From assembly GCA_913055695.1 (NCBI GenBank), contig CAJXKF010000002.1, positions 248,001 to 312,000 on the forward strand: a stretch of DNA of 64,000 nucleotides. Reading direction: 5' to 3'. Below the pieces are notes generated by a model. That model saw only the letters and a list, made by a program, of their open reading frames with translations, did not search any database and was not told the DNA's origin. This stretch comes from an uncultured Methylophaga sp. (lineage in GTDB: Bacteria > Pseudomonadota > Gammaproteobacteria > Nitrosococcales > Methylophagaceae). The position numbers were made by a program, and so were the translations under genes. The first letter of the stretch is position 1, and each line of letters opens with the position of its first letter. Shown one piece after another: positions 1-64,000 of this stretch.

Positions 1-1
1 A

Positions 2-667
2 AAATATCATTTGCTGGCACTGGATAATCGCGCCGAACGCAGCCGCGAACGGGTGATGAGTGATACGCAGTGGGAAACCGTCAATACACATCTTGATCAA
101 CAGGTTAAGCAGGGTGACTTGCTGGTACTATCAGCCGTGCCGGTTGTTTACCGAGATTTCTCTTTTACAGAATCGAGTTTTGATACCACCCCCTGGGAAG
201 AGGAACTCACCGACGATCTGAAAGATCACTGGCGCGCCAAAGAACACCAGGGCGAGCGTGCGAGGCTGATCATGCGGTTACTGAATAATGCAGAGAAACG
301 CGGTGAAGGACAACATTACAGAACCCTCATTCTCTCCGGTGACGTGCACCTGGGTTGTCTCGGTGTCATCAATGATTCACGTCAGGCTTCCAGACCAATA
401 AAAATCCATCAGGTGGTGTCGTCCGGTGTTGTGCATACCTCACCCAGTCGTATTGCCTGGCTGGGCATCATGGCGGTCACCAACGATGATGATGAATTTT
501 TGAATGAAGACAGAACCATCAAAATATCCATGTTAAAGCCATTCAGTTCGGATAAATATATCCGGTCAAGAAACTATGTAACGCTGAAAGAGGGGACAGA
601 CCAGAAACTCTGGGTCAACTGGATTTGTGAAAGCAAGACAAACAAACCCAGTTATCCGCTAGTTTAA
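2..667 (+). CDS. PhoD-like metallophosphatase, C-terminal part
   Basis: The reading frame is open from the first bases of the window and ends at TAA 665-667, so the 5' part lies outside. The visible part reads as the C-terminal half of a PhoD-type (alkaline phosphatase D-like) metallophosphatase. The segment L-S-G-D-V-H-L-G (about residue 108-115 of the visible part) is the metal-binding GDxH motif of the calcineurin-like fold. PhoD enzymes act outside the cytoplasm on phosphodiesters or phosphomonoesters, but the N-terminus that would show a Tat or Sec signal is missing here. The substrate cannot be told. The next gene is on the opposite strand and converges on this one. Confidence 0.7.
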   Translation, partial: KYHLLALDNRAERSRERVMSDTQWETVNTHLDQQVKQGDLLVLSAVPVVYRDFSFTESSFDTTPWEEELTDDLKDHWRAKEHQGERARLIMRLLNNAEKRGEGQHYRTLILSGDVHLGCLGVINDSRQASRPIKIHQVVSSGVVHTSPSRIAWLGIMAVTNDDDEFLNEDRTIKISMLKPFSSDKYIRSRNYVTLKEGTDQKLWVNWICESKTNKPSYPLV

Positions 668-788
668 TTGAGAGGGCTAACTGAACAAATCAACGTTGTA
701 AAAACGATTCATCTGGACCTGATATTGAATTAGCAGAAGCATATTTCAACATGCTGGCAGCGCTATCAAGCTGAAGTTAAAGTGTCAG

Positions 789-1526
789 CTAATCTTTGGA
801 CTGCCTTGCCCAGGTTTCAAGTTTCGGTTCTATGGCCGAGAACGCATTGATGTGATTTTGCAGTTTCTGCAGAAAAGCGTTTTCGCCTTCGGCGACCGCC
901 ATGACATGGGTTTCAGTGAATAAATCCCAGGGGCCGGGTTCATAACCTTTTGCCCTGAGCCACCACTCGACATTGGCGACCGGCATATTCAGATTGTTCA
1001 GATTTTCCATTGGTACAGGGATGGCACCGCGGCTTTCCAATGCCTCGCTGTATTGATTAACCACCGGCAGGGCGACTTTGACCTCGTCGATATCAGTTGT
1101 TTTTTCCTGCGAGCGCGGAAAGCCGATGGTGATACGGGTCTTGTAATAAGGCTCTGTATGAACAGTCCCTTTCTTTTTAGGTGACTGCTGAGTAAGGCCG
1201 CCCATAACGACATGGAGCTGATGCTGTGACAGGGCTTGCAGTAGTTCAGTTTCTGTACCCCAGTGCCATTCGACTTCAGCATTCAATGAGTCGGCTAAAA
1301 CCAGAATAATTTCGGCCTCGACGCCTTCAGCACCGGCGTCGGTGCGAATCACCCAGGGCGGGTTTTCAGTGACCCCGACTTTGAGCACGCCGTCCTTGAC
1401 TTTGTTCAGGGTGCCATTGGCGTCACGTGGAAACTGACAGGCACTGGCCAATACAGCGGATAAGAGGATGATGCAGCAAAACAACGACTTGCTAGCGCTT
1501 AACTTTATAAAGTGATGACCAAGCAT
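789..1526 (-). CDS. periplasmic solute-binding lipoprotein (SBP family 3-like)
   Basis: A 245-residue protein with a lipoprotein signal peptide: a hydrophobic stretch at about 14-28 ends in L-A-S-A-C, so Cys30 would be lipidated. The mature part begins with L-K-V-G-V-T-E-N-P-P-W, the first strand typical of amino-acid-type (family 3) binding proteins, and later has M-G-G-L-T, as in the same fold. No permease or ATPase gene adjoins it, so it may work as a stand-alone sensor or with a transporter encoded elsewhere. The ligand is unknown. The start is the ATG at 1526, preceded by a moderate Shine-Dalgarno (AAGGAG, 1532-1537). Confidence 0.7.
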   Translation of the reverse strand: MLGHHFIKLSASKSLFCCIILLSAVLASACQFPRDANGTLNKVKDGVLKVGVTENPPWVIRTDAGAEGVEAEIILVLADSLNAEVEWHWGTETELLQALSQHQLHVVMGGLTQQSPKKKGTVHTEPYYKTRITIGFPRSQEKTTDIDEVKVALPVVNQYSEALESRGAIPVPMENLNNLNMPVANVEWWLRAKGYEPGPWDLFTETHVMAVAEGENAFLQKLQNHINAFSAIEPKLETWARQSKD

Positions 1527-1652
1527 CTCATACTCCTTTATGCCAATCTCATTGTTCCAGTATCAGCTTGTCTTGATATAGCCTGTGTAGCTGATTGTTG
1601 AATCATACTTATTCAATATGCCACATTCATGGCGCTGCTTGGTCGATGCATT

Positions 1653-1784
1653 TCACAGCTTCGAATAGAAACAAGCGGCCCCACGCCATGGCATACAAAC
1701 AGACAGCGCGGGGCCGGTATTGAACCAGCTTGCCGTTTTCTGAGTGACAAGGCATTCCATGCCACAGCGACGGCAGGCAGTCAT
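1653..1784 (-). CDS. possible small Cys-rich protein
   Basis: An ATG at 1784 opens a 43-codon frame containing C-R-R-C-G-M-E-C, a CxxC-xxx-C cluster like a small zinc-binding knuckle, followed by Trp/Pro/Cys-rich sequence. It lies just downstream of the short-chain dehydrogenase on the same strand. There is no strong ribosome binding site and I do not recognise the family. It may be spurious; the cysteine pattern is the only reason to list it. Confidence 0.25.
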   Translation of the reverse strand: MTACRRCGMECLVTQKTASWFNTGPALSVCMPWRGAACFYSKL

Positions 1785-1821
1785 TATTGATACGTTTCTT
1801 GTGCCGGTTCTGACAGCTGCC

Positions 1822-2688
1822 CTAGCCGCCGATAATGATGCCACCATTCGGGTGTATCACCTGTCCGGTAATATAGCTCGCGTCATTGGAAGCCAGAAAG
1901 ATATAACTGGGCGCCAGTTCATCCGGCTGTCCGGGCCGTCCCATCGGGGCGCTCTGGCCAAAACCCTCAACCTGATCCTCACCGAAAGAAGCGGGGATTA
2001 ACGGTGTCCAAATCGGGCCGGGTGCGACAGCATTAACACGGATATTGTATTCAGCGAGGTTTGAAGCCAGCGAACGGGTGAAGCCGACAATGGCGCCTTT
2101 GCTTGCGCCATAATCCACCAGCATGCCGTGTCCCCGGTAAGCGACAATAGAGGCTGTATTGATAATACATCCGTGGTGTTTGATATGCTCAAGCGCTGCC
2201 TGAGTCAGATAAAACATGCCAAAGACATTGGTATCAAAGGTCCGTTTTAACTGATCCTCGCTGATGTCGCGGACTTCCTGCTGAACATGTTGTTCACCGG
2301 CGTTATTAACCAGAATATGCAGTCCGCCGAGTTCGTCAACCGTCTGTTTTATGGCTTCTTCACAAAAGGCTTTCTGGCCGATGTCGCCTTTCATTGCGAG
2401 TACTTTCCGACCGGTTGCTTCTATATGCTTGACGGTTTCCTGGGCATCTTTATCTTCATCCAGATAGATGAACGCCACATCGGCTCCTTCTTTTGCATAA
2501 CCAATGGCGACCGCGCGGCCGATACCGCTGTCACCACCGCTGATTAATGCCACTTTGTCTTTCAGTTTTCCCGCCGCCTGGTAGTTTTCCATAAAACTCT
2601 CAGGACGGGGATCCATCTGATGTTCTTTGCCGGGTTGATGTTTTTGATGTTGAGGGGGGAGCTTTTTGCTTGTTTCTTGCTGAGTCAT
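1822..2688 (-). CDS. short-chain dehydrogenase/reductase, YghA-like
   Basis: A 288-residue SDR oxidoreductase. The hydrophilic N-terminal extension of about 40 residues, rich in Gln, Lys, His and Pro, is typical of the YghA/YhxC type. It is followed by the Rossmann motif S-G-G-D-S-G-I-G (50-57), N-N-A-G, a catalytic Ser in N-T-A-S and the Y-G-A-S-K active site. The C-terminal P-G-P-I-W-T and Q-P-D-E-L-A-P segments also match this type. The start at 2688 is chosen because AAAGGAG lies 9 bases upstream and the family begins near there; a longer in-frame extension overlaps the next gene and is not credible. NAD(P) dependence is expected, substrate unknown. It lies last in a minus-strand stress-type cluster but is separated from it by a strong terminator. 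Confidence 0.85.
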   Translation of the reverse strand: MTQQETSKKLPPQHQKHQPGKEHQMDPRPESFMENYQAAGKLKDKVALISGGDSGIGRAVAIGYAKEGADVAFIYLDEDKDAQETVKHIEATGRKVLAMKGDIGQKAFCEEAIKQTVDELGGLHILVNNAGEQHVQQEVRDISEDQLKRTFDTNVFGMFYLTQAALEHIKHHGCIINTASIVAYRGHGMLVDYGASKGAIVGFTRSLASNLAEYNIRVNAVAPGPIWTPLIPASFGEDQVEGFGQSAPMGRPGQPDELAPSYIFLASNDASYITGQVIHPNGGIIIGG

Positions 2689-2704
2689 AGACCTGCTCCT
2701 TTGT

Positions 2705-2743
2705 AAAAAAAAGCCTGGTATAAAGCCAAGCCTTATACCAGGC
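2705..2743 (-). terminator. strong intrinsic terminator between PRC-barrel and SDR genes
   Basis: On the minus strand an 11-bp perfect stem (2733-2743 with 2713-2723, GCCTGGTATAA and its complement) with a 9-nt loop is followed by eight U residues (2705-2712). The U-run ends only a few bases before the Shine-Dalgarno of the SDR gene, so it either insulates that gene or acts as a leader attenuator. Confidence 0.85.
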
Positions 2744-2773
2744 CAAGAGAGAAGGGGTAAATCAAGCTTTAAC

Positions 2774-3124
2774 TTAATGACGGTATTCGTAACCGTAGTG
2801 TCCGTAAACCCGGTTACGGAAAGCTTCATCGGCCATATTTGGCCAGTCATCCTTATCGAAGCCGGGTGCGGTCTCGAGGATTTCCTTATCGACGTTTAAA
2901 ACCATGCATTGGTCTTCGGTATCCACATTCATGGCTTGAGGGGGGACAGCAAACAATTTGTCACCCATACCCATGAAACCGCCAAATGACAATACATAGT
3001 ATTCAACCTGTCCGTTTTCAGTATCGATCATGATGTCTTTGACATCACCCAGGTCTTCACCTTGAACATTTTTAACTGTATCGCCGTTCAATGAAGATGC
3101 TGATAGCACAATGTTATTAATCAT
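2774..3124 (-). CDS. PRC-barrel domain protein
   Basis: A 116-residue soluble protein. It has the PRC-barrel pattern: a starting L-N-G-D-T-V-K-N, then G-E-D-L-G-D-V-K-D-I-M-I-D, then V-E-Y-Y-V-L-S-F-G-G and K-L-F-A-V-P. The C-terminal 25 residues are acidic and aromatic, ending Y-G-Y-E-Y-R-H. PRC-barrel proteins of this size are common in stress and desiccation gene clusters of proteobacteria, but their molecular role is not settled. The start is certain: AAAGGAGGA lies just upstream of the ATG at 3124. A strong terminator follows. Confidence 0.8.
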   Translation of the reverse strand: MINNIVLSASSLNGDTVKNVQGEDLGDVKDIMIDTENGQVEYYVLSFGGFMGMGDKLFAVPPQAMNVDTEDQCMVLNVDKEILETAPGFDKDDWPNMADEAFRNRVYGHYGYEYRH

Positions 3125-3183
3125 TTAATCCTCCTTTGGATTGTGATTGAACGTGACAAACACTTCACTTCACATGAAGTTCT

Positions 3184-3405
3184 TTATGAACTTTTTTTGC
3201 CGCCCTTGCGGCTGGCTTTTTGATTATCGTTAACGTTTTTGCCGGCGCCTGATTTATTGCCGCCACCAGATTCTTTATTGACCGTGGCCCAGGCACGTTT
3301 TTCGGCTTCCTGTTCCGATACACCCTGCTCGATGTAAGATTTTTCGATGTGTTCGGCTTTACGCTTTTGCTTATCGCTGTATTTTTCTTTGCTTCCTTGG
3401 GACAT
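3184..3405 (-). CDS. small charged stress-associated protein ('plasmid stabilization protein' type)
   Basis: A 73-residue, very hydrophilic protein: an N-terminal helix-forming part (K-Y-S-D-K-Q-K-R-K-A-E-H-I) and E-K-R-A-W-A-T-V-N-K, then a Gly/Lys/Ser-rich tail. Homologues of this shape are often named plasmid stabilization protein without evidence, and they sit among general stress genes. GGAGG lies 7 bases before the ATG at 3405, which decides this start over upstream alternatives. No catalytic motif is visible; nucleic-acid binding through the basic tail is conceivable but only a guess. Confidence 0.7.
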   Translation of the reverse strand: MSQGSKEKYSDKQKRKAEHIEKSYIEQGVSEQEAEKRAWATVNKESGGGNKSGAGKNVNDNQKASRKGGKKSS

Positions 3406-3520
3406 AAACATTCCTCCGGAAATAGCGGTGTATGGCGCTCTCAAATAGCCACTGCTGAGCGGCAGCTAGACGGCATAAGAATAAGCGTGCCAAAGCAGCC
3501 AAGTGTCGCCGTAGCCGTGT

Positions 3521-3799
3521 TCAGACACGATGAGAAGGCGAGCTCTCAGACAGCGTTTCAATCATGTAGGATTCGGCATATTCCAAAGCCAGTGGATATT
3601 CGAACATGGCACCTTCTTCCATCAATATCTGTAGCTCTGCCTGAATATCTTCCTTGCCGTGGCGCTCAGTCTGCATTGCTGTCAGATAGGCGTATTTAGC
3701 GGCAACTTCCTCGGGTGATTCAAAACCGGTGCCACCGTTATCAATAATCTGCACAACGTCTTCAATGGATTCTGCTTGCTTGAGTTCTTCAGAAATCAT
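3521..3799 (-). CDS. hypothetical protein in stress cluster
   Basis: A 92-residue acidic protein, predicted mostly helical, that I do not assign to a named family. It starts M-I-S-E-E-L-K-Q and ends with a Ser/Pro-rich tail. AAGGAGAT upstream of the ATG at 3799 gives a good ribosome binding site. It sits between the hemerythrin gene and the small charged protein on the same strand, each with its own good Shine-Dalgarno, so it probably belongs to the same stress-induced group. Confidence 0.65.
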   Translation of the reverse strand: MISEELKQAESIEDVVQIIDNGGTGFESPEEVAAKYAYLTAMQTERHGKEDIQAELQILMEEGAMFEYPLALEYAESYMIETLSESSPSHRV

Positions 3800-3856
3800 C
3801 GTTATCTCCTTAAAAACAAATGAGTGCTTGCAGTCAGCTGTATGCATTCCTGTCAT

Positions 3857-4321
3857 TCAGCTATCGCGAAGCTGCATTTTTCTCTCAACGAGTTTTTTAC
3901 CTAGTGAAAAAAGATCGATATCGCTTTTCTGCATCAGCGGAAACATCTCTTTTTCTTCCTCTTTAACATGGTGATCGATATGCTCCGAGAGCACTTTCAC
4001 CTTGGCGTCAAAGAGTTCTTCTTCAGAGTCCATGTTTTGAATCTCTTCGATCAAAACTTTGGCACTGTCATGTTCGACCTGGGCTTCATTAACCAGACTT
4101 TTGCAGTCTCGCAGTTGCTTGCGAAAAGCCGGATAGATGACTTCCTCTTCCAGCTGCGTGTGAATGCGTAACTCGCTGCAAATTTCATCTGCCAAGGCTT
4201 TTTTTCCTACATAAGCCTGGGGACCAAGCTCTTCGAACTGAGCGAATGCCTGCTTTACTTTCTTGTGATCATCTTTCAACAGAGTGATGGCGTTAATGCC
4301 ATTATTTTGCTGGGTTGTCAT
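3857..4321 (-). CDS. hemerythrin HHE-domain protein
   Basis: A 154-residue four-helix protein with the HHE cation-binding signature: L-L-K-D-D-H-K-K-V, then H-T-Q-L-E-E-E-V-I-Y-P-A in the middle, E-H-D-S-A, and H-I-D-H-H-V-K-E-E-E near the C-terminus. These His and Glu residues would bind a di-iron centre. Roles known in the family include oxygen or NO binding and iron/stress handling; which applies here is not visible. The ATG at 4321 is chosen; AAAGGA lies upstream. This is the first gene of the minus-strand stress cluster, so the promoter should lie in 4322-4450. Confidence 0.85.
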   Translation of the reverse strand: MTTQQNNGINAITLLKDDHKKVKQAFAQFEELGPQAYVGKKALADEICSELRIHTQLEEEVIYPAFRKQLRDCKSLVNEAQVEHDSAKVLIEEIQNMDSEEELFDAKVKVLSEHIDHHVKEEEKEMFPLMQKSDIDLFSLGKKLVERKMQLRDS

Positions 4322-4975
4322 ATCCAAATCCTTTTCTTATCTGTCTGAAAATAACCGGCGTAGGCTGGCTCACCGGCAGGGTCAAACGTCGTTAACATGT
4401 TTGATTCAGTTCCGTCCTTAAGTTGAACTCACAGGTTTGTCCCTATCCCTGTATTCAGCAATGACCGTGCTTGTTTTCAACGCTTGTGTCTTGGCATCAA
4501 AGCGATGTTTTCTCTGCTCTGTTGCACATCTCCGAACAGAGGACAGGCGATGGCAATGTCAAAACGCAGCGAGCTTTTAACCATGTCTGTTCATGTCTAC
4601 ATAGACGATCAATGTGCGAAATGTTTGGCTAATCTTCCGATAGTTCGTGAATTAAATTTCACAAAAAGTTCACGTTTTTTCGGAATCAGGTATTTGCCGT
4701 ATTTTCATGATTGAACAGAAATAGGGCTGCAAGATTCAGCTCTGATAAGGATTTCAAGGCCATACTGCCTATCAGAATCCCGTACAGAGGAGGGGGTGTT
4801 GTCTAGGACAAAGAAGGGGGTGGTGAAAACAACGATTTTGTTTTGTCTGCCCTCAATGAAGCAGTGCCCGGCATAAACTGCGATAGCAGTATTAGCGCTT
4901 GAGTACGGACATGTATTGATGCAGGGGGAGAGTAATAAGTCTGAGTGCTGTGTCGGGCTCAATCAGCGGAGCTGC
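4322..4975. other. 654-base region without a convincing gene
   Basis: This stretch lies between motB and the hemerythrin gene. Open frames here (for example 4484-4714 on plus, 4705-4962 on minus) lack ribosome binding sites and recognisable protein features. It should hold the promoter of the stress cluster. I see no tRNA, repeat or clear terminator in it. Confidence 0.5.
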
Positions 4976-5728
4976 TCATCCCGGCGTGTTTTCAGAGACG
5001 ATGATGGCAACACGTCGGTTGCGTTTTCTGCCTGCCGCGGTCTCATTCGACTGCACCGGTTTGCTGTGTGCGTAACCGATGACTCTTACTTTTTCAGCAC
5101 TGATGCCTTGAGCAATAAAAAAACGGGCAACCCGACTGGCCCTTGCTGAAGAAAGCTCCCAATTGGATGGATAACGGGCGGTATGAATGGGGATATTGTC
5201 GGTATGACCTTCGATACTGATTAGATAATCATCCATTGTCAGAATGTCAGACAGGCTTTTGAGTTGTTTGATGGCCTTATCAGCCAGGGCAGCTTCACCA
5301 CTTTCGAATAAAATTTCGCTATCCAGTTCAATACGCACATCGCGGTTTTCCTGGCGGATTGTGAATATCCCCTCGCTGAGCTGACTGTGTTTCAGGTTCG
5401 CCATCAGCTTATCGCCAAACTTCTGTTCAGGCGCGCTATGTCTGGGGGCTTTAGCTTCGCTGGCGGAAGCGTCCTGGTTCTCGCTCAGCACTTCAGCAGC
5501 GATAGCTTTTGTTTTTTGTGAGAATGAGGAATCGTCGCCACCAGAAGAAAAGGCGAGTAGCACGATAAATACCGTCAGCAGCAGGGTGATGAGATCCATA
5601 TAGGTCGTCACCCATTCTTCGCTTTCCTGGGGTGAACTGCGCTGCAACAGGGTGAAGTTGGCAAAACGGCTGTTTAACTCAGCCTGCTCCGCGATGGATT
5701 CCGTATCTTCCGAGCTGAAGTTACGCAT
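4976..5728 (-). CDS. motB: MotB-like flagellar stator protein, OmpA domain
   Basis: A 250-residue protein with one transmembrane helix at about 42-62. The proton/ion-binding aspartate is Asp45 in T-Y-M-D-L-I-T-L-L-L, the hallmark of MotB/PomB. A linker follows, then a C-terminal OmpA-like peptidoglycan-binding domain (about 125-245) with I-E-G-H-T-D-N-I-P and S-S-A-R-A-S-R-V. MotB and MotA form the ion-driven stator around the flagellar rotor. Start ATG 5728 overlaps the motA stop by one base (TGATG), so the two are translationally coupled. No other flagellar gene is in the window, as is common for stator operons. Confidence 0.9.
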   Translation of the reverse strand: MRNFSSEDTESIAEQAELNSRFANFTLLQRSSPQESEEWVTTYMDLITLLLTVFIVLLAFSSGGDDSSFSQKTKAIAAEVLSENQDASASEAKAPRHSAPEQKFGDKLMANLKHSQLSEGIFTIRQENRDVRIELDSEILFESGEAALADKAIKQLKSLSDILTMDDYLISIEGHTDNIPIHTARYPSNWELSSARASRVARFFIAQGISAEKVRVIGYAHSKPVQSNETAAGRKRNRRVAIIVSENTPG

Positions 5729-6537
5729 CAGCTGCTTTTCTCAAGTGGCGACTCAGCGGGAGTGACAGCAGAATTCAGCTCGTCGGCGAAATCAGCATAA
5801 AAGGTTTTCAGATATTCCCTCAAATACGACGGACCTCTGCCGCGGGCCAGCAGAAGAATGCCCTCCATAATCATGGTCATTTGCTGGACACGGTATTCAG
5901 TGCGGCGTTCAAATTTAATAGCGATAGGCTTAAAAAATAAATTAGCCAGCGCCACACCATACAGCGTTGTCAGCAGGGCAAGCGCCATGCTGCCGCCAAT
6001 TTGAGCCATATCGCTCTGTCCCATCCCCAGCAGCATATTAACCAGACCAATCAGGGTGCCGAGCATCCCGAATGCCGGCGCATACATGGCCATGGTCCGG
6101 TAAATCTGAGCTTCTGCTGATTCATTGGCCTGCAGCCGCATAATCCGCCATTGCAGCATTTCATAAATATCCTGCGAGGGTGTTTTATCAATGAGTAACT
6201 GCAGGCCGGTTCTCAGAAAGGGGTTATTGATCTGGTTTAACTCACTCTCGACCTGGTGAATCTTGCCCTGCATCAGCAGTTTGGCGGTCAGTACGATTTC
6301 ACGCTGATCATCTTCGGTGTAACGTTTTTCGTTTCGAAATACAATCCACAAAGTTTTGAAAACTTTGAGTATTTCATCCAGCGGATAGGAAAACATGGTG
6401 GCGGCAAAGGTGCCGCCCAGCACTACAAAAAGGCCGGGGAGATTCAGAAAGCTCTCTGCATGACTGGTGCTGAGCGTGATCGACAGTCCAATGATGAGGA
6501 TGCCGGTCACGATGCCGATAAGTGTGGATAAATTCAT
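5728..6537 (-). CDS. motA: MotA/PomA-like flagellar stator protein
   Basis: A 269-residue MotA/TolQ/ExbB-family protein with four transmembrane helices: two near the N-terminus (about 1-22 and 31-54), then a cytoplasmic region, then Y-A-P-A-F-G-M-L-G-T-L-I-G and A-L-L-T-T-L-Y-G helices. The length fits PomA/MotA and there is no long cytoplasmic tail. It works with the coupled MotB. I start at the ATG at 6537 (M-N-L-S-T-L-I-G), as PomA-type proteins do; an in-frame GTG 12 codons upstream adds unlikely residues. The Shine-Dalgarno is weak. Confidence 0.88.
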   Translation of the reverse strand: MNLSTLIGIVTGILIIGLSITLSTSHAESFLNLPGLFVVLGGTFAATMFSYPLDEILKVFKTLWIVFRNEKRYTEDDQREIVLTAKLLMQGKIHQVESELNQINNPFLRTGLQLLIDKTPSQDIYEMLQWRIMRLQANESAEAQIYRTMAMYAPAFGMLGTLIGLVNMLLGMGQSDMAQIGGSMALALLTTLYGVALANLFFKPIAIKFERRTEYRVQQMTMIMEGILLLARGRGPSYLREYLKTFYADFADELNSAVTPAESPLEKSS

Positions 6538-6645
6538 TAAATGGTCGTTGCGGTCTGCTACAGATAACCACACGATTTTACCGGTTATAGCGCCTCGACG
6601 GTAGCTGAATCAGTGCCGGGTAGGCTGATAACAGCAAAAGCTGTG

Positions 6646-8265
6646 CTACAGCGAAGTTTCATTGATTTTGATGGCGCGGAACATCGCGCATTGGCGGAAA
6701 ACATTGATATCCGGTTCAACATTCATATTCCGGGCAACCCGTAACACCAGCCGCAATAACATTTTCATATCGCGGGGGCTGATTTCCTGAAAGGTGTCCA
6801 GTAGCTGGCCCAGCAGTTCATCGGATAAATCGAATTGATATTGCCCTGCAAATACCTGCCAGATCCTGGCGGCATTTTCCGGTGTCGGAATCTCGTATTC
6901 AATAATCGCTGCACAGCGTGAGATGATCGCCTCATCGATGTCGGAAGGCCGGTTGGTGGTCATAAACAGCAAGCCACTGAAATATTCCATGGTGCGTAAG
7001 AACTCCGCGACAATGGCGTTCTGTTCGATATTGTCACTGCGGGTTACGATAAACACATCGGCTTCATCCAGCAGTAGTACACAGTTCCAGCGTTCGGCAC
7101 GGGAAAAGATGACTCTCAGATTAGCCTCAATATCTTTGGCATTGGTGCCCAGCGAGCCGGAATGCAGCAAATACAAAGGCCGTTCAATCAGTTCGGAATA
7201 AATTTCGGCGGTCAGGGTTTTGCCGACGCCCGGTATCCCCTTGCACAGAATCACATTACCCGCGGTTTTACCTTCGATGATATCGCCACTGAAGACATCC
7301 ACATTGGTGGTCAGCACATCGAGCAAATCATGATGGGTTTTGGGCAGGATCAGCTTGTCTTTCAGTGACTTGTCGTATTCGTAGCGGCTCAGGTAATCCG
7401 CATGAATCCAGACAAAACCATGGGTTTTTAAATTAAATACCCGTAACAGCGGCCACTCGGGCATAGCCAGCACATTATCCTCACCATCAAGCAGACAGGA
7501 CTCTCTTAACTGCGAATAGGTTTTGACATCGCTGGCTGCCATATCGTGAATGACTTTAGTCTCTATCGCCGTGCCATCAGAATTGGCCTGTGTTTTGTCG
7601 GTATAAATCAAACCGCTGGCGATGAACTGTTCCGAGAATTGGTCTTTGATTTCGCGGCAGTAGCGGCCATAACTGGTTTCATAGTCCGTTTTCAGTGCCG
7701 GGGTTTCCTTAAACACCTGTTTCAGTTCCAGCGCTTCATTAATGCGTTTTTTGTTCACATCACCCGGGCCGAAGGCAATGTAGTCATGCTCAAAGCCGAA
7801 GTAGCCTTTTTTGATATTCGGTGACAGATGACAGACATGCATCAATAAGGATTCTTCGGCATGCGCGGTCGCCGGTTTGTAGCTGAAGTCGGTGACCAGC
7901 GCCGGATACAGTTTGCCATCGGCTTTTTTCAGATAAACCCAGCCATCAATCAGATTGTGTTTGAGATAGGCTTCCAGTGTTGATGAAAAGGCTTTGAAGT
8001 TGGGGATAGGCGCATCAAACTCGCCATCACGGGCCAGTAAAATCGCCTCAATCGCCCGTTTGGATTTCAGATCGTCAAGCCTGTCTGCGACTCTGGCCAT
8101 GTCATGCAGGGCTGCCAGCGATAACTGCCGTGGTTCGATTTCCATTTCCGTGGTTTTGATATAGCCGCGGTTATCGGCTTCTTCGCGAGCCACTCTGTCA
8201 CGATAGGGGCTTAACTCGGGATGCTCTGTTGTTTTGATGAAGTCGTGAGAAACAATAAATGACAC
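6646..8265 (-). CDS. AAA-family ATPase with uncharacterised N-terminal half
   Basis: A 539-residue protein. The C-terminal half is an AAA module: Walker A G-I-P-G-V-G-K-T, Walker B V-L-L-L-D-E-A-D, a sensor-1 M-T-T-N-R-P and an arginine-finger-like I-I-S-R-C. The N-terminal 300 residues match nothing I recognise and are likely a substrate- or partner-recognition part. The start codon is GTG at 8265, with AACAGG upstream. The C-terminal module resembles proteins that remodel or extract partners. It lies after motAB on the same strand in genome order (upstream in transcription), about 110 bases away, but a functional link is not shown. Confidence 0.75.
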   Translation of the reverse strand: MSFIVSHDFIKTTEHPELSPYRDRVAREEADNRGYIKTTEMEIEPRQLSLAALHDMARVADRLDDLKSKRAIEAILLARDGEFDAPIPNFKAFSSTLEAYLKHNLIDGWVYLKKADGKLYPALVTDFSYKPATAHAEESLLMHVCHLSPNIKKGYFGFEHDYIAFGPGDVNKKRINEALELKQVFKETPALKTDYETSYGRYCREIKDQFSEQFIASGLIYTDKTQANSDGTAIETKVIHDMAASDVKTYSQLRESCLLDGEDNVLAMPEWPLLRVFNLKTHGFVWIHADYLSRYEYDKSLKDKLILPKTHHDLLDVLTTNVDVFSGDIIEGKTAGNVILCKGIPGVGKTLTAEIYSELIERPLYLLHSGSLGTNAKDIEANLRVIFSRAERWNCVLLLDEADVFIVTRSDNIEQNAIVAEFLRTMEYFSGLLFMTTNRPSDIDEAIISRCAAIIEYEIPTPENAARIWQVFAGQYQFDLSDELLGQLLDTFQEISPRDMKMLLRLVLRVARNMNVEPDINVFRQCAMFRAIKINETSL

Positions 8266-8537
8266 GTGACTGACCTGTTAAAAATATAAAACTGACTGGA
8301 TTTGTAGCGGCTAAGTTCGCCCTGTGCTGCCACACATCAGAAATCTTATCTTGTGTTCGCAAGCTGCCTGCTATTGCTGACAATAAAATATTCATCCTGA
8401 GCATGTACAGGCTGAATGAATTTATGGGCTTTATCTGTGTCCAGATAGTTATAGAAGTCTGAAGATTGATGTATTACGGGTTTAACAGCGCCCAACAGGA
8501 GAAAACGCTACCCCCAACAAACCAAAGGTCTGTTTTT

Positions 8538-9368
8538 ATGGCTATTCGCGCCTACTGGAAAGGACACATTCGCCTCTCCCTGGTCTCGTTCCCCGTGCGC
8601 CTGCACGCCGCTGTCACCAGCAGCGAGAAAATATCTCTGCATCAGTACGATAAAGAGTCGGGGGAACGAATTCATTATCAGAAAGTGAATGAAAGTGGGG
8701 AAGAGGTCGAAGCGGAGGATATCGTCAAAGGCTATGAGTATGAAAAGGGCAGCTATGTCCCGATTGAAGATGATGATCTGGACAAGTTGAAGCTTGAAAG
8801 CAAACACACGATTGAACTGGTGCAGTTTACTGATATCGACGATGTTGATCCGGTCTATTTTGAAAAGTCCTATTACGTCGTGCCTGAAGGCGACATCGCT
8901 GAAGAAGCGTTTCTCACAGTCCGTGAAGCTTTAAAGTCGGCCAAAAAAGCCGCTATCGGCCAGGTCGTGTTGAATAACAAAGAGCGCATCGTCTGTGTGC
9001 GACCCTGCAGTAAGGGACTGGTGATGGACACATTACGTTACGCCTATGAAGTACGCGAGGCAGAGCGGTACTTTGAAGACATTCCTGAAAAAGCGAAAGT
9101 AAACAAAGAGCAGCTTGAGCTGGCTAAGCAATTGATTGAACAAAAAACCAGAAGCTTCGACCCGCAGGCATTCAAAGATAATTACCAGCAAGGTCTGATG
9201 GAAATTATTGAAGCCAAACTGAAAGGCAAAAAGGCCTCCACTGGCGGCAAAAAACAGCAAGCAGACAATGTTGTCGATATCATGGATGCCCTGAAGAAAA
9301 GTCTGGAGCAGAGCAAGAAAGGTAAAAGTTCAGGCAAAAAATCCTCGTCAAAATCTAAAGCCTCCTAA
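8538..9368 (+). CDS. ku: Ku protein (non-homologous end joining)
   Basis: A 276-residue bacterial Ku. The N-terminus I-R-A-Y-W-K-G-H-I-R-L-S-L-V-S-F-P-V is the diagnostic Ku start; the ring-forming core runs to about residue 190, followed by a C-terminal tail rich in Lys and Ser. Ku homodimers encircle broken DNA ends and recruit LigD; the basic tail helps DNA binding and threading. The ATG at 8538 is chosen because the Ku family begins here; a frame extension of 24 codons upstream lacks family similarity. ligD follows 14 bases downstream, giving a two-gene repair operon. Confidence 0.95.
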   Translation: MAIRAYWKGHIRLSLVSFPVRLHAAVTSSEKISLHQYDKESGERIHYQKVNESGEEVEAEDIVKGYEYEKGSYVPIEDDDLDKLKLESKHTIELVQFTDIDDVDPVYFEKSYYVVPEGDIAEEAFLTVREALKSAKKAAIGQVVLNNKERIVCVRPCSKGLVMDTLRYAYEVREAERYFEDIPEKAKVNKEQLELAKQLIEQKTRSFDPQAFKDNYQQGLMEIIEAKLKGKKASTGGKKQQADNVVDIMDALKKSLEQSKKGKSSGKKSSSKSKAS

Positions 9369-9382
9369 TCTGTCGCGAGGCA

Positions 9383-11875
9383 ATGGTAGCGTCTGTAATG
9401 TCAGAAAATGCCTTGAAAGAATACAACCAGAAACGAAATTTTCAGCTCACCCAGGAGCCCGAGGGTAAGCCGGGCCGGAAACGCAAAAAAGGCCTGCGTT
9501 TCACAGTGCAAAAACATGATGCCACACAGCTGCATTATGATTTCCGGCTTGAATGGCAGGGCGTATTGCTGAGCTGGGCGGTGCCCAAGGGGCCGAGTTA
9601 TTGCCCCAAAGACAAACGACTGGCTGTCAGGACTGAAGATCATCCCATTTCCTACTGGGACTTCGAGGGCAGAATCCCTGCCCGGCAATATGGTGCAGGT
9701 CCGGTGATGTTATGGGATACCGGCAGCTGGGAACCGCTCGATGAAGACCCTGACCAGGCGTTGAAAAAAGGCAAGGTCAGCTTTCGTTTAGCCGGCCATA
9801 AACTCAAAGGCCAATGGACCCTCGCCAGAATGTCAGGCAAGCGCGACAGCAAGGAAAACTGGCTGTTAATCAAAAACAAAGATGAAGCCGCTATCGACAA
9901 GCCTGACGAGGACTATCTGGCAGATACTGATTACAGCGTCAAAACCGACAGAGAGTTTGAAGAAATTGCTGAAACAGCATCGCCGCGGAAAACATCCCGC
10001 TCTGGCAATGTGACCAGTCTTGGAAGCCTCCAGAAAAAATATCATTCACCACAGCTTGCCACCCTGGTAGACGCACCTCCCACAGGGAAAGACTGGGTGC
10101 ATGAAGTCAAATATGACGGCTACCGCATACTCGTATTTTATACAAACGGTAATGTCACTATTCGCACCCGTAACGGTCACGACTGGACAGATAAATTTCC
10201 TGGCCTTGCCCGGGCATTTCAGTCACTGGACTGTGAGCCTTTTGTTATAGATGGTGAAGTGGTGGTGCTTGATAACAAAGGCCTGAGCGACTTTAAAGCA
10301 TTGCAGAATGCTTTGAAGCAAAAAGACGCGCCGCTGCGGGGGTATTTTTTCGATTTACTCTACTGGGACGGCGAGGATTACACCCGAAAAACCTTCAGTC
10401 ATCGGCGTGAAGCACTGGAAAAACTGTTTGAGACCTTTCCGGATGGCCCGTTCTATCTGAGTGAAATCGTAGAGGGCAAGGCAGATGCGATTATCGACAA
10501 GGCCTGCGAACTCAATCTGGAAGGCATTATCTCCAAAAAAAACGATGCGAAATATGTTCAGCAACGCAGCAAACACTGGCTCAAAAGTAAGTGTCAGCAG
10601 CGTCAGGAGTTTATCATCTGCGGCTTTGAACCCGCCAAAAAGTCGAGCAAAGCCATAGGCGCATTGCATCTTGGTTTTTACCGGAATGATGAGCTGGTCT
10701 ATGCCGGCAAAGTCGGCACCGGTTTCAGTGAAGCGCTGGCCTTTGATCTTTATAAAAAGCTCAGTCGGCTTAAGAGACAATCACCCGCTTTTGATAAAAA
10801 GCCCTCAGGCAGTTTTAAAGCCACAATCTGGACCCGGCCGACCGTTTTATGTGAAGTGCAATTTGCAAGCTGGACCCAAAATAACAAGGTGCGCCATGCC
10901 AGCTTTCAGGGCTTGCGATCTGATAAAAATCCGGAACAAATCATTCAGGAACAGGCCTCTCCAGCCAGCTTGGCCAAAAAGGGCAGTGCTATGAGCCAGA
11001 TAGAAATTGACGGTGTCGCGATAAGCCATGCTGATAGGCAGATATTCCCTGAAGCCAAGCTCAGCAAAGGTGAGCTTGCTTTGTATTATCAGGCACTCAG
11101 CGAACAAATCATGCCCGGTCTCAAGCATCGCCCTGTCAGTGTGGTGCGCTGTCCCGGTGGCATTGACCATCAGTGCTTTTTTCAACGCTCAAAAGGCAAG
11201 GGCATGCCGGAGCATATCCATACCGTGACACTGTCCCACAACGGTAAATCGCATGATTATATCTATCTGAAAAACATCACCGGCCTGATAGAGCTGGTTC
11301 AGATGGGCAGCATTGAGCTGCATCCCTGGGGATCGACTATCGACAAGATAGACAAACCGGACCGAATTATTTTTGATCTGGATCCTGACGAGGGTATTCC
11401 ATTCGAAGCCGTGAAATTAGCCGCACAGGATATTCGTCACCGACTGAGCAATCTGGGCCTGGACTCGTTTGTAAAATGCACGGGAGGGAAAGGGTTGCAT
11501 GTGACAGTCCCAATACAACGTCGTCATGACTGGGACACGGTCAAACTATTTTCCCGTCACTTTGCCGAGAAAATGGTCAAGGAGGTGCCTGATGCCTACA
11601 CCATTAAACTTGCTAAAAAACAACGTAAAGGCAAGATCTTTATAGACTATCTGCGAAATGATTATGCCTCAACGGCTGTCATGGATTATGGCGTCCGGGC
11701 CCGGCCGGGGGCGGCAGTCGCGACGCCGCTGTACTGGGAGGAACTTGACGATCTGAAAGCGGCCAATCAATTCTCTATCGCAGACATTCTTGAGCGACAG
11801 AAACAAGATTCATTATTCGTTTATCCGAATATTCAGCAGAACCTGACCAAGGACATACTTAACAGCTTTAACTAG
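9383..11875 (+). CDS. ligD: multifunctional DNA ligase D
   Basis: An 830-residue LigD with all three domains in the order PE-LIG-POL. The 3'-phosphoesterase domain has H-Y-D-F-R at 51-55. The ATP-dependent ligase has the nucleotidyl lysine K243 in K-Y-D-G, D-G-E-V-V at 290-294, L-E-G-I-I-S-K-K at 379-386 and W-L-K-S-K at 399-403. The primase-polymerase domain has the catalytic D-L-D at 665-667 and C-T-G-G-K-G-L-H at 699-706. It trims, fills and seals ends held by Ku. GAGG lies only 2 bases before the ATG at 9383, so the second in-frame ATG (9398) could also be used. Confidence 0.95.
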   Translation: MVASVMSENALKEYNQKRNFQLTQEPEGKPGRKRKKGLRFTVQKHDATQLHYDFRLEWQGVLLSWAVPKGPSYCPKDKRLAVRTEDHPISYWDFEGRIPARQYGAGPVMLWDTGSWEPLDEDPDQALKKGKVSFRLAGHKLKGQWTLARMSGKRDSKENWLLIKNKDEAAIDKPDEDYLADTDYSVKTDREFEEIAETASPRKTSRSGNVTSLGSLQKKYHSPQLATLVDAPPTGKDWVHEVKYDGYRILVFYTNGNVTIRTRNGHDWTDKFPGLARAFQSLDCEPFVIDGEVVVLDNKGLSDFKALQNALKQKDAPLRGYFFDLLYWDGEDYTRKTFSHRREALEKLFETFPDGPFYLSEIVEGKADAIIDKACELNLEGIISKKNDAKYVQQRSKHWLKSKCQQRQEFIICGFEPAKKSSKAIGALHLGFYRNDELVYAGKVGTGFSEALAFDLYKKLSRLKRQSPAFDKKPSGSFKATIWTRPTVLCEVQFASWTQNNKVRHASFQGLRSDKNPEQIIQEQASPASLAKKGSAMSQIEIDGVAISHADRQIFPEAKLSKGELALYYQALSEQIMPGLKHRPVSVVRCPGGIDHQCFFQRSKGKGMPEHIHTVTLSHNGKSHDYIYLKNITGLIELVQMGSIELHPWGSTIDKIDKPDRIIFDLDPDEGIPFEAVKLAAQDIRHRLSNLGLDSFVKCTGGKGLHVTVPIQRRHDWDTVKLFSRHFAEKMVKEVPDAYTIKLAKKQRKGKIFIDYLRNDYASTAVMDYGVRARPGAAVATPLYWEELDDLKAANQFSIADILERQKQDSLFVYPNIQQNLTKDILNSFN

Positions 11876-12045
11876 ACCGGGCCGAAATTGCCTGCTGAGC
11901 TGAGCCTGTGTGGTCAAAATGAGATTCATAGTCCGTCCGGCCCTGAAGCTGGCCTTCAACCATCATTCAGAAAAGTGATTTAACAGCGTGCATAAGCGGT
12001 TAAGCCTTTCTTAATAATGCGGTGCTATCAATATGCAAACCCTGA

Positions 12046-12759
12046 ATGAATGATGGTGATATGAAAACAAGCTCCACTATTTCAAATAAGTCCGGTGCTG
12101 CGCCGCAGCTGACGTTCTCGGAAAAATACGACCTTAACCATGCCCAGGCCTATTTTGATAAGCATCAAGCGGGTTTCTGGCGACGATTATCAGACTGGCG
12201 TGACCAGCAAGTGGCCCGTAAAGCACTTGAGCTGGCCGACAAGCCTCAATCAGTACTGGATCTTCCCTGTGGTACAGGCCGCTTCTGGTCACTACTTGCT
12301 GAGGAAAAAGACAGGAAAATAATCGCCTGTGATTACAGCCAGGACATGATCGACATCGGCATGCGTCATCGTGATCCTGCTGTCACCCAGCGGATAACAA
12401 CGCTGCAGTCATCTGCCTTTGATCTGGATTTTCCTGATGAGGCTGTCGATAACATTTTTTGCATCAGGCTTTTGCATCATATCGGTCACAGCGAGGATCG
12501 TCTCAGACTGTTGACCGAATTGCGTCGTGTGACGCGCGCCACAGTGATTATTTCGCTCTGGGTTGATGGCAATGTTAAAGCCTGGCGCCGCCGGAAACTG
12601 GAATCAAAACGCGCTCATCGTGACTACCAGAACCGCTTTGTGATTCCAGCAAGCCAGGTTGAGAGGGAGTTTGAAGCCGCCGGTTTTAAAATCAAAGCGC
12701 ATCTGGATTTTCTGCCTAAATACGCCATGTGGCGAACTTACGTGCTGGAAAAAAATTAG
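12046..12759 (+). CDS. class I SAM-dependent methyltransferase
   Basis: A 237-residue methyltransferase. Motif I V-L-D-L-P-C-G-T-G-R binds S-adenosylmethionine, A-C-D-Y-S is the acidic loop after strand 2, and C-I-R-L-L-H-H-I matches the post-motif segment of small-molecule or lipid methyltransferases. The C-terminal part is basic (W-R-R-R-K-L-E-S-K-R). The gene is followed after only 9 bases by a WaaP/InaA-like kinase, so the two probably act together, plausibly on a cell-surface glycolipid or LPS core component; that is inference. The start could also be the ATG at 12061. Confidence 0.75.
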   Translation: MNDGDMKTSSTISNKSGAAPQLTFSEKYDLNHAQAYFDKHQAGFWRRLSDWRDQQVARKALELADKPQSVLDLPCGTGRFWSLLAEEKDRKIIACDYSQDMIDIGMRHRDPAVTQRITTLQSSAFDLDFPDEAVDNIFCIRLLHHIGHSEDRLRLLTELRRVTRATVIISLWVDGNVKAWRRRKLESKRAHRDYQNRFVIPASQVEREFEAAGFKIKAHLDFLPKYAMWRTYVLEKN

Positions 12760-12768
12760 GCCGCGACA

Positions 12769-13488
12769 ATGGAGATTTTGCGAGGTTTGACCAGTCCGGA
12801 GTTTGATAGCATTTGGATGGGCAATCATAACTGGTGCGAATCCCCCAATATTCGACGCGGTGGTTGGAGTGGGGTGCGCATAGTCCAGATCGATACAGCT
12901 GATGGTCGCGTGCCCATCTACCTCAAGCAACAGTTCCGTCACAGCTACCGCAGCTGGAAAAACCTGTTTAGAAAACAGCCGACCGCGCTACGTGAATACC
13001 GCAATATCCGCCGGCTTGAAGCGATTGGCGTGCCCACGCCTGAAGTGCTTATGTTCGCGGTCAAAGGAGAGACGGCGATACTGGGCACTCGGGCGCTGGA
13101 CAACTATCAGGCACTGGATCAGGTTGATTTAGAGCAGCTAAGCCTGTTGCAGCGCCGTGAGCTGGTTCGCAGTGTCGCTCGATGCATCAGTAAGCTCCAC
13201 CGGTTTCACTTCCAGCATAACTGCCTTTACCCCAAACATATTTTTGTTCGTCAGCAGGGAGACAACTGGTCAGTTAAATTAATTGATCTTGAAAAAATGC
13301 GTCGGCGCTGGGGGCGGGATGCCGCAATGAGACATGATCTGGACACGCTCTATCGACGCAGCATTACTTTATTCAATCGGCGTGATCGTATTGCCTTCAT
13401 GAGAGCCTATCTGGGTGAAGATGATATTTGTCCCGGTCGTGACAAACGAAAACTGCACGCTTTTTCTGCCATCAATCCTGAGCGATAA
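12769..13488 (+). CDS. WaaP/InaA-like (LPS-type) kinase
   Basis: A 239-residue protein-kinase-like protein of the lipopolysaccharide kinase (WaaP/Kdo kinase, InaA) group. It has Y-L-K-Q-Q as the ATP-lysine strand, a catalytic loop H-N-C-L-Y-P-K-H-I-F-V in place of HxDxxxxN, and the metal-binding strand L-I-D-L-E-K-M-R. These enzymes phosphorylate sugars of the LPS inner core. It forms an operon with the methyltransferase just upstream. The actual acceptor is unknown. Confidence 0.75.
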   Translation: MEILRGLTSPEFDSIWMGNHNWCESPNIRRGGWSGVRIVQIDTADGRVPIYLKQQFRHSYRSWKNLFRKQPTALREYRNIRRLEAIGVPTPEVLMFAVKGETAILGTRALDNYQALDQVDLEQLSLLQRRELVRSVARCISKLHRFHFQHNCLYPKHIFVRQQGDNWSVKLIDLEKMRRRWGRDAAMRHDLDTLYRRSITLFNRRDRIAFMRAYLGEDDICPGRDKRKLHAFSAINPER

Positions 13489-13573
13489 AACGATACTTAA
13501 AAACTTCGCCCGCTTATCTGCAGTCATAATTATGGGGTTGATACAAACACCATACGGTTCAAAGGAGGCAGCC

Positions 13574-13846
13574 ATGAAAAAATTGCTCCTTATGACAATC
13601 TCACCATTACTCTTTGCCATGACATCTTTTGCGATGGCTGCAGACTATCCTGAGTTTGGTGGTCGCTGCGCGATGGGCCTGGTGAATGGTGAAGAATTTA
13701 ATACCGATTGTTCAGTTAACTGGACTGGTCCGGATGGTAATCAGTATTGCTTTGGTAATAAAGATGCCAAAGACAGCTTCTTGAAAAAGCCGGATGAAAA
13801 TCTGCATAAAGCTTTTGAAAATTATGAAGCGGTGGTTACCCGGTAA
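13574..13846 (+). CDS. small exported YHS-like protein
   Basis: A 90-residue precursor with a clear Sec signal peptide (M-K-K-L-L-L-M-T-I-S, then hydrophobic to A-M-A-A, cleavage about residue 23). The mature part has Y-P-E-F-G-G-R-C-A-M-G-L, Y-C-F-G-N-K-D-A-K-D-S-F and K-P-D-E-N-L, the layout of YHS-type domains, which often bind or deliver metals. Three cysteines are present (in G-R-C-A, T-D-C-S and Y-C-F). The start is the ATG at 13574, preceded by AAAGGAGGCA; a long upstream in-frame extension overlaps the kinase gene and is rejected. Confidence 0.7.
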   Translation: MKKLLLMTISPLLFAMTSFAMAADYPEFGGRCAMGLVNGEEFNTDCSVNWTGPDGNQYCFGNKDAKDSFLKKPDENLHKAFENYEAVVTR

Positions 13847-13967
13847 TCACAGACAGACATCATGGAGAGGGATGTCCATGAGTGAATAAAAAACATGGAG
13901 GTAGATACCCGGTGAACCGGGCAGCGTTGATAAATTGGAACGATTCAAACCACTAAAAGGAGAGTTC

Positions 13968-14285
13968 ATGCAAATCCAGGTGAATACTGATCACAATATT
14001 ACAGGTGCAGATACACTGACCGATTCAATTCGTGAGGAATTGCAGCAGAACCTGAAACGCTTTGATGAACATGTCACCCGCCTTGAAGTGCACTTAAGTG
14101 ACAGAAACAGTGATAAACGTGGCGGCGGTGATGATATTCGTTGCCTGATCGAAGCCAGACTGGAAGGCCACCAACCCAATGTGGTCAGTCACGATGCCGC
14201 AAATGTCAAACAGGCGCTGACGGGTGCAGAACATAAACTGACCCGGCAACTAGACAAAATTCTGGAGCGCCAGAGAAAGCACTAG
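13968..14285 (+). CDS. HPF/RaiA-family ribosome-associated protein
   Basis: A 105-residue protein with the fold of ribosome hibernation factors. The family pattern is visible in M-Q-I-Q-V-N-T-D, R-F-D-E-H-V-T-R-L-E-V-H-L-S-D and A-N-V-K-Q-A-L-T-G-A-E-H-K-L. Short HPF-type proteins bind the 30S subunit in the mRNA/tRNA channel under stress. This copy is not next to rpoN, so it is probably a paralogue used in stress. AAAGGAGAG upstream of the ATG at 13968 fixes the start. A good terminator follows. Confidence 0.75.
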   Translation: MQIQVNTDHNITGADTLTDSIREELQQNLKRFDEHVTRLEVHLSDRNSDKRGGGDDIRCLIEARLEGHQPNVVSHDAANVKQALTGAEHKLTRQLDKILERQRKH

Positions 14286-14305
14286 CTTAATTCCAGTCAG
14301 CAACA

Positions 14306-14331
14306 GGGGGCATTAAAGCCCCCTTTTGTTT
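14306..14331 (+). terminator. intrinsic terminator after HPF-like gene
   Basis: Six-bp GGGGGC/GCCCCC stem (14306-14311 with 14318-14323), 6-nt loop, followed by TTTTGTTTT. Confidence 0.85.
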
Positions 14332-14456
14332 TGAGCGGTAACCACTTCTGACTCAGGCCAGCTAAATCACAGCAAAGGCTCAGTCAGGTTCACAACTTAT
14401 ATTTCGCAGTGTTATGTCACTGCTTTTCTTAATCGAGCTCAACAGGAGGTCACTCT

Positions 14457-14942
14457 ATGTCCAGCCCGGAACACAAGAAGAAAATTTGGGAAATGATCAA
14501 AGATATCAAAGTCGGCATGCTGGTCACATTGGATGAGGATATGCCCAGAGCCAGACCGATGCATCTGGTACAGGATGAATATGACGGCACGCTGTGGTTC
14601 TACACCCGTCGTAGTGCTGAAAAGGTCTCTGAAACCAATCAGGACCATGATGTTTGCCTGACTTTTTCTGATCAGGAAGAGGGCATTTATGTCTCGCTGT
14701 CAGGCAAGGCCAAGCTGATAGATAACCAGGATCTGGTTGATAAGTACTGGAATTCCTTTATTGCCGCCTGGTTTCCCGAAGGCAAGGATGATCCCGAAGT
14801 CGCCTTGCTGGAAGTGAAAGTGCAAATGGGCGAACACTGGAAAGCCGATGAGAGCAAAGTGTTCCAGCTTTATGAGTTTGCCAAAGCCAATATCAAAAAC
14901 ACCACGCCGAATGTGGGGGAGAATGAAAAGTTCGGTGGCTGA
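14457..14942 (+). CDS. pyridoxamine-phosphate-oxidase-fold general stress protein
   Basis: A 161-residue protein of the split-barrel flavin-binding type (general stress protein 26 group). It has M-L-V-T-L-D-E-D, A-R-P-M-H-L-V-Q, a T-L-W-F-Y-T-R-R strand, S-D-Q-E-E-G-I-Y-V-S-L-S-G and the late W-F-P-E-G-K-D-D-P segment typical of this group. Members bind FMN or FAD; the physiological reaction is not known. ACAGGAGGT upstream of the ATG at 14457 is a strong ribosome binding site. It stands alone between two terminators. Confidence 0.8.
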   Translation: MSSPEHKKKIWEMIKDIKVGMLVTLDEDMPRARPMHLVQDEYDGTLWFYTRRSAEKVSETNQDHDVCLTFSDQEEGIYVSLSGKAKLIDNQDLVDKYWNSFIAAWFPEGKDDPEVALLEVKVQMGEHWKADESKVFQLYEFAKANIKNTTPNVGENEKFGG

Positions 14943-14981
14943 CAGCCATCTTGATTGGCGTGAGCAATGCAACAGGCGCAC

Positions 14982-15011
14982 AAAAAACCCGGCTTCCAGG
15001 CCGGGTTTTTT
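14982..15011. terminator. bidirectional intrinsic terminator
   Basis: AAAAAACCCGGC, a 6-nt loop, and GCCGGGTTTTTT: a symmetric stem with A-tract and T-tract, placed between two convergent genes, so it can serve both strands. Confidence 0.9.
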
Positions 15012-15055
15012 GTTTGAGATATCACACTGCTTTTTTTGCAGTGTTTCAGATTGCT

Positions 15056-16399
15056 TTATTTCGGGCTAAGGCGATATACGATGCCTTCATCCATCACAGC
15101 ATAAAGATCACCTTCTGGTCCCTGAACAATTGTCCGGAAGCGGCCCGGCTCCATTGGTAAAGGCATTTCAGTGACATCATTCACTGACTGACCATCGTCG
15201 GCAATATCCAGCAGGTCAATACGGTTACCGACCGGGGTGCCACCAAAGCCAATTCCCATGAAACCAACGGCCAGACGTCCTTCCCAACCGCCCCATTGTT
15301 CACCGGTCAGAAAATCAGCAGTGCTGATGCCCTGAGACAACTGGTTATTCTGCCATACCGGTCTGATGGCATCCGGATAAGTTTCAAGGTCAGTCATTGG
15401 CATATACTCAGAGCGTTTTTCCGGATCCATACCTTCTTTCTGGTTTGGCATATAGCCGCAATAATCATCAGGGCAGTCACCACGACCCGCCATATTGGGC
15501 TTAGGATCCCAGCCACTGTTGCCACCGGCTACCAGCATATTGACTTCATCAGTGTGCCAGGGACCGTGTTCGGTCACCACCGGCTGGCCATTTTCAGGGT
15601 GAAAAGTCAGACCCTGAACGTTTCGATGCCCATAGGTATATATCCTGGGGTCGTACTTATCGGGTAAACCATTATCCGGTGCGGCATTGCCATTACGATC
15701 AATGCGAAGCACCTTGCCGCCCAGAGACTGTGGGTCCTGCGGTATGCGACTGTTGTGGTTATCACCGGTAGTGACATACAGGAAAGTGTTTTCGGGCCCG
15801 AACTGAATTCGACCGCCGTTATGTGCACCTGCTGCGCCGAAGGGGTGGTCTGTTGGCTGGGGTTTGAATGGAATATCTTCAACGATATCAGTACGATCTG
15901 ACACTTTGGTGAAGTTTTCATTCAGCTTTAAGCGCAACACCCGGTTGGTGGCGGGTGAGGTTTTGTTCGAGGCCGAATAGACGTATATATAGCGGTTATT
16001 TTCAAAGTTCGGATCGATAGCAACGCCATTCATCCCTGCCTGACCCTTGCAGAAAAGGTCTTGTTCCGTGGTGGCAAAGCCTTGGCTGTCTTTCATGCCT
16101 AAAAGAGGATTAACCTTACCATCAGTCTGGCGCAGCGAGAGGCCACGACATTTTTCGGTATAGAGCATCGTTCCGTCATTGAAAAAAGCAATATCCCAGG
16201 GATTTTCCAGACCGGAGAGAACTTTGCTGTGGCTGAGCTCAGGAGCTTCTGCGTCTGAGGTTTGCTTGTCTGTTGATTGCGTGTCTGCTGAGGAAGTGTC
16301 TGGTGCTTCAGAATCCGAGCAGGCTGTCACAGTCAAGCCGGTCAGAATGGCAGAGGCCATGATCATGTTAATTGGTCGTTTGGTCAGTTTGAGAGACAT
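15056..16399 (-). CDS. PQQ-type soluble sugar dehydrogenase lipoprotein (GSDH/sorbosone family)
   Basis: A 447-residue six-bladed beta-propeller of the glucose/sorbosone dehydrogenase family. The lipoprotein signal ends V-T-A-C (Cys27), followed by a Ser/Thr/Asp-rich linker. The family segments are L-E-N-P-W-D-I-A-F, G-M-N-G-V-A-I-D-P-N-F, A-H-N-G-G-R-I-Q-F-G-P, Y-G-H-R-N-V-Q-G-L and E-H-G-P-W-H-T-D-E-V-N. In characterised members PQQ and calcium bind in the centre. The aldose substrate is not known. A decayed TonB receptor lies 160 bases away on the other strand. Confidence 0.82.
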   Translation of the reverse strand: MSLKLTKRPINMIMASAILTGLTVTACSDSEAPDTSSADTQSTDKQTSDAEAPELSHSKVLSGLENPWDIAFFNDGTMLYTEKCRGLSLRQTDGKVNPLLGMKDSQGFATTEQDLFCKGQAGMNGVAIDPNFENNRYIYVYSASNKTSPATNRVLRLKLNENFTKVSDRTDIVEDIPFKPQPTDHPFGAAGAHNGGRIQFGPENTFLYVTTGDNHNSRIPQDPQSLGGKVLRIDRNGNAAPDNGLPDKYDPRIYTYGHRNVQGLTFHPENGQPVVTEHGPWHTDEVNMLVAGGNSGWDPKPNMAGRGDCPDDYCGYMPNQKEGMDPEKRSEYMPMTDLETYPDAIRPVWQNNQLSQGISTADFLTGEQWGGWEGRLAVGFMGIGFGGTPVGNRIDLLDIADDGQSVNDVTEMPLPMEPGRFRTIVQGPEGDLYAVMDEGIVYRLSPK

Positions 16400-16562
16400 C
16401 TTGGCTTCTCCTTTATTGGTGAGATGCTGTTATGTACTCCACATGCAAATTAATGATGAGAGATTAGAGAAAGGATCCATTCTTTCTTTTATGACCCTTA
16501 CCTAACACGACGTCAGCTTGGTTTGAATTGTTCCCCGTCTGAACGTTATATGCTGCCTGTTT

Positions 16563-16925
16563 ATTGCTAACGAACCGGCATGGAATTATCAAATCGCTGC
16601 CCGCTATGATCTCAATGACAATGTCAGTGTGAGTGGCACTTTGTTCAGAAGCGATTATGACGATCAAATTCTGTTTAATCGCACCGGCAATATGTTTGAG
16701 AACCTGGGTGAACCCGTCATTAAGGTATCGAATTGACTGCTTATACGCTCATCAACACACCTGAGCTTTGACTTTAATCTGCGTGGCAACAACCTGGAAG
16801 TCACTTTTGCGGTGAACAACCTGCTGGATGAAAAGTATTACTTCAGAGGTGTTGATGTCAGCCCAATCGGCAGATTGCCTGCGCCCGGGCGGGCCTTCAT
16901 TCTGGAAGGCAGTCTGGACTTCTGA
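16563..16925 (+). pseudogene. remnant of TonB-dependent receptor (C-terminal barrel)
   Basis: One frame shows W-N-Y-Q-I-A-A-R-Y-D-L, then S-G-T-L-F-R-S-D-Y-D-D-Q-I, then a stop at 16734-16736. In the same frame beyond the stop it continues L-S-F-D-F-N-L-R-G-N-N-L-E-V-T-F-A-V-N-N-L-L-D-E-K-Y-Y and ends L-E-G-S-L-D-F-stop at 16925. These are the last beta strands and terminal Phe of a TonB-dependent outer-membrane receptor. Around 16727-16762 a second frame carries G-I-E-L-T-A-Y-T-L-I-N-T, so two small shifts flank the stop. No plug domain or start is present; the gene is dead, and its distance between strands suggests an internal deletion. Confidence 0.8.
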
Positions 16926-17089
16926 TTTAAATCACGTCAAACAACATTGCTCGGACGTTCTGCCCGGGCAGTGTTATTTCAATAAATCCAGCTGCACGTT
17001 GAGTGGGGTTATGAAACCCAAGCCGGTTTCAAGGTTCAAAACCTGAGAATGTTTTGCCTGGTTTGTATCTCTGCACAGTCTACTTTGCT

Positions 17090-17193
17090 AAGGTGGGAAT
17101 ACCACCTTGGTTTTATCAATGCTGTCATTTTCAATACAAGGCATTAAAACATCACAGGCTAACACCTTGAATGACATTTCAGGTGGTATCCCA
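17090..17193 (+). promoter_or_regulatory. palindromic sites upstream of alcohol dehydrogenase
   Basis: AAGGTGG-GAATA-CCACCTT (17090-17108) is a perfect 7-bp inverted repeat. About 73 bases on, AGGTGGTATCCCA (17181-17193) repeats the same half-site in the opposite orientation, and an imperfect palindrome CACCTTGAA...TTTCAGGTG (17163-17185) overlaps it. The set sits within 150 bases before the next gene and could be operator sites for a dedicated regulator; none is encoded nearby. Apart from these, the 307 bases between the receptor remnant and the dehydrogenase hold nothing I recognise. Confidence 0.45.
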
Positions 17194-17232
17194 ATACTGA
17201 TCTCATTTCTCACAAACTGATGAGGAGGCACC

Positions 17233-18234
17233 ATGTTTAAAGCCTATGCAGCGATGCAGGAAGGAGCGGAACTGGAATTGTTTGAATATGATCCTGGTCC
17301 GATCGCGTCAGATGAAGTTGAAATTGAAGTTGAGAACTGCGGCGTTTGTCACAGTGATCTCAGCATGATTGATAATGAATGGGGTATGAGCAACTATCCC
17401 CTGATAGCCGGCCATGAGGTGATTGGCATCATCCGCGACAAGGGCGATTCAGTCAGTCACTTTCAGACCGGACAACGCGTTGGACTGGGCTGGTTTAAGG
17501 GCTTTTGCAACCACTGCAGTGCCTGCCAGCAGGGCGATCATAACTTATGTGCCACATCGGATATGACCATCGTCGGTCATCATGGCGGCTTTGCCGACAG
17601 AGTCCGTGCTAAAGCAAATTCGGTGGTATTACTGCCTGATGATATCGACCCGCTGAGTGCCGGCCCGATGTTTTGCGGTGGCATTACCGTGTTCAATCCA
17701 TTAGTTCAGTTTAATCTGCCACCGACCAGCAAAGTCGGAGTGATTGGCATCGGCGGTCTTGGTCATATTGCATTGCAGTTTCTGAATGCATGGGGATGTG
17801 AGGTGACCGCTTTCACTTCCAGCGAGGCCAAGCAGCAGGAAGCAAAGTCTCTGGGTGCGCATCACACTATTGATTCCCGTGATCCGCAGGCGCTGGCCGA
17901 TGCGGCAGGACAGTTCGATATGATTATCTCGACCGTCGCTGTCAAACTCGACTGGAATGCCTATCTGAACACACTGGGGCCAAAGGGACGACTTCACTTT
18001 GTCGGGGCGACGACTGAACCGCTGGATCTGAATGTGTTTAACCTGATTATGGCGCAACGCACTGTTTCCGGTTCACCTTCAGGCAGTCCGGAGACGATAC
18101 GCAAGATGCTTGATTTCGCACGACTTCATGACATCAAACCACAGATTGAAACCTTTGCTATGCGGGATATCAATCAGGCCATCCAACACCTTCGTGATGG
18201 CAAACCGCGTTATCGAATTGTGCTGCAGAATTAA
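17233..18234 (+). CDS. zinc-dependent alcohol/aldehyde dehydrogenase (YahK/CAD-like MDR)
   Basis: A 333-residue medium-chain dehydrogenase. Catalytic zinc ligands are in G-V-C-H-S-D and G-H-E-V. The structural-zinc cysteine cluster is C-N-H-C-S-A-C...L-C. The NADP-binding fold shows G-I-G-G-L-G-H. Overall it matches the NADPH-dependent aldehyde reductase/cinnamyl-alcohol dehydrogenase-like group (YahK, AdhC-type). It would reduce aldehydes to alcohols in the cytoplasm. GAGGAGGCACC before the ATG at 17233 is a strong ribosome binding site. A nitroreductase follows on the same strand, and both could respond to reactive electrophiles. Confidence 0.88.
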   Translation: MFKAYAAMQEGAELELFEYDPGPIASDEVEIEVENCGVCHSDLSMIDNEWGMSNYPLIAGHEVIGIIRDKGDSVSHFQTGQRVGLGWFKGFCNHCSACQQGDHNLCATSDMTIVGHHGGFADRVRAKANSVVLLPDDIDPLSAGPMFCGGITVFNPLVQFNLPPTSKVGVIGIGGLGHIALQFLNAWGCEVTAFTSSEAKQQEAKSLGAHHTIDSRDPQALADAAGQFDMIISTVAVKLDWNAYLNTLGPKGRLHFVGATTEPLDLNVFNLIMAQRTVSGSPSGSPETIRKMLDFARLHDIKPQIETFAMRDINQAIQHLRDGKPRYRIVLQN

Positions 18235-18251
18235 ATCACTTCGTTCTGTCA

Positions 18252-18286
18252 TGGTCAGCGGCATCGGGAAAAGATGCCGCTGACCA
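18252..18286 (+). other. strong intercistronic hairpin
   Basis: A perfect 14-bp stem, TGGTCAGCGGCATC (18252-18265) pairing with 18273-18286, with a 7-nt loop. No T-run follows (CATGCTTC), so it is not a canonical intrinsic terminator. It may stabilise mRNA ends or lower expression of the nitroreductase gene that starts 31 bases later. Confidence 0.6.
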
Positions 18287-18316
18287 CATGCTTCTAATCC
18301 TGAGGAAATCATTCAT

Positions 18317-19048
18317 ATGAATGACGTTATTTCACTGCTTAAAAATCACCGTTCTGTTCGCCAGTTCACCACTGAGCCAGTAAGTGATGAAACAGTCAGG
18401 GAAATCATTGCCGCAGCAGGCTGGTCCGCCACCTCCAATTTCGTTCAGGCCTACACGGTGATTCGTGTCAGACAGCAAAGTACAAGAGAAGCAATTGCAG
18501 AACTCGCCGGCGGACAAAGCTGGGTTGAGACCAGCCCTGTGTTTTTAGTGTTTTGCGCTGATTTGAAACGCAGTCAGTCCGCCTGTGCTTATGAGAAGAG
18601 CGAGGTGGTCTCGGGTTACACGGAGCAGTTTATTATCGCCACGGTGGATGTCAGCCTGGCTGCGCAGAATGCGATGGTGGCAGCCGAGTCGCTGGGGCTT
18701 GGTGGTGTTTTTATCGGCGGTATTCGTAACGACCCGGCAACCGTATCCGAACTACTGAAGCTCCCGGAACAGGTTTATCCGGTGTTTGGCATGTGCCTTG
18801 GTCACCCTGCAGGAGAGCACGAGCAAAAGCCACGATTGCCGGTGGATGTGATTCTCAAAGAAGAAAGCTACCAGGAAAGCGAAGCAGAACTGGAACACTA
18901 CAACGAGATTTGCCAAACCTATTATCAGAACCGTGCCAGTGCAGCCCGTGATGAGACCTGGACCCATCAAATAGCGAAAATGATGAGCAAGCCAACACGC
19001 CCGCATATGAGAGCGTTTTTAGAGGAAAAGGGCTTTGAGTTTAAATGA
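18317..19048 (+). CDS. nfsA: NfsA-type oxygen-insensitive NADPH nitroreductase
   Basis: A 243-residue FMN nitroreductase. N-terminal K-N-H-R-S-V-R-Q-F binds FMN phosphate; S-A-T-S-N-F-V-Q-A-Y, A-E-S-L-G-L-G-G-V-F-I-G-G-I-R-N and P-V-F-G-M-C-L-G-H-P are diagnostic of the NfsA/FRP branch. It would reduce nitroaromatics, quinones or flavins with NADPH, two electrons at a time. The C-terminal K-P-T-R-P-H-M-R also fits NfsA. TGAGGA lies upstream of the ATG at 18317. It follows the alcohol dehydrogenase by 82 bases, across a strong hairpin. Confidence 0.88.
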   Translation: MNDVISLLKNHRSVRQFTTEPVSDETVREIIAAAGWSATSNFVQAYTVIRVRQQSTREAIAELAGGQSWVETSPVFLVFCADLKRSQSACAYEKSEVVSGYTEQFIIATVDVSLAAQNAMVAAESLGLGGVFIGGIRNDPATVSELLKLPEQVYPVFGMCLGHPAGEHEQKPRLPVDVILKEESYQESEAELEHYNEICQTYYQNRASAARDETWTHQIAKMMSKPTRPHMRAFLEEKGFEFK

Positions 19049-19073
19049 GTTATTAAACCTTATGCCGGCTCGA

Positions 19074-19574
19074 TCAATATAACTCACCGAAGCTATCCAG
19101 ATAGGTGAGATAAACACGCACATCAAATTCCAGCTGGTGATAGTTCGGTTCCATGTGTGTGCACAGCATATAAAAAGCCTTGTTATGGTCTTTCTCTTTC
19201 AAATGCGCCAGTTCATGCACCACGATCATGTTCAAAAACTGAAGGGGAGCGGTTTTAAATACCGAGCCGATTCGCATCTCGTTTTTAGCTTTGAGCTTAC
19301 TGCCCTGAACCCGTGACACATAGCTGTGTAGGCCCAATGCCTGATGCAATACATCCAGCTTATCGTCGTAGACGACTTTGCTCAAAGGGCTGGATTGACG
19401 CAGGTACTGGTTCTTTAAATCCATCACATACGCATACAAGGCCTTATTGGTTTTAATCTCGTGGGTATCCGGGTATTTCTTCAAGAGAAACTGGCCGAGC
19501 GTTTCAGCAGCAATCGCTGATCTGACTTCATTGAGAACCTGTTCCGGGTAGCCTGTTAAATACTTTAATTGCAT
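19074..19574 (-). CDS. YgjP-like M48-type metallopeptidase
   Basis: A 166-residue protein ending in the zinc-peptidase signature H-E-L-A-H-L-K-E-K-D-H-N-K-A-F-Y, where HExxH plus the downstream His would bind zinc. This layout is that of the YgjP/DUF45 (WLM/SprT-like) group. The N-terminal half is helical. Small stand-alone members are cytoplasmic; their substrates are not known. It converges on the nitroreductase, with 25 bases between. Confidence 0.8.
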   Translation of the reverse strand: MQLKYLTGYPEQVLNEVRSAIAAETLGQFLLKKYPDTHEIKTNKALYAYVMDLKNQYLRQSSPLSKVVYDDKLDVLHQALGLHSYVSRVQGSKLKAKNEMRIGSVFKTAPLQFLNMIVVHELAHLKEKDHNKAFYMLCTHMEPNYHQLEFDVRVYLTYLDSFGELY

Positions 19575-19782
19575 GCGTGAAAAGGGGTTGCAGCCAGCTA
19601 GATGATATAGCCATCAGACTATACAGCAGCGATAGTATCGTCGCCGGATTTTTGTCATATCACTTTCGATACGCTTATGGCATGATAGCCACTCCAGCTC
19701 ACTTTCCGTGAGCCACTTCCCTATCAAACTGTTTACACCTGCCAAGCGGGGCGGGTGAAAGTACGCGTTGGAGCTACGCATT

Positions 19783-20199
19783 ATGAAAGCATTACAACCC
19801 GAAATCGTTCTATCAGAACTGGATGTAAAACGTATTGAACGGATTCTGTCCACGTTGTCACCGGCTGAGCTGGAGAAACTGATGACGCTGGAAGACGAAC
19901 TGGAAAGAGGCAATGTCGTTGAACCTGCTGCTGTCCCCGGCAATGTCGTGACGATGAACTCCACGGTGAAGTTTAGTGTGTCCTCATCACAGCAAACATT
20001 TTGTCTGACGCTGGTTTATCCCAAGGATATGACTGACGATGGAAAAACCATCTCTATTCTTGCTCCTGCGGGCAGCGCGATGCTGGGCTTGCTGGAAGGC
20101 GATGAAATTGAGTGGCCGACACCCGATGGCAAAGCCATGAAAGTCAAAGTGGAGGAAATCCTTTATCAGCCAGAAAGAGCAGGGGAGTTCCATCTCTGA
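19783..20199 (+). CDS. rnk: Rnk, nucleoside diphosphate kinase regulator
   Basis: A 138-residue GreA/GreB-related protein. The N-terminal coiled coil is short, with I-V-L-S-E-L-D-V-K-R-I-E-R-I-L. The C-terminal FKBP-like domain has T-L-V-Y-P-K-D, I-S-I-L-A-P-A-G-S-A-M-L-G-L and G-D-E-I-E-W-P. Rnk binds RNA polymerase and opposes Gre factors, and in Pseudomonas and E. coli it influences nucleoside diphosphate kinase levels. The ATG at 19783 is preferred; a TTG five codons upstream has no Shine-Dalgarno. A terminator follows. Confidence 0.9.
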   Translation: MKALQPEIVLSELDVKRIERILSTLSPAELEKLMTLEDELERGNVVEPAAVPGNVVTMNSTVKFSVSSSQQTFCLTLVYPKDMTDDGKTISILAPAGSAMLGLLEGDEIEWPTPDGKAMKVKVEEILYQPERAGEFHL

Positions 20200-20219
20200 G
20201 CAAGGCGGTGCAGACACAA

Positions 20220-20244
20220 AAAAGCCGACGTCATGTCGGCTTTT
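20220..20244. terminator. bidirectional terminator after rnk
   Basis: AAAAGCCGAC, loop, GTCGGCTTTT (20220-20229 with 20235-20244), between rnk and the convergent DUF3144 gene. Confidence 0.85.
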
Positions 20245-20270
20245 GTATTTAGCTGATAAGTGACTTCAGC

Positions 20271-20561
20271 TTACTTTGGATCGTACTCATCAAAGCGATC
20301 GATATATTCATCGAGATTCGTCGCCATCATTTCTGCAAAACGCTGAGTGAAATACTCAATGATTTTCTGTTTTTCTTCTTTTAATGTTTCAGCATCATCA
20401 AACTGAGGTGCGGTACTGAATACACTGAAACGTGCGGCAGAAAAGAGGATGGCAGAATTCACATTTTCTGCTTCGGTTTCAAGATGCTGCTGGTTCGCAA
20501 CATCAATAAACTCATCACAACGTTCCTGGAAGGTTTTTTCAGCTGGGGCGTTTTCGTTCAT
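20271..20561 (-). CDS. DUF3144 family protein
   Basis: A 96-residue acidic, helical cytoplasmic protein. F-Q-E-R-C-D-E-F-I-D-V-A-N, I-L-F-S-A-A-R-F and a final Y-F-T-Q-R-F-A-E-M-M-A-T-N-L-D-E-Y match the DUF3144 family as I know it. No function is established for this family. GAGAGAC upstream of the ATG at 20561 is a moderate ribosome binding site. Confidence 0.7.
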   Translation of the reverse strand: MNENAPAEKTFQERCDEFIDVANQQHLETEAENVNSAILFSAARFSVFSTAPQFDDAETLKEEKQKIIEYFTQRFAEMMATNLDEYIDRFDEYDPK

Positions 20562-20597
20562 TGTCTCTCTCGTTAGTAATTTTGATATTGGTTTTGA

Positions 20598-20948
20598 TTA
20601 GCCAAACAGTGACTTTACACGATTGACAAAAATTTTCACCCGGCTCAACAAGCATTTAACCAAATTGCCATTGGCGTGTTTGAAGTGTTTCTTGAATGGT
20701 TTTTTCACTTCCCAGGTGCCTTTGAAACCGTTCGGGAAAATCACCAAATCACCGGCTTTGAATGTCACCGCCGGACTACCGTCTTCCGGTGTCATCACAC
20801 ATTCGCCTTCAAGGATATAGGCATATTCTGTGGTGATAAATTTCCACGGGAATACAGAGACTTCTTTCTGCCATGTCGGCCAGTGTTTAATACCCAGTTT
20901 TTTGAGTTGTTCTTCGCTTGGATTCGGTTCTACCGTGATTTGTTTCAA
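20598..20948 (-). CDS. small cupin protein with basic C-terminal tail
   Basis: A 116-residue single-domain cupin of the DUF861/EutQ-like type: P-W-K-F-I-T-T-E-Y-A-Y-I-L-E-G-E, F-K-A-G-D-L-V-I-F-P and G-T-W-E-V. Such proteins usually end shortly after a W-E-V-x-x-P-x-x-K-H-Y segment (here K-K-P-F-K-K-H-F). This one runs about 23 residues further with an amphipathic basic tail, L-L-S-R-V-K-I-F-V-N-R-V-K. The His metal ligands of the classical cupin motif are mostly absent. Function unknown; the tail may be a later frame extension. Confidence 0.7.
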   Translation of the reverse strand: MKQITVEPNPSEEQLKKLGIKHWPTWQKEVSVFPWKFITTEYAYILEGECVMTPEDGSPAVTFKAGDLVIFPNGFKGTWEVKKPFKKHFKHANGNLVKCLLSRVKIFVNRVKSLFG

Positions 20949-21062
20949 TTTATTTTCCTGATTAATCTCATATCACCGGTCGATATGATTTCAGGGGAAA
21001 GTAGGTTACAAGATCAGCATGTATTTTCATAGGCAACGATGCTATGGGACGTGTTTAAGAAG

Positions 21063-21091
21063 GTAGGTTGGGCTGAAGCATGAAGCCCAAC
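21063..21091 (+). repeat. REP palindrome R1
   Basis: GTAG foot, then stem GTTGGGCT (21067-21074) and AGCCCAAC (21084-21091). Forward orientation; downstream side of the RAYT gene. Confidence 0.85.
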
Positions 21092-21117
21092 GAAACATGA
21101 TGCTTTCGATATAACAA

Positions 21118-21147
21118 CGTAGATTGGGCTGAGGGACGAAGCCCAAC
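21118..21147 (+). repeat. REP palindrome R2
   Basis: GTAG foot followed by ATTGGGCT and AGCCCAAC around the loop; same orientation as R1. Confidence 0.85.
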
Positions 21148-21173
21148 AAACCCAGCAAAAATTGGAGAAATCA

Positions 21174-21203
21174 CGTAGATTGGGCTGACAAAGGAAGCCC
21201 AAC
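21174..21203 (+). repeat. REP palindrome R3
   Basis: GTAG foot, ATTGGGCT and AGCCCAAC; its end lies 3 bases from the stop codon of the RAYT gene. Confidence 0.85.
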
Positions 21204-21206
21204 CAA

Positions 21207-21734
21207 TCACTCACCAAAAAAACCATCTCCAGACTCAATAAAGCCCCAGTCAGGCATCAACAGCCCCTCTCTCATGTACCGATGAATGCTTGAATAAGGC
21301 CAGTCAATGGCTTTATCGACATAGCCATGCTTCACCGGATTATAGTGAATGTAATCCACATGCCGCTCATAATCGGTTTCATCTCGAATGAGATGTTCCC
21401 AGAACCGGCGTTGCCAGATACCACGCTCACGTTTTTTGATGCGACTCGACTTGAGATTTTCAGTCTTGGGTAATGATCTTGAAAACGCCGACTTGATTAA
21501 CATCCAGCGTTTGGAGAAATCCGCATCGCCATCAGGCAGCGTCCAGAGTGCATGAAGGTGATCAGGCAGGATCACCATCGCATCGATATAGAAAGGATGT
21601 TTTTGTTTGACGTTAAGCACGCAACGCCGCAGTAAATAAATATGATCGGTCAGAAGAGACTGTTGCCGATCAAGCAGATTAACCGTAAAGAAATAAGTGG
21701 CGCCCGCCACATCAGCACGTCGATAACGCATCAT
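21207..21734 (-). CDS. REP-associated tyrosine transposase (RAYT)
   Basis: A 175-residue IS200/TnpA-related Y1 transposase. The metal-binding HUH motif is H-L-H in V-I-L-P-D-H-L-H-A-L-W. The catalytic Tyr is in Y-I-H-Y-N-P-V-K-H-G. W-x-x-R-F-W-E-H and R-D-E-T-D-Y-E-R-H are typical of RAYTs. Known RAYTs bind and cleave REP hairpins at a GTAG-like foot and are single-copy domesticated transposases. Seven REP units with a GTAG foot lie within 1.3 kb around this gene, matching the arrangement called a REPtron. Start ATG 21734 has AAGGA 6 bases upstream. Confidence 0.92.
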   Translation of the reverse strand: MMRYRRADVAGATYFFTVNLLDRQQSLLTDHIYLLRRCVLNVKQKHPFYIDAMVILPDHLHALWTLPDGDADFSKRWMLIKSAFSRSLPKTENLKSSRIKKRERGIWQRRFWEHLIRDETDYERHVDYIHYNPVKHGYVDKAIDWPYSSIHRYMREGLLMPDWGFIESGDGFFGE

Positions 21735-21804
21735 TCACAATCCTTGTGAAATTTAAAATCTTTATCACTAGAATTTATCAGCCAAACACCAAACCTGCAA
21801 AATA

Positions 21805-21834
21805 CGTAGGTTGAGCTAAAGCATGAAGCCCAAC
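21805..21834 (+). repeat. REP palindrome R4
   Basis: GTAG foot with stem GTTGAGCT / AGCCCAAC (one mismatch). Forward copy of the R4/R5 inverted pair upstream of RAYT. Confidence 0.8.
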
Positions 21835-21859
21835 GTGGACTAGGATTCAAACTTTGATT

Positions 21860-21888
21860 GTTGGGCTTCGTTCCTCAGCCCAACCTAC
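21860..21888 (-). repeat. REP palindrome R5
   Basis: Inverted copy: GTTGGGCT, loop, AGCCCAAC, then CTAC (the foot on the other strand). Forms a BIME-like pair with R4. Confidence 0.85.
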
Positions 21889-22007
21889 CTTTTATCATCG
21901 GTCAGGCTGGCTCGATCCATTGCTAGTTTTCCAGACAAAGGTGTAGATTCATTCTTAAAACGATTACATTCACCTCAGTGCTGATTAAGTTTAAAAAAGG
22001 AAGCAAC

Positions 22008-22202
22008 ATGCAGAAGGTTTATAAGAAAGAGGCATTCAAGCTTCTCAAGCTTGGCGTTGTGGGATTTTTACTGGTCATTATTCTGGTACTGGCAGGAGAA
22101 AAAATGACGGGTATAGAAATGCTGATATTGGCTATCACCCCATATATTCTTTACCAACTTTACTGTGTGTTTAATAGGGTAAGACGTGCTAAGAAGAAGT
22201 AA
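22008..22202 (+). CDS. small two-helix membrane protein
   Basis: A 64-residue protein with a basic N-terminus (M-Q-K-V-Y-K-K-E), two hydrophobic segments (about 14-32 and 40-52) and a basic C-terminal tail R-V-R-R-A-K-K-K. AAAGGAAG precedes the ATG at 22008. It lies between the two REP inverted pairs. No family is recognised. It could be a passenger of the REP region or a small orphan gene. Confidence 0.55.
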   Translation: MQKVYKKEAFKLLKLGVVGFLLVIILVLAGEKMTGIEMLILAITPYILYQLYCVFNRVRRAKKK

Positions 22203-22257
22203 TTCCCTGACTTGACTACCTCGTGCCTGACCCTTTGATTCTATAGCCTGGAACAGT

Positions 22258-22286
22258 GTAGGTTGGGCTGAAGCATGAAGCCCAAC
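22258..22286 (+). repeat. REP palindrome R6
   Basis: Same 29-base unit as R1, starting GTAGG and ending AGCCCAAC. Forward copy of the R6/R7 pair. Confidence 0.85.
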
Positions 22287-22333
22287 GAGGGGCTAGGATT
22301 CAAAGCTTGGGAGGATTTCGATTTGTTTTGATT

Positions 22334-22363
22334 GTTGGGCTTCGTTCCTCAGCCCAACCTACG
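22334..22363 (-). repeat. REP palindrome R7
   Basis: Inverted unit ending in CCAACCTACG. With R6 it repeats the R4/R5 arrangement, including a shared CTAGGATTCAAA linker start. Confidence 0.85.
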
Positions 22364-22478
22364 AGCTGGTTATCCAACGGGCGATGCGTCATAAGAAGAA
22401 ATAATTTTACATAGAACTAAAACTTTGGGCCTTAGGGTAATTAATCGTGTAGAACCCATTTGGTTTCTTTAGTTAGTT

Positions 22479-23075
22479 TTAAATATTTTGAGCCAACTCA
22501 GTGATTCTGTGTTTAGCCCTAGCCAAACTGGTAGAGCGAGAGTTTGCTCTGGATATACTCCAGTTATGGAAAACGAATTGTCTAAGGAGGTCATTGTATC
22601 CGATTCCTTGAACAGGGCCGCCACCATGATTCGCAACTAATTCTTTTTTGAGCGCTGATGGAGAGTAGCGCGTAACCAAATTCAGGAGTGTTTGCTTCGG
22701 GTCAGGGAGTGATTCTGGTGCATCCGGCAGTTTGTTCAAAGGTATATTTGCGTAGCCTGAAAAGCCCTCTTTATCAGCTAATAACCAGGCCTCAACTTCA
22801 CGTACAGCAACCCTAAATAATAAATTATCGGGTTTATGCAAAGTCCCCAACCATTGAGCCTGTATGCTAGAAGCACATGCATTTGAATCAAGATCAGTCA
22901 ACATTATTACTGGGATATTTGGTGCTATACCAACCAGCTCTGGAAGCTTTTTTTTTAAAAAACCGTTACCTTTTTCGCCAAAAGTGACTGCGATTTCTAA
23001 GTCGGTTCCTTGAATAAGTTTTTCTAAAATGTAAGTGCTGAGTTTATCTTCTGTGGCAATGTAAATTGGTTTCAT
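22479..23075 (-). CDS. TOPRIM-like putative nuclease, partner of ATPase
   Basis: A 198-residue protein. It has I-A-T-E-D near the N-terminus (Glu9), M-L-T-D-L-D-S (Asp61, Asp63), and V-R-E-V-E-A-W-L-L-A-D (Glu93/95), the acidic pattern of TOPRIM/OLD-type nucleases such as DUF4276/DUF4435 proteins. This points to metal-dependent cleavage of DNA or RNA, not proven. Its start, ATG 23075, overlaps the ATPase stop (ATGA), so translation is coupled. In two-gene anti-phage systems such as PARIS an ATPase/TOPRIM-like pair has this form; here it is not a recognised match. Confidence 0.65.
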   Translation of the reverse strand: MKPIYIATEDKLSTYILEKLIQGTDLEIAVTFGEKGNGFLKKKLPELVGIAPNIPVIMLTDLDSNACASSIQAQWLGTLHKPDNLLFRVAVREVEAWLLADKEGFSGYANIPLNKLPDAPESLPDPKQTLLNLVTRYSPSALKKELVANHGGGPVQGIGYNDLLRQFVFHNWSISRANSRSTSLARAKHRITELAQNI

Positions 23076-24226
23076 TCCCACAACCCCAATTGTTCAATAC
23101 CTTTAGGCCGAGTCTGAGGTAATACCACTTCAGCAATGCTCAAACCAGCTTTAAGACCTTCTGATTCAGCCTCGTTAACCGGACGTATCGTGGTTCCTTC
23201 ACGACTAGGCTCCAGAACAGACAGACCCCTCGGGTCTATTCCTGCATTATTTAGTAACGCTTCGCTATGTGTGCTTATTAGTACTTGGCGCTTAATTTTT
23301 CGGCCGCGTTGTATACGTTCGACCATTGCAGGGATTTGTTCGACCACTGCCTGATGAAGAGAGAGTTCTGGTTCTTCTAGTAACAACAAGCCATTGCCGT
23401 CCAGTAGGGACCACATTAGACCAATCAACCGAAGAGTACCATCGGAAAAGTGCTCTTCGCTCTGCCAACCTGCATTTGGTCGGTGATGTTCATACAAAGC
23501 TTCGAGATGAGGATGTCCCATTGCGTCTTTTTCGAAGCGAAGCTCTCTGAATTGTGGAACAGCTACAGCTAATGCGGTTTGTATACGTTTTAACCGTGAG
23601 TCACGTGTTTTTTTGGTTGTATTTGCAAGTCGTTCAAGGAAGCCCTGGCCGAAAGGGTCATCTTCTAATCTGTTCCCGCCAATTTTTTCGCCAAATTTCA
23701 GTAGTTGGGGAACTAAATGTAAATACGTAGTATCCGAGAAGAAATCTACAAGCTCACGAAATTGACGGTTTGCCAGAGTTTGCTCCAAGTGCGTCTCGGT
23801 AAGTAATAAAGAGTCCGTCTTTTCCTCAAGTGAAGGCCTGTTAAGAAGCTCATCGTCACCACACCAGACTTGTTCTGTAGTAATTACAATTCGCTGCTTT
23901 CCCTTACCTTCAGTTCGAAACCCTAAAACATAACGCCACACAGTTGCATCAGCTTCATAACTTTTTGTTAAATGAACTTCAATGCGAACTTCTGGATCTC
24001 TTCGATGGTGTAAACAACGAAGTTTTGTAATACCCCCTCGATCCTTAACGGCCTTTTGCAAACCTCCGCCTTCGGGTTTTGACACATCACGTAAAAACCG
24101 AAAAACATCTAGTAAATTAGACTTCCCTGAGGCGTTAGGACCAATTATGTATGACTGTCGAGCCATATTGAGTTCAGCGCTACGGAAATTTCGCCAGTTC
24201 TTCAGTTTTAAGTGGGTTATAAACAT
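23072..24226 (-). CDS. RecF/ABC-type ATPase of putative two-gene defence module
   Basis: A 384-residue AAA_21-type ATPase. It begins L-K-L-K-N-W-R-N-F, as RecF/OLD proteins do. Walker A is G-P-N-A-S-G-K-S (29-36), the ABC signature F-S-D-G-T-L-R (260-266), Walker B L-L-L-L-E-E-P-E-L-S-L-H (280-291), and the H-loop S-T-H-S (318-321). There is no fused nuclease; the coupled gene downstream supplies a TOPRIM-like domain. In other species such ATPases sense phage proteins or DNA and activate the nuclease. The neighbouring REP and orphan genes mark a variable region, which fits that role but does not prove it. Confidence 0.75.
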   Translation of the reverse strand: MFITHLKLKNWRNFRSAELNMARQSYIIGPNASGKSNLLDVFRFLRDVSKPEGGGLQKAVKDRGGITKLRCLHHRRDPEVRIEVHLTKSYEADATVWRYVLGFRTEGKGKQRIVITTEQVWCGDDELLNRPSLEEKTDSLLLTETHLEQTLANRQFRELVDFFSDTTYLHLVPQLLKFGEKIGGNRLEDDPFGQGFLERLANTTKKTRDSRLKRIQTALAVAVPQFRELRFEKDAMGHPHLEALYEHHRPNAGWQSEEHFSDGTLRLIGLMWSLLDGNGLLLLEEPELSLHQAVVEQIPAMVERIQRGRKIKRQVLISTHSEALLNNAGIDPRGLSVLEPSREGTTIRPVNEAESEGLKAGLSIAEVVLPQTRPKGIEQLGLWE

Positions 24227-24365
24227 AAGTTTTAAAACTCAGATGCAGATATAAAGGACTTTATTGGGCTCTTCAGGCTATTAAGTTACAAAATAAGTCA
24301 AGTTGCCTGCCTCATGATTCTTCCTTAAATTAGTCCTACTAATAAACTTATCAAGCTGGCTTATC

Positions 24366-24992
24366 TCACGGTTCAACTTTTATCTTATTAATCATCACTT
24401 TTGAAGAATGTTGCCGCTGGTTTTTCAAAATGAACTCACCTCGTGAGAGTTTGCTATATGCTTGTAGTGACATCCATGCATATAAACCAAATACGGGAAT
24501 AGTAAAAGCCAACAAAGAAAGAAAATTTGAGATTTCTAACTTAAACACTGACGATAATATCCAAGGTGATAAAGCTGCAAATGCCAGGATAAAATATAAA
24601 GACAGGTACATTTTCTTTCTCCAAAGCCGAGAGAAATTGGATTTGTACTTGTCTTTAAATCTCAGCTTAAAATCACCGTCTGTTTCTAACCTTTCAAAAA
24701 GTTGCTTGGATAAAACAAAATCATTGAGACATTGGATAGGGTTTTCGAGGGAGAGAATATACTTTATCTCACTCGCTTTCACTGCGGTTGTTCCAGCAAT
24801 CGCTTGATAGCCTTTTCCTAGAGTGTATGGGTGAAGATTTTCTTTATCTGTTTGATCTAAAAATTCTTTAGCAAATTTATACTCTTCTCTGTAGTTTGTT
24901 CTTCTTACAAGAAAAACATCAAATAAAATCTTTGCCGCTGTAATTATTCCAACCACAGCTAATATAAGTTTGGTAACTAATTCCCACTCCAT
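24366..24992 (-). CDS. uncharacterised membrane protein
   Basis: A 208-residue protein with an N-terminal hydrophobic helix (about 7-28), a soluble middle region rich in Lys, Glu and aromatic residues, and two hydrophobic segments near 129-148 and 157-175, followed by a basic tail. TCGGAAAT precedes the ATG at 24992. No family is recognised. It lies upstream of the ATPase/TOPRIM-like pair, same strand, 140 bases away; it may be an independent cargo gene. A+T content is higher than in the flanking core genes. Confidence 0.55.
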   Translation of the reverse strand: MEWELVTKLILAVVGIITAAKILFDVFLVRRTNYREEYKFAKEFLDQTDKENLHPYTLGKGYQAIAGTTAVKASEIKYILSLENPIQCLNDFVLSKQLFERLETDGDFKLRFKDKYKSNFSRLWRKKMYLSLYFILAFAALSPWILSSVFKLEISNFLSLLAFTIPVFGLYAWMSLQAYSKLSRGEFILKNQRQHSSKVMINKIKVEP

Positions 24993-25088
24993 TGAACTAT
25001 TTCCGAGGAAGAAAAAAAGGTTTAGCGGTACCAGTGCTAGTGCTATTGAGCATATTTGGAATTGTTTGGCTCGTTACTTTGAAGGGCT

Positions 25089-25421
25089 TTATGGGAGTTC
25101 CGCTCTTCGTGTTAATTTGATTCCAATTTTCATTGCTGGATTTTCGACCATATGTCCTTGAAGGATAAATTCCTTGTGCTCGGGCTTGCCAGTTAAACTT
25201 AGTGTGAATTCATCGATATTACCGAATATAGATTGGAGTATTTTTCTATCATTTGTACATTTCACTTGGGCGGTGATTACCCCGTTTTCAATGCTATAAC
25301 TGCCGACAAAAATAAATGAAGAATCCCCGCCAAGAATACGTCCAGTTTCTAAAACCGCGACACCATACCCAGCGTCATTCATGTTCGATGCGAACTCAAC
25401 TCCGTATAAAGCTTCTATCAT
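25089..25421 (-). CDS. GrlR-like protein
   Basis: A 110-residue protein starting M-I-E-A-L-Y-G-V-E-F, with G-V-A-V-L-E-T-G-R-I-L-G-G-D-S and V-G-S-Y-S. This is the layout of GrlR-family proteins, named after the LEE type III secretion regulator, but in most bacteria they occur without any secretion system. Here too no secretion gene is seen, so the role is unknown. AAGGGA lies 7 bases before the ATG at 25421. Confidence 0.6.
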   Translation of the reverse strand: MIEALYGVEFASNMNDAGYGVAVLETGRILGGDSSFIFVGSYSIENGVITAQVKCTNDRKILQSIFGNIDEFTLSLTGKPEHKEFILQGHMVENPAMKIGIKLTRRAELP

Positions 25422-25452
25422 CTATCATTCCCTTCGTTAATGATTAAAAATA

Positions 25453-25480
25453 AAAAGCCGACTATGGAAAGTCGGCTTTT
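25453..25480 (-). terminator. terminator after nrdB
   Basis: AAAAGCCGACT/AGTCGGCTTTT stem of 11 bp (25453-25463 with 25470-25480) just beyond the nrdB stop, with T-runs on both strands. Confidence 0.9.
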
Positions 25481-25483
25481 TTG

Positions 25484-26650
25484 TTAGTCCCATTTAAGAC
25501 CAGCACCAGTCTGATATTCGGTGACTTTGGTCTCGAAGAAATTCTTTTCCTTACGCATATTGGCCTGTTCATCGAGCCAGGGCAGGGTGGCTTCGGCACC
25601 GGGGAACGGTTCTTCAAAGCCAAGCTGTTTGGCACGACGGTTGGCGGTGTAACGGAACTGGCCGTGGTGCATTTCTTTTGAGTAGCCCAGAATCGGGTCA
25701 CGGAGAATGTAACCGGCGTAAGTTTCTTCGGCTGCGTCGGCTTCTTCAAACATGGTCTGGATTTTCTTCGGATCCAGTTTGACGTTTTCTTCTTTAATGA
25801 TCTGCTTACAGACGCGGATACCGAACGAGGCGTGCATGACTTCATCACGCATGATGTATTGCAGCTGTTCGGCGGTGCCTTTCATCAGGCCGCGACGTTG
25901 CAGGGCGAAGATCGGTGAGAAGCCGTTATAGAACCAGGCACCTTCGAAGATGCCGCCGAAGAAGGCGTAGGACATCACGAAGTTTTCCAGTTCATCACGG
26001 TCACGCAGGTCGATATCGCTGCGCAGCACGGTGTTCAGACGGTCATTGGCCAGTTTGATTTTCTGGTAAATCTCCGGCACCACACGGTAACGGTTGTAGA
26101 TTTCCGACTGATCCAGACCGATGGTTTCGATACAGTGCTGGTAAGTCCAGGTGTGCAGGGCTTCTTCATAGACCTGACGGGCCTGATAGATTTGCAGCTC
26201 GGGTGCCGCCATTTTTTCCATGACCGCCAGACCGATATTACGCATGGCGAGAATATCAGAGGTGGTCAGGTAGGACAGCACGTTTTCATAGACGTGGCGT
26301 TCTTCCATCGTCAGTTTGTGACGATAGTCGTGAACGTCCTGCGCCATGTTGATATCCAGTGGCGTCCAGTGGTTTTTGTTGGCGTTGAGGAAGTAGTTCC
26401 AGGCCCAGGGATACTTGAACGGTGCCAACTGGTTAATGTCGGTGTCGCCGTTAACGACGCGTTTGTCATCGACATTGACCGGCTTGGCGTTGCTCAGAGG
26501 CATCGCTTTGACCTCAGCCGAAGCGGGTGCTTCAGTGAGATCATTGGCTGCAGGGGCTGCAGCTTCGGCCTGTTCTGCTTTCTCTTCTTCTTTTTTAGCC
26601 TCAGCGGTACCGGCTATCGGTGCTGAGAATGGATCATCCCAATTCAACAT
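25484..26650 (-). CDS. nrdB: class I ribonucleotide reductase, beta subunit
   Basis: A 388-residue NrdB. Iron and radical residues are in place: first carboxylate in T-T-S-D, then E-E-A-L-H-T-W-T-Y (Glu, His and the radical Tyr), F-E-G-A-W-F-Y, and R-D-E-V-M-H-A-S-F. The N-terminal 65 residues are an Ala/Glu/Lys-rich extension. With NrdA it makes deoxyribonucleotides from NDPs. Start ATG 26650 overlaps the nrdA stop codon (TAATG); GAGG lies about 10 bases upstream. A strong terminator follows. Confidence 0.95.
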   Translation of the reverse strand: MLNWDDPFSAPIAGTAEAKKEEEKAEQAEAAAPAANDLTEAPASAEVKAMPLSNAKPVNVDDKRVVNGDTDINQLAPFKYPWAWNYFLNANKNHWTPLDINMAQDVHDYRHKLTMEERHVYENVLSYLTTSDILAMRNIGLAVMEKMAAPELQIYQARQVYEEALHTWTYQHCIETIGLDQSEIYNRYRVVPEIYQKIKLANDRLNTVLRSDIDLRDRDELENFVMSYAFFGGIFEGAWFYNGFSPIFALQRRGLMKGTAEQLQYIMRDEVMHASFGIRVCKQIIKEENVKLDPKKIQTMFEEADAAEETYAGYILRDPILGYSKEMHHGQFRYTANRRAKQLGFEEPFPGAEATLPWLDEQANMRKEKNFFETKVTEYQTGAGLKWD

Positions 26651-29577
26651 TACTGACATGCCTCGCAATCTGGTTCCAAAATTGAGCACGCTTTCGGTGC
26701 TTCCATACCTTCACCTAAAAACTCTTCAGCTTCGGCAACAGTGCTGGTCAGGGGCGCGCCAGTTGTGGCGGCACTGGCAACAGGCGCAGCAGTCGGACCG
26801 GAAGCAACCGGTTTAGGACCACTTGGCTTTTCGGCTGATGGCGGCGGAGTCGGGGCAGAGCTGGTTTTCTCAGCACCAGTCGCACCCATCGAGCGCAGGT
26901 AGTAAGTGGTTTTGAGACCACGTACCCAGGCCAGTTTGTACAGGTTGTCCATCTTCTTACCTGATGGTTCTGCCATGTACAGGTTGAGGCTTTGTGCCTG
27001 GTCGATCCATTTCTGACGACGGGAAGCGGCTTCAATCAACCAGCGGGCATCCATTTCGAATGCGGTGGTGTAAAGCGCTTTCAGTTCATCAGGAATACGA
27101 TCGATGTCTTGCAGGCTGCCGTCGAAGTATTTCAGGTCATTAATCATCACGTCGTCCCACAGGCCGCGTGCTTTCAGATCTTCAACCATGTACGGGTTGA
27201 TGACGGTGAACTCACCGGACAGGTTCGATTTGACGAAGATGTTCTGATAGGTCGGTTCGATTGACTGGCTGACACCACAGATGTTGGAGATGGTGGCAGT
27301 CGGTGCAATCGCCATGGTGTTGGAGTTACGCATGCCCTGACGTTTGATCTTGTCACGCAGCATATCCCAGTCCATGGTTTTGCTTTCGTCCTGTTGCAGG
27401 TATTCGCCGCGGGCCTCTTTCAACAGCTTGATAGAGTCGATGGGCAGAATACCTTTGCTCCACAGGCTGCCTTCATAAGACTGGTACTTGCCACGTTCTG
27501 CAGCCAGGTCTGAAGAGGCTTCAATCGCGTAGTAGCTGACCGCTTCCATCGACTCATCAGCGAACTTGACGGCTTCTTCAGAGGCATACGGCATACGCAG
27601 TTTGTACAGTGCATCCTGGAAGCCCATGATGCCCAGACCGACCGGGCGGTGCAGCAGGTTAGAGTGACGCGCCTGCGGCACACTGTAGTAGTTGTACTCG
27701 ATGACGTTGTCGAGCATACGCATCGCGGTGCGAATGGTTTTCTGCAGCTTCTCTTTGTCGAGATTGCCGTTCTCGTCGACATGCTTGACCATGTTGACCG
27801 AGCCCAGGTTACAGACCGCAATCTCTTTATCAGAGGTGTTCAGCGTAATTTCGGTACACAGGTTAGAGCTGTGAACAACGCCGACATGTTGTTGCGGGCT
27901 GCGGATGTTGCAAGGGTCTTTGAAGGTGACCCAAGGGTGACCGGTTTCAAACAGCATGCCCAGCATTTTGCGCCACAGGTCGACGGCGGGCAGTTGTTTG
28001 AAGTTACGGATTTCGCCACGAGCGGCTTTTTCTTCGTACTCGGTGTAGGCTTTTTCAAATGCCAGACCGGTCAGGTCGTGCAGGTCTTCGACTTCTTCCG
28101 GTGAGAACAGGGTCCATTGACCTTCTTCAGCCACGCGCTTCATGAACAGGTCAGGAATCCAGTTAGCGGTGTTCATGTCGTGGGTACGACGACGATCATC
28201 ACCGGTGTTCTTACGCATATCGAGGAATTCTTCGATATCAATGTGCCAGGTTTCGAGGTAGGCACAGACCGCGCCTTTACGTTTACCACCCTGGTTCACA
28301 GCAACCGCGGTGTCATTGGCGACTTTCAGGAATGGCACAACACCTTGTGATTTACCGTTGGTACCTTTGATATGAGCGCCCAGACCACGGACACGGGTCC
28401 AGTCGTTACCCAGACCACCGGCGAATTTGGACAGCAGGGCGTTGTCGCGGATCGCGCTGTAAATGCCGCTGAGATCATCAGGTACGGTCGTCAGGTAGCA
28501 TGAAGACAGCTGCGGACGCAGGGTGCCTGAGTTGAACAGGGTCGGGGTCGAGCTCATGAAGTCGAAGCTTGAGAGCAGGTTGTAGAACTCGATGGCCCGA
28601 TCTTCACGGTCAATTTCGTTAATGGCCAGACCCATCGCCACACGCATGTAAAACGCCTGTGGCAGTTCAAAGCGGGTGCCGTCATGGTGAATGAAGTAAC
28701 GGTCGTACAGGGTTTGCAGGCCGAGGTAGGTGAATTCGAAGTCGAGTTCCGGTTTCAGCGCTTTACCCAGGCGTTCCAGATCGAACAGGCCCAGTTCAGA
28801 GTCGACCAGTTCGTGTTCAATCGCGGCATGGATGTAGGTTTTGAAATAGTCCGGGTAAATATCGGCCATTTCACTTTGCTTGGCTTGTCGGTGGGTCTTG
28901 TAGACAAAGCTCAGGGCTTCACGACGGATACCGTCCATCAGCAGGCGAGCGGCCAGAGTGCTGTAGGCGGGATCTTTTTCGATGAAGGTACGGGCACCCA
29001 TGACCAGGGCTTTTTCTACGTCAGATGACTTCACGCCATCAAACAGGTTGCGCTGGGTGTCACGCAGAATGCGGTCACGATCAACTTCTGCCAGACCGAC
29101 ACAGGCTTCGGTGATGAGGTCGTGCAGGCGGTCGATATCCAGCGGTTGGCGAGTGCCGTCAGCGGCGGTGACATGCAGGGTCGTCTCGTTCGCTGGTGAT
29201 GGATGTTTTTTCTCTTCTTCGGCGCGTTTTTCAGCTTGTTTCTCACGGTACAGCACGTAAGAACGGGCCACTTTATATTCACCGGCACGCATCAGTTGCA
29301 GTTCAACCTGATCCTGGATGTCTTCGATGTGGACTGTGCCACCTTCGTCGAGACGACGCAGCAGGTTATCGGTGATTTGTTGGGTCAGTTCTTTAACTGT
29401 GTCGTGAATGCGACGACTGTCTTTGGCGGATTCGCCCTCGACGGCCAGAAAGGCCTTGGTCATCGCCACAGCAATCTTGCTGCTGTCAAAATCGGTGACT
29501 TTGCCGTTACGACGGATAACGCTGTAGCCGCTTTCGGCAGAGGCGTTGTTAATGGATTGTGCTGGTTCGCTCGCCAT
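26650..29577 (-). CDS. nrdA: class I ribonucleotide reductase, alpha subunit
   Basis: A 975-residue NrdA, longer than the E. coli type (761) because of an additional N-terminal region with an ATP-cone (about residues 18-113) and a second cone-like segment (about 130-225). The active-site part has S-S-C-Y-L, N-L-C-T-E-I-T-L-N, and I-C-G-V-S. The C-terminus ends D-C-E-A-C-Q, the shuttle cysteines. Allosteric regulation by ATP/dATP at the cones is expected. Promoter region 29578-29760 carries an NrdR-like box and a DnaA box, matching known nrd control. Confidence 0.95.
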   Translation of the reverse strand: MASEPAQSINNASAESGYSVIRRNGKVTDFDSSKIAVAMTKAFLAVEGESAKDSRRIHDTVKELTQQITDNLLRRLDEGGTVHIEDIQDQVELQLMRAGEYKVARSYVLYREKQAEKRAEEEKKHPSPANETTLHVTAADGTRQPLDIDRLHDLITEACVGLAEVDRDRILRDTQRNLFDGVKSSDVEKALVMGARTFIEKDPAYSTLAARLLMDGIRREALSFVYKTHRQAKQSEMADIYPDYFKTYIHAAIEHELVDSELGLFDLERLGKALKPELDFEFTYLGLQTLYDRYFIHHDGTRFELPQAFYMRVAMGLAINEIDREDRAIEFYNLLSSFDFMSSTPTLFNSGTLRPQLSSCYLTTVPDDLSGIYSAIRDNALLSKFAGGLGNDWTRVRGLGAHIKGTNGKSQGVVPFLKVANDTAVAVNQGGKRKGAVCAYLETWHIDIEEFLDMRKNTGDDRRRTHDMNTANWIPDLFMKRVAEEGQWTLFSPEEVEDLHDLTGLAFEKAYTEYEEKAARGEIRNFKQLPAVDLWRKMLGMLFETGHPWVTFKDPCNIRSPQQHVGVVHSSNLCTEITLNTSDKEIAVCNLGSVNMVKHVDENGNLDKEKLQKTIRTAMRMLDNVIEYNYYSVPQARHSNLLHRPVGLGIMGFQDALYKLRMPYASEEAVKFADESMEAVSYYAIEASSDLAAERGKYQSYEGSLWSKGILPIDSIKLLKEARGEYLQQDESKTMDWDMLRDKIKRQGMRNSNTMAIAPTATISNICGVSQSIEPTYQNIFVKSNLSGEFTVINPYMVEDLKARGLWDDVMINDLKYFDGSLQDIDRIPDELKALYTTAFEMDARWLIEAASRRQKWIDQAQSLNLYMAEPSGKKMDNLYKLAWVRGLKTTYYLRSMGATGAEKTSSAPTPPPSAEKPSGPKPVASGPTAAPVASAATTGAPLTSTVAEAEEFLGEGMEAPKACSILEPDCEACQ

Positions 29578-29655
29578 AATGAATTCCCTGCATATTTGGT
29601 GAAAAAATCAAAAATCATAAAAACCACTAGAAATTGTGGTTTTGAAATGATTGAA

Positions 29656-29671
29656 CCACAAGATAGTGTGT
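29656..29671. promoter_or_regulatory. putative NrdR box
   Basis: CCACAAGATAGTGTGT agrees at about 13 of 16 positions with the NrdR consensus acaCwAtATaTwGtgt and lies 80 bases before the nrdA start. NrdR represses nrd genes when dATP/ATP is high. Confidence 0.5.
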
Positions 29672-29698
29672 TTTTGAAGCCTTGGCAAGGGGAAAAGT

Positions 29699-29715
29699 TG
29701 CACATAAATTGTGCA
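29699..29715. promoter_or_regulatory. palindrome TGCACA-N5-TGTGCA
   Basis: A perfect 6+6 inverted repeat 43 bases (four helical turns) from the NrdR-like box. It may be a second degenerate NrdR site or a different operator. Confidence 0.45.
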
Positions 29716-29720
29716 CTTTT

Positions 29721-29729
29721 TGTGGATAA
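29721..29729 (-). promoter_or_regulatory. DnaA box TTATCCACA
   Basis: The minus strand reads a perfect consensus DnaA box. E. coli nrdAB is controlled by DnaA boxes in its promoter, so this placement is meaningful. The rest of 29730-29928 shows no gene. Confidence 0.6.
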
Positions 29730-29928
29730 CTTTGAGGCGATCCCGACCTAGCGTAGCAGGGCTGCCAGCTCCCGGGATTTGGACGATTTTGGTGCTGGAA
29801 AAATAATTTTTTCAGTAGCGAAAAAAATGCTTTTTTTGCCTGCCCGGAATCAGGGGCTGGCAATCATACTGTCGCCGATGGCAGAAAACAACCACCGACG
29901 ACAGAAACAGTATGAAGTTGGATGAGGA

Positions 29929-30462
29929 TCAGAGTGTATCAATGACAGAAATTGCTGATGGGCTAAGCAGTTGCCGCGCACGTTGTTGCGAGTCGCGATC
30001 ACGTGCCTGAACGATAACCGCCCATTTATTATCCCTGGTTGCTTCCATGGTTTCGTTGATTAGCGGATCATGGTCGGGACGGACAGTAAAGGCACCTGCG
30101 GCAATCATGCCGAAAAAAACACCGAACATGGCCAGCACCAGATAAGTCAGCATGGGGCTGGACTGGGTGAATGTCGGACCAACGGTAGTGACAATGGCCG
30201 CAATGATGAGACCACCAACCAGACCGGCAGCGCCCAGAATGTAATGCCAGAGGAATAATTCTTTACCGATGGCTTTGGTTTCCGGTTCCAGACGATCCTG
30301 CATGTGAGTATCGCCGGGTTTTAGTAATTGCACTTCTTCTGAGTGGAATTGACCTTGGTCAATCAGAGATTCTTCAGCTTGTTTAGCCTGATCCTCTGTT
30401 TCAAAAATCCCTGCGACGGTATGCGGGCGTTTCTCATAGTTCATTTTCATATCTTTCATCAT
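29929..30462 (-). CDS. membrane protein, general stress protein 17M-like
   Basis: A 177-residue protein. The N-terminal part, V-A-G-I-F-E-T-E-D-Q-A-K-Q-A, is a small soluble domain of the general-stress 17M/YflT type. Two transmembrane helices follow (about 75-97 and 106-126, rich in Gly and Ala), then a cytoplasmic ferredoxin-like end with W-A-V-I-V-Q-A-R-D. Function unknown. AGGAGGC lies directly before the clustered ATGs at 30462 and 30459; the second has better spacing. Confidence 0.65.
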   Translation of the reverse strand: MMKDMKMNYEKRPHTVAGIFETEDQAKQAEESLIDQGQFHSEEVQLLKPGDTHMQDRLEPETKAIGKELFLWHYILGAAGLVGGLIIAAIVTTVGPTFTQSSPMLTYLVLAMFGVFFGMIAAGAFTVRPDHDPLINETMEATRDNKWAVIVQARDRDSQQRARQLLSPSAISVIDTL

Positions 30463-30504
30463 GCCTCCTGAATGATTCGGGATATGCCCTTACTATGGTG
30501 ACAA

Positions 30505-30533
30505 TAAAAAAGCCGCAGATATCCTTCTCTGCG
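30505..30533 (-). terminator. terminator after chemoreceptor gene
   Basis: On minus: CGCAGA (30528-30533), loop, TCTGCG (30514-30519), GC, then a T-run (30505-30511). Serves the chemoreceptor ending at 30559. Confidence 0.75.
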
Positions 30534-30558
30534 ACAGGGGAAATCGATTTGAAGTGAA

Positions 30559-32619
30559 TCAGCGCTGGCTGACCTGGAATACGCCCACCAGTTGGGTCAG
30601 TTTCTGGGCCGTATTACGCACCATCACTGAACGCTGCTGCAGTGCATCGATAGCCTGGGTCATCAGGCCGGCAGAGTGGCCGACGTCACGTGCTGTTTCG
30701 CCGTGGATCTGACTGTTCTGATCCAGTTGCTTTATGGTGGCAAACATCTGTTCTACCAGTTGATGCAATTGGGTGTTTTCCGATGAGGCTTCTTCGGTTT
30801 TCTTGAGACTGCGGTCGACATTATCGACGCCAGACTCCATAAATTTCACCGCTTCAAGGGTTTCTGACTGGATGGTTTCAATCATTTTCTGGATTTCTTC
30901 GGCTGAGTTGGCCGTTCTGGAAGCAAGACCCCGTACTTCATCAGCCACCACGGAAAAACCGCGACCGTGTTCTCCTGCGCGAGCGGCTTCAATCGCGGCG
31001 TTGAGTGCAAGCAGGTTGGTCTGATTGGTGATTTCAGAAATAACGCCGATGATATTGCCGATTTCAGCGGTGCGGCTGTGCAGACTCTGCACGGCCCTTG
31101 CTGAGGTTTCGACCACATCACGGATTTCCTGGGTGCCATCACGCACCGATTCAAACTGAATGCGGGCGTCACGCACAACTTCATCCATCGCCTGTTTCAT
31201 CGATTCGGCCGTGCTGGAGGCATGGCCGATATCACTGATCTGCGCTTCCAGCAGCTGCAGCATTTTATCGATGGCGTCAGCCACTTCATTGGATACCGTG
31301 AAGGCTTCGCGATTGGTTTCCAGCATGGCTTCGTTAGTCTGGCTGACATTGCTGCTGGTTTTAATGACCTGGCCGACAATACCGTCCAGGTTGTCGATAA
31401 AGCTGTTGATCCAGCGCCCCATATCACCGGTTTCATCATTTTTCATGCGCCCGCTATCAAGCCGCTGGGCCAGGTTGCCCTCACCCTCGGCGATAGTGCG
31501 AATGACTTCGGTCATTTCATCCAGTCTGTTCGCCAGCGGATTGGTGGTGAAGGTTTTATAAAGCATGGCGATGATGACCAGCATGACTGCTGAAGTACCG
31601 GCGATGGCCAGATCGGGTAAATCAGTCAGGATATGCAGGCCGGTGTTAACGCCAAGCAGCGCTGCCATCGAGTAGATAAAGCCTTTCATCAGGCTGACGT
31701 TGATCGAACGGCGACGGTAGACTTCTTCCAGATCGCCTTCACACATCATGCCCCAGCGATCCGGCGAGCCTTTGAGCTGAAAGGTCACACCTTTACCAAT
31801 CACCGGAATATGGCGGTAGTCAGAATAGCCGGGATAGGTGACAAAAAGGTTACTGCCGTTTCGAATGGTTTCTCGAACGCCCGGGTGCAGCTGTCCGGTG
31901 GCCGGATCGGTAAAACGAATTTCAAACTCGGTGTGACGATTAACCCTGACCGTGCCGAATTTGGTGTGAATACCGCTTTTCAGGTTTTCGCCATGGGAGA
32001 AGGTATTGTCTTCAAAACGTGAACGGGAGAGGGCGATACCCTGCTGCAGGCTGGGCTCGAATCGTGATTCGACCATAAATATGTAGTTGTCGCCTGATTC
32101 CGGATAGATATGGCCGGCTTCACGCTGAATCAAATCGCCGAGCACATCGTTGGGCACGCGGCCACAGACTGCGCCGACGACATTTCCATCGACAAGCAGT
32201 GGCTGATAGAACATCAGTGTCACTTCGTCATGAAATTTGGAACTGGAGGGGCCGATTTTTAAAGTCAGCTCGTCGATGTAGGGACCATGCAGAAAGGCCT
32301 GGTTCAGACCTTTTTCCACGGCTTTTTTATTCAGGTCATTCTGACCGGTGTGGGCACTGTGGGTGGAATGAGTCACGCTGCCATTGCTATCAATAACAAA
32401 CAGCTCTGAAAAGTCGGGCGCAGCGCTTAGCCGCTCATTGAGGGCGCCTTGTTTGATATCGGGGTAGCTTCCGGCGAGCTGTTCTGCCAGCAATTCCATT
32501 TGATCCCACTGACTGCCAGCCCATTGCTGCAACAGCTTGACCCGGGTGGCGGCAATCCCTTCGAAAGTCTTTTCAACAGCCTGGTAATTATGACGGTTCA
32601 GGAAACAGGACCGCGACAT
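30559..32619 (-). CDS. methyl-accepting chemotaxis protein, N-terminus probably frameshifted
   Basis: A 686-residue chemoreceptor as the intact frame reads. A Cache/PAS-like sensor fills about residues 30-290; two close transmembrane helices follow (about 315-360), then HAMP and a signalling coiled coil with the tip [18 protein letters not shown]. With the sensor before both helices, it would be cytoplasmic. The ATG at 32619 has no good Shine-Dalgarno. Upstream, an ATG at 32705 (after AGAGAAAGAC) reads 14 codons then meets an A7 tract at 32656-32662; one extra A would join it to [14 protein letters not shown], continuous with this frame. A frameshift, slippage site or sequencing error is likely. 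Confidence 0.85.
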
Positions 32620-32783
32620 AGCCAGCTTGCCGGTGCTGCCAAACCAGGGCAGCCATTTTTTTCAGCCCGGCTGAGGTTCATAGAGAGGCTTTTTAGATTG
32701 CTCATTGTCTTTCTCTGTTGTGGTAACGGGAAAGACTGAGCAAATCCTTTGCCAGCTAATTAAATGAATGTTTTCGCTGAACA

Positions 32784-32818
32784 TTCTGGTGCAGCTGGCT
32801 CAAGCCAGTGCACCAGAA
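32784..32818. other. 35-base near-perfect palindrome
   Basis: TTCTGGTGCA (32784-32793) pairs with 32809-32818, and inside it CTGGCT pairs with AGCCAG with a one-base bulge. No T-run. It lies between the chemoreceptor and peroxiredoxin genes. Could be an operator, a REP-like unit or a cruciform. Confidence 0.55.
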
Positions 32819-32903
32819 CTGTGCGTAAGGGCAGTTAAAGCATCAGCCAACGGTCCAAAACAGTGCTTTAACGTGTTTTAAGCTATTGATTTTAAATAAG
32901 TAT

Positions 32904-33371
32904 TTAAAGTTCCGATATAACTTGCTTCACTTCATCGACGTGTTCTTTCACTTTGACCTTGCGCCACTCATGGCGGAGCACACCGTCTTTATCAATCAGG
33001 AAGGTACTGCGCTCAATGCCAAGGTGTTCCTTGCCATACATTTTTTTCAGTTTGATCACATCAAACAATTTGCACAGGGCTTCATCTTCGTCAGAAAGCA
33101 GATCGAAGGGGAAACACTGTTTCTCTTTAAAGTTTTCGTGCTTTTTGAGGCTGTCCCGTGATACACCGACAATGACGGTGTCGTGCTGATTGAAAAAGTC
33201 GATATTGTCGCGGAAGTTCTGACCTTCGGTGGTACAGCCCGGCGTGCTGTCTTTCGGGTAGAAATAAATCAGTACGTTTTTACCTTTAAAGTCGGAGAGG
33301 CGGAAGGTTTTATCGCCGGTGCTCGGCACTTCAAAGTCAGGGACCTTCTGTCCCACTGCAACTTGACTCAT
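32904..33371 (-). CDS. bcp: peroxiredoxin, Bcp/PrxQ family
   Basis: A 155-residue thiol peroxidase. The thioredoxin fold and peroxidatic Cys are in F-Y-P-K-D-S-T-P-G-C-T-T-E. Typical Bcp proteins carry a resolving Cys five residues later (PGCTxxAC); here that position is Gln, so the protein may use another Cys (K-Q-C-F or E-A-L-C) or an external thiol. V-G-V-S-R-D-S and E-R-S-T-F-L-I-D are family segments. Detoxifies organic hydroperoxides with thioredoxin. Start ATG 33371; divergent from dapA, sharing 120 bases of promoter region. Confidence 0.9.
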   Translation of the reverse strand: MSQVAVGQKVPDFEVPSTGDKTFRLSDFKGKNVLIYFYPKDSTPGCTTEGQNFRDNIDFFNQHDTVIVGVSRDSLKKHENFKEKQCFPFDLLSDEDEALCKLFDVIKLKKMYGKEHLGIERSTFLIDKDGVLRHEWRKVKVKEHVDEVKQVISEL

Positions 33372-33440
33372 CTGATCATCCTGTTTTGAAACGATTTAGG
33401 GAGAAACGTACCTTACACAATCACCGCTGATCTTGTCATC

Positions 33441-33473
33441 AACAGGCAGGCAAAGTACCATGCCTGTTATTTT
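33441..33473 (+). other. hairpin with T-rich tail in dapA leader
   Basis: AACAGGCA (33441-33448) pairs with TGCCTGTT (33461-33468), then ATTTTT. It ends 19 bases before the dapA start. No + strand gene lies upstream for it to terminate, so it could be a leader attenuator or chance. Confidence 0.35.
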
Positions 33474-33491
33474 TCCGGAGTCTCATAAATT

Positions 33492-34370
33492 ATGTATAGC
33501 GGCAGTATGGTAGCGCTTGTCACACCGATGCATGAAGATGGTGCACTGGATGATGACAGCCTGCGAAAGCTGATTGAATTTCATATCAGCGAAGGAACCG
33601 ATGCCATCGTCGCTGTCGGCACGACCGGTGAGTCTGCCACTTTGAGCGTCGACGAACACTGTGCGGTGATCCGCAAAGTGGTCGAACAGGTCAACGGCCG
33701 CATTCCGGTGATTGCCGGTACCGGTGCCAACTCGACTTCGGAAGCCATTGAACTCACGCAATACGCCAAAGACCTGGGTGCCGATGCTGCCTTGCTGGTA
33801 GCACCTTATTACAACAAGCCGACTCAGGAAGGCATGTATCTGCATTTCAAAGCCATCGCTGAGGCAGTGGATATTCCGCAAATCCTTTATAACGTGCCGG
33901 GGCGTACGGCCTGCGACCTGCTGCCGGAAACAGTCGGGCGCTTGTCTGAAATTCGTAATATTATCGGTATCAAGGAAGCCTCCGGTGATGTGTCACGGGT
34001 TCAGCAGATCCGTCAGTTATCGACTGAGGATTTTGAACTGTACACCGGCGAAGACGCTAATACCGTTGACTTTATCCTGGCCGGCGGCCGTGGTGTGATC
34101 TCTGTCACAGCGAATGTGGCACCACGCCTGATGCATGATATGTGCATCGCTGCCATCAATGGTGACGAGGCAAAAGCACGAGAAATTAACCAGAAATTGG
34201 TTGCCCTCCATCAATTTTTATTTGTCGAGGCTAACCCGATTCCTGTTAAATGGGCGTTGGCTGAAATGGGAATGATTCCGAAAGGGATTCGTCTGCCCAT
34301 GACGGTATTGTCGGAAAAATACCATCAGTCAGTGCGCGAGGCCCTCATTACGGCGGGTGTTCTGAATTAA
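33492..34370 (+). CDS. dapA: 4-hydroxy-tetrahydrodipicolinate synthase
   Basis: A 292-residue DapA aldolase. The Schiff-base lysine is Lys161 in G-I-K-E-A-S-G, the proton-relay Tyr133 is in L-Y-N-V-P-G-R, and T-T-G-E-S is the pyruvate-binding loop; all sit at the family positions. It condenses pyruvate with aspartate semialdehyde in lysine and peptidoglycan (diaminopimelate) synthesis. It heads the run dapA-bamC-MBL protein-purC, an order shared by many gammaproteobacteria. Confidence 0.97.
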
Positions 34371-34394
34371 GAATTAATGGGTGAACTGTATTAA

Positions 34395-35426
34395 ATGAAC
34401 GCGAAACATTTCAAACAAACATCGCTGGTCGTCATGATGACGTCCGTATTGAGTGCTTGTGGCGCATTTTCTAACCTGGATCAGGTCGTTCCAGACAATA
34501 CACAGGAATATCGCCGTGCTGAAACCATGCCGCCACTGGATGTGCCACCCGAGCTGAGCACCAATCGCATCAACGATGACATCGCCGGTGAGAAAGATTC
34601 CACCGCTACCTATTCCGAGTTTGAGGAAGCCGCAAACAACCCACTGGCGGCTAAATACAATATTCAGCCTGACAAGAAACCTTCACTGGCTGGTGAAGGT
34701 GCCACCCGCCACCTTGTCGTGCCGGGCGAAAGAGAAGTCACCTGGCAACGTATCCAGGACTTCTGGAAAACCCAGAATCTGGCTATCGATCGTATCGACA
34801 GCCGAATCGGTCTGATGGATACCACAGCTGATGCTGATGGCTACGCCTACCGCATTCGTATGGAGCGTGGTGATACTTCCAAACAATCCAAAGTTTATCT
34901 GAGCGCGGTGGATGAAACCCGCACCAATGCGCAGAAGAACGAAGCCATGCTGCGCCAACTGGCTGATTATCTGGGTACGCTGTACCAGGAAGATGTTGAG
35001 GAAATGCGCATTGCCCAGCCAGCACCACCACCGGAAGAAACTGCCCGCGTGCTGCTGATTGATGAAGAAGGCGGACAACAAAGCCTGTTTATCGAACAGG
35101 ACTTCCAGACTGCCTGGCGCCGTGTCGGTCGTGTGCTTGATAGCAAAGGCTTCTCGGTTGAAGACCGTGACCGCAGTCTCGGCCACTATTTCGTCCGTTA
35201 CATCGATCCTTTCAAGGAAATTGAGCAGGAAGAAGAAGGTTTCTTCAGTGGCCTGGCTTTCTGGCGCGATGAAGTAGAAGAAAAACCGGAAGAGTACTAT
35301 TACATCAAGCTGATTTCAGAAGCGTCAGACACCCGCGTGGTCGTACTGGATGCGGAAGAAAAACGCACTTCCAGTGACACCGCCAAACGTCTGCTGAATC
35401 TGATTCAGGAGCAGCTTGCACCCTAA
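34395..35426 (+). CDS. bamC: outer membrane assembly lipoprotein BamC
   Basis: A 343-residue lipoprotein; the signal ends L-S-A-C (Cys22). The unstructured N-terminal segment after it, with Y-R-R-A-E-T-M-P-P-L-D-V-P-P-E-L, is the part that binds BamD in E. coli. Two helix-grip domains follow (about 105-205 and 215-340). It is a non-essential part of the Bam complex that inserts beta-barrel proteins. It starts 24 bases after dapA, and its stop overlaps the next start (TAATG). Confidence 0.9.
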   Translation: MNAKHFKQTSLVVMMTSVLSACGAFSNLDQVVPDNTQEYRRAETMPPLDVPPELSTNRINDDIAGEKDSTATYSEFEEAANNPLAAKYNIQPDKKPSLAGEGATRHLVVPGEREVTWQRIQDFWKTQNLAIDRIDSRIGLMDTTADADGYAYRIRMERGDTSKQSKVYLSAVDETRTNAQKNEAMLRQLADYLGTLYQEDVEEMRIAQPAPPPEETARVLLIDEEGGQQSLFIEQDFQTAWRRVGRVLDSKGFSVEDRDRSLGHYFVRYIDPFKEIEQEEEGFFSGLAFWRDEVEEKPEEYYYIKLISEASDTRVVVLDAEEKRTSSDTAKRLLNLIQEQLAP

Positions 35427-36193
35427 TGCGTTTTGCTTCGCTCGGTAGCGGTAGTCGAGGCAATGCAACCATAGTCACGCACGGAAAAACCACACTCATG
35501 ATTGATTGTGGTTTTTCTGCTCGTGAGGCCGAGAAAAGACTGCAGCAGCTTGATATTGATACCCGTTCGCTGACGGCGATACTGATTACCCATGAGCACG
35601 CCGATCACATGGCCGGTGTCAGGGTGATGGCCCGCAAGCATCGCTTGCCGGTTTATGCCACCCCGGGTACGGCAGGTTGTCTGCCCGCTGATATCAGTGC
35701 GCATATCCGTGAGTTCAACTGCCACGAACGTTTCAGCATCAATGACATTGAAGTGGAACCGTTCCCGGTACCGCATGATGCCCGTGAACCCAGTCAGTTT
35801 GTATTCGGCAGCGGCCAGCACCGTCTGGGCTTACTGACCGATGTGGGCTCTATCACGCCCTTGATAGAGGACACACTGAATGCCTGTGATGCGCTGCTAC
35901 TGGAGACCAATCACGATGTCACCATGCTGGAGCAGGGTGAGTATCCGGCACATCTTAAACGCCGGGTCGGTGGCAGGCTGGGGCATTTAAATAACGTGCA
36001 ATCTGCGACATTACTTGAGAAAATTGACACCTCGAAATTGCAGCACATCATGGCGATGCATATCTCGGAAAAGAATAACTGTCCGTCGATAGTCGTCCCG
36101 TTACTGGCCAAAGCTTTGCAGTGCGAAGAAAACTGGATAGGTGTCGCTGAACAGGATGCCGGTTTTGGCTGGCGCGAACTGGTCACCCGATAA
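35426..36193 (+). CDS. MBL-fold metallohydrolase, YycJ/VicX-like
   Basis: A 255-residue metallo-beta-lactamase-fold protein. The metal motif [16 protein letters not shown] and L-L-E-T-N-H-D are visible. The N-terminus [15 protein letters not shown] matches the YycJ/VicX (PhnP-related) group, some members of which act on nucleic-acid or cyclic phosphodiester substrates. Its substrate is unknown. Coupled to bamC by a TAATG overlap; purC follows after 11 bases. Confidence 0.88.
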
Positions 36194-36204
36194 AGAGAAT
36201 AGCA

Positions 36205-36915
36205 ATGGAAAAGAAACAGGAACTGTATTCAGGCAAAGCCAAAAGCGTTTTTGCCACAGATGACAATGATTATGTTGTTTTGAGTTTCAGAGACGACACT
36301 TCCGCTTTTGATGGCGAGAAGGTTGAACAATTGAGCCGTAAGGGTGAGGTCAACAACAAGTTCAACGCATACATCATGCAGTATCTTGCTGATAACGGTA
36401 TCCCCACCCATTTCGAAAAACTGCTCAACGAGACCGAGTCACTGGTCAAAAATATGAAAATGATTCCGGTTGAGTGCGTGGTGCGTAATGTCGCCTCCGG
36501 CAGCCTGGTACGTCGTCTGGGTGTTGAAGATGGCCTGGAACTAAACCCGCCGGTATTCGAATTCTTCCTTAAAAACGATGCCCTGCATGACCCCATGGTC
36601 AATGAATATCATATCGAGACTTTTGGCTGGGCTAAGGCTGAAGATGTCAATAAAATGAAAGAGTTGACGTTTAAAGTTAATGAGCTTTTGAAGAAACTGT
36701 TTGCTGATGCCGGCATGATTCTGGTCGATTACAAACTCGAGTTCGGTCTGTTCAAAGGCGAGGTTTATCTGGGTGATGAGTTCAGCCCGGATGGCTGTCG
36801 TTTATGGGATGCCGAAACCCGCAAGAAACTCGACAAGGACCGTTTCAGACAAGGTCTGGGCGGTGTGATTGAGGCCTATGAAGAGGTGGCCCGGCGTATT
36901 GGTGTGCCTCTGTAA
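36205..36915 (+). CDS. purC: SAICAR synthetase
   Basis: A 236-residue Pur[10 protein letters not shown] at the N-terminus is the ATP-binding Gly-rich loop, [12 protein letters not shown] is the diagnostic motif, and L-V-D-Y-K-L-E-F-G and D-E-F-S-P-D follow. It ligates aspartate to CAIR in purine synthesis. The length is that of the bacterial single-function enzyme. A clear terminator follows 30 bases on. Confidence 0.97.
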
Positions 36916-36944
36916 ACAAGCTGGCGACCTTAAGTAAAGCGAAC

Positions 36945-36976
36945 AAACCCTGAGCCCTTGGCTCGGGGTTTTTTGT
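36945..36976 (+). terminator. terminator after purC
   Basis: CCCTGAGCC (36948-36956) pairs with 36960-36968 (one G-T pair) and is followed by TTTTTTGTTT. Confidence 0.88.
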
Positions 36977-37072
36977 TTCTGTGATATTTTTCACGAAAAG
37001 CAGGGGAGACATTGCGGTCGTTGAACGGTCTGTTTGTGGTATGTTGAAATTGAATGACCAAGTGGAGCAGAT

Positions 37073-38050
37073 ATGCAAAAGCCAGCTAAACCGGCTGATG
37101 AAGAGTCCAGGATAGTTACGCTTCGATCCCTGAATCTCCTGGATACTGACAGAGACGAACGATTTGACAGATTAACCCGGCTGGCATTGCACGTTTTTGA
37201 TGTTCCGATTGCACTGGTGAGTCTGGTTGACGCCAACCGTCAATGGTTCAAATCCTGTCAGGGAGCCAATCTCATGCAAACGGACAGAGACGTGTCTTTC
37301 TGCGGTCACGCCATATTGGGTGATGATGCTTTCGTTATTCAGGATACCCATCAGGACCCGCGGTTTGCTGACAACCCGCTGGTTATCGGTGAACCCTATA
37401 TCCGCTTCTATGCCGGCTATCCGATTCGTTATCTGGATGGAACAAAATTAGGCACGCTCTGCCTGCTGGATTCGAAACCCCGCCACTTCAGTTATCGTGA
37501 GCGGCTGATTCTTGAAGATCTGGCTAAAATCGTGGAGCATGAAATTCAAGCCGTGCAATTGGCGACGGTGGATGAGTTAACAGAAATCCCCAACCGGCGT
37601 GGCTTCTTTGCATCTGCCAATCAGGCGCTCAGCCTGTGCCGGCGCCAAAATTTGCCGGTGAGCCTGGTCTTTCTTGATCTCAATAACTTCAAACCGATTA
37701 ATGATCGCTTCGGTCATGCTGAAGGTGACAGAGCGCTGAAAAGCTTTGCCAATATGCTCACACAAGTCTGCCGTCAGACAGATATCGCCGCACGGATAGG
37801 TGGCGATGAATTTGCTTTGTTGCTGGCGAATGCTGACAGAACAGATGTGGAAAAGATTCTGAAGCGTTTTGCCAGTATGGTGGATAGAGCGAACCAGGAG
37901 CAGACGCTGGACTACAAGATTGCATATTCCCATGGTGTGGTGCATTTCGATCCAGAAAAACATCAGGATCTGGATGATCTGCTGGCCGAGGGCGATCAGC
38001 TGATGTACCTGCGAAAACGCAGAGGCAGAAAACAGCCTTCAGGCCGTTAA
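37073..38050 (+). CDS. GAF-GGDEF diguanylate cyclase
   Basis: A 325-residue soluble protein: a GAF sensor (about 25-160) and a GGDEF domain with intact active site I-G-G-D-E-F (242-247). The product-inhibition I-site R-Q-T-D (234-237) lies five residues before the GGDEF, as in feedback-controlled cyclases. The N-terminal [12 protein letters not shown] is a common lead-in of this type. It makes cyclic di-GMP; the GAF ligand is unknown. There is no transmembrane helix. Its 3' end overlaps pyrC on the opposite strand by 12 bases. Confidence 0.9.
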
Positions 38051-39088
38051 CTGCCAGCCAATCAGACTACCCGCGCGCATCGGCACCAATTCAGTGTCGG
38101 CAAAACTGAGCTTGTCCGGCACCTGCCAGCTGTGTTTACTCAAGGTGATGTTGTCATCATTTCTGGGGAGGCCGTAAAAGTCCGGCCCGAAGAAGCTGGC
38201 AAAACCTTCCAGTTTGTCCAGTGCACCGGCCATTTCAAACGCTTCTGCATACAGCTCAATGGCCGCGTGAGCGCTGTAAATGCCGGCGCAGCCACAGCTG
38301 GCTTCTTTACCTGCCCGTGGATGAGGGGCACTGTCAGTACCGAGGAAAAATTTCGGGCTGCCACTGGTGGCAGCCTGAATTAAAGCCTGTTGATGGGTGT
38401 TGCGTTTCAATACCGGCAGGCAGTAGTGATGCGGATGTATTCCCCCGACCAGCAGATCATTGCGGTTGAGCAGCAAATGATGCGGTGTGATGGTGGCCGC
38501 GATGCGGTCTTCAGCTTCGGCAACAAACACCGCTGCATCTGAAGTAGTGATGTGCTCGAATACTACCTTGAGTTCAGGAAAGTCTTTTAATAAAGGTTCC
38601 AGAATGCGGTCAATAAAGACTTTTTCGCGATCAAATACATCAATGTCGACACTGGTTACTTCGCCATGTACCAGCAGCGGCATGCCGCATTCCTGCATGG
38701 CTTCCAATGCTGATCGGCAGTGTTTAAGGTCGGTGACGCCAGCATCAGAATTGGTGGTTGCACCGGCCGGGTAAAGTTTGACAGCATGGATGAGCTCGCT
38801 GTCTTTAGCGCGGTGAATTTCATCGGCGCTGGTATTGTCTGTCAGGTACAGGGTCATTAATGGCTGAAACGTACTGTCTTCTGGCAGTGCAGCCATGATG
38901 CGCTGACGATAGTCCCGGGCCAGGTCGACAGTGGTCACCGGCGGGCGTAAATTAGGCATCACAATCGCACGTGCAAACACACGCGCTGTGTCTGGAACCG
39001 TGCGGGAAAGTGCAGAATCGTCCCGCAAGTGAAGATGCCAGTCGTCGGGACGGGTGAGCGTAATTTCAGTTGGTTTTATTTGTGTCAT
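38039..39088 (-). CDS. pyrC: dihydroorotase
   Basis: A 349-residue class II dihydroorotase. Metal-binding H-L-H-L-R-D near the N-terminus, the carboxylated lysine segment [15 protein letters not shown] and G-T-D-S-A-P-H are present. It closes the dihydroorotate ring in pyrimidine synthesis. The end overlaps the cyclase gene by 12 bases. No other pyr gene lies near. Confidence 0.95.
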
Positions 39089-39166
39089 AGCCGCGAATTA
39101 TGCCATAGCAAATAGCTTAAGCTGAAAAACTTGTGATCAGCGCTCGAAGGGCAACAGTGCTTGTTC

Positions 39167-39195
39167 TTGACCTTATCACGCATTACAAGTAACTT
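39167..39195 (+). promoter_or_regulatory. possible sigma-70 promoter of ilv genes
   Basis: TTGACC (39167-39172), 17-base spacer, TAACTT (39190-39195), about 50 bases before the GTG start of the acetolactate synthase gene. The -35 is good, the -10 weak. No leader peptide with branched-chain codons is seen between it and the gene. Confidence 0.4.
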
Positions 39196-39246
39196 TACAC
39201 GTTTGATGTTTTTAAGCTTCTCGCGACGAGATTAAGAGGGAAACAC

Positions 39247-40989
39247 GTGGAATTAAGCGGTGGCGAGATACTGGTTCAGTGTCTCAAAGACGAAGGTGTC
39301 GATTTCCTGTTCGGTTATCCGGGCGGTGCGGTGCTGCATATTTATGATGCACTGTACAACCAGGAGGATGTCAAACACATCCTGGTGCGCCATGAACAGG
39401 CAGCGACACATGCAGCAGATGGTTATGCACGGGCTACAGGTAAGCCTGGTGTCGTCTTAGTCACATCAGGTCCAGGTGCAACCAACGCGGTCACTGGTAT
39501 TGCAACTGCCTATATGGATTCCATTCCAATGGTGGTCATCACCGGTCAGGTTGCGACCGCCAATATCGGTAGTGATGCTTTTCAGGAAGTAGATGCTGTG
39601 GGCATTACCCGTCCGTGCGTTAAACACAACTTCCTGGTTAAAGATATTAACGATCTGGCAGAGACTGTGAAGAAGGCTTTCTATGTCGCCACGACTGGCC
39701 GCCCCGGTCCGGTTGTGGTTGACGTGCCTAAAGACATCACCGATCCGAATATCAAGATTCCGTATCACTATCCGGAATCGGTCCAGATGCGTTCCTACCA
39801 GCCGACGCTGAAAGGCCATAGCGGTCAGATTAAGCGCGCGGTGGAACTGCTGTTGTCTGCCAAGAAACCGATGATCTACACCGGCGGCGGTGTGGTGCTG
39901 GGTAAAGGCTCAGAAGAACTGCGCAAGTTTGTCCGTAAACTCGGTTATCCGATTACCAGCACTTTGATGGGCCTGGGCGCCTACCCGTCCAGCGACCAGT
40001 TGTTCCTGGGTATGCTGGGGATGCATGGTACTTATGAAGCCAATATGGCGATGCATGACTGCGATGTGCTGATTGCCATCGGTGCACGCTTCGATGATCG
40101 TGTAACCGGCAAGATTGCCGAGTTCTGCCCGGACGCCAAGATCATTCATATTGATATCGACCCGTCATCAATTTCGAAAACAATCACCGTTGATGTTCCT
40201 ATCGTCGGCAGCGTGCCTGATGTATTGCAGGAAATGAACGGTCTGCTGGAATCCAGCAAGAAATCACCAGACAAAAAAGCGATTGATGCCTGGTGGGCGG
40301 AAATCAATGGCTGGCGCGGCATGAAGTGCCTGTCCTATGACCGTAACAGCGATAAGATCAAGCCACAGATGGTCGTTGAGATGATCCATGAGATCACCAA
40401 GGGCCAGGCCTATGTGACCTCCGACGTCGGTCAGCACCAGATGTGGGCGGCACAGTACTACGGCTTTGATGAACCTAACCGCTGGATTAATTCCGGTGGT
40501 CTCGGCACCATGGGCTTCGGTTTGCCGGCAGCGATGGGCGTACAGTTTGCCTTCCCTGAAGACACCGTTATCTGTGTCACCGGTGAGGGCAGTATCCAGA
40601 TGTGTATTCAGGAGCTGTCTACCTGTCTGCAATACGGTCTGCCGGTTAAAATTGTGGCACTGAACAACCGTTATCTCGGCATGGTGCGTCAGTGGCAGGA
40701 ATTCTTCTATGAAAACCGCTACTCGCATTCCTACATGGAATCTTTGCCGGACTTCGTTAAGCTGACCGAGAGCTATGGCCATGTCGGTATTCGCATTGAG
40801 AAGCCGGAAGATCTGCGTAAAGAACTGGAACGCGGTTTCGCGATGAAAGATCGTCTGGTGTTCTTCGATATCGTCACCGACCAGACCGAAAACGTGTACC
40901 CGATGATTGCCCAGGGTAAGGCACACAATGACATGCATATGTCGCCTTACTGTGAACCACCACAAGACCCAGAGAGGGAGCTGTCTTAA
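39247..40989 (+). CDS. ilvI: acetolactate synthase, large subunit
   Basis: A 580-residue ThDP enzyme with G-Y-P-G-G-A-V, R-H-E-Q-A-A-T-H-A-A-D-G-Y (catalytic Glu), A-Y-M-D-S-I-P and the ThDP-binding region G-L-G-T-M-G-F-G-L-P. FAD is also expected. It condenses pyruvate with pyruvate or 2-oxobutyrate as the first common step of isoleucine, valine and leucine synthesis. The start is GTG 39247, with GAGGGA upstream. The regulatory subunit gene follows with no gap to speak of. Confidence 0.95.
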   Translation: MELSGGEILVQCLKDEGVDFLFGYPGGAVLHIYDALYNQEDVKHILVRHEQAATHAADGYARATGKPGVVLVTSGPGATNAVTGIATAYMDSIPMVVITGQVATANIGSDAFQEVDAVGITRPCVKHNFLVKDINDLAETVKKAFYVATTGRPGPVVVDVPKDITDPNIKIPYHYPESVQMRSYQPTLKGHSGQIKRAVELLLSAKKPMIYTGGGVVLGKGSEELRKFVRKLGYPITSTLMGLGAYPSSDQLFLGMLGMHGTYEANMAMHDCDVLIAIGARFDDRVTGKIAEFCPDAKIIHIDIDPSSISKTITVDVPIVGSVPDVLQEMNGLLESSKKSPDKKAIDAWWAEINGWRGMKCLSYDRNSDKIKPQMVVEMIHEITKGQAYVTSDVGQHQMWAAQYYGFDEPNRWINSGGLGTMGFGLPAAMGVQFAFPEDTVICVTGEGSIQMCIQELSTCLQYGLPVKIVALNNRYLGMVRQWQEFFYENRYSHSYMESLPDFVKLTESYGHVGIRIEKPEDLRKELERGFAMKDRLVFFDIVTDQTENVYPMIAQGKAHNDMHMSPYCEPPQDPERELS

Positions 40990-40990
40990 C

Positions 40991-41485
40991 ATGCGTCACA
41001 TCATTTCCATCCTGATCGAAAACGAAGCAGGGGCGTTGTCGCGTGTGGCCGGTTTGTTCTCTGCACGGGGTTACAACATTGAATCGTTGACGGTCGCGCC
41101 GACCGAAGATCCGACCCTGTCCCGCATGACGATCGTGACTTCCGGGACCGAGCGCATTATCGAGCAAATCACCAAGCAGCTGAACAAACTGGTCGATGTG
41201 GTGAAACTGCTGGATCTGACTGAAGGGCCACATATCGAGCGTGAAATGATGCTGATTAAAGTCAAGGCATCATCCATGGCTCAGCGTGAAGATGTGAAAC
41301 GTCTGGCGGATATTTTCCGTGGCCACATTATTGACGTCACCACCTCGACTTACACCATCGAGCTGACCGGTGCCTGTGCCAAGCTGGACTCATTTATTGA
41401 TGCCCTGGCTGAGCACAAAATCATTGAAACCGTGCGTAGCGGTGTCACCGGTATTGCCCGTGGTGAGAAAAGTCTGCACCTGTAA
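40991..41485 (+). CDS. ilvH: acetolactate synthase, small regulatory subunit
   Basis: A 164-residue IlvH/IlvN protein with an N-terminal ACT domain: I-S-I-L-I-E-N-E-A-G-A-L-S-R-V-A-G-L-F-S. This binds valine for feedback inhibition. The C-terminal domain has G-P-H-I-E-R-E-M-M-L-I-K-V. The length equals that of E. coli IlvH. The ATG at 40991 begins one base after the ilvI stop; AGAGAGGGAG lies within the ilvI end. It forms an operon with ilvI and probably ilvC. Confidence 0.95.
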   Translation: MRHIISILIENEAGALSRVAGLFSARGYNIESLTVAPTEDPTLSRMTIVTSGTERIIEQITKQLNKLVDVVKLLDLTEGPHIEREMMLIKVKASSMAQREDVKRLADIFRGHIIDVTTSTYTIELTGACAKLDSFIDALAEHKIIETVRSGVTGIARGEKSLHL

Positions 41486-41489
41486 TTAA

Positions 41490-42548
<1,059 letters not shown>

Positions 42549-42569
42549 AAGACTTTATCACGTGTCAAG

Positions 42570-42608
42570 AACGGGGACGGTTGTGCAAACGGCCGTCCCC
42601 GTTTTGTT
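42570..42608 (+). terminator. strong terminator after ilvC
   Basis: AACGGGGACGG (42570-42580) pairs with CCGTCCCCGTT (42593-42603), then TTGTTTG. Confidence 0.92.
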
Positions 42609-42659
42609 TGTATGGCGCAAATGTCATAATGCCAATATTCAGTATCAGGGAGTGTATTC

Positions 42660-43403
42660 ATGGTCAGTAGTGACAAACAGCAGCGACGCGGTATTTACTT
42701 GTTGCCGAATTTGTTCACCACAGCAGGCTTGTTCGCGGGGTTTTATGCCATCATCGCTGCCATCCGGCAGGACTTTGATGCTGCCGCCATCGCCATTTTT
42801 GTAGCCATGATTATGGATGGCCTGGATGGCCGTATCGCCAGAATGACCAACACCCAGAGCGCCTTTGGCGCAGAATACGACAGTCTCTCTGATATGGTGG
42901 CTTTCGGTCTGGCACCTGCGCTGGTGATTTTCCTCTGGGCCCTGCTTGATATGGGCAAGTTCGGCTGGATGATTGCTTTTATCTATGCGGCCTGTGGGGC
43001 GCTGCGTCTGGCCCGTTTCAACACCCAGATTGGTACCGCTGATAAACGCTACTTCCAGGGCTTACCGAGCCCTGCTGCTGCGGCCTGTGTTGCAGGCTGG
43101 GTCTGGCTCGGTACGGATCGCGGTTTTGACCCGGCTGTTATCAGTAACGTCGCGGTGCCTATTACCTTCTTTGCCGCGATTCTGATGGTCAGCTCGATGC
43201 GTTATTACAGCTTTAAAGAACTGGACCTCAAGAACCGGGTGCCGTTTATCAAGATGCTGGCTTTGGTGCTGATTTTTGCCCTGATTGCCAATGATCCGCC
43301 ACTGGTGCTGTTTGCGGCTTTCCTGATTTATGCCATATCCGGGCCGGTATTCACCCTGGTCAAATTGCGCCAGCATCGAAGCGAGCGAACCAGCAGTAAA
43401 TAG
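42660..43403 (+). CDS. pssA: CDP-diacylglycerol--serine O-phosphatidyltransferase
   Basis: A 247-residue integral membrane protein with the CDP-alcohol phosphotransferase signature: D-G-L-D-G-R-I-A-R, then G and D-S-L-S-D at the required spacing. Six to eight hydrophobic segments are spread along the chain. It makes phosphatidylserine, the precursor of phosphatidylethanolamine. The placement between ilvC and leuA recurs in several gammaproteobacteria as I recall. The ATG at 42660 follows GGGAGTG. Confidence 0.93.
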   Translation: MVSSDKQQRRGIYLLPNLFTTAGLFAGFYAIIAAIRQDFDAAAIAIFVAMIMDGLDGRIARMTNTQSAFGAEYDSLSDMVAFGLAPALVIFLWALLDMGKFGWMIAFIYAACGALRLARFNTQIGTADKRYFQGLPSPAAAACVAGWVWLGTDRGFDPAVISNVAVPITFFAAILMVSSMRYYSFKELDLKNRVPFIKMLALVLIFALIANDPPLVLFAAFLIYAISGPVFTLVKLRQHRSERTSSK

Positions 43404-43412
43404 CTTGGCAGC

Positions 43413-43428
43413 AGGGCGTTTTCGCCCT
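43413..43428 (+). terminator. short hairpin after pssA
   Basis: AGGGCG-TTTT-CGCCCT followed by AATATTAT. Weak as a terminator since there is no T-run. The rest of 43429-43605 has no gene I can support and no leucine-rich leader peptide. Confidence 0.4.
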
Positions 43429-43605
43429 AATATTATCTACATTAGACCGCACAGATTGTGCCTCAAAATTTACATGATGCCGACGATGGCCCACACACCG
43501 CATTTCAGTCCTGCTGAGACTGCCTGAGGGGCGATACAGACCTGAATGCTGTCCGTTTGACCGGCGCATAAAGATGAAGGACAAGTCTGCATACGGAGCA
43601 GGAAA

Positions 43606-45138
43606 ATGAAAGACCAGTTAATTATTTTTGATACCACCCTGCGTGACGGTGAGCAAAGTCCGGGCGCATCCATGACCAAGGATGAAAAAGTCCGGATTGC
43701 CAAGGCGCTTGAACGTATGCGGGTGGATGTCATTGAAGCCGGCTTTGCCATTGCCAGTCAGGGCGATTTCGAAGCGGTTCAGGCTGTAGCGAAAGCGGTT
43801 AAAGATAGTCGTATCTGTAGTTTATCCCGGGCATTGGCAGCAGATATTGATCGCGCCGGTGCAGCGCTGAAACCGGCCAATGCTTCCCGAATTCACACTT
43901 TTATCGCCACCTCGCCGATCCATATGAAAATGAAGCTGCGAATGGAACCGGATCAGGTGGTCGAAAACGCGGTTAAAGCCGTCAAACATGCCCGTCAGTA
44001 CACTGATGACGTGGAATTCTCTCCTGAAGATGCCGGCCGCAGTGATATTGATTTTCTATGCCGTATTCTGGAAGCAGTAATTGATGCCGGTGCCACCACG
44101 CTGAATATCCCGGATACGGTGGGCTACAACCTGCCGCACCAGTTCGGTTCGCTCATCAGCACCCTGCGTGAACGCATTCCTAATGCGGATAAAGCGGTGT
44201 TCTCTGTGCATTGTCATAATGACCTGGGGCTCGCTGTCGCCAACTCGCTGTCTGCGGTAATGAACGGTGCCCGCCAGGTCGAATGTACGATTAATGGTCT
44301 GGGTGAAAGAGCGGGTAATGCCGCACTGGAAGAAGTGGTGATGGCGGTACGTACCCGTCAGGACATGTTCCCCTGCGATACCAACATTGATACGCAGCAC
44401 ATTCTGGCTGCATCACGCCTGGTTTCGGGCGTGACCGGTTTTGTAGTACAGCCGAATAAAGCCATCGTCGGCGCCAATGCTTTTGCTCATGAGTCCGGCA
44501 TTCACCAGGATGGGGTGCTGAAAAACCGTGAAACCTACGAAATCATGCGCGCCGAGGATGTCGGCTGGAATACCAATCGCATGGTGCTGGGCAAACATTC
44601 CGGTCGTAACGCGTTCCGCAGTCGTTTGCAGGAACTGGGTATTGAGCTTGAGTCGGAAGTCGAGCTCAATGCCGCCTTTACCCGCTTCAAAGAGCTGGCT
44701 GATAAGAAGCATGAGATCTTTGATGAAGATCTGCAGGCGCTGGTCAGCGATGTGGTTGCAGCCACCGATGAGCGTATTACGCTGGTCTCAATGAAAGTCT
44801 GCAGTGAAACCGGCGAAACACCGGTGGCGAATGTCACCCTGTCTGTCGACGGCGATGAAGTCCATACCCAGATGAGTGGCAGTGGTCCGGTGGATGCGGC
44901 CTATAAAGCCATTGAATCCATCGTGCAGAGCCATACAGAACTACAACTGTATTCAGTCAGTAACATCACTACCGGCACCGATGCACAGGGTGAAGTTAAT
45001 GTGCGTCTGGAAAAGGGCGGACGGATCGTCAGTGGACAGGGTGCCGATACCGATATTGTGATTGCCTCGGCCAAAGCTTATCTCAACGCCCTGAATAAAA
45101 TCCTGGCGCATGTAGAAAGAGCACACCCTCAAGTCTGA
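43606..45138 (+). CDS. leuA: 2-isopropylmalate synthase
   Basis: A 510-residue LeuA. Substrate and metal site [12 protein letters not shown] at the N-terminus, H-C-H-N-D-L-G-L-A, then [10 protein letters not shown] and H-E-S-G-I-H. The C-terminal regulatory domain (about 395-510) binds leucine for feedback. It makes 2-isopropylmalate from 2-oxoisovalerate and acetyl-CoA. Start ATG 43606 has AGCAGGAAA upstream. Its stop overlaps the next start by one base. Confidence 0.96.
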
Positions 45139-45635
45139 TGCAGCTTTCCACTTCACAGCAACGCATTCTGGCTGATATGGGCATAGAGCTCTGGGCATTA
45201 CGGCGTCCGGAAGCGCCCAGCCCGAAACAGCCCGTGGTGAGGGCAACGGTTGATTCTGAGCAAACGACCATCGATATTGCTGCGCATATTGCTCTGGTCG
45301 TGGTCACGGAAACATCCACATTGTCAGAAGCCGCTCAGCGTCTGTTTGCTGCGATGCTTAAAGCTGTTGCGCTTAAGCCGGGACAAGTGATGACTGTGAA
45401 CAGCAGCGAGTTTAAACAGATTAATACAGTTGGACTGGCGGGCAAATCAGTATTGCTGCTGGGCAGCACCGTGACCGAGCAGATTATGCCTGATCTGACC
45501 TTGGATAAGCCCGAGGCTGTCAGTCAATATCGGGCACAATTTTCTGCCAGTTACAGCCTGGAAGAGCTGCTGCAGCAACCGTCACGCAAAGCATCTGCCT
45601 GGCAGGCCCTGAAGCAGCTGAAGAGCCTGTTCTGA
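45138..45635 (+). CDS. holD: HolD-like DNA polymerase III psi subunit
   Basis: A 165-residue protein. Overall identity to E. coli HolD is low, but the N-terminal R-I-L-A-D-M-G-I-E-L-W-A-L-R-R-P is the psi signature, and V-L-L-L-G and the Phe-rich end fit the remaining fold. It is followed by rimI, as holD is in E. coli. Psi joins the clamp loader tau complex to SSB through chi. It starts on the leuA stop (ATGA-type overlap). Confidence 0.75.
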   Translation: MQLSTSQQRILADMGIELWALRRPEAPSPKQPVVRATVDSEQTTIDIAAHIALVVVTETSTLSEAAQRLFAAMLKAVALKPGQVMTVNSSEFKQINTVGLAGKSVLLLGSTVTEQIMPDLTLDKPEAVSQYRAQFSASYSLEELLQQPSRKASAWQALKQLKSLF

Positions 45636-45649
45636 AAGAGTAGCCAGAG

Positions 45650-46120
45650 ATGATGCTCCCGCGTGTCATGCTTGAAGATGATCTGTTTGAGGTGCATGCT
45701 ATTGAGAAAGCGGCCAACCGCTTTCCCTGGAGCAAGAAGAACTTCGCAGACAGTCTGGATGCCGGCCATTTTGCCTGGGTTTACTGTGATGCCTTTGATG
45801 TCATTATCGGCTACGCCATTGTGCAACTGGTGATTGATGAGGCGCATTTGCTCAATATCTGTGTACGGCCGGAAATGCAGCGGCAGGGGTATGGGCGACG
45901 TATACTGGAGCATATTATTGATCATGCCCAGACACGCTCAGCTAATCTTGTCGTGCTTGAGGTCAGGCAGTCCAATTTTCGCGCCCAGCAGCTGTATCAT
46001 CAGCTGGGTTTTAATGAAATGTCGATTCGACGTGGTTATTATCCGGCCGAGCAGGGCCGAGAGGATGCCATATTGATGGGGCTGGATTTGTCAGCTGAGT
46101 CGATTTTCAATGGAATTTAG
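45650..46120 (+). CDS. rimI: ribosomal protein S18 alanine N-acetyltransferase
   Basis: A 156-residue GNAT enzyme. The acetyl-CoA motif is R-P-E-M-Q-R-Q-G-Y-G-R-R-I-L; L-L-N-I-C-V precedes it, and E-V-R-Q-S-N-F-R-A-Q-Q-L-Y and G-F-N-E-M-S-I-R-R-G-Y-Y-P are typical of RimI. It acetylates the N-terminal Ala of S18. Preceded by the HolD-like gene with a 14-base gap. The second ATG (45653) is an equally good start. Confidence 0.92.
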   Translation: MMLPRVMLEDDLFEVHAIEKAANRFPWSKKNFADSLDAGHFAWVYCDAFDVIIGYAIVQLVIDEAHLLNICVRPEMQRQGYGRRILEHIIDHAQTRSANLVVLEVRQSNFRAQQLYHQLGFNEMSIRRGYYPAEQGREDAILMGLDLSAESIFNGI

Positions 46121-46275
46121 TGTTAGCCTGACTGTCCCTGTTAGGCGTGAGACGCAAGTAACAACAAGTCAGACGCTGGTCACTACTACTTATGAGCACT
46201 TGCTATAGTGCGGGGGCTCTTTTAGACTAATTGACCTAATTACTCGGTTATTTTTTCACATTTAGGAGAAACAAT

Positions 46276-46857
46276 ATGGCTTTTGAATTGCCACCACTTC
46301 CTTATGCTCAAAACGCACTGGAACCAACGATTTCAGCTGAAACGCTTGAATATCACTATGGTAAGCATCACCAAACCTATGTGAATAACCTGAACAACCT
46401 GGTCCCTGGTACTGAGTTTGAAGGTAAGTCTCTGGAAGACATCATTACCTCAGCCAGCGGCGGTATCTTCAATAATGCAGCCCAGGTCTGGAACCACACC
46501 TTTTACTGGAATTGCATGACGCCTGATGCCAAAGGTGCACCATCTGGTGACCTGGCTGCTGATATCGACAAAACCTTTGGTTCTTTCGATCAATTCAAAG
46601 AAGACTTCAGCAAGTCTGCAGCGACCAACTTCGGCTCAGGCTGGACCTGGCTGGTCAAAAAGAAAGACGGCAGCATTGCTATCGTAAACACCAGCAACGC
46701 CGGTTGCCCGCTGACTGAAGGACAGACACCACTGCTGACTGTCGATGTCTGGGAACATGCTTACTATATTGATTATCGCAACGCGCGTCCTAAGTACCTG
46801 GAAGCCTTCTGGGGTCTGGTGAACTGGGACTTCGTCGAAGCCAACTACGCGGCCTAG
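46276..46857 (+). CDS. sodB: iron superoxide dismutase
   Basis: A 193-residue Fe/Mn-type SOD. Metal ligands His27 (Y-H-Y-G-K-H-H), His74 (V-W-N-H-T-F-Y-W), Asp and His in D-V-W-E-H-A-Y-Y are all present. The length and the N-terminal F-E-L-P-P-L-P-Y match SodB of gammaproteobacteria, usually iron-loaded. It is cytoplasmic and removes superoxide. TAGGAGAAAC gives a strong ribosome binding site at 46276, and a terminator follows the stop. Confidence 0.95.
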
Positions 46858-46923
46858 GAACAGCGGGGGAGGTGTCAGTTTACTTCTCTCCCGTTACCTT
46901 ATAAAATACCGCTTTTTTGATTG

Positions 46924-46954
46924 ATGGCAGTTTCGTCAGAAACTGCCATTTTTC
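46924..46954 (+). terminator. terminator after sodB
   Basis: Perfect 11-bp stem ATGGCAGTTTC/GAAACTGCCAT (46924-46934 with 46939-46949), followed by a short T-run. Confidence 0.88.
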
Positions 46955-47013
46955 GTTTCAAAGGTCTGAAAAAGACCCGGTTTTCATGCCGTCAGGGCAA
47001 GGAGTTTTCAGCC

Positions 47014-48213
47014 ATGACAGATTCGGTAATGCCGACGTACGGGCGACTCGATGTGGCTTTCGCCAGTGGAAAAGGCGCCTGGTTAACAGATATCAATAAT
47101 AAGCAGTATCTCGATGCACTGAGCGGTATTGCTGTCTGCAATCTTGGCCATTGTCATCCTGCTGTGACCCGAGCCCTTCAGCATCAGGCTGAGACGCTGG
47201 TACATACCTCCAATATGTATCATATTCCCCTGCAGAACCAACTGGCTGACAAGTTGACTGAACTGTCCGGTATGGAGCAGGCCTTTTTCTGTAACTCCGG
47301 TGCCGAAGCCAATGAGGCGGCGATTAAAATTGCCCGTAAATACGGCCATAGCAAAGGCATTGAAAAACCGGTGATTATCGTGATGGACGGCAGCTTCCAC
47401 GGCCGTACCATGGCGACCCTGACTGCGACCGGTAATGCCAAAGTGCAGGTGGGCTTCGATCCGCTACTGCCTGGCTTTGTGCGTGTTCCTTACAACGATC
47501 TGGATGCGCTGCGCATGGCTATCGGCCACTGGCCCGAGGCTGTCGCTGTTCTGGTTGAACCGGTTCAGGGCGAGGGTGGGGTGAAAGTGCCTGATCCAGA
47601 CTTTCTGGCTGGTGTCAGAGCGATTTGTACCCAGCGCAAACTGCTGATGATGCTGGACGAAGTGCAGACCGGGGTCGGCCGCACTGGTCAATGGTTTGCA
47701 TTTCAGCACAACGAGGACCTGATACCCGATGTGATGACCCTGGCCAAAGGTCTGGGTAACGGCGTTCCTGTCGGTGCCTGCCTGGTTGCCGGTCATGCTG
47801 TCGGTGTGCTTCAGGCTGGTAATCATGGTTCCACCTTTGGCGGTAATCCGCTTGCCTGCAGTGCAGCACTGGCAGTGCTGGAAACCATTGAAAAAGAAAC
47901 GCTGCTGAATCATGTTCAGGCAGTCAGCCAGCAGATGCTGAAGTCCTTCAAAGACAAGCTGGCTGGCCATGAAGGTGTGAAAGATGTGCGCGGCCTGGGT
48001 TTTATGTTCGGTATTGAGTTGAACATGCCTTGTGCTCCTCTGGTGAAACAAGCGCTGGCTGAAGGTCTGTTAATCAATGTGACGGCTGAATCGGTTATCC
48101 GCTTACTGCCGCCGATGATCATTAATGCAGAGGAAGCCGAGCTCATCGTAGACAAAGTATGCAAACTGGTCCTCGACTTTTTGTCATCCCACGCTGTTGA
48201 GAGCGTTGCCTGA
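47014..48213 (+). CDS. argD: acetylornithine aminotransferase
   Basis: A 399-residue class III PLP aminotransferase. [21 protein letters not shown] and the PLP lysine in T-L-A-K-G-L-G-N-G are present. The start is ATG 47014, with AAGGAG 9 bases upstream; longer frames extend through the sodB terminator and are rejected. It transaminates N-acetylglutamate semialdehyde in arginine synthesis. argF begins 3 bases after the stop. Confidence 0.94.
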
Positions 48214-48215
48214 AA

Positions 48216-49115
48216 ATGAAACATTTCCTGACACTGAAAGATCTGACTCCGGCCGAACTGAAACTGTTAATTCAACGTGCCGTTGAGCTTAAGAAACTGC
48301 ATCAACATGGTGAAATCTACCAGCCATTGAAAGGTAAAGTGCTGGCGATGATTTTCGAGAAGTCTTCGACCCGCACCCGTGTTTCTTTCGAGTCGGCCAT
48401 GATTCAGTTCGGTGGCGGCTCGATTTTTCTGTCACCGGATGACACACAACTGGGTCGGGGAGAGCCTCTTGAAGATTCGGCAAGAGTGATTTCCAGCATG
48501 GTCGATGCGGTCATGATTCGAACCTTTGCCCACAGCAAAATCGAAACCTTTGCCAAATATTCCTCGGTGCCGGTAATTAATGCGCTGACCGATGAATTTC
48601 ATCCCTGCCAGTTGCTCGCGGATATGCAGACCTATCAGGAGCACCGCGGTGATATCAAAGGCAAGAAAGTGGTCTGGATCGGTGATGGCAATAATATGTG
48701 CCACTCCTATATTAACGCTGCCGAACAGTTCGGCTTTACGTTGAATATCGCCACACCTGAAGGCTACGAACCGGATGCGGCGATTGTTGAAGCCAGCAAA
48801 GCCGATGTCCAGTTGTTTAATGACCCAAAAGCTGCATCAGAGGGCGTTGATCTGGTGGTGACCGATGTCTGGGCCAGCATGGGCCAGGAAGAAGAACAGC
48901 GTAAACGCGAACAGGCCTTTGCCGGTTTCCAGGTCAATCAGCAGATCATGGATTTAGCGAATAAAGACGCTTTATTCATGCACTGTCTGCCAGCTCACCG
49001 CGGTGAAGAAGTCAGTGCTGAAGTGATCGATGGACCGCAAAGCGTGGTTTGGGATGAAGCAGAGAACCGGCTCCATGCGCAGAAAGCCTTGCTGGAATTT
49101 TTAATCGGCGAGTAA
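48216..49115 (+). CDS. argF: ornithine carbamoyltransferase
   Basis: A 299-residue OTCase. Carbamoyl-phosphate motif S-S-T-R-T-R, H-P-C-Q in D-E-F-H-P-C-Q, and the ornithine/closure motif H-C-L-P-A-H-R are present. It converts ornithine and carbamoyl phosphate into citrulline. It is in an operon with argD. Its last 15 bases overlap the end of murU on the opposite strand. Confidence 0.95.
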
Positions 49116-49778
49116 GTCCGCTTCCAGCGCTTTCAGACGCTCAACTGTGCCGATATCAGACCACTGGCCGTGATAACGCTGGCCACTGACCTGCTGCCGG
49201 GCAATGGCCTCGTCAAACAAAGGCTTCAGAGGTCGTTTCTCATTACTCAATCCCGCAAACATATCCGGCCGGTAAATGCCAATACCGCTGAATGTGGCTT
49301 TATCCGTGTTGTCACTCAGCACATTGCCTGCCTGATCCAGGCCGAAATCACCATCCGGATTGTGTAAAGGGTTATCAACCAGCACCAGATGACAGAGTTT
49401 GTCAGCGTTCAGCTGAAAATCGGCCAATTCAGCGAAATCAAAATCGGTCCAGATATCGCCATTCACCACCAGAAAAGGCTCATCACCTAACAGGGGGAGG
49501 GCATTGATAATACCGCCGGCTGTCTCCAGCCCGCCTTCCATTTCCGGTGAAAAATGGATAGTGGCACCGTAGCGACTACCATCACCGAGTTGTTTCGGGA
49601 ATTGTTCTCCGAGATGGGCGTAATTAATCACCAGATCATCAAACCCGGCTTTGACCAGTGCTTCAATCAGGTATTCAATCAGGCGTTTGGGTCCGGCCTT
49701 GATGAGAGGTTTGGGCGTTGTATCTGTGAGCGGTCGCAGTCTTTCACCACGACCGGCAGCGAGAATCATTGCTTTCAT
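49101..49778 (-). CDS. murU: N-acetylmuramate-1-phosphate uridylyltransferase
   Basis: A 225-residue nucleotidyltransferase. [13 protein letters not shown] is the nucleotide-binding start, with T-P-K-P-L and N-G-D-I-W-T metal site. The partner gene is an AmgK-like kinase, and this pair is the MurU/AmgK cell-wall recycling route, in which recycled MurNAc is phosphorylated and turned into UDP-MurNAc, bypassing MurA and giving fosfomycin tolerance in Pseudomonas. Its ATG overlaps the amgK stop. Confidence 0.88.
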
Positions 49779-50770
49779 TTAATGGCCATGATTTCAGGTG
49801 AGTGCGTAAGAAAATGATGCAAATGAGCGAGCTCTGGATAGCGCCCTGTTACCTGCAACACATATTTAAGCGTGAGCGGCAGATCATTCATATAGGCCGC
49901 TTTGCCATCACGATAATTGAGTCGACAGAAAATCCCCAGTACTTTCAGGTGGCGCTGCAGCCCCATCAGGTCAAACCAGCGCACGAAACCTGATTTTTCA
50001 GTGCCAGCCAGCAATCGCTTTTCACGAGCCTGATCAAAATAGTAATCCAGCCACTTATCGAGTCTGGACTGCGGCCATTCGATATAGCAGTCACGCAGCA
50101 GTGAAACCAGGTCGTAAGTCGTAGGTCCGATAACAGCGTCCTGAAAGTCGATCACCCCGACCTCATTATCTGCACCGAGCATCAGATTGCGACTGTGATA
50201 GTCGCGATGAACAAAATACTGGGGTTGAACGCTGGCATTATTGATGAGGAGTTCAAATACGCTCTCAAGCTCCGGTGGTGGCGACAGCGATAAATGTTTG
50301 CCCAGAAACCAGTCCGGGAACAGGCGCATTTCAGTCAGCAACTTTTCCGCATCATAAGCGGGCAGTTCCATATCGTTTATCGGTGCCAGCTGCATTTTAA
50401 TGATTTCATCGATTGCGGCATGATAAAGCTCATCAGCCGAAAGCGCATTGAGGGCCGATAAATAGGAGGTATTACCGAGATCACTGAGTAATAGAAACCC
50501 CTGTTCCATGTTCTTGGCAAAAATACGCGGCACGTGTGTACCTGTGCTGACCAGAAATTCGGCAATCTTTACAAATGCGTCGATGTCCTCATGCTCAGGC
50601 GGTGCATCCATGACTATCCGGCTGTGGTCATGCTGATAGACACGGAAATAGCGACGGAAGCTGGCATCACTGGAAGCGACTTCCAGCTTGAATTCACTGT
50701 AAGGCAAAATGGCGGTAAGCCACTCATTGATTTGCCAGAGACGCGGATCGGTATCGAAATCTATCTTCAT
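49775..50770 (-). CDS. amgK: N-acetylmuramate/N-acetylglucosamine kinase
   Basis: A 331-residue aminoglycoside-phosphotransferase-fold kinase. The catalytic loop is V-H-R-D-Y-H-S-R-N-L, and V-I-D-F-Q-D carries the metal Asp. The next gene, murU, overlaps its stop by 4 bases, so this is AmgK of the cell-wall recycling route. It phosphorylates the anomeric carbon of MurNAc and GlcNAc in the cytoplasm. The upstream region 50771-50968 is empty of genes. Confidence 0.88.
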   Translation of the reverse strand: MKIDFDTDPRLWQINEWLTAILPYSEFKLEVASSDASFRRYFRVYQHDHSRIVMDAPPEHEDIDAFVKIAEFLVSTGTHVPRIFAKNMEQGFLLLSDLGNTSYLSALNALSADELYHAAIDEIIKMQLAPINDMELPAYDAEKLLTEMRLFPDWFLGKHLSLSPPPELESVFELLINNASVQPQYFVHRDYHSRNLMLGADNEVGVIDFQDAVIGPTTYDLVSLLRDCYIEWPQSRLDKWLDYYFDQAREKRLLAGTEKSGFVRWFDLMGLQRHLKVLGIFCRLNYRDGKAAYMNDLPLTLKYVLQVTGRYPELAHLHHFLTHSPEIMAIK

Positions 50771-50968
50771 ATATTTATTAGAAAAGCTTTCTATCTTTAT
50801 GATTCTTAATGGTTAAACGGCTTCATTCTTTCAGCGGTTAGGGTAACGGGCTTGTGCTAGCTGCCGAAGCAAAGCCGTTCATGTATCATCATGGGAATTA
50901 TTTCCCGTATTGCCTGTCCATCATGCTGAGCAATAGCGTACTAAACCATAAGTAATATCGGAGTAGCA

Positions 50969-51382
50969 ATGAACAAATTCTTATTTTCTGCCGCACTGCT
51001 GACAGCCTCTACTGTGGCCTTGGCAAAGGATTATGTGACCCCGGCGGATCTGTCTGAACAGGCTTCTGATGAAATGTACAGCATCCTTACTGACTACAAC
51101 AGATGCATGATGCAGACTCGTCTGGAATCGTTACCGGAAATCGAAAGCGGTCAGGCGGCAGCCGATCAAATTATGCAGAACTGTGAAACTCACCTTGACG
51201 CATTGAAAGCACATCTGACAGAGAATGATGTCGAGCCGGCACTGGTTGAGGGAATGACGAAAACCATGCGTACCCGTGCGGCGCGTCAGTTGATGACTAA
51301 AACCATGAACAATCTCGCGGCGCAGGCTCAAGCAGCGGGTAATGCTGACAAAATGAAGCAGGAAGCCGAGGCTGCCGAGTAA
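50969..51382 (+). CDS. hypothetical exported protein
   Basis: A 137-residue precursor with a Sec signal (M-N-K-F-L-F-S-A-A-L, cut near A-L-A-K about residue 19). The mature part is helical, rich in Ala, Glu, Gln and Met, with two cysteines (N-R-C-M and Q-N-C-E) that could form a disulfide, and an acidic end. No family is recognised. It is divergent from amgK and convergent with maf. Confidence 0.6.
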   Translation: MNKFLFSAALLTASTVALAKDYVTPADLSEQASDEMYSILTDYNRCMMQTRLESLPEIESGQAAADQIMQNCETHLDALKAHLTENDVEPALVEGMTKTMRTRAARQLMTKTMNNLAAQAQAAGNADKMKQEAEAAE

Positions 51383-51385
51383 AGT

Positions 51386-51976
51386 CTAGTCGTGCAGCTG
51401 CAGCACATCGATATCCTCATGCTGCAGCATGGCAATCAGGCGTATCAATGGCAACCCTATGAGTGTATTGGGGTCATCCCCCTCCAGTTTTGAAAACAGG
51501 CTGATACCAAAGCCTTCTGATTTAAAGCTGCCGGCACACTGATAGGGTTGTTCTTTTTTCAGGTAGAAGTCGATCTGATTATCTGTCAAATCCCGGAAGT
51601 GAACAGTAAACGGCTCGACTGAAGACTGCAGATGCCGACTCTTTGCGTTGAGCAATGCCAGCCCTGTCAGGAAAGTCACCTGTTTTCCTGAAGCGCTTTT
51701 AAGTTGGCTCATCGCATTGTGATGGTTGCCCGGTTTACCCAGAATGTCATCATCAATCACGGCGACCTGATCAGAACCGATGATGAGGGCTTCAGGATGT
51801 GTAGCTGCAATCTCACGCGCTTTGCTTTCTGCCAGCCTTTTGACCAGTGCATCCGGTGATTCACCGGGGAGAGGGCTTTCATCGATATCAGGTGAAACCT
51901 GGATAAAAGTCAGACCAAGTTTCTTCAGCAGTTCTGCCCGAAAAGGCGAACTGGAACCCAGGATAATTTGTTGCAT
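51386..51976 (-). CDS. Maf-like nucleotide pyrophosphatase, YceF type
   Basis: A 196-residue Maf protein. It starts I-I-L-G-S-S-S-P-F-R-A-E-L-L, has the base-pocket segment D-E-S and S-K-A-R-E, and G-S-D-Q-V-A and E-G-F-G-I-S-L-F. The Q-Y/A-G-S-F-K-S-E-G motif is of the YceF (7-methyl-GTP) subgroup. It hydrolyses non-canonical nucleotides in the cytoplasm. It overlaps nothing and lies 13 bases after pgm. Confidence 0.85.
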   Translation of the reverse strand: MQQIILGSSSPFRAELLKKLGLTFIQVSPDIDESPLPGESPDALVKRLAESKAREIAATHPEALIIGSDQVAVIDDDILGKPGNHHNAMSQLKSASGKQVTFLTGLALLNAKSRHLQSSVEPFTVHFRDLTDNQIDFYLKKEQPYQCAGSFKSEGFGISLFSKLEGDDPNTLIGLPLIRLIAMLQHEDIDVLQLHD

Positions 51977-51989
51977 TGTGTATCAGCCT

Positions 51990-53636
<1,647 letters not shown>

Positions 53637-53705
53637 TTATTTCAAGCATAAGAGCAGCTTTGTTGTTAGACTCAGCCTAATTTCCCAATTAACTATACTG
53701 ACTCC

Positions 53706-54617
53706 ATGAACAAGCCTCAACAGATTGATAGAGCGCGTTTGCTGCGCCTGGCAACCTATGCTTCCGTGGCTACGGCGGTGACCCTGATTCTGGCGAAACT
53801 GGTAGCCTGGTTTATCAGTGATTCGGTCAGTATTCTTGCCACGCTGGTCGATTCCAGCCTGGATGTGCTGGCATCAGTTATCAATATGATTGCTGTCCAT
53901 CATGCCCTGCAGCCGGCTGACCGTGAACACCGCTTTGGTCACGGCAAGGCAGAAGCCCTGGCGGGACTTGGCCAATCCATGTTTATTGCCGGTTCAGCCG
54001 GCATCCTGCTGCTTCAGGGGATCAGTCGACTGATGACACCGCAGCCGCTTGAAAAGGGTATGGAGATTGGTATCGGTGTCATGGTGCTGTCCATGATTGC
54101 CACGGTGGCCTTGCTCAGTTTTCAGCGTTATGTGATTAGACGCACGGACTCGACCGCCATAAAAGCCGATGCTCTGCACTACAAAACAGATTTGCTGGTC
54201 AATGGCAGTGTGATTGTGGCGCTGGTTTTGACGTTCTATGGTTGGAGTTTTGTTGATCCTCTGTTTGCCATCGGGATTGCGCTGTTCATTCTATACAGCG
54301 CATGGCAGATTGCGCGTGAAGCAGTCAATCTGCTGATGGATCGGGAACTTCCGGATGAGGACCGGCAGAAAATACGCGCCCTGATTACCAACCATCCGAA
54401 TGCGATTGGCTTCCATGACTTGAGAACAAGGCAATCCGGTAATACCGTTTTTGTGCAGTTACATCTGGAGCTGGATGAAAACTTATCGCTGAGGCAGGCA
54501 CATGCGATAGCGGATGAACTGGAGAATAAAGTCGCACAACTGTTCGACGAAGCGGAAGTCATCATTCATGAAGATCCGGTGACACATATGCCCCCCGGTC
54601 TCACGAGCAGGAAATAG
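53706..54617 (+). CDS. cation diffusion facilitator (FieF-like)
   Basis: A 303-residue CDF transporter with six helices. The transport site is D-S-S-L-D in helix 2 and H-Y-K-T-D in helix 5, the four ligand pattern of FieF (YiiP), which exports zinc, iron or cadmium against protons. The cytoplasmic end (about 215-300) is the dimerising metal-binding domain with several His (including H-L-E-L and I-I-H-E-D). Exact metal unknown. It stands alone. Confidence 0.9.
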   Translation: MNKPQQIDRARLLRLATYASVATAVTLILAKLVAWFISDSVSILATLVDSSLDVLASVINMIAVHHALQPADREHRFGHGKAEALAGLGQSMFIAGSAGILLLQGISRLMTPQPLEKGMEIGIGVMVLSMIATVALLSFQRYVIRRTDSTAIKADALHYKTDLLVNGSVIVALVLTFYGWSFVDPLFAIGIALFILYSAWQIAREAVNLLMDRELPDEDRQKIRALITNHPNAIGFHDLRTRQSGNTVFVQLHLELDENLSLRQAHAIADELENKVAQLFDEAEVIIHEDPVTHMPPGLTSRK

Positions 54618-54658
54618 CGCACAAAATAACAGCAATCTCGTATAATTCGGCCTCAAAA

Positions 54659-55273
54659 ATGGAAGGGGACACAATTATTTTCAAGCCAGACTCAACGATG
54701 GCACTGCTTCTGATTGCAGCGCTTGTCTTATTAGCTTTGTTTGTCATCCTGGTTCGCCGTCGCCTCGGCAAAACCCGTAAAGAACGCCAACTCGATAAAA
54801 TTCTACGCAGTTACAGACAGGATGAAGTACGTTCAATCGTCATCCCTGATGGCATTGGCGGTCTACTGGAACTGGACAGACTGATCCTGACCGAGCGTGG
54901 GTTACTGCTCATCGAAACCTACCCGATGACGGGACATTTGTTCGGTGCCGAGCAGATTGATCAGTGGACACAAATCATCGATGGCCGCAGCTTCAAGTTC
55001 GCCAATCCCTTGCATCATATTCAGAATGCGAAATATGCCTTGCAGCCACTGGCACCGAAAGTCCCGATTTTTTACCGGGTTGTGTTTACCGGTTCGAGTG
55101 ACTTCCCCAAGGGCAAACCCGACTATGTCTCAACACTGCAAACTCTAGAACAGGACTTGCAAGCGATTCTGGAAGCGCCGAAGATGTCAGAGAGTAGCAT
55201 GATAGCCTGGAAAAGAATTTTACGAATCGGCCGGAAAAACGGTCAGGCAGTTTTGAGAGAAGCGACATCCTGA
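54659..55273 (+). CDS. NERD-domain protein with N-terminal membrane helix
   Basis: A 204-residue protein with a membrane helix at about 14-32 and a basic stretch after it. The NERD (nuclease-related) domain follows: L-E-L-D-R-L-I-L-T-E-R-G-L-L-L-I-E-T and the W-T-Q-I-I segment. NERD proteins may process DNA or RNA; activity is not demonstrated for most. Start ATG 54659 is weakly supported; an ATG at 54698 would begin right at the helix. Its stop overlaps the start of the next gene (TGATG). Confidence 0.75.
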   Translation: MEGDTIIFKPDSTMALLLIAALVLLALFVILVRRRLGKTRKERQLDKILRSYRQDEVRSIVIPDGIGGLLELDRLILTERGLLLIETYPMTGHLFGAEQIDQWTQIIDGRSFKFANPLHHIQNAKYALQPLAPKVPIFYRVVFTGSSDFPKGKPDYVSTLQTLEQDLQAILEAPKMSESSMIAWKRILRIGRKNGQAVLREATS

Positions 55274-56187
55274 TGGAAACCAAACCGCTAGTTGTGGCGA
55301 TATCCTCCCGTGCCTTATTTGATCTGGATGAGAGCCACCGGATATTCGAAGAGCAGGGCACCGAAGCCTATTGCCGGCATCAGATTGAAAATGAAGATGT
55401 ACCGCTGGCGCCCGGTGGCGCCTTCAATCTTGCCCGCAAACTGCTGGCATTGAATGACAACAATCCTAAAACACCGAAGGTGGAAATTATCCTGTTGTCG
55501 CGTAACAGTGCCGATACCGGCCTGCGGGTGTTTAACTCCATTCAGCATCACAAGCTGTCTATAATCCGGGCGGTATTTACGTCGGGCAGCAGCCCTTATC
55601 GTTATGTAGCCCCGTTTGGCGCAAACCTGTTTCTGTCTACCAGCCCCGAAGATGTCGGCATGGCACTGGACGCCGGTATCGCAGCGGCTACCATATTGCC
55701 TTCCAATGTGGGCAACAATCCTGAATCAGCAGAGCTTCGGATTGCTTTTGATGGCGATGCCGTATTGTTTTCTGATGATTCAGAAAAGATTTACAAAGAA
55801 AAAGGACTGGAAGCGTTCACTCAGAATGAGACACAGACAGCCAGAGAACCACTACCGGGCGGTCCTTTCAAAGACTTCCTGATGGCGCTGAACCGGATTC
55901 AGACTGAGTATCCGGAAAATGCCGCGCCAATCCGAACCGCGCTGGTTACCGCACGTTCGGCGCCGGCGCATGAGCGGGTCATCAGGACCCTGCGTGCCTG
56001 GGATATTCGAATCGACGAGGCTATTTTCCTCGGCGGCAAGGCCAAAGGGCCATTCCTGAAAGCCTTCGGCGCTGATATCTTTTTTGATGATCAGGAGCAG
56101 CATTGCCATTCGGCCAAGGAACATGTCGCCACCGGTCATGTGCCTCATGGTGTTGCCAACAAGAAAACAACAATCAAGCAGGATTAA
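55273..56187 (+). CDS. 5'-nucleotidase (PF06189 type)
   Basis: A 304-residue protein of the cytosolic 5'-nucleotidase-I-related group. It starts V-V-A-I-S-S-R-A-L-F-D-L-D-E-S, with the HAD-like DxD in D-L-D replaced in context, and later A-F-D-G-D-A-V-L-F-S and F-L-G-G-K-A-K-G-P. The D-G-D segment and Lys fit a HAD-type phosphatase. Likely acts on AMP/IMP-type nucleotides, inferred from family. It is coupled to the NERD gene by a one-base overlap. Confidence 0.8.
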   Translation: METKPLVVAISSRALFDLDESHRIFEEQGTEAYCRHQIENEDVPLAPGGAFNLARKLLALNDNNPKTPKVEIILLSRNSADTGLRVFNSIQHHKLSIIRAVFTSGSSPYRYVAPFGANLFLSTSPEDVGMALDAGIAAATILPSNVGNNPESAELRIAFDGDAVLFSDDSEKIYKEKGLEAFTQNETQTAREPLPGGPFKDFLMALNRIQTEYPENAAPIRTALVTARSAPAHERVIRTLRAWDIRIDEAIFLGGKAKGPFLKAFGADIFFDDQEQHCHSAKEHVATGHVPHGVANKKTTIKQD

Positions 56188-56189
56188 GA

Positions 56190-57650
56190 TTGGCCGTTCA
56201 AACAAGTCGGGCTGTCCAGAACTGGATCAAACAGCTCAGTGAAAAAGATATGCCGGTGTTCTCCGGTACCGTCGCTGAAGTCAGTGCGGTCGTCAATAGT
56301 GAAGACACCTCGGCCTCTGACGTGGCGCATGTGGTGCTTCGTGATGCGTCATTGACAGGTCGCGTGCTTAAAGCGGTCAACAGTTTCCACTTCAACCCAA
56401 CTAACCAGGCTATCAATACTGTCTCCCGTGCGGTGATGGTCATGGGCTTTGATCAGGTCAGGGTGCTAACCCTGTCGATGGTACTGGTAGACAACCTCAG
56501 CCATGGAAAACAACGTCAGAAACTGATTGATGAAATGGCCAGTGCTTTTCACGCAGCCACGCAAGCACAGGAATTCGCCCTGATTAACAAAGCCGGAGAT
56601 CCAGAGGATCTGTTTGTAGCGACATTGTTATCCCGTTTGGGCAAGATGGCGTTCTGGGCCTTTGCTGACGAACAGGCTGAGCTTTTGCTCGAAAAGCTCG
56701 AAGCAGGCATGCCGGAAGTACAGGCTGAGCGAGAAGTCCTCGGGTTTGAACTGAATGATCTGACCAAAGCCCTGAGTCAGGAGTGGCATCTGGGTGAAGT
56801 CGTCAACGATTATCTGCATGGCCGCATGGATAAGAATAAAGCAGCCTGTATCAGCGCAGGGCTCTCTCTGGCCAATGCTGCCAGAAATGGCTGGGACAGC
56901 GAGGAAGCCGGCTTGATGATTACAGAACTCGCAGAGCAGTTCGATATCGAGCACGATGAGTTAGAGTCAGCGGTACTCAATAATGCGGTTAAGGCCCGTG
57001 AAGTGACCGAACTCTATGGCAGCAAGGCAGCGAGTGAGTTTATTCCTGTGCCGGAGACATTGGAGCCAGCACCAGCCGGGGAGGCCGAACCGGAACAGTT
57101 CCTCGATATTCAACAAACTCATGATTATCCAGAGCCCGATATTCATTATCAGATGACCGTGATGCAGGAAATCTCAGCCACGGTGCAGGAGCGTCCCAGT
57201 ATCGGCATCATTCTGGAGATGGTGCTGGAAGGCATTTATCGTGGGGTAGGGACAGACAGAGCCATGTTTGCCATGCTCAATCCGGAGCGGACGCATCTGA
57301 ATTGTAAGTATCTGCTGGGAGAGGATGCCGAAACGCTTCGTCAACAGCTGCATATTGATGTCAGACGGCCGGAAAACGTGTTTCATCAAATCATTAAAAG
57401 TCAGAAACCCCGATTATTACCGGGAGACCCGCAACAACTGGGGGGCACCTTGTCACGTGAAACCCTCAGTCTGTTAGGAAAGCCACCTTATATGGTGATG
57501 CCCGCTATTGTAAAAAACAAAGTCATCGGTATTTTTCTGGCTGACAGAAATGCCAGCGGCCGACCACTGACTGAGAGTGATTTTCTGGCATTTCAGCAAT
57601 TTTGCCAACAGGCCAATATGGGCTTAACCATTTTGGCCATGCAAGGGTAG
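56190..57650 (+). CDS. HDOD-GAF regulator
   Basis: A 486-residue protein. The HDOD domain (about 15-215) shows L-R-D-A-S-L-T-G-R-V-L-K, M-G-F-D-Q-V-R-V-L-T and A-T-L-L-S-R-L-G-K; true HD metal residues are absent, as in this family. A linker rich in Pro and Glu follows (about 275-310), then a GAF domain (about 320-480). Such proteins link cyclic nucleotide or stress signals to partner binding. The start is TTG 56190, with AGGA 6 bases upstream; an earlier in-frame ATG lies inside the preceding gene and would be out of its coding sense. Confidence 0.8.
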   Translation: MAVQTSRAVQNWIKQLSEKDMPVFSGTVAEVSAVVNSEDTSASDVAHVVLRDASLTGRVLKAVNSFHFNPTNQAINTVSRAVMVMGFDQVRVLTLSMVLVDNLSHGKQRQKLIDEMASAFHAATQAQEFALINKAGDPEDLFVATLLSRLGKMAFWAFADEQAELLLEKLEAGMPEVQAEREVLGFELNDLTKALSQEWHLGEVVNDYLHGRMDKNKAACISAGLSLANAARNGWDSEEAGLMITELAEQFDIEHDELESAVLNNAVKAREVTELYGSKAASEFIPVPETLEPAPAGEAEPEQFLDIQQTHDYPEPDIHYQMTVMQEISATVQERPSIGIILEMVLEGIYRGVGTDRAMFAMLNPERTHLNCKYLLGEDAETLRQQLHIDVRRPENVFHQIIKSQKPRLLPGDPQQLGGTLSRETLSLLGKPPYMVMPAIVKNKVIGIFLADRNASGRPLTESDFLAFQQFCQQANMGLTILAMQG

Positions 57651-57659
57651 TTTTATCAC

Positions 57660-57683
57660 GTCCGACTAGCTATAATGTCGGAC
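57660..57683 (+). other. hairpin with TATAAT in loop
   Basis: GTCCGAC (57660-57666) pairs with GTCGGAC (57677-57683) around a loop that contains TATAAT (57671-57676). It ends the HDOD gene region and may carry the -10 of the tRNA promoter; a matching -35 is not clear. Confidence 0.45.
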
Positions 57684-57721
57684 TTCTTCAAGCGGACTAC
57701 ACCGTTTGATAACCAGATTTT

Positions 57722-57806
<85 letters not shown>

Positions 57807-57868
57807 AATAACAATGAGGCAGATGGAGTCTTTCCATTCATGCCTTCACCCCATGTTTGAGGTAGATA

Positions 57869-59170
57869 ATGCAAGTTACTGTAGAAAATGTGAGCGAACT
57901 CGGTCGCCGGATGACGGTGACGGTCGAAGATGCCAATATCGAAAAAGCAGTACAGGAGCGTCTCAAGTCAATCCGACCTAACGTCAAGATGGCTGGTTTC
58001 CGTCCTGGTAAAGTGCCCATGAACATGGTGGCACGCACCCACGGCCCTGCTGCCAGACGCGATGTCATCGACTCACTGGTGCAGGAAAGCATGCGTGAAG
58101 CCTTCACGCAGGAAGGCATCAACCCTGCCGGCCCGCCTCACATCGACAGCATGGATGAAGAAGGCGAGAAATTCATCTATACCCTCAACTATGAAGTCTT
58201 CCCGGAAGTAGGGGAGATCAAACTTGATGACATCACCCTGGAAAAAACCGTGGCTGAAGTCACCGACGAAGACGTCGATAAAATGATCGAAACCCTGCGT
58301 GAACAGCGCATGAGCTGGGAGCCATTGAAACGTGGCGCCAAAGAAGGCGATGGTGTGACTATCGACTTCGTCGGCACTATCGATGGTGAAGAATTCCAGG
58401 GTGGTAAGGGTAAAGACGTTCTCATCGAACTGGGTGAAGGCAGAATGCTGCCGGAATTCGAGGAACAGCTGATTGGCAAAAAAGCTGATCAGGAAGTGGA
58501 AGTCACCCTGACGTTCCCAGAAGATTACCGCGCCGAGCACCTGAAAGGTAAAACAGCCAAATTCGACGTAACCGTTAAACAGGTTGCCAAGAAAAAGCTG
58601 CCCAAGCTCGATAAAGAGTTTGCTGCCATGTGCGGGGTGGAAGACGGTATTGCTGCACTGAAAAAAGAAGTTCGTGCCAATATGGAACGCGAACTGGCGT
58701 CAGCACTGAAAACGCTGAACAAACGTCGCGCCATGGACATGATTGCTGAGAAAAATGAACTGGCACTGCCGGAAGCACCGGTCGAACGTGAAGCGCAGTA
58801 TCTTGCTGAACAGGCTAAAAACAATCTCCGCAGCCAGGGTGTGAATGTTGAAGGCATTCCATTTGATCTGGACAACTTCAAACCGAATGCTGAAAACCGC
58901 GTCAAGCTCAGTCTGTTGATTGGTAAGATCATTTCTGACAATGAAATCAAGCCGGACGAAGACCGCGTGAAGCAGGCTATTGATAATATCGCTGCCAGCT
59001 ACGAAGATCCGGAAGAGGTCGTCAACTACTATATGAACAACCAGGAAAGACTGTCAGAAATCCAGATGACCGTGGTTGAAGACATGGTTGTTGAATGGAT
59101 TTTCGACCATGTTAAAGTAGAAGAGAGTACATCAACATTCTCAGACGTCGTTAACGCTGTATCCAACTAA
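57869..59170 (+). CDS. tig: trigger factor
   Basis: A 433-residue chaperone. The ribosome-binding N-domain ends G-F-R-P-G-K-V-P (the signature loop), then the FKBP-like peptidyl-prolyl isomerase (about 150-240, with D-F-V-G-T-I-D-G-E-E-F) and a long helical C-domain. It meets nascent chains at the exit tunnel. It starts the tig-clpP-clpX-lon group. A terminator follows before clpP. Confidence 0.96.
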   Translation: MQVTVENVSELGRRMTVTVEDANIEKAVQERLKSIRPNVKMAGFRPGKVPMNMVARTHGPAARRDVIDSLVQESMREAFTQEGINPAGPPHIDSMDEEGEKFIYTLNYEVFPEVGEIKLDDITLEKTVAEVTDEDVDKMIETLREQRMSWEPLKRGAKEGDGVTIDFVGTIDGEEFQGGKGKDVLIELGEGRMLPEFEEQLIGKKADQEVEVTLTFPEDYRAEHLKGKTAKFDVTVKQVAKKKLPKLDKEFAAMCGVEDGIAALKKEVRANMERELASALKTLNKRRAMDMIAEKNELALPEAPVEREAQYLAEQAKNNLRSQGVNVEGIPFDLDNFKPNAENRVKLSLLIGKIISDNEIKPDEDRVKQAIDNIAASYEDPEEVVNYYMNNQERLSEIQMTVVEDMVVEWIFDHVKVEESTSTFSDVVNAVSN

Positions 59171-59192
59171 TTGACGACGCTGACCAGGAATG

Positions 59193-59233
59193 CAGCCCGT
59201 GCTCATCTATAGTGGGCACGGGCTGATTTTTTA
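59193..59233 (+). terminator. terminator between tig and clpP
   Basis: CAGCCCGTGC (59193-59202) pairs with 59216-59225, followed by ATTTTTTATT. clpP therefore has its own promoter or depends on readthrough. Confidence 0.85.
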
Positions 59234-59258
59234 TTAGGATCCGGAAAATAGGACGGTT

Positions 59259-59897
59259 ATGACAAACAAATTCTCTAACGAAGAATTCCCAGGTATTCAA
59301 AACGCACTGGTTCCCATTGTTGTCGAACAGACAGCACGGGGTGAACGTTCTTATGATATTTACTCACGTCTGCTGAAAGAGCGCGTGATTTTCCTGGTAG
59401 GACCGGTTGAGGACCAGATGGCGAATCTGGTTGTGGCCCAGTTACTGTTCCTGGAATCTGAAAATCCGGACAAAGATATCCACCTCTATATTAATTCCCC
59501 GGGCGGTGCTGTGACTGCCGGCATGGCCATTTATGACACCATGCAGTTCATCAAGCCCAATGTCAGCACACTGTGTATTGGTCAGGCCGCCAGCATGGGT
59601 GCCGTACTTCTGGCCGGTGGTGCTGAAGGCAAACGTTACTGTCTGCCAAACTCCAGGATCATGGTTCACCAGCCACTCGGTGGTTTCCAGGGGCAGGCTT
59701 CGGATATTGATATTCATGCCAAGGAAATCCTGAGTATCCGCGAGCGTCTGAATGGAATTTTGGCCAAGCATACTGGTCAAGATATTGAGACCATCCGCCG
59801 TGATACTGACCGTGATAACTTCATGAATGGCGACAAAGCGGTTGAATATGGTTTAATTGATTCTGTATTGACCAACCGTCCTGCAGAAACGGCTTAA
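59259..59897 (+). CDS. clpP: ATP-dependent Clp protease, proteolytic subunit
   Basis: A 212-residue ClpP with the catalytic triad Ser112 (Q-A-A-S-M-G-A), His137 (M-V-H-Q-P) and Asp186, in the same spacing as E. coli. The N-terminal propeptide of about 12-20 residues would be self-removed. With ClpX, whose gene follows 45 bases on, it forms the ClpXP protease. RBS is weak (AGGATCCGG). Confidence 0.97.
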
Positions 59898-59942
59898 ACA
59901 GTCGATAATGATTATAGATTTGATGTGTAAGGTAGTGAGGCT

Positions 59943-61214
59943 ATGAGCGACGACAAGAACAACGACGACAAATTACTCTACTGCTCTTTTTGCGGTAAAA
60001 GTCAGCATGAAGTCAAAAAACTGATTGCAGGTCCGTCAGTGTTTGTTTGTGATGAATGCGTCGATCTCTGTAACGACATCATTCGCGAAGAAATGCAGGA
60101 AATGTCTGCTGATGAAGCAGAGACCAAACTGCCGACGCCACACGAGATCAATTCGGCACTCGACAACTACGTTATCGGCCAGGAAAAAGCCAAGCGCTAT
60201 CTGTCTGTAGCCGTTTACAATCACTACAAACGACTGCGTAGCGGGCACAAAGACGATGATGTCGAGTTATCAAAAAGCAACATCCTGTTAATCGGTCCTA
60301 CCGGTAGCGGTAAAACCCTGCTGGCCGAAACCCTGGCAAGACAACTGAATGTGCCATTCACCATGGCTGATGCCACTACGCTGACTGAAGCCGGTTATGT
60401 GGGTGAAGATGTTGAAAACATCATTCAGAAGTTGCTGCAAAAGTGTGACTATGATGTTGATAAAGCCGAAACCGGCATCGTTTACATTGACGAAATCGAC
60501 AAAATATCACGCAAATCCGACAATCCCTCGATCACACGTGATGTCAGTGGTGAAGGCGTTCAGCAGGCACTGCTGAAACTGATTGAAGGCACAATTGCAT
60601 CGGTGCCGCCACAAGGTGGCCGCAAACATCCGCAACAGGAATTCCTGCAGGTCGATACCAGCAAGATCCTGTTCATTTGTGGCGGTGCTTTTGCCGGGCT
60701 GGATAAAGTCATTCGCAACCGCACTCATAAAGGCGGCATTGGCTTCTCAGCTGAAGTTAAAAGCCTCGACGATCAACGTCCTTTAAGTGAATCACTGCGT
60801 TCAGTAGAACCGGAAGATCTGATTCAGTATGGTCTGATCCCTGAATTCGTTGGCCGTTTGCCTGTTGTGGCGACGCTGGACGAACTCGATGAAGATGCGC
60901 TGATTCAGATTCTGACCGAACCGAAAAATGCATTGACCAAACAATACAGCCGTCTGTTTGAGATGGAAGGCGCTGAACTCGAGTTTCGCGATGATGCGCT
61001 GCGCGCCATTGCCCGCAAAGCGATGGAACGTAAAACCGGTGCCCGCGGTCTGCGCTCAATCATAGAGAACGTACTGCTTGATACTATGTTCGAGTTGCCA
61101 TCACTGGACAACGTCTCGAAAGTTGTGATTGATGAAAGCGTGATCGCCGGTGAAAATTCCCCGATTCTGATTTACGAAGATCAGAGCGCGGATATGGCAT
61201 CAGGTGATAAATAA
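59943..61214 (+). CDS. clpX: ATP-dependent Clp protease, ATP-binding subunit
   Basis: A 423-residue ClpX. The zinc-binding domain has C-S-F-C (Cys14, Cys17) and C-D-E-C (Cys36, Cys39). Walker A G-P-T-G-S-G-K-T, Walker B V-Y-I-D-E-I-D, and the ClpP-docking I-G-F loop (in G-G-I-G-F-S) follow, with R-G-L-R as sensor 2. It unfolds SsrA-tagged and other substrates for ClpP. GGTAGTGAGG precedes the ATG at 59943. Confidence 0.97.
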
Positions 61215-61270
61215 GCCACTTTAACAATCCGTTGCGACATTCCTCAGGCTCTGTTGCATGCTCATCCTCC

Positions 61271-61301
61271 CTGACGGACATTAGCAAATAAATGCCGTCA
61301 G
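61271..61301 (+). other. stem-loop between clpX and lon
   Basis: CTGACGG (61271-61277) pairs with CCGTCAG (61295-61301), and CATT/AATG extend the stem inside. No T-run, so weak as clpX terminator. The wider 61215-61556 gap holds no gene; it also has three copies of GAAGTCAG (one inverted) at 61332, 61390 and 61442. Confidence 0.5.
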
Positions 61302-61478
61302 GTGAGGGTGCACCTACCCCAGTCGTTTGATCTGACTTCTACCGCATACGATCACTGTTCATCTGTAAAAATCATTTGAACTTAGGCCTGAAGTCAGCTG
61401 CATAACTCACCATCAACCGCTGCTATCAGTAACAGCTGTAGGAAGTCAGATTATTTGAGTAATTAATCCAACTCGATG

Positions 61479-61507
61479 CTTGATATCCTGATGTCTGTCC
61501 CCATATT
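61479..61507 (+). promoter_or_regulatory. sigma-32 (heat-shock) promoter of lon
   Basis: CTTGATA (61479-61485), 13-base spacer, CCCCATATT (61499-61507). This matches the RpoH consensus CTTGAAA-N13-17-CCCCATnTA almost fully. It lies 50 bases before the lon start. Confidence 0.75.
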
Positions 61508-61556
61508 GAAACCATGTTTGATTTGAGTGCCGCAGGCGCTCGTAAGAGGTTCCCTA

Positions 61557-63992
61557 ATGGAAAATGAAGTAAAAACCACCACCAAAGACAATGGCATGCA
61601 GCTTGTGCCGGTTTTGCCGCTGCGTGATGTTGTTGTCTATCCTTATATGGTGATTCCGCTGTTTGTCGGTCGCGACAAGTCAATCAAAGCACTGGAAGTC
61701 GCTACTGATGAAAACAAGCAGGTCCTGCTGCTGGCGCAGAAAGACTCTTCCGAAGATGCGCCGGAATCCGATGGTCTCTATGAAACGGGAACTCTGGCAA
61801 ATATTCTGCAGCTACTGAAACTGCCGGATGGCACTGTCAAGGTACTGGTTGAAGGCACTCAGCGTGCCAAAGTAGCTTACTTCAATACCAACACGGAATA
61901 TCTGGAAGCGGAAGTGGCCGCATTTCCTGATGACACGACTGATGATCGTGAATCAGATGTGCTGATGCGCACGCTGATGGGGCAGTTTGAGCAATACGTC
62001 AAACTTAACAAAAAGATTCCGCCTGAGGTCATTGCCTCCTTGTCCAGTATCGATGAAATTTCACGCATGGCGGATACTGTCGCTGCGCATATGAGCCTCA
62101 AGCTTGAAGACAAGCAGAACCTGCTGGAAATGAGTGATGTGAAGGCTCGTGTTGAAAAGTTGATGGCCTTCCTTGAGGGTGAAATCGATATTCAGCAAAT
62201 CGAGAAGCGCATCCGTAATCGTGTCAAAAAACAAATGGAGAAAAGCCAGCGCGAATACTATCTGAACGAACAACTGAAAGCGGTTCAGAAAGAGCTGGGT
62301 GAAATTGATGAAACCGCCAATGAAGCGGACGAGCTGGAAGCGCGTATTAATAAAGCCGGCATGCCGGCCGAAGCACGTGAAAAAGCGGAATCAGAACTGA
62401 AAAAACTGCGCATGATGTCGCCGATGTCGGCTGAAGCGACTGTGGTCCGTAATTACATCGAGTCACTGCTCGAAGTGCCCTGGAAAAAACGTTCACGCGT
62501 AACGCTGGATCTGGACCGCGCCGAAAAAGTGTTGGAAGAAGATCACTATGGTCTAGAGAAGGTCAAAGAGCGCATTCTCGAATATCTCGCGGTGCAGAAA
62601 CGTGTCAAGAAACTGAAAGGGCCGATCCTCTGCCTGGTTGGGCCGCCGGGTGTCGGTAAAACCTCGATTGCACAATCCATTGCTCGTGCCACCAACCGTA
62701 AATATACGCGTATGGCGCTCGGCGGCGTGCGTGACGAGGCCGAAATCCGTGGTCACCGCCGCACGTATATCGGTTCCATGCCGGGTAAGGTGATTCAAAA
62801 TATTTGCAAAACCGAGGTGAAAAACCCGCTGTTCCTGCTCGATGAAATTGACAAAATGGCACAGGATTTCCGCGGCGATCCGGCATCTGCTTTGCTGGAA
62901 GTGCTGGACCCGGAACAAAATTCGACTTTTGCCGATCATTATCTGGAAGTCGAATATGACCTGTCTGACGTCATGTTTGTCTGTACAGCCAACACACTGA
63001 ACATTCCAGATGCGCTGCGGGACCGTATGGAAATCATCCGTCTTGCCGGTTACACCGAAGATGAGAAGTTAAATATCGCGGTCAGGTATCTCTTGCCTAA
63101 AGCCATTAAGCAAAATGGCCTGAAACAGGACGAAGTAGAAATCACGGAAGAGGCGATTCTGGAAATCATCCGCCGCTACACCCGTGAAGCCGGTGTACGT
63201 AGCCTTGAACGTGAAATCTCCAAAATTTGCCGCAAGCTGGTCAAGCAGATTCTGCAGGAGAAAAGCAAAGAGAAACTCGTGGTTACTGCCAAGAACATTG
63301 AAGACTATCTTGGTGTTTACCATTACCAATATGGTGTTGCTGAAGAAAGTGACCGTATCGGTCAGGTGACTGGTCTCGCCTGGACAGAAGTCGGTGGTGA
63401 ACTGCTTACCATCGAGTCTGCTGTCATGCCAGGTAAAGGTAAATCAGCTTATACCGGTAAGCTTGGTGATGTGATGCAGGAATCGATTCAGGCCGCGACC
63501 ACTGTGGTGCGTTCGCGCTCAACAGAGTGGGGGATCAGTGAAGACTTCCTGCAGACCCATGATCTGCATATCCATGTTCCGGAGGGCGCGACACCGAAAG
63601 ACGGTCCGAGTGCCGGTATCGGTATGTGTACTGCGCTGGTGTCAGCGATTACCGGTATTCCGGTCAAATCCAATGTGGCGATGACCGGTGAGATTACTTT
63701 GCGTGGTGAAGTGCTTGCGATTGGTGGTCTCAAGGAAAAACTGCTGGCGGCGCACCGCGGAGGGATTAATACTGTATTAATTCCGCACGATAACGTTAAA
63801 GATCTCAAGGAAATCCCGGAGAACGTCAAACAGGGGCTTAAAATCCTGCCTGTTCGCTGGATTAACGAGGTGCTGGAAGTAGCGCTGCAGCATATGCCGC
63901 ATGGTACCGAGAGCAGTGGCGAAGCCGAAGGCGTTATTCCGAGTGAAAAATCCAGTTATCATGAGGTAAACTCTCCTCAGAAACGACACTGA
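61557..63992 (+). CDS. lon: ATP-dependent protease Lon
   Basis: An 811-residue LonA. The N-terminal substrate domain has L-P-L-R-D-V-V-V-Y-P; the AAA part has Walker A G-P-P-G-V-G-K-T and F-L-L-D-E-I-D; the protease domain has the catalytic Ser685 (D-G-P-S-A-G) and Lys728 (L-K-E-K). The start is ATG 61557, 7 bases after AGAGG; an extension of 10 codons upstream is unlikely. Lon degrades damaged and regulatory proteins. A sigma-32-type promoter lies just upstream. The gene is complete, ending 8 bases before the window edge. Confidence 0.97.
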   Translation: MENEVKTTTKDNGMQLVPVLPLRDVVVYPYMVIPLFVGRDKSIKALEVATDENKQVLLLAQKDSSEDAPESDGLYETGTLANILQLLKLPDGTVKVLVEGTQRAKVAYFNTNTEYLEAEVAAFPDDTTDDRESDVLMRTLMGQFEQYVKLNKKIPPEVIASLSSIDEISRMADTVAAHMSLKLEDKQNLLEMSDVKARVEKLMAFLEGEIDIQQIEKRIRNRVKKQMEKSQREYYLNEQLKAVQKELGEIDETANEADELEARINKAGMPAEAREKAESELKKLRMMSPMSAEATVVRNYIESLLEVPWKKRSRVTLDLDRAEKVLEEDHYGLEKVKERILEYLAVQKRVKKLKGPILCLVGPPGVGKTSIAQSIARATNRKYTRMALGGVRDEAEIRGHRRTYIGSMPGKVIQNICKTEVKNPLFLLDEIDKMAQDFRGDPASALLEVLDPEQNSTFADHYLEVEYDLSDVMFVCTANTLNIPDALRDRMEIIRLAGYTEDEKLNIAVRYLLPKAIKQNGLKQDEVEITEEAILEIIRRYTREAGVRSLEREISKICRKLVKQILQEKSKEKLVVTAKNIEDYLGVYHYQYGVAEESDRIGQVTGLAWTEVGGELLTIESAVMPGKGKSAYTGKLGDVMQESIQAATTVVRSRSTEWGISEDFLQTHDLHIHVPEGATPKDGPSAGIGMCTALVSAITGIPVKSNVAMTGEITLRGEVLAIGGLKEKLLAAHRGGINTVLIPHDNVKDLKEIPENVKQGLKILPVRWINEVLEVALQHMPHGTESSGEAEGVIPSEKSSYHEVNSPQKRH

Positions 63993-64000
63993 TAAACTGG

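Follow-up and report, generated by a model that had tools for sequence, protein, structure and literature searches.

A HEC-01-type pair of overlapping ATPase and TOPRIM-fold genes near nrdB of an uncultured Methylophaga sp. as a candidate anti-phage module

Do the two overlapping genes on the 3' side of nrdB in an uncultured Methylophaga sp. form a defence module, and which known system do they resemble most? The locus lies in a 64,000-nucleotide stretch of contig CAJXKF010000002.1 (referred to as the window), in which a first-pass annotation, made from the sequence alone, had proposed a candidate anti-phage module consisting of an ATPase and a TOPRIM-type protein. This proposal was supported by the predicted TOPRIM fold, the recurrence of the pair, the embedding of some relatives in restriction-modification (R-M) operons, and the defence genes present at the nrdB spot of relatives. 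The features concerned are listed in Table 1.

Table 1. Features of the gene pair and its surroundings (positions in the window).
Feature	Position	Strand	Size and basis
REP-associated tyrosine transposase	21207-21734		NF047646, 8.4e-61
Small gene; stand-alone TOPRIM-fold protein, DUF4276-like, HEC-01B-like, presumed nuclease effector	22479..23075	-	198 aa; Pfam, PADLOC, conservation, structure model
ATGA overlap; ATPase stop codon/TOPRIM gene start codon	23072..23075	-	ORF reading
ATPase gene; OLD/RecF-type ABC ATPase, HEC-01A-like, presumed sensor/regulator	23072..24226	-	384 aa; Pfam, PADLOC, structure model
Orphan gene, upstream of the pair	24366..24992	-	208 aa; context
Very weakly GrlR-like gene, between nrdB and the orphan	25089..25421	-	110 aa; context
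Terminator hairpin directly 3' of nrdB; core-side edge of the pair's variable region	25452..25481	-	Context

The translated ATPase frame contained all of the motifs quoted by the first-pass annotation, GPNASGKS (residues 29-36), FSDGTLR (260-266), LLLLEEPELSLH, and STHS, and the earlier description as a RecF/OLD-like ATPase with full ABC motifs was confirmed by matches to Pfam AAA_21 (8.7e-32) and AAA_15 (1.6e-14). The open reading frame of the small gene begins at a GTG (position 23081; 200 aa), two codons upstream of an in-frame ATG (position 23075) that yields 198 aa; counting from this ATG, the annotated ATGA overlap with a 198-residue protein was found at 23072-23075, and may couple the translation of the two genes. 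In the 198-aa numbering, E9, D61, D63, E93, and E95 were all there. The GC content of the pair was 43.2% versus 49.3% for the window (5th percentile). No Rfam family was detected at the gathering score between positions 18000 and 30000, and a promoter scan found 3 candidates versus 6.0 in shuffles.

Both proteins matched the HEC-01 models of PADLOC from end to end: the ATPase with HEC-01A (PDLC04180; 1.3e-152, residues 1-381 on 1-379 of 382), and the small protein with HEC-01B (PDLC04193; 4e-54, residues 3-198 of the 200-aa frame on 1-194 of 195). The view that the pair was no obvious exact match to any known system therefore had to be abandoned. The family name was adopted because HEC-01 was by far the best match among the models compared, and the window pair is a well-formed member of this catalogued candidate defence family, with open frames and active-site residues kept. 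The ATPase gave weaker PADLOC matches with AriA (3.5e-31), AbiLi (1.3e-21), mad3 (3.6e-19), and GajA (2.1e-13). A known housekeeping assignment, which the first-pass annotation had set against its own proposal, was not obtained: no housekeeping model reached its cut-off (RecF, 32.1 bits versus 172). HEC stands for Hma-embedded candidate, and HEC-01 has one listing among the systems of Desulfovibrio piger (PMC12724379, in part). HEC-05 and HEC-06 are discussed in a further study (PMC11411939, in part), and several HECs including HEC-06 have been reported to be active (PMC12988326, in part); the term HEC was not found in the available part of the PADLOC server paper (PMC9252829), and no description of the mechanism of HEC-01 was found in the open literature. 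Our main reading, to which we assign a probability of roughly 0.65, is that the pair is a HEC-01-type two-gene defence module, in which an OLD-family ABC ATPase and a stand-alone TOPRIM nuclease act in a PARIS-like, abortive manner.

Relatives were collected by a scan with an ATPase profile, using one genome per species, and the best 80 of at least 310 confirmed loci were kept; all locus counts below refer to this best 80. They span Pseudomonadota, Bacteroidota, Cyanobacteriota, Acidobacteriota, Poribacteria, and others. An open frame for the small protein (at least 172 aa) was located directly downstream of the ATPase gene in 71 of the best 80 loci (70 analysed together, and L113 with 198 aa, read separately). 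By comparison of neighbourhoods, which had been put forward as a check, the pair recurred as a unit across phyla. A start codon was present within -14 to +8 of the ATPase stop in all of the 70 relatives counted, and the -4 overlap was found in 43 of them, a number inflated by the script's preference for the start codon closest to this site. The ATPase and small-protein identity matrices were correlated (r 0.78; 0 of 999 permutations as high; 71 pairs, with kinship ignored), and shared ancestry adds to this correlation. In three-frame translations read by eye, the small gene was broken or a remnant beside an open ATPase gene in seven of the best 80 loci (L087, L092, L098, L107, L108, L117, and L118); the contig ended at the small-gene position in L100, and L097 had no recognisable small gene. 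The broken genes are possibly a sign of effector cost; since the loci were chosen by their ATPase match, their excess over broken ATPase genes is biased and unusable as evidence.

In nine of the best 80 loci (of at least 310), the pair was inserted between a type III-like methylase gene (mod) and a ResIII helicase gene (res): L061, L071, L074, L079, L085, L087, L090, L099, and L102. Neither mod nor res was detected at E<=1e-10 in the flanks of 71 of the 80 loci, and at least 500 bp of sequence beyond the small gene was available in 73. The methylase of L061 (Ectothiorhodospira mobilis) matched PADLOC MTase_III (PDLC03632; 2.2e-166), and the ResIII helicase beside the pair gave a weak match to REase_III (2.3e-15). 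Among the best 80 loci, the ATPase of this embedded locus was the second-closest to that of the window (76% identity); the closest (78%) was from Billgrantia (L049), which is not embedded, and whose neighbours resemble metabolic or housekeeping genes by eye. The window, L049, and L061 formed a group in the ATPase tree at 100/100. The embedded label required at least eight changes on this tree, all forced by starred branches; since these changes may be gains or losses, the pair entered or left the mod-res place many times.

When 274 genomes of the class were searched for the L061 helicase, 17 had a match at E<=1e-40; the mod-res gap was read in six of these, whose full-length matches were the closest (48-65% identity). 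The two genes were adjacent with an empty gap in L194, and were separated by a PIN-like protein in L193; in L195, the gap contained an ATPase gene together with a 217-aa frame and an OLD-like fusion of ATPase and TOPRIM (the latter two loci by sequence reading). For the other three, the stretch covered the upstream side of res with mod outside it, and the genes just upstream of res encoded an ATPase with a 192-aa protein in L155, a ThiF-like protein with one of 140 aa in L156 (sequence reading), and a HEC-01 pair in L158. Many nearest genes of the pair in the best 80 loci were housekeeping genes. ResIII was matched by 8 of the 130 nearest-gene ORFs, and was not among the families matched by at least two of the 132 distant ORFs. 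PADLOC families numbered 160 near and 34 far, but these are counts of models, not of proteins, and exaggerate the contrast; the commonest family had 7 members of 130 near versus 1 of 132 far. The near set contained 130 of 145 nearest ORFs (11 ORFs from repeated Poribacteria contexts, two of L128, and one of L107 and of L117 were dropped), and the far set 132 of 145, drawn from 260 far ORFs; sequences longer than 1000 aa were excluded from both, and the L061 and L079 mod genes were thereby lost. As a tentative extension of the main reading, the HEC-01 subfamily might be a mobile guard module of R-M, which would re-enter the type III-like mod-res gap, and whose TOPRIM protein would fire on phage-blocked restriction; the free copy on the nrdB side would then guard other restriction or host functions. 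On this view, the gap would be occupied in alternation by OLD-like ATPases, PIN-like proteins, and ThiF-like modules.

The recurrent pairing might also serve addiction. The TOPRIM protein would then be a toxin held by the ATPase, as in a toxin-antitoxin system, and the pair would stabilise islands rather than stop phages. The overlap and joint occurrence of the genes agree with this, as does the Pfam text on AAA_21, which names a putative AbiEii toxin of a type IV TA system; the seven of the best 80 loci with a broken small gene and an open ATPase gene are expected if the former is costly, and come from the ATPase-selected, biased set. We consider addiction improbable, because the arrangement is close to that of PARIS, which serves defence (PMC12409363, in part), and because a guard role agrees better with the embedding in R-M operons.

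The pair is sporadic. Within the genus, a close match was found in one of 24 genomes, the window's own; among the 23 other genomes (completeness of 55-100%, several incomplete), G016 had a remote match to the small protein (2.6e-4, 30% identity). In this remote pair (L002, contig 9), the ATPase pieces showed 29-31% identity, and the contig was other than that of nrdB. HEC-01B was detected in 16 of 369 genomes of a class sample (7 at E<1e-15) and in 30 of 398 genomes of a phylum sample (6 at E<1e-15), with 0 of 14 controls in each case. Syntenic conservation in all relatives, named beforehand as evidence against the proposal, was not seen. No copy was found in plasmids and phages (tblastn) or in viral contigs (pattern scan), whereas many defence genes occur on plasmids or phages. 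This counts against the defence reading, as do the 71 of the best 80 loci with flanks free of mod and res and the many housekeeping neighbours.

The 3' side of nrdB was examined in 17 of the 23 other genomes of the genus (three stretches were shorter than 2 kb), and none of the four island genes of the window was found there by tblastn. Nineteen ORFs picked by eye were compared with PADLOC or Pfam (one with both). CBASS cyclases were present in G005 and G010 (each with E1-E2 proteins) and in G008 (with a phospholipase effector). G014 had a type I methylase and restriction enzyme, G013 an nSTAND ATPase, G002 an HNH-type N-terminus with DUF2971, and G017 a weak Avs1b match (1.1e-10). TnsA was identified by Pfam in G003 (L176), G005 (L177), and G019 (L183), and TnsB-, TniB-, and TniQ-type proteins in G023 (L178); G004 had a 744-aa frame without any match, and no defence gene was seen by eye in G009. 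The nrdB gene of G003 was 99% identical to that of the window, and tnsA was located on its 3' side. By eye, the nrdB terminator was lost in nine of the 17 genomes, and it was kept in the window. The nrdB side is a variable spot of the genus, with firm defence genes in four of the 17 stretches and suggestive ones in three more, and the pair is one content of this spot. Among the papers listed by a literature search, none mentioned nrdB, and "nrd" did not occur in PMC10293859 or PMC8649781.

Tn7-like genes were observed 0.1-5 kb downstream of nrdB in L176, L177, L178, and L183, in which sequences with TGT and repeated motifs replaced the nrdB terminator (by eye); this suggests that the 3' end of nrdB is an insertion site of Tn7-like elements. 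The window copy in its present state was rejected as Tn7-like cargo: the nrdB terminator is intact, and no tns gene was present in the eight proteins scanned with Pfam (the pair and six neighbours). These surroundings comprise nrdAB (by eye), two orphans, and the REP-associated transposase, homologues of which were also seen 3' of nrdB in L180, L184, and L188. REP-like palindromes had six exact matches in the window and 0 in 100 shuffles, and seven REP-like copies were located at 21056-22362. The REP repeats annotated beside the pair are real and adjacent, but belong to the neighbouring transposase, outside the pair; they were rejected as part of the defence system because the palindromes surround this transposase. 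Three neighbours in the window were compared with the PADLOC defence models, and none matched. For the 208-aa orphan protein, no PADLOC match and no relative in 227 other genomes of the class were found. Hydrophobic stretches (by eye), 34% GC, and a sub-threshold match to HEPN AbiA-CTD (0.014) were also observed in this orphan. The 110-aa protein gave 16.2 bits with NCBIfam GrlR (0.0084; cut-off 205) and had matches in 4 of 227 other genomes of the class.

The predicted ATPase structure (pLDDT 88.4; alignment of 64 of the best 80 loci) was most similar in fold to PtuA (Z 21.6), and matched the heads of Rad50, SMC, and condensin (Z about 19-21) and, among many ABC ATPases, chain 8v46_B of the AriA-AriB complex (Z 19.7). 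The protein is, as modelled, an OLD/Rad50-type ABC ATPase, and this predicted fold by itself leaves the identity of the system unspecified. A pair for DNA repair or chromosome maintenance, with a Rad50- or RecF-like ATPase and a RecR-like TOPRIM protein, acquired by chance and having a housekeeping role, accords with the Rad50, SMC, and condensin matches and with the flanks of the 71 of the best 80 loci that were free of mod and res. It is very unlikely in view of the sporadic occurrence in genus (1/24), class (16/369), and phylum (30/398), the repeated presence between mod and res, and the variable spot that holds CBASS and R-M genes in some relatives; moreover, the defence systems PtuA and AriA-AriB were also among the structural matches.

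The small protein had a single Pfam match, DUF4276, at 29.4 bits, just below the cut-off of 30.2. Its structure, predicted with the window sequence plus 70 relatives (of the best 80 loci), had a mean pLDDT of 96.6 and a pTM of 0.91. The predicted secondary structure elements (E2-8, H11-21, E26-33, H37-50, E56-61, H68-76, and E85-90) follow the strand-helix order of TOPRIM; strand 1 is followed by E9, strand 3 by D61/D63, and strand 4 by E93/E95. No match at E<=0.001 was returned by Foldseek, and the best E value in a sequence search of solved structures was 0.17. VIA-align on the Foldseek candidates ranked first 6nk8, the C-terminal TOPRIM region of B. pseudomallei OLD (Z 9.5, 3.6 A, 161 residues), followed by chain 8ux9_A of the PARIS complex (Z 8.6, 159 residues), 2p62 (8.5), 6njx (OLD; 8.3), and 8v46_D of the AriA-AriB complex (8.3). 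Unrelated folds start at Z 7.7, and because of this small margin the TOPRIM call rests on fold and motif together. Structure prediction, proposed earlier as a check, yielded a TOPRIM fold with high confidence. Chain 8ux9_A is taken as AriB from its length; its alignment starts with model residue 1 against chain residue 18, and E9 would match residue 26, provided that no gap interrupts the first strand. Cleavage fragments were not produced by the E26A mutant of AriB (PMC12409363, in part).

The acidic pattern recognised by the first-pass annotation (E9, D61/D63, and E93/E95) was kept in 69-71 of 71 sequences (the window and 70 relatives of the best 80 loci): E9, D61, D63, C67, E95, W97, G157, and Y160 were invariant, and E93 and K127 were near-invariant (69 and 70 sequences, respectively). 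TOPRIM folds also exist in non-nuclease proteins such as RecR, and one relative, L007, in a separate set of 11, has lost DxD; nevertheless, with E9, D61, D63, and E95 invariant in 71 of 71 sequences, it is hardly to be expected that the TOPRIM component of a PARIS-like module here would cut no nucleic acid and serve a different function, in catalysis or in binding.

For the HEC-01-type defence module, the closest analogue with a known mechanism is PARIS: AriA holds AriB, phage triggers its release, and host tRNA is cut by a TOPRIM site that needs E26 (PMC12409363, in part). By extension, we infer complex formation, nuclease activity, a substrate, a trigger, and an abortive outcome for the present pair as follows. 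Both proteins would be made from one operon, the ATPase serving as sensor and keeper and the TOPRIM protein as effector. In the resting cell, an ATPase oligomer would bind and restrain the TOPRIM protein. A signal of infection, most plausibly an anti-restriction or DNA-mimic protein of the phage, would free or activate the latter, which may cut tRNA (like AriB) or DNA (like OLD and GajA), with metal ions for cleavage held by E9, D61, D63, and E93/E95. After cleavage, the cell would halt phage growth.

HEC-01 sits in a widely used defence-annotation library, and the present analysis contributes the TOPRIM assignment, the conserved residues to mutate, the nrdB spot, and the finding that some relatives are embedded between mod and res. 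The mod-res gap and the variable nrdB spot are contexts that make the defence reading testable. If the guard reading were true, the logic of PARIS (sensing of anti-restriction) would extend to a further family and also to type III restriction.

OLD and GajA share the ATPase family and the TOPRIM fold with the pair, and the best Z of the small protein was with the OLD TOPRIM region; however, one chain holds both domains there, whereas the window has two. Gabija adds the helicase GajB, and no helicase was present among the neighbouring window proteins scanned; Gabija and class 2 OLD were rejected on these two grounds. Septu (PtuAB) was rejected because the partner is a TOPRIM/DUF4276 protein and not the HNH protein PtuB, although PtuA tops the ATPase fold matches. 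AbiL was dropped as a family name because HEC-01 matched far better: AbiLi (1.3e-21) was much weaker than HEC-01A, and no AbiLii was present among the 13 models that the small protein matched at E<=10 in PADLOC, a library that may lack an AbiLii model. MADS was rejected, since the NCBIfam MADS3 model gave 66.9 bits against a cut-off of 420 and the three neighbours tested had no mad match. IbfA (HEC-04) likewise combines ATPase and TOPRIM, but as a single fused protein, reported to be active against T4 and T5 (PMC12111858, in part).

A 2026 survey proposed that TOPRIM-linked OLD-ABC dyads, embedded within the loci of BREX and BREX-related systems, act as backup suicidal effectors (PMC12839542, in part). 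The likeness lies in OLD-ABC and TOPRIM dyads embedded in modification or restriction loci; the difference is that the embedding host here is a type III-like mod-res operon and that the window copy stands alone. According to the same source, coupling of OLD-ABCs with endonucleases had been reported before in RM-like systems, and the type III setting is thus possibly known already.

PARIS shares with the pair an ABC ATPase and a TOPRIM protein in separate genes, and chains of its complex match both proteins structurally (Z 8.3-8.6 for the small protein). On the other hand, the small protein matches DUF4276 in Pfam, whereas AriB is a DUF4435 protein. No DUF4435 match was obtained at E<=1, none of the 13 matches in PADLOC (which may lack an AriB model) was AriB-named, and AriA (3.5e-31) was far weaker than HEC-01A; PARIS was dropped as a family name because HEC-01 matched far better. 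The pair resembles HEC-01 in its two adjacent genes for an ATPase and a small protein, both of which match the models over their whole length. It differs in that the window copy is solitary and outside any Hma operon, the origin of the name, which is not known as a requirement; no Hma match was found among the three window neighbours tested. Hma consists of a helicase, an m5C methylase, and an ATPase (PMC8565338, in part), whereas the embedded relatives reside in a type III-like mod-res operon.
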